This document shows, piece by piece, positions 1 through 28,373 of a stretch of 28,373 nucleotides of DNA (positions within the stretch are counted from its first letter, which is position 1; each line of letters opens with the position of its first letter). The notes beneath the pieces were generated by a model. That model made no database searches and was not told where the DNA came from. It saw only the letters and a program-made list of their open reading frames with translations. Source of the stretch: a virus; IMG/VR virus record IMGVR_UViG_3300025120_000398, positions 1 through 28,373 of that record; one strand, given 5' to 3'. The position numbers and the translations under genes were made by a program.

Positions 1-124
1 AGAACCATTCCAAGAAAGATTTGATAATTTACTTTGTGGTTACGTTTTTCAGATTGGGATCCTAGTACAAAATGACTTCCAAACTTGTACAATACCAGTA
101 ACTCAAGCAGGAGCAGGATATTAG
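1..124 (+). CDS. Virion protein, C-terminal part (gene wraps from window end)
   Basis: The reading frame is open from base 2 to the TAG at 122-124 and has no start codon here, so this is the 3' end of a gene. The 40 residues visible (EPFQERFDNL at the start, IPVTQAGAGY at the end) continue exactly in frame from the gene that begins at 27941, if the last five bases of the window (agaac) are overlaid on the first five. The joined protein would be 183 residues. It sits between the tail-assembly chaperone and a gp10-like tail-completion protein, which fits a head-tail joining or tail-terminator role. That role is inferred from position only; I do not recognise a catalytic motif. Confidence 0.75.
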   Translation, partial: EPFQERFDNLLCGYVFQIGILVQNDFQTCTIPVTQAGAGY

Positions 125-193
125 ATGTTTAAATTTAGAATATGGAAAATAGAAATACAACTTATACCACCAAAAATAACAATAAAAATATAA
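125..193 (+). CDS. Possible 22-residue basic, isoleucine-rich peptide
   Basis: A short ATG frame fills most of the gap between two virion genes, starting one base after the preceding stop. The product is basic and rich in isoleucine and lysine, with no motif. It could be a genuine small peptide or simply a chance frame in an A-rich leader. Nothing but its position supports it. Confidence 0.2.
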   Translation: MFKFRIWKIEIQLIPPKITIKI

Positions 194-200
194 AATAAAA

Positions 201-650
201 ATGGCAGACTTAACCGCAACAATAACAGAAGCAGTAGTATTGAATGGAAGCCTTAGAGGTTCTAGTAACTCAATAACAACAGCTAACATAGTAGATGTAT
301 ATGAAAGAATAGTAACTTGTACACAAGCACAAGATACAATAATAGCAGTTTTTGATACAGCACCATATAGCAGTCCTGGAGCTATTGATAGAGATAATGC
401 TAAATATATTAGAGTAACTAATTTAGACACTACTAATGAAATTGAATTAGCAGTAGTAGGTGTTGCAACTTCTTACATAGTAAGACTTAGAGCAGGAGCT
501 TCACATATTCTTTTTAATGGTGATGATATTATCAAAGGTGCAGGAAGTACAACTATTGTATTTGGAGTTACTGATGAATTAGCAAACCTTGAAGCACGAC
601 CAATAGGTGCAAATGATATTCAACTTGAATTATTTGTAGGGCTTGTATAA
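201..650 (+). CDS. Hypothetical virion/tail protein (149 aa)
   Basis: Complete gene with an A-rich leader and no Shine-Dalgarno sequence. The product is 149 residues, rich in A, T, I and V, with alternating patterns that suggest a beta-sandwich. It lacks a signal peptide, membrane segment or catalytic motif. Its stop overlaps the start of the gp10-like gene (TAATG), so the two are likely translationally coupled. The location, between a connector-type protein and the tail genes, suggests a virion component such as a tail-associated or decoration protein. I do not recognise the family, so the function is left open. Confidence 0.7.
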   Translation: MADLTATITEAVVLNGSLRGSSNSITTANIVDVYERIVTCTQAQDTIIAVFDTAPYSSPGAIDRDNAKYIRVTNLDTTNEIELAVVGVATSYIVRLRAGASHILFNGDDIIKGAGSTTIVFGVTDELANLEARPIGANDIQLELFVGLV

Positions 651-1192
651 TGAAAACAGATAATATAGAAAGATACTTGGAAAGTTTTGGTAGAAATGTT
701 GTTAAAGATTCTGAAAATCTTTTACACTCAAAAAAGGGTAGTACAGCTTTAGGGAAATCAATAAGATTTAAAGTTGAAACTACACCAACAGGCTTTAGTA
801 CTAAATTCTATATGGATGATTATGGAACTTTCTTAGACAAAGGAGTTTCAGGGAATAAAAAGAAACAATCTTTTCAAAACTATAAATTTAAAAATATGTC
901 AAGCCCTTATAGTTATAAAAGTAAAGGGCCTCCTATTGATATACTTTCTAAATGGATTAAAAAGAAAGGAATTAAACCTAAAGGAACTGGAAGAGGAAGG
1001 TCAAAAAATACAGGGCAATACATATCAGGATTAGCTTATTTAATAAGTAAGAAAATTAAAAGAGATGGAATTAAAAGTCTGAGTTTCTTTCAAAAACCTT
1101 TTGGCTTATGGTATGATAAACTTCAACACGATTTTTTAAAAATATTTAAACAAGATATACAGACTTACTTAACTACATTTTACAGACCATAA
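650..1192 (+). CDS. HK97 gp10-like tail completion / head-tail joining protein
   Basis: The 180-residue basic protein has the pattern of Bacteroidota-phage gp10-like proteins. These have an N-terminal helix, a central DYGTFLDKGVSG motif (residues 57-68) matching the conserved Y-x-x-x-L-(D/E)-x-G signature of that family, and a C-terminal KRDGIKSLSFF segment. Proteins of this type plug the neck or complete the tail in siphoviruses. The start overlaps the previous stop by one base. The gene lies before the tail-tip genes, which is in keeping with the role. The family call is from motif recognition, not a profile search. Confidence 0.65.
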   Translation: MKTDNIERYLESFGRNVVKDSENLLHSKKGSTALGKSIRFKVETTPTGFSTKFYMDDYGTFLDKGVSGNKKKQSFQNYKFKNMSSPYSYKSKGPPIDILSKWIKKKGIKPKGTGRGRSKNTGQYISGLAYLISKKIKRDGIKSLSFFQKPFGLWYDKLQHDFLKIFKQDIQTYLTTFYRP

Positions 1193-1205
1193 AAAATAAA
1201 AAAGA

Positions 1206-2630
1206 ATGGCAATAGCAAATTGTATCATAGAACAACATCCAAACGAAACAAGAATGCCAGTTGGGCAGCCTGTAATTTTTGCAGTTTCAAATAATCAAAT
1301 AGTAGCAAATGAAACAAAAGTAAAATTTATAGCAAATGTCTATATAAGCAATAAGGATCAACCTGTAATGAGTAGTAATGATGATATTGTTGGTAGTTTT
1401 AAAACAACACCAAATAATGCAGGGGTTGGAATATTTGACTTTAGTTCTGTAATTGAAAATTATTTAAAAGCTGATAATTTAGCAAGAATAGGAAGTCAAT
1501 ATAAAGAAACAGATACAGGCACACCAACTAACCATCCTATTCATTTAATTGATAAATTTTCTGGTAACAATAATGCAATAAGATATTTTGCAGTTCGCTT
1601 TAAATGTGAATTTTTAGGAGCTGATGCAAGCACGCCAAATTTAGTATCAACACCTTCAGGAACTTCAGTTGATACAGATGCGTATAAAATATTTAATGGT
1701 TATTTAAAGCATACTGATAAATTAGAGTTAGATGGTGTAAATTTTGGTTTTGATTTTTCACCATTTTATCTTAATAGTTCAAGTGTTAAATTCCTTACAA
1801 ATGCGCCTGCTATACAATATGCAAATATTAATGATTATGGTACTTTTCCTGTATTCAATAGAGGTGGTGAATGGGAGATAGAAGTAAAATGCTTTGATTC
1901 TACAGGTTCACCTTTGCTAAATTTTGATGTACCTAGATCTGTTGCTAATGGTGCTATAGATTATAATAGTGAAATGGGTTTTGAAATACTTTACTTTGGA
2001 TGCTTTCCTGCTAATTTACAGAATTGGAATAGTTCTTTTAGAGCCTTAGTAGCTGCAGGTACAATACAGGGTGGTTATATTACAGTTCAAGCTGAAGCTA
2101 TTAATGTGCCTGGCTTTAGTGCTGGAGATCCTCTAACGCAGCTTTACACTATTAATGTAAATTGTGCTAATACTAAAAATTATGAGCCTATACGATTGTG
2201 TTGGCTTAATCAGTGGGGTGGATGGGATTACTATACCTTCATTCAGAAATCAAGCAGAATGATTTCTACTAAAGGAAGTACATATAATCAAATTTCAGGA
2301 ACTTGGAACGAATCATCATATAGACTAAACGGTTTTAAAGGTGGTAAAAAAGCCTTTAGAGTTAATGCTACTGAAAAGATTACAATGAATACTGATTTTG
2401 TAAATGAATCAGAATCAGAATGGTTCGAAGAACTTATAAATAGCCCTGAAGTATATATGCTAAAAGGTTATGAAGATATAGTAGAAACTGAATCAGCTTT
2501 AATACAATATGTTACACCTGTAACACTTACTACTTCTAGTTATACAAGAAAGACTAAAGCTAATGATAAGTTAATGCAATACACATTTGAAGTAGAAAAG
2601 AGTAAAACATTAAGAACACAATCTATCTAA
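1206..2630 (+). CDS. Tail protein, probable distal tail or tail-associated structural protein
   Basis: Large 474-residue protein preceded by an A-rich leader. Composition (N, T, S, aromatic residues) and alternation fit a beta-rich virion protein. The first 90 residues look like a compact beta domain, and the C-terminal part (about 330-474) has conserved-looking WCWLNQWGGWD-type aromatic clusters (residues near 330-345). It overlaps by one base (TAATG) the 920-residue tail-tip gene, and such a pair usually forms the distal tail. There is no signal peptide or enzyme motif. Placement and size make a distal-tail role likely, but I cannot name a domain with confidence. Confidence 0.6.
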   Translation: MAIANCIIEQHPNETRMPVGQPVIFAVSNNQIVANETKVKFIANVYISNKDQPVMSSNDDIVGSFKTTPNNAGVGIFDFSSVIENYLKADNLARIGSQYKETDTGTPTNHPIHLIDKFSGNNNAIRYFAVRFKCEFLGADASTPNLVSTPSGTSVDTDAYKIFNGYLKHTDKLELDGVNFGFDFSPFYLNSSSVKFLTNAPAIQYANINDYGTFPVFNRGGEWEIEVKCFDSTGSPLLNFDVPRSVANGAIDYNSEMGFEILYFGCFPANLQNWNSSFRALVAAGTIQGGYITVQAEAINVPGFSAGDPLTQLYTINVNCANTKNYEPIRLCWLNQWGGWDYYTFIQKSSRMISTKGSTYNQISGTWNESSYRLNGFKGGKKAFRVNATEKITMNTDFVNESESEWFEELINSPEVYMLKGYEDIVETESALIQYVTPVTLTTSSYTRKTKANDKLMQYTFEVEKSKTLRTQSI

Positions 2631-5392
2631 TGTCAGTACAATTAATAGTATATCCTCAAAATTATGAAGGTGAAAGCAATCCTCTTCTAACCAGTCAACA
2701 AGAATTTATGGTTGATGGTATTAACTTTACTACTATAAATAGTGCTACTTCAACAGATGATACATCTTCTAATTTGGGATATCCTTATGAAGTATTAATA
2801 TCTACACCACCAGTTGATGTTAATACTTGGTATCGATATAGATACTCATCTTCTGGTTCTTATCCAGTTCAACCTGTAGAAGTAAGTGATAATTTACAAT
2901 TACATGTAGATACTACATCCTCTAATGTTTTAGGTAATGGAGTTTATCAGAGATTATCAAATTTAATAGTAGGGCAAGTATATACATTTACTATAGAACT
3001 GGTTACACCATCTCCTTTAGGTGTTATGATAAATGTAGGTATTTGGAACGCTATTCCAACTCCTATTGAAACTTACACTACAGATTTACTTCCTTTAAGC
3101 TCTACAGTTTCTGGTTCTTTTACAGCAACAGCAACTGATAATACTATTAATTTATTTTTATCAAATCCTATATCTTCTGCTATAACTTTAACAATAACAA
3201 GTATCTCAATACAAGGTCAAGGAATAACACCTACAGTTCAACATTTAGGTGAAGGGCAAGTAATATGCGACCTTTACGAAGATGAAGATATTCCTTTAAC
3301 TCTAAGTATTGATAATTTTAAAAATGTAGCTGAGAAAGTACAATCATACTCAAAGGCTTTTAATCTTCCTGCAACAAAAAGAAACAATCTCATATTTGAT
3401 AATATGTTCGAGATTACAAGAAGTTATAATGGTATTATATTTAATCCCTATATCAAAACACAATGTGTATTAAAACAAGATGGTTTTATATTGTTTCAAG
3501 GATATTTGAGAATGTTAGATGTAACTGATAAGGATGGTGAAATAAGCTACAATGTAAACCTTTATTCAGAAGTAGTTGCTTTAGCTGATACTTTAAAAGA
3601 TAAAACATTTAATGATTTAGGTTTTTCAGAACTAGATCATGACTATAATAAATCAAATATTAAATATAGTTGGAATGATAGCCCTGATACTTCTATTACA
3701 TATCTTAATCCAAGCACTTCAGGATATAGAAATGCTTATGAAACTGTGCGTTATCCTTTTGTAGATTGGAATCACCAATGGCTAAGATCTACTGGTAGCG
3801 TAGGTGTTGCAGGTTATCCTCAATTAGTAAACTTAGAACAAGCGTTTAGACCCTTTGTTCAAATAAAGTATTTAATAAATAGAATTTTTGAAGATACACC
3901 TTTTACATGGGAATCTAACTTTTTTAATACAGATAACTTTGCTAAATTATATATGGATTTTAATTTTGGAAATGATGGTATTCCTGTTAATTTTGATACA
4001 ACTACAAAAGGTGAATTATCTTCCAATAAAACTTTAACTACTTCTTATGCTGTAGTAGATTTTGATGATAATAATTTTTCTACTGAAGCAGGATATAGTT
4101 CAGGGGTTTTTTCACCTGTAAATGATGGTACAGAATATGTAATAGATACACTATTGCAAGGTACTACAAATGGTCTTAATTCCTATAATGTAAGATGGAG
4201 ATTATTTAGGGCTGCAACAGGATTAACAACTTCAATAGATCAAGCAAACCAAACTGTAAATGATGGTACTTATAATCCATTTGGATTTTGGTATTATGCT
4301 TCTGATTTTACCAAAACTTTAGATATAGGTGATACATTAAAACTTGAAATAAAAAAAGGTAGTGCGGGAGATATAGTTAGAGTAAGTCAATCAAATAACA
4401 CAAGATGCATAGCAACTGTTTCAGGTAAAACTGCTTCTATTAATTCAATAGGGCAAACACCTAGAGGTAAACTGAAACAATGGGGTTTTCTAAAAGGGAT
4501 CATGACAATGTTTAACTTAGTAAGCATTCCAGATGAAGATAATCCAAATAATATAATATTTGAGCCTTATGGAGATATATTCCACATTGATACAAATAGT
4601 AGTGATATGTCCGATTTATCTTTAGCTTCTAGAAGTATTCAGCATGACTGGACAGATTTATTAGATGTATCCGAGATGAAACTAACACCTTTAACAGATT
4701 TGAATAAAGATACTGTATTTAAATTTGTAGAAGATGATGATGACTATCCTTTTGCAGCTTATAAAAGTGCAGTACAAGGACATTTATATGGAAGTTATTT
4801 ACATACTGCTTTAACTCAAGCAGGTGGTATTTCTTCAGTATTACAAGGAACTAAAGAAATTGAAGCTGATCCTTTTGCAGCAACAGTATGTGATTCCTTG
4901 ATGGGCGTATGGAATGATTTTGTAGTTCCAAAAATTTATGCTATGAGTGAAGATGAAACTGAAGGCTTTGACAATAGCCCTAGAATTATGTTTAATAACG
5001 GAATAAAAGATACTGGAATTTCTTATTACATTCCTGCACAAAATGGTTTAAATAGCGAGAATCAAGAAAACTTTTTACAATTTACTCATTTAACAGATAT
5101 ACCTACTAGCACAAATACAAACGATTTTAATTTCGGAGAATGTCAATTATTAAATGGAGTAGGTGATTCTACTCCAAACAATCTTTATAATTTATATTGG
5201 GCACCTTATTATCAAGAGCTTTATAATCCAAATACAAGAATTATGAGTATCAAAGTTAATTTAAGTCCTTCAATAATTAACACTTTCAAATTTAGTGATA
5301 CTGTTATGATCAAGAATCGGGAATTTAGAGTGAATAAAATTGACTACAAGCCAAACGACTTAGCAACTGTTGAATTTATACTTATACCATAA
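2630..5392 (+). CDS. Tail-tip / baseplate hub-like protein with an inserted beta-sandwich
   Basis: At 920 residues this is the largest protein in the genome. Residues 1-75 form a leading domain. Residues about 85-197 look like a carbohydrate-binding-module-type beta-sandwich (repeated T/S-rich strands, YTFTIELVT, TLTITSISIQG). The remaining part starts with LGEGQVICDLYEDEDIPL (206-223) and a conserved-looking SKAFNLPATKRNN segment (241-253), which is typical of the large tail-tip proteins of flavobacterial phages. It is translationally coupled to its neighbours on both sides (TAATG overlaps). A role at the tail tip in host recognition or as hub scaffold is inferred. No peptidase or lysozyme signature was seen. 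Confidence 0.6.
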   Translation: MSVQLIVYPQNYEGESNPLLTSQQEFMVDGINFTTINSATSTDDTSSNLGYPYEVLISTPPVDVNTWYRYRYSSSGSYPVQPVEVSDNLQLHVDTTSSNVLGNGVYQRLSNLIVGQVYTFTIELVTPSPLGVMINVGIWNAIPTPIETYTTDLLPLSSTVSGSFTATATDNTINLFLSNPISSAITLTITSISIQGQGITPTVQHLGEGQVICDLYEDEDIPLTLSIDNFKNVAEKVQSYSKAFNLPATKRNNLIFDNMFEITRSYNGIIFNPYIKTQCVLKQDGFILFQGYLRMLDVTDKDGEISYNVNLYSEVVALADTLKDKTFNDLGFSELDHDYNKSNIKYSWNDSPDTSITYLNPSTSGYRNAYETVRYPFVDWNHQWLRSTGSVGVAGYPQLVNLEQAFRPFVQIKYLINRIFEDTPFTWESNFFNTDNFAKLYMDFNFGNDGIPVNFDTTTKGELSSNKTLTTSYAVVDFDDNNFSTEAGYSSGVFSPVNDGTEYVIDTLLQGTTNGLNSYNVRWRLFRAATGLTTSIDQANQTVNDGTYNPFGFWYYASDFTKTLDIGDTLKLEIKKGSAGDIVRVSQSNNTRCIATVSGKTASINSIGQTPRGKLKQWGFLKGIMTMFNLVSIPDEDNPNNIIFEPYGDIFHIDTNSSDMSDLSLASRSIQHDWTDLLDVSEMKLTPLTDLNKDTVFKFVEDDDDYPFAAYKSAVQGHLYGSYLHTALTQAGGISSVLQGTKEIEADPFAATVCDSLMGVWNDFVVPKIYAMSEDETEGFDNSPRIMFNNGIKDTGISYYIPAQNGLNSENQENFLQFTHLTDIPTSTNTNDFNFGECQLLNGVGDSTPNNLYNLYWAPYYQELYNPNTRIMSIKVNLSPSIINTFKFSDTVMIKNREFRVNKIDYKPNDLATVEFILIP

Positions 5393-6228
5393 TGCCTGCA
5401 ATACAATACATAAAAGGTTTTGATGTAAAACCTAAACGAACAACTTCTTTAGGATATGTAATTTTTACAGATGGAACTAATGAAATTACACCGAATCAAT
5501 TGCAATGTGAAGCCTATGGATATACATATGATAAAGCTTCAAGAACTTGTAGTGCATATAGATACAGTACAAGCCTACAAAGAGTATTTACTAATTTAAG
5601 CAACTTTATAAAAGGACAACAAAACCAAACGCAAAGAAATACAACTAACTCTCTTATAATGGGTGAAAGTAATATGATAGCAGGTGATTCTAGAAATAAT
5701 GTGATAGTAGGTAATAATAATGAAATTTCTAATGGTGTAAATAATGCTTCAGTATTTGGTAATTATGGTTTAGCTGAAAGAGATGGAGAAACTGTTATCG
5801 GTGGTGGGGGTTTTAGTGGTGCAGGTAAAGGTTATGCTCAAAGTTCTACAATAACACTAACAGGAACTACTACAAATGCTACACCTACTAGCCTTTTTGT
5901 AAATGGAGATGCAGCAACTACTATTATAGCTAGAGAATCTGGTGTAAATTATATTCAGGGCTTAGAAGCAAATATAATAGGCGTTAGAACTGGTGGTACA
6001 GCGGCAAGTGGTGCTGTAAATGATAGGATATTTTTAAGATTAACTGGAATAGTTTTTGAGAAAACACCTACACAATCAGTATCAACTTTAGCAAGTTCTG
6101 GTACAGTAACAGGATGGACTTCAGCAATTGGTTTTAGTGTAGATGATATGTTATTTCAAGTAACAGGAGCTGCAAATATGAATATAAGCTGGAGTTGTAC
6201 ATTAAATATTTATCAAATAATAACATAA
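5392..6228 (+). CDS. Tail fibre-like protein with trimeric-adhesin-type repeats
   Basis: A 278-residue protein. An N-terminal attachment region (1-83) is followed by about 55 residues (84-140) of short repeating units of the N-S-x-I-x-G / N-x-V-x-G-N-x-N type, closing with ETVIGGGG. These resemble the left-handed beta-roll head repeats of trimeric autotransporter adhesins and several phage fibres. The C-terminal part is a T/G/A-rich beta domain, suited to receptor binding. It sits between the tail-tip protein and the tape measure. It is probably a trimeric receptor-binding fibre; the repeats are visible in the sequence, while the oligomeric state is inferred. Confidence 0.6.
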   Translation: MPAIQYIKGFDVKPKRTTSLGYVIFTDGTNEITPNQLQCEAYGYTYDKASRTCSAYRYSTSLQRVFTNLSNFIKGQQNQTQRNTTNSLIMGESNMIAGDSRNNVIVGNNNEISNGVNNASVFGNYGLAERDGETVIGGGGFSGAGKGYAQSSTITLTGTTTNATPTSLFVNGDAATTIIARESGVNYIQGLEANIIGVRTGGTAASGAVNDRIFLRLTGIVFEKTPTQSVSTLASSGTVTGWTSAIGFSVDDMLFQVTGAANMNISWSCTLNIYQIIT

Positions 6229-6232
6229 AGAT

Positions 6233-7972
6233 ATGGCAAAAGAAGTATTAGAAATGGAGGTTAAGTCCAATATAAAATCAGTAACTAAAGAAACAGATGC
6301 ACTTGGTAAAAGTATAGGTAAGGCTAGTAATGATACTAAAGATTTAGATAAAGGATTAGAAGCTACAGGAAAATCAGGAAGTAAAGGGTTTAAAGCAATA
6401 GGAACAGCAGTTAAAGGTTTTGGAACAGCGTTAAAAGCAGCAGGGATAGGCTTAATTGTAGCTTTATTTGTTACTCTTAAAGAAGCACTAGAAAGAAATC
6501 AAAAAGTAATGAATACTGTTAATACTATTATGAGTACAGTATCAACAACCTTTAATCAAGTTGCAGATGTTCTAACAGATGTTGTTAGTTGGGTAACACA
6601 ATCAACAGATAGATTTGATGGACTTGGTAAAGTAATGGGTGGAATTGGTACTCTTATTCTTACACCATTTAAAAACACATTTTTACAAATTAAATTAGCA
6701 GTTTTAGGTGTACAACTTGCTTGGGAACAAAGTTTTTTTGGTGGTAAAGGTGAAGATTTAGCAAGAATAAATGAATTACAAACTAGCATAATAGAAACAG
6801 GAAGTGCTATAAAACAAGTTGGGGTTGATGCTTTAAATGCAGGTAAAGATATAATAACTAATTTTGGAGATGCTGTTGGTGAGATAGGAGCTATGGGAAA
6901 AATCGCTTTTGATGGAATTAGTGACATAAGTATAAAAGCAAATATAGAATTAGCAAAGGCTACAACTGCTGCTCAAAATAGCTCTAAATTAGCAGAAGCA
7001 GCAATACAAGGTTTAATTGAAAAGAATGACAAATTAGCCGAAACTCAAAGACAAATTAGAGATGATGAAACCAAAACTTTTGCTGAAAGAATAGAAGCTA
7101 ATAACGAATTAAATAATATTTTAGATAAACAAGAACAAGAGATGCTAAAATTAGCAGATACTAGAGTTGCTTCAGCAGCACTAGAATTGTCTGCAAATAA
7201 AGAAAATGTAGATTTACAAGTTGCATATCAACAAACATTAAATGATAGAGCAGGAGTTGAAGCACAAATAGCAGGATTCAGAAGTGAGCAAATGACTAAT
7301 GAAGTTTCTTTAGATAAAGAATTATTAGAAATAAAAAACCAGTTAAGAGTTGAAGCCTTAGAAGGAATGGCAAGGGAGTTAGAAGAATTAAAAATTGGGT
7401 ATGATGCACAGGTTGAAATGGCAAGAAAATCAGGTGTTGATATAACTGAAATTACAGCACAATATGAAAAGGAGCAATCCAAAATAAAAATAGCAAATGC
7501 TAAGGCTACATCAGATAGTATTAAAACTATAGATGATAAATTAGCAGATACAAAAAAGAAAACGCTTGAGATGGGAGCAGCAGCAGCTATGAAAATTGCA
7601 GGAGAAGGTTCTGCTATAGGAAAGTCTGTAGCAGTAGCTATGGCTATTATGAATACAAAAGAAGCGGTTACTGCTGCTTTAGGTGCTAAACCTTACGGCC
7701 CTTGGAATATTGCTCAAGCAGTTGCTACTGGTATATTTGGAATGACACAAGTACAGGGAATATTATCTACACCAACTCCTGGTGGAGGTGGAGGTGGCTC
7801 AGCAGGAAGTATAGGTGCAGCTCCACAAACCCCTGCACCACAAATGACTTCAGGAGCTTTTGATTTGTCTGGTGGAGTAGCTCCAGATCCTGTCCAGGCT
7901 TTTGTAATTACAGATTCCATGACAAATTCTCAGAACCAGCTTGCTAACATAAGAAGAAGAGCAACAATCTAA
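6233..7972 (+). CDS. Tape measure protein
   Basis: A 579-residue, largely helical protein with an extended charged N-terminus, a hydrophobic segment at about 66-82 (TALKAAGIGLIVALFVT) and long coiled-coil-like stretches (about 235-440). A second hydrophobic region (about 450-510) ends in a proline/glycine linker with six consecutive glycines, and the basic tail is NIRRRATI, an ending I recognise from Bacteroidota-phage tape measures. Tape measures set tail length and can insert into the host membrane. At roughly 1.5 angstrom per residue, the length predicts a tail of about 85-90 nm. It lies after the fibre gene rather than before the tail tip, which is unusual. Confidence 0.85.
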   Translation: MAKEVLEMEVKSNIKSVTKETDALGKSIGKASNDTKDLDKGLEATGKSGSKGFKAIGTAVKGFGTALKAAGIGLIVALFVTLKEALERNQKVMNTVNTIMSTVSTTFNQVADVLTDVVSWVTQSTDRFDGLGKVMGGIGTLILTPFKNTFLQIKLAVLGVQLAWEQSFFGGKGEDLARINELQTSIIETGSAIKQVGVDALNAGKDIITNFGDAVGEIGAMGKIAFDGISDISIKANIELAKATTAAQNSSKLAEAAIQGLIEKNDKLAETQRQIRDDETKTFAERIEANNELNNILDKQEQEMLKLADTRVASAALELSANKENVDLQVAYQQTLNDRAGVEAQIAGFRSEQMTNEVSLDKELLEIKNQLRVEALEGMARELEELKIGYDAQVEMARKSGVDITEITAQYEKEQSKIKIANAKATSDSIKTIDDKLADTKKKTLEMGAAAAMKIAGEGSAIGKSVAVAMAIMNTKEAVTAALGAKPYGPWNIAQAVATGIFGMTQVQGILSTPTPGGGGGGSAGSIGAAPQTPAPQMTSGAFDLSGGVAPDPVQAFVITDSMTNSQNQLANIRRRATI

Positions 7973-7982
7973 AATCAAATAT
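7966..7982 (+). repeat. Intergenic repeat AATCTAAAATCAAATA, copy 1
   Basis: The sequence at the end of the tape measure gene and just after its stop matches two later gene boundaries (8528 and 9828), apart from one missing A. It is followed by a copy of the TTCTATTATATARTA element. Confidence 0.6.
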
Positions 7983-7993
7983 AACTAACAAAA

Positions 7994-8008
7994 TTCTATT
8001 ATATAATA
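7994..8008 (+). promoter_or_regulatory. Repeated late element TTCTATTATATAATA, copy 1 (putative late promoter)
   Basis: One of five near-identical 15-base elements, each located just before a block of late genes. Its core, TATTATATAATA, is a perfect 12-base inverted repeat. Here it ends directly at the ATG of the Cys-rich head gene (8008). Conservation in otherwise unconstrained A/T-rich gaps, and a copy directly behind a terminator at 12.2 kb, argue for a promoter. An operator or a translation signal is an alternative. Confidence 0.6.
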
Positions 8009-8529
8009 TGCCATGCGAAAAATGTGAAAACGGAAAAGTAAAATGGGGAAAGACTGGCTCTTGTAAGTACGATACAAAAGCAGATTGTGAATCAGATAAT
8101 AAAGATTACTATAAAAAAAATACTATGAAACCAACACCACTAGGAAAAAAGTCGTATGAAGAATACGAGAAAGAATTAAAGGAATTTAATTTAAGTAAAG
8201 TTGAAAAAATTGAGTTGGGGTTAATTGATGACCTAGTTAAAAAAAGTAAAAAATCACTAGATACTTTTAGCGGTATTAACGCTTCAGCAAGAAAAGCAGG
8301 GCAAATAATAGACAAAGCAGAAACTGAAGCAAAAAAATTAAGTAAAGTTCTTAATCAATTAGAAGATGATTGGGATAAAGTTTTTAAACAAGCCAAAGAA
8401 TTAGGAGTAACAATAGAAGGTAAAACTAGAGGTTTTGCAGTAGATGTTAGTGCTACAGCAAACACAGTTAGAAATGCAGCAAGTCAATTAGAAAAAGCGT
8501 CTTCTATTGTTTATGGTATTGAAGATTAA
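8008..8529 (+). CDS. Cys-rich N-terminal module plus helical head-assembly module
   Basis: A 173-residue protein in two parts. Residues 1-31 hold four cysteines (C3, C6, C19, C27) in a CEKCENGKVKWGKTGSC layout that may bind zinc. From Met40 a charged helical part contains EKIELGLIDDL (67-77) and AKELGV. The helical part is paralogous to the C-terminus of the next gene (protease) and to the whole of the 9462 gene. An internal ATG at 8125 (MKPT) could yield the helical part alone. It lies directly upstream of the head protease, so an internal head, scaffold or protease-substrate role is plausible. No enzyme signature. Confidence 0.65.
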   Translation: MPCEKCENGKVKWGKTGSCKYDTKADCESDNKDYYKKNTMKPTPLGKKSYEEYEKELKEFNLSKVEKIELGLIDDLVKKSKKSLDTFSGINASARKAGQIIDKAETEAKKLSKVLNQLEDDWDKVFKQAKELGVTIEGKTRGFAVDVSATANTVRNAASQLEKASSIVYGIED

Positions 8530-8543
8530 TCTAAAAATCAAAT
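8528..8543 (+). repeat. Intergenic repeat AATCTAAAAATCAAAT, copy 2
   Basis: Second copy of the boundary repeat, lying between the Cys-rich gene and the protease gene. It leads straight into the protease ATG and lacks the late-promoter element that follows copies 1 and 3. Confidence 0.6.
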
Positions 8544-9452
8544 ATGAATACAACTAAAATAGTAGAATTAGTAATAGCAGATGATAGTCAAGAACTAGCT
8601 ATTGACGCTATATCCCTCGTTCACAGCCCTGCAATAGAACAGGACTTTGTATTTTTTGGAAAAGAGAAAAACAACTTGACTTTTGCTAAGGTAGATGAAG
8701 AAAAGCGTATGTTAGTTTCTCCTGCTTTAATTCCTAATAAGCAAATCTTTAGATATGACCCTAATACTGATTCAGACTACTATGTTTATTTTAGTCCTGA
8801 AACAGTACGTAAGGCTTCTGAGTTATATTTAAAACATAACAACCACCACAAGGCTACTCACGAACATTCTGAGAGAGTTTCAGGAGTTTTAACTGTAGAG
8901 AGTTGGATTAAGGAAGGAGATAGCGACAAGTCAAAATTATACGGATTTGATTTACCGAATGGTACTTGGTTCGTAAAAATGAAAATAGAAAATGATGACC
9001 TGTGGCAAAAGATTAAAGCAGGAGAATTAAAAGGCTTATCAATAGAAGGTTACTTCACATCAAAATTTGAAAAAATGCAAAAGAAAGAACCAACAACAGA
9101 AGAAGTAAGAACTGCACTAAAAGAATTGTTAAGTGTTCAGAAGGTAGAGTTGGGAATGGTAGATGATTTAGTTAAGGACGCTAAAACTTTAAGTTCTAAA
9201 TTTGAAAAAGCAGTAAAAAACAATATGGCTATTGCAAAGCTAGTTAATGAAAATTTTAAAGAAATGGGTAGTGTTGTAAAAGCAGCTAAAAAAGGATATG
9301 GGTTTGTTGCTACTATTGATAAGCAATTTAAAGAGTTAGGGGTAAAGCCAACAAAAGAATATAAAAAAGCAAGTCAAGAAATTTATGATATAGCTGAAGG
9401 TAGTGGAGAGCAAATGTTTAAAGACTTAGCAAAATTTAAAGGATTACTATAA
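8544..9452 (+). CDS. XkdF-like prohead serine protease with C-terminal helical module
   Basis: Residues 1-178 resemble the XkdF family of putative phage serine proteases (Peptidase_S78_2). They contain VSPALIPNKQIFR (58-70), YYVYFSPETV (79-88), a candidate catalytic histidine in KATHEHSERVSG (H106 or H108) and a candidate serine in GLSIEGYF (S166). Such enzymes mature the prohead by cutting scaffold and capsid proteins. Residues about 184-302 are a charged helical extension, starting PTTEEVRTALKELL and carrying QKVELGMVDDL (199-209), that is paralogous to both flanking genes. The protease is therefore fused to a module that also exists as separate proteins, which may target it into the prohead core. 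Confidence 0.8.
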   Translation: MNTTKIVELVIADDSQELAIDAISLVHSPAIEQDFVFFGKEKNNLTFAKVDEEKRMLVSPALIPNKQIFRYDPNTDSDYYVYFSPETVRKASELYLKHNNHHKATHEHSERVSGVLTVESWIKEGDSDKSKLYGFDLPNGTWFVKMKIENDDLWQKIKAGELKGLSIEGYFTSKFEKMQKKEPTTEEVRTALKELLSVQKVELGMVDDLVKDAKTLSSKFEKAVKNNMAIAKLVNENFKEMGSVVKAAKKGYGFVATIDKQFKELGVKPTKEYKKASQEIYDIAEGSGEQMFKDLAKFKGLL

Positions 9453-9461
9453 AAATATAAT

Positions 9462-9827
9462 ATGAAACCAACAACAGAACAAATACTAAGTGCTTTAAAT
9501 GAAATGATACAAAGCAAAACTGAACTTAAGTCTGAAAAGGTTGAGTTGGCTTTAATAGATGATATTGAAAAATTATTAGATAAAGGATTAGCAGAAAAAA
9601 GAAAAAGTGAAAAGATAATAAGAAAAGCTGCTGATGAATTAAGAGAAGGTAGTCAGTTTTTAGCAGATGCAGCAAGTAAAGCACAAAAAGCAGTAAAAGC
9701 AGCAAAAGAATTAGGTGCTAAAGAAGCAGTTACTCTTTTTACAGTTAGATTAAAAGAAGCACAAGATTTTCAAGATGATATGTTAAAAGCATCTAATAAA
9801 GTTTTAGCAGCAATAGATATACTATAA
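9462..9827 (+). CDS. Stand-alone helical head-assembly module protein
   Basis: A 121-residue, lysine- and alanine-rich, fully helical protein. It consists only of the module found fused in the two preceding genes: MKPTTEQILSALNEM at the start, EKVELALIDDI (25-35), then a heptad-like stretch with AKAAKELGAKEA (78-89). No membrane segment or enzyme motif. The position between protease and acidic scaffold-like gene suggests an internal core or scaffolding component. I infer a tandem duplication because the intergenic sequence is shared as well. Confidence 0.65.
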   Translation: MKPTTEQILSALNEMIQSKTELKSEKVELALIDDIEKLLDKGLAEKRKSEKIIRKAADELREGSQFLADAASKAQKAVKAAKELGAKEAVTLFTVRLKEAQDFQDDMLKASNKVLAAIDIL

Positions 9828-9844
9828 AATCTAAAAATCAAATA
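9828..9844 (+). repeat. Intergenic repeat AATCTAAAAATCAAATA, copy 3
   Basis: Third copy of the boundary repeat, immediately after the helical-module gene. Together with the following TAACTATTCTATTATATAATA it aligns with the region 7966-8008 over about 43 bases with a few indels. Confidence 0.6.
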
Positions 9845-9856
9845 AATAAATAACTA

Positions 9857-9871
9857 TTCTATTATATAATA
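9857..9871 (+). promoter_or_regulatory. Repeated late element TTCTATTATATAATA, copy 2 (putative late promoter)
   Basis: Identical to the copies at 7994 and 25481. It lies 41 bases before the ATG of the scaffold-like gene, whereas the other copies are 14-17 bases from a start. This larger distance argues against a simple ribosome-binding role and fits a promoter for the scaffold and capsid genes. Confidence 0.6.
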
Positions 9872-9897
9872 CAAACTTACTATAAATAAAAATTACT

Positions 9898-10569
9898 ATG
9901 GATTTAAAAGAAAAAATATTAGTTGCTTTAGGACTTGATACTGAAGTTAAATTAGGTTGGCAAGGCAAATCAGAAGATGGTACAATTTTTGTATCTACTG
10001 CTGAAGAATTAGAAAGCGGTGTCGATATAAGCGTACTTACCGAAGATGGCACGACAATTTTATTGCCCGTAGGAACTTATAAGACTGATGATGGTGTTTC
10101 TTTCAGAGTAGAAGAAGAAGGTGTTGTTTCTGAAGTTATGGAAAGCGAAACAGAAGAAGAAGATACTACTGAAGAGGTTGAAGCTGCTGAAGAATTAGCT
10201 GAAGAAGCTGATGTAGCTGATTGGTCTGGAATGGAAAAAAGGATCGAGAATCTAGAAATAGCGGTTGCAAAATTAAAAGAAGGCAAAGTAGGTGGTGATG
10301 ATGAGGTTGAAGAAATGACTGAAGAAGTTGTTGAACCACGTTCTACAAGCCCTAAAACTATTACAACAAAAGAAGTAGTAGAATTTTCAGTTGAAGATTT
10401 AAAAGCTGAAAACAAAAAATTAAAAGAAGAATTAGCTGCTAGTCCTGCTGAAACTCCTTTAAACACAAATAAATTTAGTTCTGAAAGTAATCAAGTTGCT
10501 TTATCTAAAAAAGAACTATCTAAAATGACTAGAAGAGAAAAATACTTATACAATTTATACAATAATTAA
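9898..10569 (+). CDS. Acidic scaffolding-like protein
   Basis: A 223-residue protein directly upstream of the major capsid gene. The N-terminal 75 residues look like a small beta domain (EDGTTILLPVGTY). Then comes a very acidic E/D-rich stretch (about 85-150) with a helix (MEKRIENLEIAVAKLKEG), followed by a coiled-coil-like segment (VEDLKAENKKLKEELAAS). The C-terminus is basic (KMTRREKYLYNLYNN). This acidic middle and basic helical end, just before the capsid protein, is the classic scaffold architecture, where the basic tail binds coat protein. A search is needed for the family name; the call rests on composition and position. Confidence 0.65.
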   Translation: MDLKEKILVALGLDTEVKLGWQGKSEDGTIFVSTAEELESGVDISVLTEDGTTILLPVGTYKTDDGVSFRVEEEGVVSEVMESETEEEDTTEEVEAAEELAEEADVADWSGMEKRIENLEIAVAKLKEGKVGGDDEVEEMTEEVVEPRSTSPKTITTKEVVEFSVEDLKAENKKLKEELAASPAETPLNTNKFSSESNQVALSKKELSKMTRREKYLYNLYNN

Positions 10570-10583
10570 AAAAACAAAAAATT

Positions 10584-11501
10584 ATGGCTTTAGCAGTAAC
10601 TAGTAACTATGAAGGGAAGGCGGCAGGATTTTACATATCCCAAGCACTTCGTCAAGCAACTTCAATGGAGTACTTGACAATGATAGAAAATATAAAATTT
10701 AAAAGTAACATACAGAAAATGGATGCTGCTGCAATGGTGCAGGATGCTACGTGTAATGTAAACTTAGCAGGAACACTTACGATGACCGAGGCGGTTCTTA
10801 CGCCAAAAAATCTAATGGTTCAGAGTGATTTATGCGCAAAAACTTTGCTTTCCAGTTGGGAAGCTTTACAGATGAGAGCAGGAGCAGGAGCACCACCACC
10901 AGCATCTTTTGATGACTATGTAATTTCTTACATTGGTGAAGTAATTGCAGACTCTACAGAAAATTCTATTTGGTTAGGAAATGACGCAACAGCAGGACAA
11001 TTTACAGGATTCGTAACAGGAGGTGCGGTAGGTAGATTAGTTGCAGATGCTACAGTAGTTGATGTGGCTAATGTAGGTGGTGCAGGTACAGCTTTTGCAG
11101 CAGGTAACATTATTGAAAACTTACAAAATTGTACAGCAGCTATTCCTACAGCAGTTTATACAAAAGAAGATTTATACATATATATGAGTCCAAAGTCTTA
11201 CAGACTATACATCTCAGCAATATCTACTTTAGGATATGTAAATGCTTACTCTATGAATGGAGATTATGATGCAGTATTTGAAGGAATCAAAATTGCAGTT
11301 TGTACAGGAATGTCAAATGATGTTTTAGTAGCAGCAGAAAAGTCTAATTTATTTTTTGGTACGGATCTTTTATCGGACAGCGTAACTTTAAATTTGCTTG
11401 ATTTATCACAAATCGATGGAAGCTCAAATATTCGTTTATTGGCTCGTTACTCAGGTGGAACACAAGTTGGTATTGGTGCTGATTGCGTACTTGTATCATA
11501 A
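10584..11501 (+). CDS. Major capsid protein
   Basis: A 305-residue protein with the length and composition of an HK97-fold coat protein, following protease and scaffold genes. It begins MALAVTSNYEGKAAGFYISQ, has an alpha-rich region, and ends in a beta-rich C-terminus. Codon and leader quality look strong: an A-rich leader and no overlap with neighbours. A hairpin follows the gene, fitting a highly expressed, separately bounded transcript. I recognise the overall pattern from flavobacterial phages, but the HK97 fold is inferred rather than visible as a motif. Confidence 0.8.
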   Translation: MALAVTSNYEGKAAGFYISQALRQATSMEYLTMIENIKFKSNIQKMDAAAMVQDATCNVNLAGTLTMTEAVLTPKNLMVQSDLCAKTLLSSWEALQMRAGAGAPPPASFDDYVISYIGEVIADSTENSIWLGNDATAGQFTGFVTGGAVGRLVADATVVDVANVGGAGTAFAAGNIIENLQNCTAAIPTAVYTKEDLYIYMSPKSYRLYISAISTLGYVNAYSMNGDYDAVFEGIKIAVCTGMSNDVLVAAEKSNLFFGTDLLSDSVTLNLLDLSQIDGSSNIRLLARYSGGTQVGIGADCVLVS

Positions 11502-11516
11502 TAATTTATTAATAGA

Positions 11517-11540
11517 AGCAGGGGTGTAAAAACCCTTGCT
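11517..11540 (+). terminator. Hairpin after the capsid gene (partial terminator or mRNA-stabilising stem)
   Basis: AGCAGGGGT (11517-11525) pairs with ACCCTTGCT (11532-11540) as a 9-bp stem with one G-U pair and a GTAAAA loop. It is not followed by an uninterrupted T run (ACTTTAACTTTT), so termination may be leaky, or the stem may protect the capsid mRNA 3' end. Confidence 0.6.
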
Positions 11541-11567
11541 ACTTTAACTTTTAAAACATAAAAAAAC

Positions 11568-12149
11568 ATGGCGTGTGGACTATTAAGCAGGGGACGTGGA
11601 CTCGATTGTAATCGAATCTCTGGTGGTGTAAAAAAAATATTTTTCTCAGTATATGATGCAGATGTATCTTATACTTATGATGCAACACATCCTTTAGAAA
11701 TTGATGCTATCGATTGGGATGGTAGTACGATTTATGAATATGTTATGCCTCTTGGAGTAGCTAGTGTTACTGACACTATTGTAGGTAGCCGTGAAAACGG
11801 AACTATTTACTACACTCCAACAGTAAATATTATACTTAACAGACTTTCCAAAGAGGATCAAAACGAAATAAAATTATTAGGAGCAACTAAAGTAAGAATT
11901 TTTGCTCAATTAAACGAACAACTTACAAACGGACATGATGTATTTATTGCATTAGGGATGTCAAATGGAATGGAACTTAATGCAGGTACTATGGATAGCG
12001 GTGCTGCATTCGGAGATAGGAATGGATACACATTGACCTTTGATGGCATGGAGTCAATTCCTTTTGCAATGTTAGAAGATTACACGACAACTCCTTGGGA
12101 TCAGGCAGGGTTTATTAATGAATCTGGGACTTTCCCAACAACTTCATAA
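11568..12149 (+). CDS. Virion protein, possibly major tail tube or decoration protein
   Basis: A 193-residue protein, the first gene after the capsid and the last before a clear terminator, so it is likely abundant. It starts MACGLLSRGRGLDC and is otherwise beta-rich. Its C-terminal half has a pattern of NAGTMDSGAAFGDRNGYTLT (residues about 145-165) followed by ESIPFAML, as in tail-tube-like proteins of Bacteroidota phages. A tail tube protein is otherwise not apparent in this genome, which strengthens the inference. A capsid-decorating role is the alternative. Confidence 0.55.
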   Translation: MACGLLSRGRGLDCNRISGGVKKIFFSVYDADVSYTYDATHPLEIDAIDWDGSTIYEYVMPLGVASVTDTIVGSRENGTIYYTPTVNIILNRLSKEDQNEIKLLGATKVRIFAQLNEQLTNGHDVFIALGMSNGMELNAGTMDSGAAFGDRNGYTLTFDGMESIPFAMLEDYTTTPWDQAGFINESGTFPTTS

Positions 12150-12180
12150 TTTAATTAGTAGTTTTTATATATTCTTGATT

Positions 12181-12208
12181 AGAGGGCTATTTGCCCTCTT
12201 TTCTTTTA
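12181..12208 (+). terminator. Rho-independent terminator
   Basis: AGAGGGC (12181-12187), loop TATTT, GCCCTCT (12193-12199) forms a perfect 7-bp GC-rich stem, followed directly by TTTTCTTTT. It ends the capsid/tail-tube transcript, and the next late element begins 24 bases later. Confidence 0.9.
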
Positions 12209-12231
12209 CAACCCAAACAAAAAAGAACTTT

Positions 12232-12246
12232 TTCTATTATATAGTA
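12232..12246 (+). promoter_or_regulatory. Repeated late element TTCTATTATATAGTA, copy 3 (putative late promoter)
   Basis: Differs from copies 1, 2 and 4 by one base (G for A near the end). It sits just downstream of the terminator and 3 bases before the next ATG, exactly where a new transcript must start. This is the strongest positional evidence that the element is a promoter. Confidence 0.65.
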
Positions 12247-12248
12247 GA

Positions 12249-12740
12249 ATGATACAAGCAATAACAGAATCTACATTTTATGCATACATATCTACAGAAG
12301 ATAATCGTATTGATACTGCCGTGCCTACAGCTCAGATTAGACACTTAGTAAAGTTTATAAATGATATGGATGGCTCTATTCAGTATGCTTATGGCGCAAC
12401 AGAAACAATAAACAATAGATATACAAAACTTACTTTTAACTATGTAGCTGCTCCAGCAGTTCCAGATTTATGGCTAGGGCAAACAAGGTTAATTCCTTCA
12501 GGTTATTATAAGTATGAAGTTTACGAGGTTAGTTGGCAAGCAGCACCAGTCACAGTAGCAGAATTTTTAGCTCCTGCAACAGAAACTGATGTATTGCCTG
12601 TAGCACCTTTAATTGGTGTAGTTAAAGGCTTAGTTACAAAAGGTAAATTAAATGTAACAGACAAAGCAGGAACGGCTCAAGTTCAATACACACAAAGACA
12701 ATCACCAGAATCGACTAATTATATATATTACGGACAATAA
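12249..12740 (+). CDS. Hypothetical virion protein (163 aa)
   Basis: First gene after the terminator, with its own copy of the late element. The 163-residue product is mostly beta (YKYEVYEVSW, TKLTFNYV), without a membrane segment or cysteine. A C-terminal segment (KGLVTKGKLNVTDKAGTAQVQYTQ) leads into ESTNYIYYG. Such short beta-rich proteins before adhesin-like genes are common in flavobacterial phages and probably decorate the virion or form a fibre base. No confident family. Confidence 0.6.
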   Translation: MIQAITESTFYAYISTEDNRIDTAVPTAQIRHLVKFINDMDGSIQYAYGATETINNRYTKLTFNYVAAPAVPDLWLGQTRLIPSGYYKYEVYEVSWQAAPVTVAEFLAPATETDVLPVAPLIGVVKGLVTKGKLNVTDKAGTAQVQYTQRQSPESTNYIYYGQ

Positions 12741-12750
12741 ATAAAAAACA

Positions 12751-13035
12751 ATGGCAATAGAAAACGTACAACAATTATTAACAGAACAATTAGGAAAGCA
12801 TAGATGTGATGTTATTACAACAACTGCAATGACTGGCAAAGATTATTATGCTATTCATTTTGTAACTGAAAGCGTTATAGCTTCAATAGCAGCTTCTAAT
12901 ATACAAACAGGCACAGGAAGTGCAGCAGCTTCACTACACACGACTATAGCGGCAGGAACTACTTTATTCCTTCAATGTACAGCGATTACTTTAACGAGTG
13001 GATTGGCTATCTGTTACTATGATCAAGTAATATAA
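12751..13035 (+). CDS. Small virion-associated protein (94 aa)
   Basis: A 94-residue protein, rich in T, A, S and I, with four cysteines spread across it and a hydrophobic beta-strand pattern (TTLFLQCTAITLTSGLAICYY). It overlaps the next gene by one base (TAATG). It may be a small beta-sandwich domain of a spike or decoration complex with the LamG protein that follows. There is no signal peptide and no known motif. Confidence 0.55.
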   Translation: MAIENVQQLLTEQLGKHRCDVITTTAMTGKDYYAIHFVTESVIASIAASNIQTGTGSAAASLHTTIAAGTTLFLQCTAITLTSGLAICYYDQVI

Positions 13036-13802
13036 TGAAAATTTTAAAATTAGGACAAATGCTAGGGGGTTCTAATGCTCCAAGTGCAGCAGGTTTTGAG
13101 AATCTTTATTCTTTGCACTTTGATGGTAGTAACTATGTGCAATTTTCAGATAAAGATGTATTTACTATAAATGATTCAGGAGCGAATAGAGGTATGACTT
13201 GGAGTGCTTGGGTAAGACCTGATGCTTCTAATAAAGATATATTAACTAAATATGATGGGGGTGGTAAAGAATGGAAGTTAAGAGTAGGTAAAGGTTCTAG
13301 GCTTGAACTGCAAATATTTGGAAATGATTCTATTACTATTAGTCAACTTCTAGTAACAGATGTAGTTAATATTATAAATGGTGGTTGGCATCACGTTGCA
13401 GTAACCTATAATTTAGGTTCTACTTCTTCATCTTTTGTAGCTTTTGTTGATGGTGTTCAATATTCTCTTGCTCTAGGTAATGCTACCTATAATTCAGCAG
13501 GAACTTGGAGTGCTTCTATTAATACTAATGCAAAAATGGTTTTAGCAAACTCTTCTTATGAAGGTAGAATAGATGAAGTAGCTATATTTGATGATGCCTT
13601 GCACGGATCTGTAATTGCTTCTATTTATAATAGTGGAGTTCCTAATGATATTTCAGGACTTGATTACTTAATAGGATGGTGGCGAAATGGTGATCCAACA
13701 GGTACAGGAGCTTATCCTACTATTGTAGATCAAAGCACAAATAGTAACGATGGAACAATGACAGGAATGGCTTCAGGAGATATTGTAACTGATGTACCTT
13801 AA
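13035..13802 (+). CDS. LamG/concanavalin-A-like fold virion protein
   Basis: Residues about 25-190 show the LamG-like jelly-roll pattern: LHFDGSNYVQF (27-37), MTWSAWVRP (54-62), GGWHHVAVTYN (116-126), VAFVDGVQYS (135-144) and GRIDEVAIFDDAL (177-189). The last of these is the typical closing strand of LamG_3 domains. Such domains bind glycans or mediate adhesion and are found on virion surfaces. No signal peptide. It lies among head genes, upstream of the portal and away from the tail fibres, so it may decorate the capsid. The product may attach to host or environmental polysaccharide; the ligand is unknown. Confidence 0.75.
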   Translation: MKILKLGQMLGGSNAPSAAGFENLYSLHFDGSNYVQFSDKDVFTINDSGANRGMTWSAWVRPDASNKDILTKYDGGGKEWKLRVGKGSRLELQIFGNDSITISQLLVTDVVNIINGGWHHVAVTYNLGSTSSSFVAFVDGVQYSLALGNATYNSAGTWSASINTNAKMVLANSSYEGRIDEVAIFDDALHGSVIASIYNSGVPNDISGLDYLIGWWRNGDPTGTGAYPTIVDQSTNSNDGTMTGMASGDIVTDVP

Positions 13803-13813
13803 AAAAATAAAAT

Positions 13814-15805
13814 ATGAAAGATTCACTTATTAATATCAATCTTGAAACAAGTACCGCTCCAGTAGTAGCTGAAGTACGTGGTAAAGATTGGATAGAATAC
13901 GGAGATGCTAATGGAGAATGGAGAAACTTATATCCACAATTTCTTATAGACTTATACTATTCAAGTAGTATAACGGCTGCCATTATAAACGCAACAGCAG
14001 AAATGATTTCTGGAAAAGATATTATTATTGAAGATGAAGAAGATAGAGATTTAGAAGCTAGAGTAAGACTTCAGCATTTTTTAGATAGAGCAAATTCAAA
14101 TGAAACACTTCATGAAGTTTTAGTTAAGGCTTCTTTTGACTTTAAATTGCAAGGTGCTTTTGCTCTTAATATTGTATGGTCAAAAGATAGAACACAAATA
14201 TCAGAAATTTACCATGTTGATGTTTCTAAAATTAGATGTGCAAAGCCTGATGAATTTGGAAAAACTAAAGGATTTTATGTGAGTTCTGATTGGAAAAATA
14301 CGAGAACAAATAAACCTTATTATGTTCCTGCTTTTAATTCTAATGATAGAACTTCAGCAAATCAAATAATGTACTCAGGACTTTACAGTCCAAATATGAA
14401 TAGCTATTATACTCCAGATTACGTGAGTTGTAATAACTGGGCTTTAATTGATTCAAGAGTTTCTGAATTTCATCTTAATAATATTAGTTCTGGTTTTTCA
14501 GGTAGCTTTATGGTCAATTTTTCAAATGGCATTCCAACTGCTGAAGAACGTAACCAGATAGAACAAAGTTTAGCTGCTAAATTCCAAGGGCAAGATAATG
14601 CTGGAAAGCTAATTTTAACCTTCTCAGACGATAAAACAAGAACACCAGAAATAACACCAATAAGTCCTTCAGATTTGGACAAACAATTTTTAGCACTCCA
14701 AGAATTACTCACTTCTAACATCTGTTCAGGACACAGAATTACGAGCAAAACTTTAATGGGATTGGATTCTGGTAATGGATTTTCAAGCAATGCTGACGAA
14801 CTTAATTCTGCTGCTAATTTTTATCATAACACAGTAATTGTTGGATTCCAGAATCAAATATTGAAAGTGTTACACAAAATATTTAAAGTAAACAATATGG
14901 ATATGCCTGTACAGTTTGTTCAGCTTAAACCTATCACTACTAAATTTACAAATCAAGATCTTGCAGGTGTTTTAACTTCTGATGAAATACGTGAAGAAAT
15001 GGGCTACGAGCCTTTAGATGTAGATGTTGAAGTTAGAGAGGACTTTAGTAAAGTTGGTATGATAGATGGAAAACCTGTTTTTAGCACAATAGAAGAAGCT
15101 GAAGCTCATGCAAAGACTTTAGGGTGTGAAGGGTGGCATACGCATCAATACGAAGGTAGAGCTGCTTATATGGCTTGTAAAGACCATTCAGAAGCTACAG
15201 AGCTTTCTAGCTTTATAGAAAAATTTGGTGAAGACATAAACCAAGAATGGGAATTAGTAGAAGAAGAAGTAGTAGATGGCGAACACCAAGATTTTGATTT
15301 TGAAAAAACATTAAATGAAATAGCTAATGAAAAAACAGAGTTAGCTTCTATGCCTAAAGCAATACCTAGTAGAAAATCTGAACAAGATGGAATATCTAAA
15401 AAGACTTATGATTATTTTAGAGTAAGATATGTTTATTCAAAAGATAATTTCTTAACTAACAAATCAGGAACTAGCAGGAATTTTTGTAAGAAAATGGAGT
15501 CAGCTAAAAAAATGTACAGAAAAGAAGATATTGTAAGAACAAAAAGCAATAGTGTAAATCCGGGATTCGGACATAATGGCAAAGATTACAATTTATTTCT
15601 CTATAAAGGAGGACCTCAATGTTTCCATTTTTGGAGTAGAAGAATTTTTAAAACAGTAATTGGAGAATCTAGAACTACAAAGATAGAAGATGCTGATTTG
15701 ATTGGATATACTAAGGCTAAGTCAGAAGGTTTTACTGCTAAAAAGAATGATAAATTAGTAGCAATACCACCAAGAAAAATGAAAAATAACGGATATTATA
15801 ATTAA
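13814..15805 (+). CDS. Portal protein with unusual C-terminal extension
   Basis: Residues about 15-410 form a portal-like protein: RNLYPQFLIDLYYSSSITAAI (38-58), a wing/stem region with HRITSKTLMG (307-316) and the helical LKVLHKIFKV (350-359), then the crown-like end EEMGYEPLD. The portal is the dodecameric DNA gate at the capsid vertex, and terminase docks on it. Residues 411-663 are extra: a GKPVFSTIEEAEAHAKTLGC-type segment with Cys/His residues (419-458), an acidic linker, and a basic module (532-613) with FCKKMESAKKMYRKEDI and FLYKGGPQCFHFWSRR. This module is known from head-associated proteins of Bacteroidota phages. The protein may combine portal and minor-head functions. Confidence 0.8.
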   Translation: MKDSLININLETSTAPVVAEVRGKDWIEYGDANGEWRNLYPQFLIDLYYSSSITAAIINATAEMISGKDIIIEDEEDRDLEARVRLQHFLDRANSNETLHEVLVKASFDFKLQGAFALNIVWSKDRTQISEIYHVDVSKIRCAKPDEFGKTKGFYVSSDWKNTRTNKPYYVPAFNSNDRTSANQIMYSGLYSPNMNSYYTPDYVSCNNWALIDSRVSEFHLNNISSGFSGSFMVNFSNGIPTAEERNQIEQSLAAKFQGQDNAGKLILTFSDDKTRTPEITPISPSDLDKQFLALQELLTSNICSGHRITSKTLMGLDSGNGFSSNADELNSAANFYHNTVIVGFQNQILKVLHKIFKVNNMDMPVQFVQLKPITTKFTNQDLAGVLTSDEIREEMGYEPLDVDVEVREDFSKVGMIDGKPVFSTIEEAEAHAKTLGCEGWHTHQYEGRAAYMACKDHSEATELSSFIEKFGEDINQEWELVEEEVVDGEHQDFDFEKTLNEIANEKTELASMPKAIPSRKSEQDGISKKTYDYFRVRYVYSKDNFLTNKSGTSRNFCKKMESAKKMYRKEDIVRTKSNSVNPGFGHNGKDYNLFLYKGGPQCFHFWSRRIFKTVIGESRTTKIEDADLIGYTKAKSEGFTAKKNDKLVAIPPRKMKNNGYYN

Positions 15806-15807
15806 TC

Positions 15808-16368
15808 ATGTCATACGTACTATTTATATCAGAAAGCAAATTAAAAGATTCTACAGCTTTGAATCTCAATATCGACAATTCTATTTTACTCCCATTTGTA
15901 CGTGAAGCACAAAAATTGAGAATTGAAACAGCACTTGGTACTGACTTAACCAATCATTTGAAAGATGAAATTATAGCAGGAACTTTAGCAGGAGCAGATA
16001 AGATTCTAGTTGATGATTATATTGGAGATTGTTTACCAGGATTCGCTGTGTATCAAGCTATCCCATATTTACGTTTTAAAATGGAAAATGGAAATATTTA
16101 CTCCAAGACTTCTGAAACTGGAAATGCTTTATCTACAGAAGAAGCTCAACATTTACGAGAAGAAGTTTTAAATACAGCTTCGTACTATCGTGAAAGAATG
16201 ATTGAATACATATGCAACAATACATCTTTATTTCCTGCTTACTCGACCAATACTGGTGCAGATGTTAGTGCTTCTTCTGAAAATTTCTATAACGGAATGA
16301 ATCTTGATAGACCTATAGATGGAAATAGATATACTTTGAGAAACGTAATAGGCAATCTTAATTCATGA
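15808..16368 (+). CDS. Head-tail connector protein (DUF6712-like)
   Basis: A 186-residue protein immediately after the portal gene, with only two bases between. It is helical, with a REAQKLRIETALGTDL segment (residues about 31-46) and a conserved-looking YIGDCLPGFAVYQAIPYL region (about 72-90). This agrees with gp6-like or DUF6712 connectors, which form the ring below the portal. Its stop overlaps the start of the small ORF at 16365 (ATGA). The family name is from recall of the pattern, not from a search. Confidence 0.6.
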   Translation: MSYVLFISESKLKDSTALNLNIDNSILLPFVREAQKLRIETALGTDLTNHLKDEIIAGTLAGADKILVDDYIGDCLPGFAVYQAIPYLRFKMENGNIYSKTSETGNALSTEEAQHLREEVLNTASYYRERMIEYICNNTSLFPAYSTNTGADVSASSENFYNGMNLDRPIDGNRYTLRNVIGNLNS

Positions 16369-16481
16369 AAAAGCACTATAAAACAAAACCTAAGAATATA
16401 ACTAAATTAAAATCCTACTTGGATAAAAAAACTATAAAAAATGACCGACCTAAAAGACACTCTACAAGTAGGGCTAGCTAA
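16365..16481 (+). CDS. Possible 38-residue basic peptide
   Basis: The ATG overlaps the stop of the connector gene (ATGA), the usual coupling in this genome. The product is strongly basic (lysine and arginine rich) without hydrophobic segments. It overlaps the following holin-like gene by 41 bases in another frame. It could be real and coupled, or a chance frame. Confidence 0.35.
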   Translation: MKKHYKTKPKNITKLKSYLDKKTIKNDRPKRHSTSRAS

Positions 16482-16599
16482 TGGCGTAGGTATTGGATTC
16501 AGTATTATTGATTTCAATGAATACCTTACTCTAATTTCGCTAGTATTAGCGATAGGATTTACAATTTATAAGTTTATGAAATTCAACAAGGATGCCTAA
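16441..16599 (+). CDS. Small holin-like membrane protein (52 aa)
   Basis: Encodes 52 residues beginning MTDLKDTLQVGLANGVGIGF, with a single hydrophobic segment (about 28-43, LTLISLVLAIGFTIY) and a positively charged end (KFMKFNKDA). This layout, size and position among virion-end and lysis genes fit a holin or other small membrane protein of Bacteroidota phages. The product probably sits in the host inner membrane and permeabilises it at lysis. The alternative is an unrelated membrane peptide. Confidence 0.6.
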   Translation: MTDLKDTLQVGLANGVGIGFSIIDFNEYLTLISLVLAIGFTIYKFMKFNKDA

Positions 16600-16723
16600 G
16601 AAAAAAAAGCTAAATAGTTTAAACCCAATTTACAAACCAGAAGCCATAAAAGATGATAAAGTGCTTAGGAAGTTTATTAAAGAAGTTAGGGGTGTTAAAA
16701 TATACGCAACCTATTCAATCTAA
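16592..16723 (+). CDS. Possible 43-residue lysine-rich protein overlapping the next gene
   Basis: The ATG overlaps the stop of the holin-like gene by eight bases. The product begins MPKKKKLNSLNPIYKPEAIK and is basic. It overlaps the first 71 bases of the DUF5675 gene, in a different frame. The clean start and consistent charge make it plausible, but no family is recognised. Confidence 0.4.
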   Translation: MPKKKKLNSLNPIYKPEAIKDDKVLRKFIKEVRGVKIYATYSI

Positions 16724-17135
16724 TTTGGATTCTATCAATCTTCTTCTTATTCGAGATACATTTACAAAAGAATCAACCATTGGAGAGCTTTTCTTAAATG
16801 GCGAAAGGATGTGCGATACCTTAGAATTACCATGGAAAGATAATAATAGAAATATATCTTGTATTCCTGAAGGTGTTTACAAGGTCAGATTAAGACTACC
16901 AAGAGAATCAGCTACTAGAGATTACTTGCATCTTTTAATTCAAGATGTGCCAAACAGAAATTTTATACTTTTTCATCATGGAAATTATGCTAGAGATAGC
17001 AAAGGATGCGTATTGTTGGGTATGGGATCTAAACAAGACTTTGTTGGAAACTCTGTTTTAGCAATGGATTTACTTATCAAAGAAATCATAAATTTGGGTG
17101 GAACAAATATTAATTTAATAATCAAAAATAAATAA
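16653..17135 (+). CDS. DUF5675 family protein, possible cell-wall or lysis factor
   Basis: A 160-residue protein whose domain starts around residue 30. Visible family-type motifs are TLELPWKDN (56-64), SCIPEGVYKV (69-78), ILFHHGNYARDSKGCVLLG (105-123) with His108/His109, Asp115 and Cys119 as candidate active-site residues, and a small C-terminal helix. The HHGN..D..GC arrangement is reminiscent of cysteine L,D-transpeptidase-like folds, but the activity of DUF5675 is not established to my knowledge. It lies in the presumed lysis region next to two small membrane proteins. No signal peptide is visible. Confidence 0.65.
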   Translation: MIKCLGSLLKKLGVLKYTQPIQSNLDSINLLLIRDTFTKESTIGELFLNGERMCDTLELPWKDNNRNISCIPEGVYKVRLRLPRESATRDYLHLLIQDVPNRNFILFHHGNYARDSKGCVLLGMGSKQDFVGNSVLAMDLLIKEIINLGGTNINLIIKNK

Positions 17136-17137
17136 TC

Positions 17138-17332
17138 ATGAAAAATTTTTTATCAAAGTATTTAATCGGACAAATGTTTAAGTCTAAAAAGTTCTGGTAT
17201 GCTGTAAGTTCTGTAGTAGTACCTGCGTTAGTTAAATTTTTAGGTGTAGATGTTGAAACTGCTAACAATCTATTTATAGCACTCCTTACTTTATGTGGCG
17301 CACAAGGACTTGCAGACGTTGCTAAAAAATAG
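17138..17332 (+). CDS. Small holin-like membrane protein (64 aa)
   Basis: A 64-residue protein with a basic N-terminus (MKNFLSKYLIGQMFKSKKFW) and one or two hydrophobic stretches (about 21-35 and 44-60). The second resembles an amphipathic or membrane-embedded helix. It is flanked by the DUF5675 gene and the phosphoesterase gene. It is probably a second holin or holin-accessory protein; the presence of two small membrane proteins in one region is consistent with a holin/antiholin pair, though this is not shown. Confidence 0.6.
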   Translation: MKNFLSKYLIGQMFKSKKFWYAVSSVVVPALVKFLGVDVETANNLFIALLTLCGAQGLADVAKK

Positions 17333-18419
17333 TTTGGCACAAGAAGGAAAAAGACTAAGACTGTCCTCTGAAGAAGTTGAGATAATCAATGAGTTCAGAG
17401 GTCAGGACTTAGCAAACATTAATGGCAATACTGCTTTAGATATACACCTTAAAGAAAGAGGAATAGATAAAAGTGATATTGTAAGTGTTAAGCATTGGCA
17501 AAATATGTCTGGCGATTTACGATTCTCTATAGTTACGAAACAGCAATACGGAACGGATCAAAATGATTTGCTTGAAGATATTAAAAGTCTTATAGAAAAA
17601 CATTCTCCAGAATATCCAAAAATTAAAAGAACTCAAGGTGAACATTTATTAGTAATAAACCCTGCTGACATTCATATAGGCAAACTTGCAGTAGCTTTAG
17701 AAACAGGTGATGAATATAATACTGAGATAGCCTACAATAGAGTTTTAGAGGGTGTTACAGGGCTTATAAGCAAAGCTCAAGGGTTTACTATAGATAAGGT
17801 ATTATTTTGCGTAGGGAATGACATTTTACATATTGATAATGTTTACAATACAACTACAGCAGGAACTCCACAAGATGCTGATGGCAAATGGTGGCAACAC
17901 TTTGAAGTTGCTTTAGAACTATATGTTAAATGTGTTGAAATTCTTAGACAGGTAGCACCTGTAGATATTGTACACTCTATGAGTAACCATGACTATCAGA
18001 GTGGATTCCATTTAGCACATTCATTGAAGGCTTGGTTTAGAAAAGCTGATGATGTTACATTTGATATATCAGTAGCACATAGAAAATATTATAAGTATGG
18101 CTTAAACCTTATAGGGCTTGAGCATGGTGATGGTGCTAAAATGGATAAGCTACCAATGTTAATGGCTAATGAAAAACCAAAAGAATGGTCTGAAACAAAA
18201 TACAGATATTGGTATCTACACCATATACACCATAAAGTTAAATATAAATGGTTAGATGCAAAAGATTTTATAGGTGTAACTGTTGAATATATGCGTTCAC
18301 CATCTGGAACTGATAGTTGGCATAATAGAAAAGGATTCACAGGAGTGCAAAAAGCAGTAGAAGGATTTATACATTCAAAAGAATCTGGACAAATAGCTAG
18401 GCTAGTACATTATTTTTAA
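17295..18419 (+). CDS. Calcineurin-like metallophosphoesterase
   Basis: A 374-residue protein with the ordered metal-binding signatures of the calcineurin-like phosphoesterase superfamily: PADIHIG (D125, H127), VGNDILHIDN (N175, D176, H179), SNHD (N231, H232, D233), LEHGDG (H277) and LHHIHH (H309-H312). Its relatives include SbcD/Mre11-type nucleases and phosphatases. An N-terminal segment (about 20-40) looks helix-turn-helix-like. There is no early ATG. Starts are GTG 17295 (inside the preceding gene) or TTG 17334 (just after it); the TTG is attractive because it avoids the overlap. Substrate is unknown. Confidence 0.75.
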   Translation: MAHKDLQTLLKNSLAQEGKRLRLSSEEVEIINEFRGQDLANINGNTALDIHLKERGIDKSDIVSVKHWQNMSGDLRFSIVTKQQYGTDQNDLLEDIKSLIEKHSPEYPKIKRTQGEHLLVINPADIHIGKLAVALETGDEYNTEIAYNRVLEGVTGLISKAQGFTIDKVLFCVGNDILHIDNVYNTTTAGTPQDADGKWWQHFEVALELYVKCVEILRQVAPVDIVHSMSNHDYQSGFHLAHSLKAWFRKADDVTFDISVAHRKYYKYGLNLIGLEHGDGAKMDKLPMLMANEKPKEWSETKYRYWYLHHIHHKVKYKWLDAKDFIGVTVEYMRSPSGTDSWHNRKGFTGVQKAVEGFIHSKESGQIARLVHYF

Positions 18420-18496
18420 TGGATAAAAACCCAACAGTCAAAGTCTTTGTAATTTATATGCTTATTATCTTAGTAGTAATATTGCTTAATTTATAG
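18419..18496 (+). CDS. Possible 25-residue single-membrane-segment peptide
   Basis: The ATG overlaps the phosphoesterase stop (TAATG), the coupling seen across this genome. After MDKNPTVKV comes a continuous hydrophobic stretch (FVIYMLIILVVILLNL) ending the protein. It would be a tiny tail-anchored membrane peptide, possibly a lysis accessory. Low size limits certainty. Confidence 0.45.
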   Translation: MDKNPTVKVFVIYMLIILVVILLNL

Positions 18497-18669
18497 CACC
18501 CTTTAGCCTTTTAAGGCACTTTCACATCTTTTTAATAGTAATATACTAGACAAGCTATAAAGTTTGTCCTAGATACAAATACATAAATTGTTAATAACTC
18601 TTATAATAACTTTGTTGAAAACTAATTTATATTTATATCTTTGCCATAAGTTTAATTAAAGAAATATAT
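18497..18669 (+). other. Longest non-coding region: hairpins and early promoter
   Basis: This 173-base gap separates the late genes from the early genes. It has a small GCCTT/AAGGC hairpin just after 18500 followed by T-rich sequence, which is perhaps a weak terminator. A GACAAGC...GTTTGTC stem of 7 bp (including one G-T) sits near 18553-18572. The host-type promoter follows. It is the most likely place for a replication origin or control region, but no iterons are obvious. Confidence 0.5.
18611..18643 (+). promoter_or_regulatory. Early promoter of Bacteroidota type (TTTG-N21-TATCTTTG)
   Basis: TTTG at 18611-18614 and TATCTTTG at 18636-18643 are 21 bases apart. The pair matches the Bacteroidota housekeeping promoter consensus (TTTG near -33 and TAnnTTTG near -7). 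It lies 27 bases before the first early ATG. It is expected to be read by the host primary sigma factor right after infection. Confidence 0.8.
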
Positions 18670-18921
18670 ATGAAAACAAACTTTAAAATGTTAGAAGCTA
18701 CAAATAAGCAAGAAGCTATTATATCAATTGTTGATGTACTTACTAACCGACCACTATGGATAAACAAATGCACAAGCGACTTATTTGCAGTTATGGACAC
18801 GCTTTCAGTAAAAACTGCAGAAGTGCTACTTTATCAAATTAGATTTGAGCAAGTTAAGAATTTATTTATTGAATTAAAAAAAGAGTATTATAATTCAATT
18901 GACTGGGGTTCTAAATTTTAA
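18670..18921 (+). CDS. Early protein of unknown function (83 aa)
   Basis: First gene behind the host-type promoter, so likely made immediately after infection. The 83-residue product is helical and charged and has no membrane segment, cysteine cluster or known motif. First genes of phage early operons often encode host-takeover factors, but nothing in this sequence proves that. The start is a standard ATG behind an A/T-rich leader. Confidence 0.65.
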   Translation: MKTNFKMLEATNKQEAIISIVDVLTNRPLWINKCTSDLFAVMDTLSVKTAEVLLYQIRFEQVKNLFIELKKEYYNSIDWGSKF

Positions 18922-18925
18922 TAAT

Positions 18926-19267
18926 ATGAAAACTGAATTAAAATGTGAAGACTACTACTTTTATCCTAATGGAGAATATAAATCATTTTCTAAATGGGAT
19001 AGTCAACTTTATTGTTTCGATAATGACTGCAATCAAATCAGTACAGCGGTTCGGATATTCGGTACTCAAAAACAAATAGATGCAGCCTTTCAAGATATAT
19101 GCACTTTAACAAAGCAGAACCTTGATGAATGTTATACTTATGAAATTGAAAAAAAAGGTTCGTTTCATTACAATAAAGAACACAATAAAATAATTGCTAA
19201 AAAGCTTGAGCAATACAAAGAAGCATATAAAATAAATAAAAAAGCTTTAATCTTAAATTTGAAATAA
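18926..19267 (+). CDS. Early protein of unknown function (113 aa)
   Basis: I use ATG 18926 rather than the upstream TTG at 18899, which would overlap the previous gene. The product starts MKTELKCEDYYFYPNGEYK, has mixed alpha/beta character and a basic C-terminus, with cysteines spread and not in a zinc pattern. It overlaps the zinc-ribbon gene by one base (TAATG). Function unknown; an early host-interaction role is possible by position alone. Confidence 0.6.
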   Translation: MKTELKCEDYYFYPNGEYKSFSKWDSQLYCFDNDCNQISTAVRIFGTQKQIDAAFQDICTLTKQNLDECYTYEIEKKGSFHYNKEHNKIIAKKLEQYKEAYKINKKALILNLK

Positions 19268-19440
19268 TGTTAAAAGTAAACAGATACACAAGAGCAAGTA
19301 AGTATGATGGGAAAGCAATATATTGTCCTAAATGTAATGCTTCTAATAAAGTATATCACTTTTGTTGGTCAGCAATTACTTGTGGGGGGTGCAAAGAAAT
19401 GATAGATAAAACAGATTGGAATTTAAAAAAAACTAACTAA
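19267..19440 (+). CDS. Small zinc-ribbon protein (57 aa)
   Basis: Coupled to the previous gene by TAATG. The 57-residue product has CPKC at 20-23 and, after an aromatic spacer (VYHFCWSAIT), CGGC at 39-42. Two C-x2-C knuckles make a classic treble-clef or zinc-ribbon scaffold. It probably binds nucleic acid or protein, a common type among small early phage proteins. Confidence 0.7.
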   Translation: MLKVNRYTRASKYDGKAIYCPKCNASNKVYHFCWSAITCGGCKEMIDKTDWNLKKTN

Positions 19441-19499
19441 CTATATAAAGTTAAAATAATTTTATATTTTTAACAAAACTATTAACTAAATTATTAAAT
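19441..19499 (+). promoter_or_regulatory. A/T-rich leader of the recombination/replication genes (possible promoter)
   Basis: A 59-base gap with a very A/T-rich TTATATTTTTAAC segment but no clean TAnnTTTG or TTTG match. It may carry a weak promoter or only an A-rich translation leader. Confidence 0.25.
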
Positions 19500-20090
19500 A
19501 TGAAAACAATTAACATTCACGGAAAACAGTATGTAGAAGTAAAAGAAAGGATTAAGCACTTCAGGGAGCATTTTAAAGATTGGTCTTTAACTTCAGATCT
19601 TTTAGAATTAACAGACGAAAGGTGTGTCATTAAAGCAACAATATCAAATGAGCAAGATAGAGTTCTTGCTTCAGGAATTGCTTATGAAACTAAAGGAAGT
19701 TCTTATATTAATAAGACATCTTTTGTTGAGAATTGCGAAACTTCAGCTTGGGGTAGAGCTTTAGGAAATCTAGGAATAGGAGTAGAAACTTCTATTGCAA
19801 GTGCTGAAGAAATACAATACGCTAAGGCACAAGATAAACCTAAAAAACTATCTAAAAGCAAATTAGATGATGGTCAGTTACAGGCTATGATAGTTGCTAT
19901 TGGTGAAGGTAAACAAGAAACAGTAAAAGAAAGGCTGCCAAAATATAAGCTAACAAAGAAACAGCAGAAAACAATAGATGACCTTTTATCTGCTGATAAA
20001 AAAGAAGAAGAATTTAACGGAGTCTCAGGAATTATAGATGAATTAAATTCAATAGAAGTACCAACAGATTTTAAAAAGAGTAATAATTAA
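19500..20090 (+). CDS. Rad52/ERF-like single-strand annealing protein (putative)
   Basis: A 196-residue protein. Residues 69-110 carry INKTSFVENCETSAWGRALG and LGIGVETSIASAEEIQYA. This is the pattern (V-N-x-T-S-x-x-E-N-x-E-T-S-A-x-G-R-A-L, then S-A-E-E) found in phage ERF/Rad52-type annealing proteins and relatives. The N-terminal part (1-65) is a beta-rich domain, and the C-terminal third is charged and helical, likely a protein- or DNA-contact tail. It is followed by an SSB-like gene, and recombinase/SSB pairs are common. The family call is from motif memory, not a search. Confidence 0.55.
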   Translation: MKTINIHGKQYVEVKERIKHFREHFKDWSLTSDLLELTDERCVIKATISNEQDRVLASGIAYETKGSSYINKTSFVENCETSAWGRALGNLGIGVETSIASAEEIQYAKAQDKPKKLSKSKLDDGQLQAMIVAIGEGKQETVKERLPKYKLTKKQQKTIDDLLSADKKEEEFNGVSGIIDELNSIEVPTDFKKSNN

Positions 20091-20104
20091 ATAAATAAAT
20101 AAAA

Positions 20105-20419
20105 ATGAAAATTACAGGAAAATTAGTACAGAAATTAGAAAGAGAAACAGGAACAAGTAAATCTGGTAAATCTTGGGAGAAACAATCAATACTTGTAGAA
20201 CAACTAGGAACTGACTACAACAAGGAAGTAGTTATAAGTTTCTTTGGTGATAAGATTAAAAACCTTAGAGATATTGAAGAAGGCTCAGATGTTAGTGTTT
20301 CAATCAACTTATCATCAAGAGAATTTAAAGGAAAATATTATCACAATATTCAGGGGTGGTTTGTTGCAAAGCTAGGTGAAGAAACAGTAGCACCTACTAA
20401 TGATGATATGCCATTCTAA
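20105..20419 (+). CDS. Single-stranded DNA-binding protein (DUF3127-like, OB fold)
   Basis: A 104-residue protein with an OB-fold-like strand pattern (MKITGKLVQKLERETG, EVVISFFGDK, VSVSINLSSREF, YYHNIQGW). It ends in NDDMPF, the acidic hydrophobic tip typical of SSB proteins, which docks partner enzymes. It resembles DUF3127 of Bacteroidota phages. It sits between the annealing protein and the DnaA-like gene, and its stop overlaps the next ATG. It likely coats single-stranded DNA during replication and recombination. Confidence 0.75.
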   Translation: MKITGKLVQKLERETGTSKSGKSWEKQSILVEQLGTDYNKEVVISFFGDKIKNLRDIEEGSDVSVSINLSSREFKGKYYHNIQGWFVAKLGEETVAPTNDDMPF

Positions 20420-20925
20420 TGACTACAGAAGATAATTTTATAAGTATTTGCAATCTTACTACAAGTGTATTGGGATTGCCTAAAGGTTCACTATCTACAA
20501 AAAGCAGAAAAACAGAGTTGCAAATACCTAGAATGGTAGCTAGTATGATAGGAAGAATAGAAGAGCATATTACACATACTGTTATAGCTAAAGTTCTTAA
20601 TAGACATAGGGCTTCAATATACCATTATGCAAAATGTCATCAGAGCAATTATAGTTGGGAAAAATATCGAGATACTTTTAATAAAGTTTATATGGCATAC
20701 AAACAAATTGAAGAAAGTAAAAAAATATTTTTTGACAAATATTATATGAAGAATTATTTGCTTAAAAATGGAGTAAAAGAAAATGCTAAGAATGAAGTAA
20801 ACATTATGCTAAAGTCAGGTAGAATTGGTGTTATTATAAAAACTTCTTACATGGATTTCTCTAATCAATTAGAAAATATTAAGTTTGCACTACGAGATTA
20901 TAAATATCAAATGGAAATTTTATGA
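20419..20925 (+). CDS. DnaA domain IV-like DNA-binding protein
   Basis: A 168-residue protein. Residues about 28-75 (KSRKTELQIPRMVASMIGRI, then a helix-turn-helix ending NRHRASIYHYAK) resemble domain IV of bacterial DnaA, which recognises origin boxes through the GGRDHSTVxHA signature. Here that signature is altered to NRHRASIYHY. There is no ATPase part. The rest is a charged helical region. It lies directly upstream of a replisome-organizer-like gene, so it may bind the phage origin and recruit replication proteins, or act as a DnaA mimic. Confidence 0.65.
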   Translation: MTTEDNFISICNLTTSVLGLPKGSLSTKSRKTELQIPRMVASMIGRIEEHITHTVIAKVLNRHRASIYHYAKCHQSNYSWEKYRDTFNKVYMAYKQIEESKKIFFDKYYMKNYLLKNGVKENAKNEVNIMLKSGRIGVIIKTSYMDFSNQLENIKFALRDYKYQMEIL

Positions 20926-21554
20926 CAAAGCCAAGCTATTATGCTATTATTCCTGCTGAAGTAAGATATAACAAAAACTTAACACCTAATGCTAAACTTC
21001 TTTATGCAGAAATAACGGCACTATGTAATATGAATGGTAAATGTACAGCTTCTACTCAATACTTCTGTAGTCTATATGAAGTCAGTAGGTCTTCAGTTCA
21101 AAACTGGCTTAAATTATTAGAAGATAATAAGTTTATAATTAGAGATGTAAAATATAAACAAGGTAGTAGAGAAATTGAGTCAAGGCATATTAAATTAGTG
21201 GACAAACCTAAGCTAAAAATATCTACAGATAATACTAATACTAAAGTATATACTAATAATAATCTTACAGATAGTAATAGTAAGGCTCTCTTTAAAAAAC
21301 CAACATTAGATGAAGTTAAAAATTATTGTATCTTACGAAAAAATAATATAGATGCAGAATCATTTATTAGTTTCTATGAATCTAAAGGTTGGATGATAGG
21401 GAAAAATAAAATGAAAAATTGGAAACAAGCAATTGTGACTTGGGAAAATAGAGAAAAGAAGAAACCAAAAATACAAACTATGAGTAAGATACATCAACAT
21501 TTACAAAAGAATTTAAACGTAAAAGAAAAATTAAAACAACAATTTAAAAAATGA
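20922..21554 (+). CDS. Winged-helix replisome-organizer-like protein
   Basis: A 210-residue protein. The N-terminal 90 residues form a helix-turn-helix of the replication-initiator type (YAIIPAEVRYNKNLTPNAKL, then CSLYEVSRSSVQNWLKLLED). A short polar linker follows, then a C-terminal module (about 127-175) with PTLDEVKNYC and SFYESKGWMIGKNKMKNWKQ, similar to the C-terminal part of phage replication proteins. It likely binds the phage origin and works with the DnaA-like protein. Overlaps both neighbours by four bases (ATGA), indicating tight coupling. Confidence 0.7.
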   Translation: MTKPSYYAIIPAEVRYNKNLTPNAKLLYAEITALCNMNGKCTASTQYFCSLYEVSRSSVQNWLKLLEDNKFIIRDVKYKQGSREIESRHIKLVDKPKLKISTDNTNTKVYTNNNLTDSNSKALFKKPTLDEVKNYCILRKNNIDAESFISFYESKGWMIGKNKMKNWKQAIVTWENREKKKPKIQTMSKIHQHLQKNLNVKEKLKQQFKK

Positions 21555-21919
21555 GACCTATAAAAACAATGTCAAAACAAGATCTGATATTATGCTCAGT
21601 AGATTTAGTAAGTAAAACTTATGTAGAATTAGGACAAAATAATGTAGAAGAAGAAACTATCGAGCAAATGTCAAAAAGTCTAGCTAGTGATTTATTTAGG
21701 ATGTACAAAAATTTTTACTTTGAAGATGCAGAAAAAGCTTTTAATTTAGGAGTAAGAAGCCCTATGAAAAGTGATTTTGTACATTTAACTATACCTCTAT
21801 ATATAAAATGGCTAAGACAGCATATAGATTTAATTTGGGATGCAAGATCAAGAGTAGATAAAGGAGAAGATCCACGACAAGTGCCTAATTATAGACCAGA
21901 ACCAAAACTATTAAAATGA
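21551..21919 (+). CDS. Replication-associated protein of unknown function (122 aa)
   Basis: A 122-residue, mostly helical protein coupled to the replisome-organizer gene by an ATGA overlap. It has an N-terminal region of mixed charge and a C-terminal conserved-looking segment with YIKWLRQHIDLIWDARSRVD. No ATPase motif is seen, so I cannot call it a helicase loader, although position fits a helper of the replication protein. Function unknown. Confidence 0.55.
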   Translation: MRPIKTMSKQDLILCSVDLVSKTYVELGQNNVEEETIEQMSKSLASDLFRMYKNFYFEDAEKAFNLGVRSPMKSDFVHLTIPLYIKWLRQHIDLIWDARSRVDKGEDPRQVPNYRPEPKLLK

Positions 21920-22005
21920 AGATACTAACAGCAATTTGGTTATTAATAATAATAGCCTGTATTTTAGAAGGAATATTTTGTACTAAATTTGAAGAAGAAT
22001 TATGA
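21916..22005 (+). CDS. Possible 29-residue membrane peptide
   Basis: The ATG overlaps the preceding stop (ATGA). The product begins MKILTAIWLLIIIACILEG, a strong hydrophobic segment, followed by an acidic tail. The shape fits a tiny membrane-anchored peptide, or a lipoprotein-like leader, but the cysteine is not in a canonical lipobox. Confidence 0.45.
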   Translation: MKILTAIWLLIIIACILEGIFCTKFEEEL

Positions 22006-22166
22006 AACTATATAACCCAGATAAATGTAACTCCTTTGAAATGATGTTTGGATTTCTACAGCCTTCACCATATAAAATTTCAAATCGTTATATAGATAAA
22101 AGAACCAAAAAATACAATAATCAAAGAAAATATGAAAACAAGAGAAACGTCAATAGCGTGTTATAA
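22002..22166 (+). CDS. Possible 54-residue basic protein
   Basis: The start overlaps the previous stop (ATGA) and the end overlaps the next gene by 35 bases. The product begins MKLYNPDKCNSFEMMFGF and ends in a lysine/asparagine-rich tail. Charge suggests nucleic acid binding, but no family is recognised. Confidence 0.45.
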   Translation: MKLYNPDKCNSFEMMFGFLQPSPYKISNRYIDKRTKKYNNQRKYENKRNVNSVL

Positions 22167-22545
22167 TAAAATTAAAGAAGATGGTTTATTATCTACAAGA
22201 AGATTAGAAGTATATGAAGCAATATTAAAAAATGCACCTTGCACAACTAATGAAGCATTAAAAGATGTTTATTCAGGTTCTCATGGTGTAGGGTCAAGGA
22301 CAACTGAATTAAGAGATGTCGGAGTTATTTATGAAAAAGATGTAAGACCATGTAGAGTTACAGGAAGAAACGTAATAGAATGGGATTTAACAGATAAGTT
22401 ACCTATAACTTTAAAAAATAATATTAAAACAAAAAAACAAAGAACTGATAATGCTTTAAATTCCTTGCGTGAATTATATAAAAATAAAAATACTTGTACT
22501 AATATTGATTGGCAAAGAGTAGCTGATTTGATTAAGAGTATATGA
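22132..22545 (+). CDS. Winged-helix DNA-binding protein (putative)
   Basis: A 137-residue protein. Residues about 21-85 look like a winged helix: TRRLEVYEAILKNAPCTTNE, then HGVGSRTTELRDVGVIYEKD as recognition helix and turn, then a wing with CRVTGRNVIEWDLT. The rest is a basic helical tail. It resembles small phage transcription or replication regulators. Because it sits in the early operon, it could control the switch to middle/late expression; this is inference. The stop overlaps the NinG start (ATGA). Confidence 0.65.
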   Translation: MKTRETSIACYNKIKEDGLLSTRRLEVYEAILKNAPCTTNEALKDVYSGSHGVGSRTTELRDVGVIYEKDVRPCRVTGRNVIEWDLTDKLPITLKNNIKTKKQRTDNALNSLRELYKNKNTCTNIDWQRVADLIKSI

Positions 22546-22949
22546 AGAAAACAATTAGTAAATTAAAAAAAGAATTAGATAAGTATTTTAGTCTTTTTAT
22601 TAGACTTAGAGATTCTAATGAATTTGGAATGGTACAATGTTTCACTTCTGGCAGGGTTTACCATTATAAAAGCATCCATGCAGGGCATTTTATGTCAAGA
22701 AAAAGATTATCGACACGGTGGTGTGAATGGAATGTACAACCACAGTCAGCCGCAGATAATTTATTTGGTCAAGGGGAACAATATAAATTTGCTTTAAATT
22801 TAGATGCTAAATATGGTGAAGGTGTAGCTGAAGAATTACAAATAAAATCACGACAAACTTTAAAAATGACTAGAGTTGATTATGAAGATAAAATCAGTTA
22901 TTACAAAGCCCTTGTTGAAAAGTTAAAAAAAGATAAAGGAATTGAGTAA
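22542..22949 (+). CDS. ninG: NinG/Rap-like Holliday junction endonuclease
   Basis: A 135-residue protein. It carries the NinG signature: VQCFTSGRVYHYKSIHAGHF (31-50) with H46 and H49, then MSRKRLSTRWCEWNVQPQ. Lambda NinG (Rap) resolves recombination junctions. The family usually has a C-x2-C pair at the first knuckle; here C33 is followed by serine at position 36, so one ligand is missing, while other cysteines (C61) are present. It is coupled to the winged-helix gene and fits the recombination set with the NinB-like and annealing proteins. Confidence 0.8.
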   Translation: MKKTISKLKKELDKYFSLFIRLRDSNEFGMVQCFTSGRVYHYKSIHAGHFMSRKRLSTRWCEWNVQPQSAADNLFGQGEQYKFALNLDAKYGEGVAEELQIKSRQTLKMTRVDYEDKISYYKALVEKLKKDKGIE

Positions 22950-22970
22950 CCTTTTGTTATAGCTTTGCGT

Positions 22971-23330
22971 ATGCAACAAACGATTTACGCAAATGAGAAA
23001 CATAAACAAGCAATAGAAACTTATTTGTTAATGTGTAAAGAGTTTGCAAAAGAAACTAGCACAAAGGCAAGATACAATAATTATTTAGAAGTTATAAGCT
23101 TAATTTTGGACTATCATAATTCTTACGGATCAGGAAACAGAGAGAGTGGAAACTTCTTCGACTGGCTTATGATAATTCCTATTAATGTATCAGTAGCAAC
23201 AAATGGTTACTTTGCAGCTTTAGAAACTAAAAGCAATGCAGCAATACTAAGAGCATATAAAGTAGTCTTGGATGAAATGCTACAAGAAACAGTAGATAAA
23301 ATAGATTCTATAAGTCCAGATGATGACTGA
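22971..23330 (+). CDS. Unknown early/middle protein (119 aa)
   Basis: I choose ATG 22971 over TTG 22965, which would only add two residues. The product, starting MQQTIYANEKHKQAIETYLL, is a mainly helical, acidic protein ending in DSISPDDD. No motif recognised. The preceding gap contains a TAGCTTTG match at 22960-22967 (the -7 form TAnnTTTG), too close to the start to give a normal leader, so I do not call it a promoter. It overlaps the sigma-like gene by 11 bases. Confidence 0.6.
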   Translation: MQQTIYANEKHKQAIETYLLMCKEFAKETSTKARYNNYLEVISLILDYHNSYGSGNRESGNFFDWLMIIPINVSVATNGYFAALETKSNAAILRAYKVVLDEMLQETVDKIDSISPDDD

Positions 23331-23901
23331 GATATATTTAGAAATATCAAAACTATCTGATAAGTTTAGGACTATGGCTTATGGTCTTACAACTGATAAG
23401 AATAAAATAGATAATGCTGTTCAGGAATTGATGTTGTATTTTTTGCAACAAATGAATCAAAAAACATTAAAGAATATATACGAAAAAGATGGAATTGAAG
23501 GGATTACAAAGTATGGAGCAGTAGCTCTTAAAAGGTCTTTAACAAGTACAAGATCTAATTTTTATTATAAGTATGAAAAGTTTTATACACATATTGACAG
23601 CAATTGTTATAATAGTAGTTATACCGCTAGTAATGATACTATGGCATACAGCTATGATAATAATAAAAATATTGCTAACATTCCAAATCAAGAAGTAGAT
23701 AATTACAAATGGACAAAGCTAGAAGAAATTGATAAGCAGCTTGATAAGTTAAATTGGTACGATAGGGAATTGTTTAAGTTATACTATTACAAATCGAATA
23801 CATTAGATTCACTTGCTGCCAAGACTAAAATAAGTCGTAACAGCCTTTTCACAACAATAGACAAAGTCAGGGATATATTAAAAAACAAACTTAATGAATA
23901 A
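23320..23901 (+). CDS. Sigma-70-like transcription factor
   Basis: A 193-residue protein. Residues about 10-50 resemble sigma region 2 (LSDKFRTMAYGLTTDKNKID followed by AVQELMLYFLQ). Residues 133-190 resemble region 4: KLEEIDKQLDKLNWYDRELF, then SLAAKTKISRNSLFTTIDKV, a helix-turn-helix that would read a -35-like element. Regions 1 and 3 are absent, as in ECF-type factors. It could direct host RNA polymerase to the late TTCTATTATATARTA elements. The late elements look unlike host promoters. The region 4 match is better than the region 2 match. Confidence 0.65.
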   Translation: MMTEIYLEISKLSDKFRTMAYGLTTDKNKIDNAVQELMLYFLQQMNQKTLKNIYEKDGIEGITKYGAVALKRSLTSTRSNFYYKYEKFYTHIDSNCYNSSYTASNDTMAYSYDNNKNIANIPNQEVDNYKWTKLEEIDKQLDKLNWYDRELFKLYYYKSNTLDSLAAKTKISRNSLFTTIDKVRDILKNKLNE

Positions 23902-24295
23902 ATTCTTTGTGCCAGATGAAGTGTATCAAGATAGAATTTCTATTTGCAAAAGTTGTGTTTATTATTTTAAGCCAACTGGCACTTGCAAAGATTGTGGATG
24001 TTTCATGAAATTGAAGGCACGTCTTGCACCTATGTCTTGTGGACAAAAGAAATGGCAAAAAACAACTGAGATAGAAACTCCAGATGATTTACCACAAGAA
24101 ATGATAGATGAAGTTTTAGATATGTGGAAAGACTTAAAAACAGGAAAAGCAAAAGATCAAGCAGCTAAAAAACGAATGATAGAAACATATAATACAATAT
24201 TCATGACTAATTATAGTGTAGGTACAAATTGCAGCTCTTGTTTATCTACTTGCTTTGATGGAATAAAAAAACTATATAAAAAATATGCAGAATAA
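23894..24295 (+). CDS. Cys-rich zinc-ribbon protein (133 aa)
   Basis: A 133-residue protein. The N-terminal part has CKSC (18-21) and CKDCGC (31-36), a four-cysteine ribbon, then a further Cys at position 49 (MSCGQKKW). A helical middle leads to a second C-rich end (NCSSCLSTC). It resembles the small zinc-ribbon proteins common in Bacteroidota phages, whose role is not established. It overlaps the sigma-like gene by eight bases, so they are likely co-translated. Confidence 0.65.
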   Translation: MNKFFVPDEVYQDRISICKSCVYYFKPTGTCKDCGCFMKLKARLAPMSCGQKKWQKTTEIETPDDLPQEMIDEVLDMWKDLKTGKAKDQAAKKRMIETYNTIFMTNYSVGTNCSSCLSTCFDGIKKLYKKYAE

Positions 24296-24479
24296 AAGAA
24301 CCTACAAAACAATAAAGTCTATACTAAGACACCATATAAAATGCAATGTTAGAAGTATTTGGACTTATGAGGATGATAATTTCACAAGCGTATATGAAAA
24401 TTATAGTGGTGATTCAAGAATATATACACCACAACAAATGCTTAAATTTATAGATAAACTATGTTTGCAATCTTTATAG
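24285..24479 (+). CDS. Unknown small protein (64 aa)
   Basis: A 64-residue basic protein coupled to the zinc-ribbon gene by an 11-base overlap. It begins MQNKRTYKTIKSILRHHIKC and ends in a leucine-rich helix (MLKFIDKLCLQSL). No recognised domain. It overlaps the next small membrane ORF by 19 bases. Confidence 0.55.
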   Translation: MQNKRTYKTIKSILRHHIKCNVRSIWTYEDDNFTSVYENYSGDSRIYTPQQMLKFIDKLCLQSL

Positions 24480-24604
24480 GAATAACAATATTTGCTTTAG
24501 TATTAACTATATGCTTAACAATAGTTGAAGATAAAAGGAAAAAATATGAAAATAAACAATTAAAAAATAACTTAAAAAAATTTGACAATGCCAATAGACT
24601 ATAA
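24461..24604 (+). CDS. Small membrane protein (47 aa)
   Basis: Starts with a strong hydrophobic segment (FAIFIGITIFALVLTICLTI, residues 2-21) followed by a lysine/asparagine-rich, charged tail. This is a typical single-pass phage membrane peptide. It overlaps both neighbours slightly, as do its coupled neighbours throughout this operon. Confidence 0.5.
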   Translation: MFAIFIGITIFALVLTICLTIVEDKRKKYENKQLKNNLKKFDNANRL

Positions 24605-24845
24605 AGAAACAACAGAACCAAGTTATTACTCGGGAACTAAATATGGATATTCAGCAAGAAAAGTAGTTGAAGATTTTGATCTTTCATATAATTTAGGAAC
24701 TGCTGTAAGCTATATTTTAAGAAGTGGTAAAAAAGATGGAAACCCTGCTGAACAAGATATACAGAAAGCAATTAATCATTTACACTTTGAACTAGATAAA
24801 CTATTTGAAAATAGTAAAATAAAAACTGGAGGTTTAGCACAATGA
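24588..24845 (+). CDS. DUF3310 family protein
   Basis: ATG 24588 preferred over TTG 24582. The 85-residue product matches the DUF3310 pattern (R-K-V-V-E-D-F then L-G-T-A-V-S-Y-I-L-R-x-G-K-K, and a closing Q-D-I-Q-K-A-I-N-H-L helix). This family is often listed as nucleotide-kinase-like in phages, but the activity is not established to my knowledge. It is coupled to the following gene by an ATGA overlap. It probably belongs to the nucleotide or DNA metabolism set. Confidence 0.75.
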   Translation: MPIDYKETTEPSYYSGTKYGYSARKVVEDFDLSYNLGTAVSYILRSGKKDGNPAEQDIQKAINHLHFELDKLFENSKIKTGGLAQ

Positions 24846-25096
24846 CATTATACAAGTGTGAATGTGGCAAAGAGTCAAAAGAAATAAGCAAAGCTACTAT
24901 AATTTATAATGAAGGTAAATGGGTAACTAAGGAAGCTTTATGTGGATGTGGCAAATATATGGATAGTAAACCTAAAGATGGGATGCCTAGCCTTAAGCGT
25001 ACTGAACCTTCATTAAGTAAAAGACACGAAAAACTATGGGCAGGTGCAAAAGAAAAGCTAGTAGGTGAAAGAGGAATAAATGAATCTTTTGATTAG
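24842..25096 (+). CDS. Small Cys-containing protein (84 aa)
   Basis: An 84-residue protein with CECG (6-9) and CGCG (34-37), two closely spaced cysteine pairs that could bind zinc, followed by a charged helical C-terminus (SLSKRHEKLWAGAKEKLVGE). It is coupled to DUF3310 and precedes the NinB-like gene. Function unknown. Confidence 0.55.
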   Translation: MTLYKCECGKESKEISKATIIYNEGKWVTKEALCGCGKYMDSKPKDGMPSLKRTEPSLSKRHEKLWAGAKEKLVGERGINESFD

Positions 25097-25479
25097 TGAA
25101 TTTCGTAATTAATAATAATCAAGATAAACAAAGTCTTATAAATTATCTAAAGGAATTAAAAAGCAATTACATAGTTAGTGTAAAGAAACAAAGAAACAAT
25201 AGAAGTAATATGCAAAACAATTACTATTGGGCTTGTATAGTACAACCATTAGGGGATTCACTTGGTTACTTTCCAGATGAAATGCATGATGCTTTAAAAG
25301 TAAAGTTCTCAAGTGAGTGGCAAAGCATAGAAGTAAACGATAAACAGATAGGACTGCAAACTGTAAATAGTACAGCTAGAATGAATACAAAAGAATTTGA
25401 AGTATATGCTGACCAAATTAGGATATGGGCTTTAACTGAACTAGGAATCAGGCTAATGCTTCCAAATGAATACGAATAA
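25096..25479 (+). CDS. ninB: NinB-like recombination protein
   Basis: A 127-residue protein with a GTG start (25096) overlapping the previous stop TAG. It carries NinB-type motifs: KKQRNNRSNMQNNYYWACIV (34-53), YFPDEMHDALKVKF (58-71) and TKEFEVYADQIRIWALTELG (98-117). In lambda, NinB (Orf) is a recombination mediator that binds single-stranded DNA. Here it stands with NinG, the annealing protein and the SSB-like protein as a recombination set. It is followed by the late element and TerS, marking the end of the early block. Confidence 0.7.
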   Translation: MNFVINNNQDKQSLINYLKELKSNYIVSVKKQRNNRSNMQNNYYWACIVQPLGDSLGYFPDEMHDALKVKFSSEWQSIEVNDKQIGLQTVNSTARMNTKEFEVYADQIRIWALTELGIRLMLPNEYE

Positions 25480-25480
25480 T

Positions 25481-25494
25481 TTCTATTATATAAT
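25481..25494 (+). promoter_or_regulatory. Repeated late element TTCTATTATATAAT, copy 4 (putative late promoter)
   Basis: Identical to copies 1 and 2 through the ATG. It directly abuts the TerS ATG (25495) and begins the packaging/tail transcript. No terminator is visible before it. Confidence 0.6.
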
Positions 25495-25848
25495 ATGGAA
25501 ACAGAACAAAAGAGGACACAGGAAGGAAAAAAGAAGCTACTAGCGGCACTAGAGATGTCATTAGGTATAGTAACAGAAGCTTGTGAAAAAGCAGACATTA
25601 CAAGAAGCCGACACTATGCTTGGATGCAAAGTGATGAAGAGTATAAGAAAGCAGTAGATGATATTGATAGTAAGTTTATAGACTTTGCCGAAACAAGTCT
25701 AAAGAAACAAATCAAGGAGGGCAACACAACTGCAACTACTTTCTTTTTAAGAACAAGAGGAAGAAGAAGAGGTTATAATGAAAAGCAAGAAATAGATTTA
25801 ACTTCAGGAGATGAAAGAATAAAAATAAATATCAATCTTGGAGATTAA
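25495..25848 (+). CDS. terS: Terminase small subunit
   Basis: A 117-residue protein starting right behind the late element. Residues about 22-45 form a helix-turn-helix (MSLGIVTEACEKADITRSRH), then a helical oligomerisation region (EYKKAVDDIDSKFIDFAETS), and a basic tail with FLRTRGRRRGYNEKQEID. This matches small terminase subunits of the phBC6A51-like type, which recognise the packaging site and load the large subunit. It is followed by TerL with an 11-base overlap, which is the expected arrangement. Confidence 0.8.
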   Translation: METEQKRTQEGKKKLLAALEMSLGIVTEACEKADITRSRHYAWMQSDEEYKKAVDDIDSKFIDFAETSLKKQIKEGNTTATTFFLRTRGRRRGYNEKQEIDLTSGDERIKININLGD

Positions 25849-27148
25849 GCCTGAATTTACTAAGACTCAAAAGGAATGTCTAAAATACTTATTTGATAAT
25901 AAGACTAAAGAAGTATTATTTGGCGGTGCAGCAGGAGGTGGTAAATCTTGGGTGGGTGTAAGTTATTTAATCTTGATGGCTCTTCAATATCCTAAGACTA
26001 GATACTTAATGGGTCGTTCTAAATTAGATGCTTTAAAAAAGACTACATTAAATACTTTCTTTGAAGTATGTACAGCATGGAATTTAAAAGCTATTAAAGA
26101 TTATACCTTTAATGGATCAAGCAATGTAATAACCTTTTACAATGGCTCTGAGATAATATTAAAAGACTTGTTCTTATATCCAAGTGATAGGAACTTTGAT
26201 AGCTTAGGTTCCTTAGAAATAACATCAGCTTTTATAGATGAAGCAAATCAAATAACTGAAAAGGCAAAAAATGTAGTAGCTTCAAGGCTTAGATATAAGC
26301 TAGATGAAAATGATTTAATTCCTAAGATGCTAATGACGTGCAACCCTGCTAAGAACTGGGTTTACTCTGAATACTACAGACCTGCAAAAGATAACACTAT
26401 AAAACCCTACAGAAAGTTTATACAATCTTTAGTGGGTGATAATACCTATATTTCAAAGCACTATGAAACTCAGTTGTTTCAATTAGATGAATTAAGTAAA
26501 CAAAGACTTCTATTTGGAAATTGGGAATATGATGTAAGCAATGATAACTTAATTGAATATGATGCAATACTTAGCCTATTCAATCAACAAGGAATAGATG
26601 GTGATAAATACATAACTTGTGATGTGGCACGTTTTGGAGCTGATAAGACAGTTATAATGCTATGGCAAGGGCTACACCTTAGATATGTTAGAACGTTGCT
26701 TAAATCGGCTGTAAATGATGTTGTGGATGAGATTAAGAAGCTACAACAAGAGAACCAAGTAAACCTTACTAATATTATAGTTGATGAAGATGGTGTTGGT
26801 GGGGGTGTTAAAGATTATTTAAGGTGCAAAGGCTTTACTAATAATGCAAAGGCTTTAAAGAGTGAAAACTATCAAAACTTAAAAACCCAATGCTATTACA
26901 AATTAGCTGATCTAATTAATAAAGGTCAAATAGGTATAAGTTGCTCGGATGTTAATGTAAAGAATTACATAATAGAAGAGTGCGAACAAGTAAGAACAAA
27001 GGATGCTGACAAAGATAATAAGCTACAAATAATACAAAAGGAAACAGTCAAATCTATATTAGGTCGTTCACCTGATTACTCAGATGCTTTAGCAATGAGA
27101 ATGTATTATGAAATAGATAACAATTTTGGGAAGTATTTTGTACACTAA
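25838..27148 (+). CDS. terL: Terminase large subunit
   Basis: A 436-residue packaging motor. Walker A is GGAAGGGKS (29-37); Walker B is AFIDEA (131-136, D134/E135); the coupling motif is TCNP (167-170). The C-terminal RNase H-like nuclease shows CDVARFGADK (261-270, D262), IIVDEDGVGGG (313-323) and YSDALAM (414-420, D416). It cuts and pumps phage DNA into the prohead. No early ATG exists. A TTG start at 25838, inside the end of TerS, gives full family-length protein. The overlap suggests coupling. Confidence 0.93.
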   Translation: MEIKPEFTKTQKECLKYLFDNKTKEVLFGGAAGGGKSWVGVSYLILMALQYPKTRYLMGRSKLDALKKTTLNTFFEVCTAWNLKAIKDYTFNGSSNVITFYNGSEIILKDLFLYPSDRNFDSLGSLEITSAFIDEANQITEKAKNVVASRLRYKLDENDLIPKMLMTCNPAKNWVYSEYYRPAKDNTIKPYRKFIQSLVGDNTYISKHYETQLFQLDELSKQRLLFGNWEYDVSNDNLIEYDAILSLFNQQGIDGDKYITCDVARFGADKTVIMLWQGLHLRYVRTLLKSAVNDVVDEIKKLQQENQVNLTNIIVDEDGVGGGVKDYLRCKGFTNNAKALKSENYQNLKTQCYYKLADLINKGQIGISCSDVNVKNYIIEECEQVRTKDADKDNKLQIIQKETVKSILGRSPDYSDALAMRMYYEIDNNFGKYFVH

Positions 27149-27164
27149 ACTAAAAACAACTAAT

Positions 27165-27178
27165 TTCTATTATATAGT
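27165..27178 (+). promoter_or_regulatory. Repeated late element TTCTATTATATAGT, copy 5 (putative late promoter)
   Basis: Same 14-base spacing to the ATG as copies 1 and 4, and shares the G variant with copy 3. It precedes the tail-chaperone gene and thus starts the tail transcript. Confidence 0.6.
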
Positions 27179-27850
27179 ATGAAAGTCAAAGTAAAGAAGG
27201 ATGGCAAGACTAAAGAATTTAAGCTAATAAGTAAATGGTCAGATGTTACGCTTGAAAAATGGCTTAAACTTATAGACTTTCAAGCAGGGAGCAAAACAAA
27301 AGAAGCAAAAGAAACAATAGCAGCTTTGTCAGATATACCTAAGCAATTAATAAAAGAGCTTAGTATAAAAGATGTAGCAGTTATAATGAGTAGGATAGCA
27401 GAGTTACAACAGCAACAAGATAGTTCTTTAAAAAAAACAGTAAAGATAAATGGTATTAAATATGGATTCCATCCAGACCTTGACTCAATAACTTTAGGCG
27501 AATATGCAGATATTGAAACTCTTATAAAGAATGGAATAGAAACTAATATGCCAGAAATGATGGCAATTTTATTTAGACCAATAATATTAGAAAAGAATGG
27601 AGTATATTCCATAGATGCTTATGATGGTGATATTAGGATGAGAACTGAAGAAATGAAACAAATGTCAGCAGAACAAGTTCAAGCTGCCCTTTTTTTTTTC
27701 TACAATTCAGGGAAAAAATTGTCAATGATTTTGCAATCATATTCGATGGATCTGCTAAAGGAAATGAATCAGCAATTGCCTCAGAATCCTTTGCCGAAAA
27801 GTGGAACTGGTTCGGAGTTTTCTATCGGCTCACAAATGGAGAAATTGTAA
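27179..27850 (+). CDS. Tail assembly chaperone, unshifted product (gpG-like, 223 aa)
   Basis: A 223-residue product. The N-terminal 170 residues are alpha/beta (KVKKDGKTKEFKLISKWSDV, then SAEQVQAALFFFYNSGKK). Proteins of this layout occur as tail-assembly chaperones in Bacteroidota phages. After the T10 run (27690-27699), the frame continues for about 50 residues rich in Q, M, L and S. An alternative frame after the run encodes the GT-like extension. Position before the structural tail genes agrees with the G/GT pair of lambda, which coats the tape measure during tail assembly. Confidence 0.75.
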   Translation: MKVKVKKDGKTKEFKLISKWSDVTLEKWLKLIDFQAGSKTKEAKETIAALSDIPKQLIKELSIKDVAVIMSRIAELQQQQDSSLKKTVKINGIKYGFHPDLDSITLGEYADIETLIKNGIETNMPEMMAILFRPIILEKNGVYSIDAYDGDIRMRTEEMKQMSAEQVQAALFFFYNSGKKLSMILQSYSMDLLKEMNQQLPQNPLPKSGTGSEFSIGSQMEKL

Positions 27851-27957
27851 ACTTGGAAAGAATAACAAAACTTAGCTTATTAGAATGTTTAACATGGCTA
27901 AGTTATGAAACAGATTTAAACTCACAAAATAAAGTAAAACATGGCAGTCAGCAATAA
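27179..27957 (+). CDS. Tail assembly chaperone, -1 frameshift product (gpGT-like, about 259 aa)
   Basis: At T TTT TTC (27694-27700), a canonical X XXY YYZ heptamer in the zero frame, a slip of one base back opens a frame without stops to TAA 27955-27957. The extension includes EKIVNDFAIIFDGSAKGN, FAEKWNWFGVFYRLTNGEIV and ITKLSLLECLTWLSYE. These resemble the second half of tail chaperones of this phage group and do not look like random translation. It runs 17 bases into the next gene. The alternative is that one base was lost or gained in the T run during sequencing, which would make it a single uninterrupted gene. Confidence 0.75.
27694..27700 (+). promoter_or_regulatory. Slippery heptamer T TTT TTC for -1 frameshifting
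   Basis: Sits at the 3' end of a ten-T run (27690-27699) followed by C. Zero-frame codons are TTT TTC, and both can re-pair as TTT TTT after slipping back. No strong hairpin is evident just downstream, so a stimulatory structure, if any, is weak. Confidence 0.7.
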
Positions 27958-28373
27958 GACATATAACAACGTAATCAATACACTTTTAAGACTCGGTGAA
28001 TATCACGAACAAATAAGCACAACATCTGTTGGCGACATTTGGGAAATTAATCTCGAAAAGATGCAAAAGATGCCTTTGCTTCATATTAATCCAACCTCAG
28101 TAGAAACAGGAGATTCTACTTTAACTTACAATTTCCAAATCTTTATTTGTGACTTAGTATCTGAAAAAGAAAATTGGACACAAAATAATGCAAATGCTAA
28201 ATTTACAAAGCTAGTAAAGACATTAAGTAATGAACAAGATGTATTTAATGAAACACTACAAATTGCAACAGACTTTATAGGTATGTTAAGACATTCAGAA
28301 AGACAATCTTTAAGAGGTGTAAATGATATTAATGCACCTATCTACTTTACACAAGATCAGTTTACTTTAGAAC
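27941..28373 (+). CDS. Virion protein, N-terminal part (gene continues at base 1)
   Basis: Open from ATG 27941 to the window end, 144 complete codons, then one base. The product starts MAVSNKTYNNVINTLLRLGE and has a mixed alpha/beta character with no known motif. If the final AGAAC is overlaid on the initial AGAAC, the frame continues to TAG 122-124 and gives 183 residues with the C-terminus FTLEPFQERFDNLLCGYVFQ... The start overlaps the end of the frameshift product by 17 bases. Position between tail chaperone and gp10-like gene suggests a head-tail or tail-terminator role. Confidence 0.75.
   Translation, partial: MAVSNKTYNNVINTLLRLGEYHEQISTTSVGDIWEINLEKMQKMPLLHINPTSVETGDSTLTYNFQIFICDLVSEKENWTQNNANAKFTKLVKTLSNEQDVFNETLQIATDFIGMLRHSERQSLRGVNDINAPIYFTQDQFTLE
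28369..28373. repeat. Terminal overlap AGAAC (same as bases 1-5)
   Basis: The last five bases equal the first five. On its own this could be chance, but it is the one join that fuses the two gene fragments in frame without a stop. It is most likely an assembly overlap of a circular or permuted molecule. Confidence 0.6.

Follow-up and report, generated by a model that had tools for sequence, protein, structure and literature searches.

The window, that is, the whole 28.4-kb stretch of viral DNA that was analysed, is a siphophage-like virus record with tail, head and replication genes. Three successive genes lie between its tape measure and scaffold genes. The N-terminal part of the second encodes a prohead protease domain, with residues 46-170 matching PF14550 (Peptidase_S78_2) at E 3e-18 and 66.5 bits against a cut-off of 24. 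The nearest isolated relatives of this protease that were found are those of the Nonlabens phages P12024L/S, at 40% identity. Around the protease there are three slots, each of which can hold a short leader followed by a helical hairpin, here called a cassette: slot A lies between a Cys module and the protease, slot B is the protease C-terminus, and slot C comprises stand-alone genes between the protease and the scaffold. The features of the window are listed below, together with the related loci (L numbers) that hold cassettes of the same type in other slots.

6233-7972: tape measure, directly before gene 1 in the gene order
8008-8529, plus strand: gene 1, Cys module with slot A leader and slot A cassette
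8008-8121, plus strand: gene 1 Cys module (CxxC..C..C), which in 52 complete relatives forms the protease's own N-terminus
8125-8217, plus strand: slot A leader (MKPTPLGKKSYEEYEKELKEFNLSKVE) and core KIEL
8218-8526, plus strand: slot A cassette, type 3 of the clustering; same type in slot B of L102, L106 and L108 and in slot C of L104 and L105
8544-9452, plus strand: gene 2, XkdF-like protease with slot B leader and slot B cassette
8544-9056, plus strand: prohead protease domain, Peptidase_S78_2 / XkdF-like (Pfam E 3e-18; phrog_24921 E 7e-40)
9051-9152, plus strand: slot B leader (..KKEPTTEEVRTALKELLSVQ) and core KVEL; helix 185-196 in the gene 2 model
9153-9449, plus strand: slot B cassette, type 1, hairpin; same type in slot C of L013, L057 and L260
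9462-9827, plus strand: gene 3, slot C leader and slot C cassette
9462-9548, plus strand: slot C leader (MKPTTEQILSALNEMIQSKTELKSE) and core KVEL; low-confidence helix 5-18, then flexible, with pLDDT below 50 at 22-26
9549-9824, plus strand: slot C cassette, type 2, helical hairpin; same type fused to the protease in L020, L021 and L024 and in slot A of L045
9898-10569, plus strand: scaffold gene, after gene 3
9898-9960, plus strand: leader-like N-terminus of the scaffold gene (MDLKEKILVALGLDTEVKLGW), with a [V/I]-x-[L/M] pattern that fits the cassette core
9961-10566, plus strand: acidic scaffold, equivalent to the C-terminal half of the fused protease and scaffold in P12024L (weak match to phrog_24921)
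10584-11501: major capsid candidate, after the scaffold gene

A short intergenic sequence rich in A and T (aaaatcaaat.. and attctattatataat) is repeated at 7970-8007, 8529-8543 and 9825-9871. It precedes gene 1, the scaffold gene and, in part, the protease, is kept in L001 and other relatives, and is possibly a shared promoter or ribosome-binding element. Further downstream, the portal gene (13814-15805) has extra C-terminal sequence with a sub-threshold DUF3721-like repeat. The same extra sequence holds the leader-like stretch LNEIANEKTELASMP, which was considered as a further leader and rejected; the family profile described below has no match there even at E 10.

The first-pass annotation had proposed that one helical module is used three times here, in a Cys-rich fusion, in a protease fusion and on its own, and all of the motifs that it quoted are found where it placed them. 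Gene 1 contains, in order, MKPTPLGKKS..EKIELGLIDDL..QAKELGV; gene 2, C-terminal to the Peptidase_S78_2/XkdF domain, contains EPTTEE..QKVELGMVDDL..QFKELGV; and gene 3 contains MKPTTEQ..EKVELALIDDI..AAKELGA. The plan of the module is a leader helix, then the K-V-E-L core, then a two-helix hairpin with the 'KELG' motif as its turn.

Comparing the three helical parts as type profiles gave E 1.3e-6 between the slot A and slot B cassettes and E 1.2e-6 between A and C, but only E 0.045 between B and C. Reversed and shuffled decoys also score. Because lysine-rich helices make decoys score, E-values from iterated profiles are not trustworthy by themselves, and the iterated searches, which from each window cassette reach all 235 cassettes of the collection described below but give decoys E-values down to about 1e-6, were dropped as proof of homology. 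With uneven pairwise comparisons and scoring decoys, the case for homology therefore rests on the family. A family profile of 60 members matches exactly three places in the window (E 1e-34, 6e-31 and 3e-30), and searching the window up to E 10 gave no further copies. In the alignment of these 60 diverse members, the Leu of the KVEL core and the Leu-Gly of KELG do not vary. As judged from the sequences, the similarity of the three helical parts is greater than chance, though the direct pairwise evidence is uneven; three independent lines, namely the family profile, the exchange of cassettes and the structural models, settle the proposal of one module with three uses.

The structure of gene 3 was predicted by AlphaFold with a mean pLDDT of 86.5 (60 sequences). 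The model has a leader helix (5-18) at low confidence, a flexible stretch (22-26, pLDDT below 50) adjoining the KVEL core, and then the hairpin, in which a long helix (29-83) turns at Leu84-Gly85 into the return helix (87-120). The model of the whole of gene 2 is unreliable over the protease domain (mean pLDDT 48.7), so the comparison was confined to its tail, in which helices 185-196 and 204-265 are followed, after the Leu-Gly turn, by helices 271-284 and 287-301. Both models thus give the same predicted fold, in which a flexible KVEL linker joins the leader helix to a long helix and the Leu-Gly turn connects this to the return helix, and from this matching order of elements the motif after the core is taken to be the turn of a helical hairpin. 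Structure searches returned generic hairpins only (a lengthened ROP, CHMP4B and the Rad50 hook), with no structural homologue at E <= 0.001 in the PDB or among viral models. Sequence matches in the PDB were chance coiled-coil matches, and low-E PHROG matches (endolysin, tape measure) were scattered coiled-coil matches as well.

Five scans of viral contigs gave 196 distinct protease-bearing loci, which were picked by similarity to a few queries, so that counts among them are not population frequencies; many are fragments, and one virus may be represented by more than one contig. The locus was called complete when the whole stretch from upstream of the protease through the scaffold was present, which was the case for 147 of the 196. 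The 196 loci hold 235 cassettes of 115 types at 60% identity, a number that depends on this threshold and on single linkage. There are 55 types with at least two members, and 31 of these 55 occur in more than one slot. The remaining 60 of the 115 are singletons and the Chao1 estimate is about 180, so the pool must be larger than the sample. Around the head protease gene there can be as many as four leaders, each with a swappable hairpin. All three cassettes of the window occur in other slots in other phages; that of gene 3, for example, shares 98% identity with the tail of the L021/L083 protease. Hairpins are hypervariable and are swapped as cassettes between positions and phages. Avoidance of two equal cassettes within one phage was considered, and is not significant (0 of 139 pairs of the same type, 1.6 expected, P 0.2).

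The point of exchange is visible in the alignments. When cassettes of the same type are compared between slot A and slot B or C, identity in the leader is mostly 0-0.4 and rises to 0.5-0.9 from the four core residues on. When different types are compared that both sit in slot A, their leaders are about 0.2-0.65 identical, and identity is at background (~0.1) from the first residue past the core. By these comparisons, the swap junctions map to the KVEL core. In DNA comparisons, the L013 protease aligns with window 8541-9172, while the gene 2 tail sits in the stand-alone gene of L013: window 9141-9462, the slot B cassette, matches slot C of that locus at 90% DNA identity, and window 9449-9563, the slot C leader, matches its slot C leader at 94%. 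In L020 the protease is joined without interruption to the slot C unit of the window, followed by the scaffold (window 9466-11377), an arrangement that looks as expected from a deletion between the two leader copies, which have the string AACCAACAACAGAA in common. The repeated leader thus supplies homology for gain, loss and exchange of units.

Exchange is fast. In a count free of duplicate-removal bias, the slot B type is shared in 3 of 26 pairs whose proteases are 95-99% identical in DNA and in 18 of 1178 pairs below 80%. Median dN/dS within cassette types is 0.22; the protease has 0.07 and the scaffold 0.25. Purifying selection within types together with the fast turnover means that the hairpins are functional, yet are swapped far faster than their neighbours diverge.

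Comparison with complete relatives suggests where the other parts of the locus came from. The Cys-rich fusion described in the first-pass annotation is present in gene 1, but its Cys module is better explained as the ancestral N-terminus of the protease, split off from it. In L014, L023, L144, L234 and L172, MPCEKC..CE..NKDYY reads directly into the protease start, and throughout the 52 complete regions in which the Cys module is the protease N-terminus, the protease ends in a leader stub (e.g. ..NEEILSALNEIIKENQTK) with no cassette. The point at which the Cys module of gene 1 passes into the slot A unit is exactly that at which the fused form passes into the protease start. The best reading of genes 1 and 2 is that a single ancestral gene was probably split by an inserted leader-hairpin-stop-start unit.

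The leader has its own likely source. In P12024L the protease and scaffold are in one gene, with the joint KPTKFEQFMQLF..AAVKLGEV, and the scaffold start in the window's family, MDLKEKILVALGL..EVKLGW, resembles the slot C leader, MKPTTEQILSALNE..KVELA. These resemblances suggest that the leader is a duplicate of the old protease-scaffold joint. The fusions of P12024L and phrog_24921 have, as here, an XkdF-like protease domain, a leader-like joint and the scaffold C-terminal part; unlike P12024L, the window's family has separate protease and scaffold genes and hairpin cassettes behind the protease. The hairpins have no match to the scaffold family phrog_24921, and only the leader resembles the scaffold N-terminus.

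Slots A, B and C hold no hairpin in 59 of the 147 complete regions, where the protease stops right after the leader and the protease, scaffold and capsid genes are the same. The cassette is therefore accessory, and may be dispensable for growth. Searches over the full length of 19 hairpin-less contigs matched no more of the profile than its leader part (positions 1-28), and this in the protease; the exceptions were weak matches within one or two long ORFs of tape-measure size.

The same hairpin is found at further positions in distant phages whose capsid and scaffold sequences are different (L091:2002-2349, L095:4965-5312, L088:5004-5868 and L093:322-687). In L091 and L095 its slot is a new one, flanked by the head-tail adaptor and portal genes, and in L088 it occurs twice near the protease. 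Nearly every leader precedes the same hairpin fold; only L172 (5001-5852) and L285 differ, with a short domain ending in YPWDECI..KICGYIK.KYG after the protease leader in place of the hairpin. Four loci lie in metagenome-assembled genomes (MAGs) with implausible host labels, and no host was inferred from them. L322 and L323 are two protease relatives on one 36-kb contig (PAPR01000004.1) of a MAG labelled Pseudooceanicola, L324 is also among the MAG loci, and relatives are found on another Pseudooceanicola-MAG contig and once in a MAG labelled Euryarchaeota. It looks as if phage contigs had been binned into these MAGs.

The cassettes have a median length of 100 aa and a median pI of 9.1 (IQR 7.3-9.4), against a pI of 4.2 for the scaffold. 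In the window, the slot B cassette has a pI of 9.3, and those of slots A (8.1) and C (8.2) are only mildly basic. There is no Cys in 25,038 cassette residues. This absence does not discriminate, because the tape measure (0 in 52,038 residues, 101 proteins of the group) and the scaffold (3 in 38,934) also have none or nearly none; the major capsid proteins have 515 in 48,668 residues (173 proteins). At the four core positions, the 235 cassettes have [KR] in 234, [VI] in 217, [ED] in 223 and [LF] in all 235, and the next residue is Gly, Ala or Ser in 199 of the 235. The T4 and phiKZ proteases cleave after Glu (PMC9026906), and a candidate cut by the prohead protease would lie within or next to K-V-E-L, in the predicted flexible linker. 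The scaffold's own core has no Glu, so a determinant that it shares with the cassettes could only be [V/I]-x-[L/M].

The first-pass annotation had placed the module in the prohead core, where it would co-assemble the three proteins and deliver the protease as a minor subunit of the scaffold. The head-core context holds, in that leader and N-terminus are alike when the neighbouring scaffold is compared, and P12024L has its protease and scaffold fused via such a leader. The roles given to the hairpin itself do not: hairpins diverge too far between slots and phages to make fixed homotypic pairing likely, and with 59 of the 147 complete regions lacking it, the hairpin is not required to deliver the protease. 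The leader, which is found in the protease, in the stand-alone genes and in the scaffold, is by its distribution the better candidate for a docking signal.

The T4 internal proteins offer a model for the rest. They are basic, carry a short targeting propeptide that is cut by the prohead protease, are mostly dispensable and are ejected into the host (PMC9026906, PMC3012670); among T-even phages they are diverse and the leader alone is conserved (PMC3012670, PMC9026906). T4 IPI, IPII and IPIII with their CTS are, like the cassettes, small, mostly basic, diverse, headed by a short conserved N-terminal leader and encoded or expressed with head genes. The family studied here likewise has a conserved short leader before divergent mature parts, and the median cassette (100 aa, pI 9.1) agrees with a basic mature protein of about 8-20 kDa. 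There are also differences. IPI has an alpha/beta fold (PMC9026906, PMC3012670), whereas the cassettes are predicted two-helix hairpins with no PDB match at E <= 0.001, and nearly all copies have this one fold. The cassettes move among three gene contexts, one of them fused to the prohead protease. Cutting, packaging and ejection, which the T4 proteins undergo, are predictions for the cassettes. Giant-phage head paralogs (SPN3US, phiKZ inner-body proteins) are likened here by description, not by sequence: these are paralogous head proteins whose number varies between phages, as here, and some of their propeptides are cut by the prohead protease (PMC5694885). The phages and proteins concerned are much larger, and the part of that source drawn on here describes no slot exchange or protease fusion (PMC5694885).

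On the T4 analogy, the leader would be a short helix derived from, or mimicking, the protease-scaffold joint, and would dock the protein to which it belongs in the prohead core. What follows K-V-E-L, the hairpin, would be an accessory internal head protein. The prohead protease would probably cut it from its leader at KVEL or close by, after which it would enter the head along with the DNA and reach the host cell as T4 IPI-III do, which have a capsid-targeting sequence in front. Hairpins would move among slots A, B and C by recombination between the leader repeats and the core codons common to the units, and a contest with hosts may be the simplest explanation of so fast-changing a repertoire. 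That the hairpins are leader-targeted, Cys-free, mostly basic accessory internal head proteins of the T4 kind is, in our judgement, an evenly balanced proposition. A fuller version is tentative, a real possibility that falls short of probable: siphophage heads would bear one to four hairpins, one riding on the protease, as combinatorial virion-borne effectors against changing host defences, drawn from a shared pool of well over 100 types, addressed by a common scaffold-derived signal and reshuffled by leader-to-leader recombination.

The hairpins may instead be structural, a reading close to that of the first-pass annotation. As accessory scaffold subunits, they would co-assemble with scaffold and protease in the prohead core and leave or be degraded at maturation, their diversity being drift under weak constraint plus recombination. 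The location between protease and scaffold, the leader common to the scaffold, a dN/dS near the scaffold's (0.22 vs 0.25) and the lack of Cys, as in the scaffold, all agree with this, as does the single fold in nearly all cassettes; one constant fold behind nearly all leaders fits a structural role too and counts against cargo, since T4 internal proteins differ in fold. However, 59 of the 147 complete relatives do without hairpins while having the same protease, scaffold and capsid genes, exchange is much faster than in the neighbouring genes, the hairpins are basic and the scaffold acidic, and unrelated types sit side by side within a phage (with 0 of 139 same-type pairs not significant, P 0.2). 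We regard this structural role as somewhat unlikely, and favour internal cargo over it because the part after the leader is accessory, hypervariable, mostly basic and Cys-free, like the T4 internal proteins. Regulation of the protease or of core assembly would be suggested by the copy carried covalently on the protease, the others encoded beside it, and the C-terminal processing of T4 gp21 and phiKZ gp175 (PMC9026906): the hairpin would be a propeptide or inhibitor that silences the protease or spaces it in the core, with the stand-alone and Cys-linked copies acting in trans. Many proteases have no hairpin at all, though, and near-identical ones carry unrelated hairpins, which a specific inhibitor could not tolerate, making this role improbable. 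It is still harder to regard the hairpins as near-neutral passengers of leader repeats that act as recombination hot spots. Repeated leaders and shared core DNA do lie at the junctions, but purifying selection within types (median dN/dS 0.22), open frames everywhere, the core Leu and turn Leu-Gly invariant across 60 diverse members, and the presence of the hairpin in distantly related phages make a by-product without dedicated function very improbable.

No description of such a locus was found in a literature search, with subscription papers largely outside its scope. The cassettes, found in a widespread group of mostly marine phages, show that the head-assembly operon of an abundant environmental phage group harbours a large repertoire of rapidly exchanged small proteins, with a sharply defined signal and point of exchange. 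Should the hairpins be ejected, the leader would serve as a ready-made targeting tag for packing proteins into the heads of siphophages, and the pool would supply candidate anti-defence proteins; should they be structural, they would show how a prohead core tolerates extreme diversity. Either way, they account for a confusing run of neighbouring hypothetical genes.

Follow-up and report, generated by a model that had tools for sequence, protein, structure and literature searches.

The small marine phage represented by the IMG/VR virus record IMGVR_UViG_3300025120_000398 encodes a DUF5675 protein of 160 amino acids, which probably serves as its endolysin-equivalent, a Cys/His enzyme of the YkuD fold that would be released by a holin and act as an L,D-endopeptidase or carboxypeptidase. 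The window, i.e. the whole stretch of DNA that was analysed, is this entire record and comprises 28,373 bases. A preliminary description of the DNA had proposed the DUF5675 protein as a candidate wall-degrading or wall-modifying enzyme. This proposal gained support from the predicted fold, the invariant residues, a holin-like neighbour and the small number of known endolysins in phages carrying DUF5675. Table 1 gives an overview of the genes of the region and of the codons for the two predicted catalytic residues.

Table 1 Features of the DUF5675 region in the window (TM, transmembrane)
Feature	Position	Strand	Basis
Protein of 52 aa with a single predicted TM segment; holin, antiholin or accessory membrane protein	16441..16599	+	hydropathy
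DUF5675 protein, candidate endolysin with predicted L,D-transpeptidase fold	16653..17135	+	PF18925, AlphaFold, VIA-align
Codon of His108, predicted catalytic His	16974..16976	+	invariant; aligned to the YkuD catalytic His
Codon of Cys119, predicted catalytic Cys	17007..17009	+	invariant; aligned to the YkuD catalytic Cys
Candidate holin of 64 aa with a single predicted TM segment	17138..17332	+	hydropathy
Phosphoesterase of a DNA-repair exonuclease family, start codon uncertain	17295..18419	+	phrog_704

Genome completeness and absence of known endolysins

The virus is a tailed phage with genes for terminase, portal, prohead protease and NinG/NinB-type proteins. The last open reading frame leaves the right end of the record and resumes at its left end. 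Comparison of the two ends by eye (window 1-121 and 27941-28373) revealed an overlap of 5 bases, and one late gene is split between them. Homologues of the two window ends adjoin with a one-codon overlap in all relatives with enough flanking sequence (77/77). The record thus represents an essentially complete genome of ~28.4 kb in circularly permuted form, and the lack of a known endolysin applies genome-wide. An incomplete genome as the cause of the missing endolysin is ruled out by the same 77 relatives.

The earlier claim that no known endolysin is encoded anywhere in this DNA was confirmed by a Pfam search of the complete genome. A total of 20 families were matched among the 40 other window proteins, none of them wall-lytic, and no lysozyme, amidase, M15, M23, CHAP or GH19 domain was found in these proteins at E ≤0.01. 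The search covered plus-strand open reading frames of about ≥50 aa, with DUF5675 and the two small membrane proteins scanned separately. Within this Pfam scope, the DUF5675 protein is the sole candidate wall enzyme of the genome.

Among 43 phage records searched, 37 carry DUF5675, each in one copy. Eight endolysin families (Amidase_2, phage lysozyme, M15_4, GH19, M15_3, Amidase_3, M23 and CHAP) were matched over the cut-off in 1 of the 37 DUF5675-positive records versus 4 of the 6 DUF5675-negative controls (Fisher p 0.0006; 0.009 on 16 lineages, which were grouped by eye); given six controls and repeated lineages, this deficit is taken as support and not as proof. The one match among the positive records is a CHAP domain in an open frame of 1139 aa. 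A Glyco_hydro_19 match in W26 was below the cut-off and was left out of the count. The controls comprised seven records, one of which (MG592560) was found to be DUF5675-positive and was moved accordingly. Families outside the 37-versus-6 comparison include GH108, GH25, SLT, NlpC/P60 and glucosaminidase.

The DUF5675 family and its invariant residues

The 160-aa protein matches PF18925 (DUF5675) with an E value of 6.3e-30 and 103.8 bits (curated cut-off 26.7), a family of unknown function in Pfam, as well as phrog_1501 (E 2.5e-26), which has no function assigned. PF03734 (YkuD) is not matched, DUF5675 being the only family that Pfam lists for this protein at E ≤1. NCBIfam gave no match for DUF5675 or for the spanin-like proteins described below. 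A sequence search of solved structures revealed no relatives of DUF5675, the best profile matches being chance matches to coagulation factor X. When the open reading frames of the window were checked for TM segments and lipoboxes, no TM or signal segment was detected in the DUF5675 protein by hydropathy.

Glu58, His108, Asn111, Gly118, Cys119 and Ser134 are invariant in two alignments of DUF5675 relatives (31/31 and 37/37), whose members were picked by tblastn and not by motif. The 117 bacterial DUF5675 sequences of the profile set were fetched by a pattern requiring H, N, G and C; invariance among them is therefore no evidence, and the tblastn alignments alone were used. The preliminary description had pointed to a conserved-looking arrangement HHGN-x3-D-x3-C, which reads HHGN-YAR-D-SKG-C in the window protein. 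This was correct in part: the first His, Asn111, Gly118 and Cys119 are invariant, whereas the second His and the Asp vary. The N-terminal extension of the window protein (window 16653-16731, with a predicted helix at residues 2-13) is missing from many relatives of 134 aa, which start near residue 28. This extension is possibly membrane-active.

DUF5675 occurs in at least 288 of 50,697 phage records. Furthermore, its motif is matched in at least 118 bacterial genome stretches (L196-L313), mostly from Bacteroidota, but also from Nitrosospira, Gilliamella and others. In some of the bacterial loci the open frames extend over 305-390 aa, which suggests fusions.

Predicted fold of the DUF5675 protein

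An AlphaFold model of the window protein, based on 37 aligned sequences, had a mean pLDDT of 87.7, with values per ten-residue block of 94-98 in most of the domain and of 70 in the weakest block. Comparison of this model to the PDB by VIA-align yielded 36 entries at Z ≥5, all of which have the L,D-transpeptidase (YkuD) fold; the next row followed at Z 2.3. These matches include Pgp2 of Campylobacter (Z 10.8, rmsd 2.5, 112 aligned), Csd6 of Helicobacter (Z 9.9, rmsd 2.9, 112 aligned), LdtMt2 (Z 8.9, rmsd 3.1, 104 aligned), Tlde1a (Z 8.8, rmsd 2.9, 112 aligned) and DpaA (Z 8.0, rmsd 3.2, 118 aligned). A second AlphaFold model was led by gp30 of phage phi39:1, which is ~30% identical to the window protein, and reached a pLDDT of 93.7. 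For this model VIA-align yielded 42 entries of the L,D-transpeptidase fold down to Z 6.2, followed by a row at Z 2.9. The Z scores were 11.7 for Pgp2, 10.5 for Csd6, 10.4 for YkuD of B. subtilis, 9.1 for DpaA and 8.2 for Tlde1a. Thus, only enzymes of this fold are found above Z 3 with either model, and the L,D-carboxypeptidases Pgp2 and Csd6 rank first in both.

A Foldseek search of the PDB with the window model gave no match at E ≤0.001 (best E 0.18, unrelated), so the fold assignment is based on VIA-align. On these models, the L,D-transpeptidase (YkuD) fold is a well-supported prediction for the DUF5675 protein. Structure prediction against L,D-transpeptidases and amidases had been suggested in the preliminary description; both models agree with its guess of an L,D-transpeptidase-type fold, and an amidase, DpaA, is among the matches.

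Searching a viral library with the window model retrieved other DUF5675 proteins, including matches inside proteins of 868-1251 aa. The presence of the domain within such large phage proteins suggests a different role there. One DUF5675 match of the same search, from the crAss-like phage cr116_1, is named L,D-carboxypeptidase/transpeptidase.

Comparison of the predicted active site with YkuD enzymes

In a profile-profile comparison, 148 DUF5675 sequences were matched to 12 diverse YkuD sequences with a probability of 80% and a score of 39.4. In the alignment, H108 and C119 coincide with the catalytic residues His and Cys of YkuD, and the IPxGxY stretch of DUF5675 coincides with TPxGxY. The probability varied with the YkuD set and was 80% for the 12 diverse sequences, 27% for the full set and 0.4% for eight close ones. 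When DpaA was added to the 12 YkuD sequences, the score was 38.0, whereas the 100 block-shuffled controls did not exceed 27.4. A single-sequence profile comparison of DUF5675 with DpaA alone gave a probability of 0.4%. From these alignments, His108 and Cys119 are predicted to be the catalytic pair of DUF5675.

The YkuD signature is given as HXX14-17-(S/T)HGCh in the available excerpt of PMC9638812. DUF5675 deviates from this signature, as it reads H108-x7-S116-x-G-C119 and the residue before the Gly is not a His. Its His-to-Cys spacing of 11 residues is below that of the canonical H-x14-17-[ST]-H-G-C, and the second His is absent.

Gene neighbourhood

The preliminary description had placed two small membrane proteins on either side of DUF5675. 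This arrangement was found, with one predicted TM segment in each protein, although the gene for the 52-aa protein lies just outside the region delimited at that time. The 52-aa protein has no Pfam or PHROG match, and for the 64-aa protein NCBIfam gave one chance match far below the cut-off and nothing else.

Neighbouring genes were counted in 80 loci with a close DUF5675 relative, and the denominators refer to the loci with room for the respective neighbour. A homologue of the 64-aa protein is located 3′ of DUF5675 in 72 of 72 relatives, at a distance of ≤18 nt in 70 of them, and a homologue of the 52-aa protein 5′ of DUF5675 in 61 of 79. The phosphoesterase gene adjoins DUF5675 in 12 of 59 relatives. 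According to the difference between 72/72 and 12/59, the conserved unit consists of DUF5675 and the holin-like gene. As the most constant neighbour, the 64-aa protein is the best candidate for the holin, a role inferred from its size and its single TM segment.

The phosphoesterase matches two DNA-repair exonuclease families (phrog_704, E 6.2e-72; phrog_284, E 6.5e-24), and its predicted product is here termed SbcD-like exonuclease. It had been considered as a second candidate for a late or wall-directed function. This was not upheld: on the exonuclease match together with the rare proximity to DUF5675, the phosphoesterase was judged not to belong to the lysis cassette.

For a wider view of TM neighbours, the window and the loci L002-L081 and L086-L108 were evaluated; loci without a qualifying open reading frame, at contig edges or near-identical to others were dropped. 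In the remaining 42 nonredundant viral loci, which are not independent of each other, a TM gene is located directly 5′ of DUF5675 in 30 and directly 3′ in 25, the background being a TM segment in 51 of 455 other small open reading frames. The crAss-like viral loci L099-L102 have no predicted TM neighbour of DUF5675.

Scanning the open reading frames of the window for TM segments and lipoboxes did not reveal a convincing spanin. A 29-aa open reading frame with a lipobox-like start is located at window 21916-22005, and very short open reading frames with TM segments are also present.

DUF5675 in distantly related phages

In the cultured Cellulophaga phage phi39:1, gp30 is preceded by a 33-aa TM protein and followed by two spanin-like open reading frames. 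These two, gp31 and gp32 (L082:20423-20924), overlap and each start with a hydrophobic segment, similar to a pair of i-spanin and o-spanin. As gp32 lacks a lipobox Cys, the spanin pair is a likeness only. One of the two is annotated as putative alpha-amylase. In the deposited record, MS/MS marks for virion proteins are present on gp10-gp12, gp14-gp18 and gp21-gp26, and none on gp27-gp32.

The gene for the DUF5675 protein of phage Ingeline (gp38) is flanked on one side by that of a 44-aa TM protein and on the other by that of a 157-aa protein, which combines a lipobox with a hydrophobic segment at the C-terminus. In the available excerpt of PMC8776804 a unimolecular spanin is annotated for Ingeline and no endolysin is named, and endolysins or candidates are named for the other three Cellulophaga phages. 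In crAss001, PF18925 matches at 26413-26817 (E 2.2e-29), inside gp30, which is located two genes after gp28, annotated as 'lysis regulatory protein/holin'. DUF5675 is also present in two microviruses, each with six annotated genes.

Proposed mechanism and alternative explanations

As a small soluble enzyme, DUF5675 would wait in the cytoplasm. Hydropathy gives no sign of a TM or signal segment, so that passage through the inner membrane would depend on a holin. This part would be played by the small membrane protein encoded next to DUF5675: once it had opened the inner membrane, DUF5675 would enter the periplasm. Enzymes of the YkuD fold act through a Cys acyl-enzyme on the L-centre of meso-diaminopimelate (mDAP). 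In DUF5675, Cys119, activated by His108, would attack the amide bond on this L-centre in the stem peptide. Water, and not an acceptor in a transfer reaction, would then free the acyl-enzyme, resulting in L,D-carboxypeptidase or L,D-endopeptidase action. Hydrolysis of the mDAP-D-Ala bond in a donor stem with a 4-3 cross-link would open that cross-link; by this cut, or by one at an mDAP-mDAP bond, the thin wall would be loosened, which would presumably lead to lysis. The excerpt of PMC12729407 describes a YkuD-type enzyme of C. difficile with L,D-endopeptidase action, and for Tlde1a the excerpt of PMC9638812 reports toxicity together with L,D-carboxypeptidase and exchange activity.

The fold is common to transpeptidases and the amidase DpaA, and it would also suit a wall modifier instead of an endolysin. 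Such an enzyme would edit stem peptides by D-amino-acid exchange or cross-linking, or detach wall-bound outer-membrane proteins like DpaA, and thereby aid lysis or alter the infected cell, which would be broken by membrane proteins or host autolysins. The dual activity of Tlde1a on the same fold (excerpt of PMC9638812) fits this explanation, as does the need for some source of outer-membrane release in a window with no recognised spanin. Nevertheless, most of the DUF5675 phages tested have no other known lytic enzyme and the closest structural matches are hydrolases, namely L,D-carboxypeptidases, which makes a pure wall modifier unlikely.

It is quite improbable that DUF5675 is a virion-associated enzyme producing a local wall hole during entry. 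Its gene follows just behind tail or structural genes in several phages and the domain is part of large proteins in some, but gp30 of phi39:1 carries no MS/MS virion mark, and the window protein is small, stands alone and is encoded next to holin-like genes. Many window proteins are unannotated and the elimination reaches no further than the libraries used, so that another, unrecognised protein might be the lysis enzyme, with DUF5675 having a different function and its position being coincidental. The predicted fold keeps the catalytic residues, however, and the same gene association recurs in unrelated phages; we regard this as the least probable explanation.

Beyond a role of DUF5675 as holin-released wall hydrolase, the chances are about even that the family represents a distinct, stand-alone class of endolysin. 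This would be a minimal Cys/His L,D-endopeptidase with a short His-Cys spacing and without the second His, which would have displaced lysozymes and amidases as sole wall cutter in unrelated phages, including marine flavophage relatives, crAss-like phages, many vibriophages and six-gene microviruses.

Relation to known enzymes

Pgp2 and Csd6, the best structural matches of both models, share the Cys/His site with DUF5675. They differ in being bacterial cell-shape enzymes with 286-316 residues in the PDB chains, and the identity is 11-18%. Tlde1a, a T6SS antibacterial effector with the L,D-transpeptidase fold, likewise shows a short spacing (H121, S128, C131) according to the excerpt of PMC9638812. 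Unlike DUF5675, it has a second His (H129) in the same excerpt. It also has a capping subdomain and is delivered by the T6SS, in contrast to the holin release proposed for DUF5675. DpaA of E. coli K-12 is a YkuD-fold hydrolase with PEGxYxV and H135 followed by S140-x-G-C143, and it resembles DUF5675 both in the short spacing and in having no second His; its Cys143 is described as catalytic in the excerpt of PMC10653827. In contrast to the action proposed for DUF5675, DpaA is an amidase that cleaves a lipoprotein from the wall, and it has a signal peptide.

YkuD is already a catalytic class of phage lytic proteins, with 10 proteins in PhaLP according to the excerpt of PMC8310338, where they are listed by PF03734, PF10908 and cd16913 and not by PF18925. 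The class is also included among phage lytic enzymes in PMC5017753, and YkuD is part of one multidomain gut endolysin (PMC13284279). In the open-access literature searched, we found no report of DUF5675 as an endolysin; the family is merely listed there, without a function. Gp30 of crAss001 and its crAss-like homologues belong to the same family PF18925 and are labelled 'L,D-carboxypeptidase/transpeptidase' or 'transpeptidase catalytic domain protein'. The window protein is ~28% identical to crAss001 gp30 over the matched part, and the label of gp30 is an annotation only. The present assignment is thus partly anticipated by these labels. New are the link of the DUF5675 family to the YkuD fold, the variant active site and the endolysin position in several unrelated phages. 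A function for DUF5675 would supply the missing lysis enzyme in Ingeline, phi39:1 and crAss-like phages; the site cut by this enzyme would differ from those cut by lysozymes and amidases.

Other features of the genome

A repeated element around TTCTATTATATAATA precedes several gene starts (7971-8008, 9834-9871, 25464-25513 and 27142-27197) and possibly serves this phage group as a promoter or as a translation signal. In the portal-family protein encoded at 13814-15805, a downstream stretch matches DUF3721 with E 1.3e-5, just under the cut-off, so that a fusion of a portal with additional domains is possible. The gene immediately preceding that of the portal (13035-13802) encodes a Laminin_G_3 (lectin-like) protein, the C-terminal part of which matches a tail-terminator PHROG.
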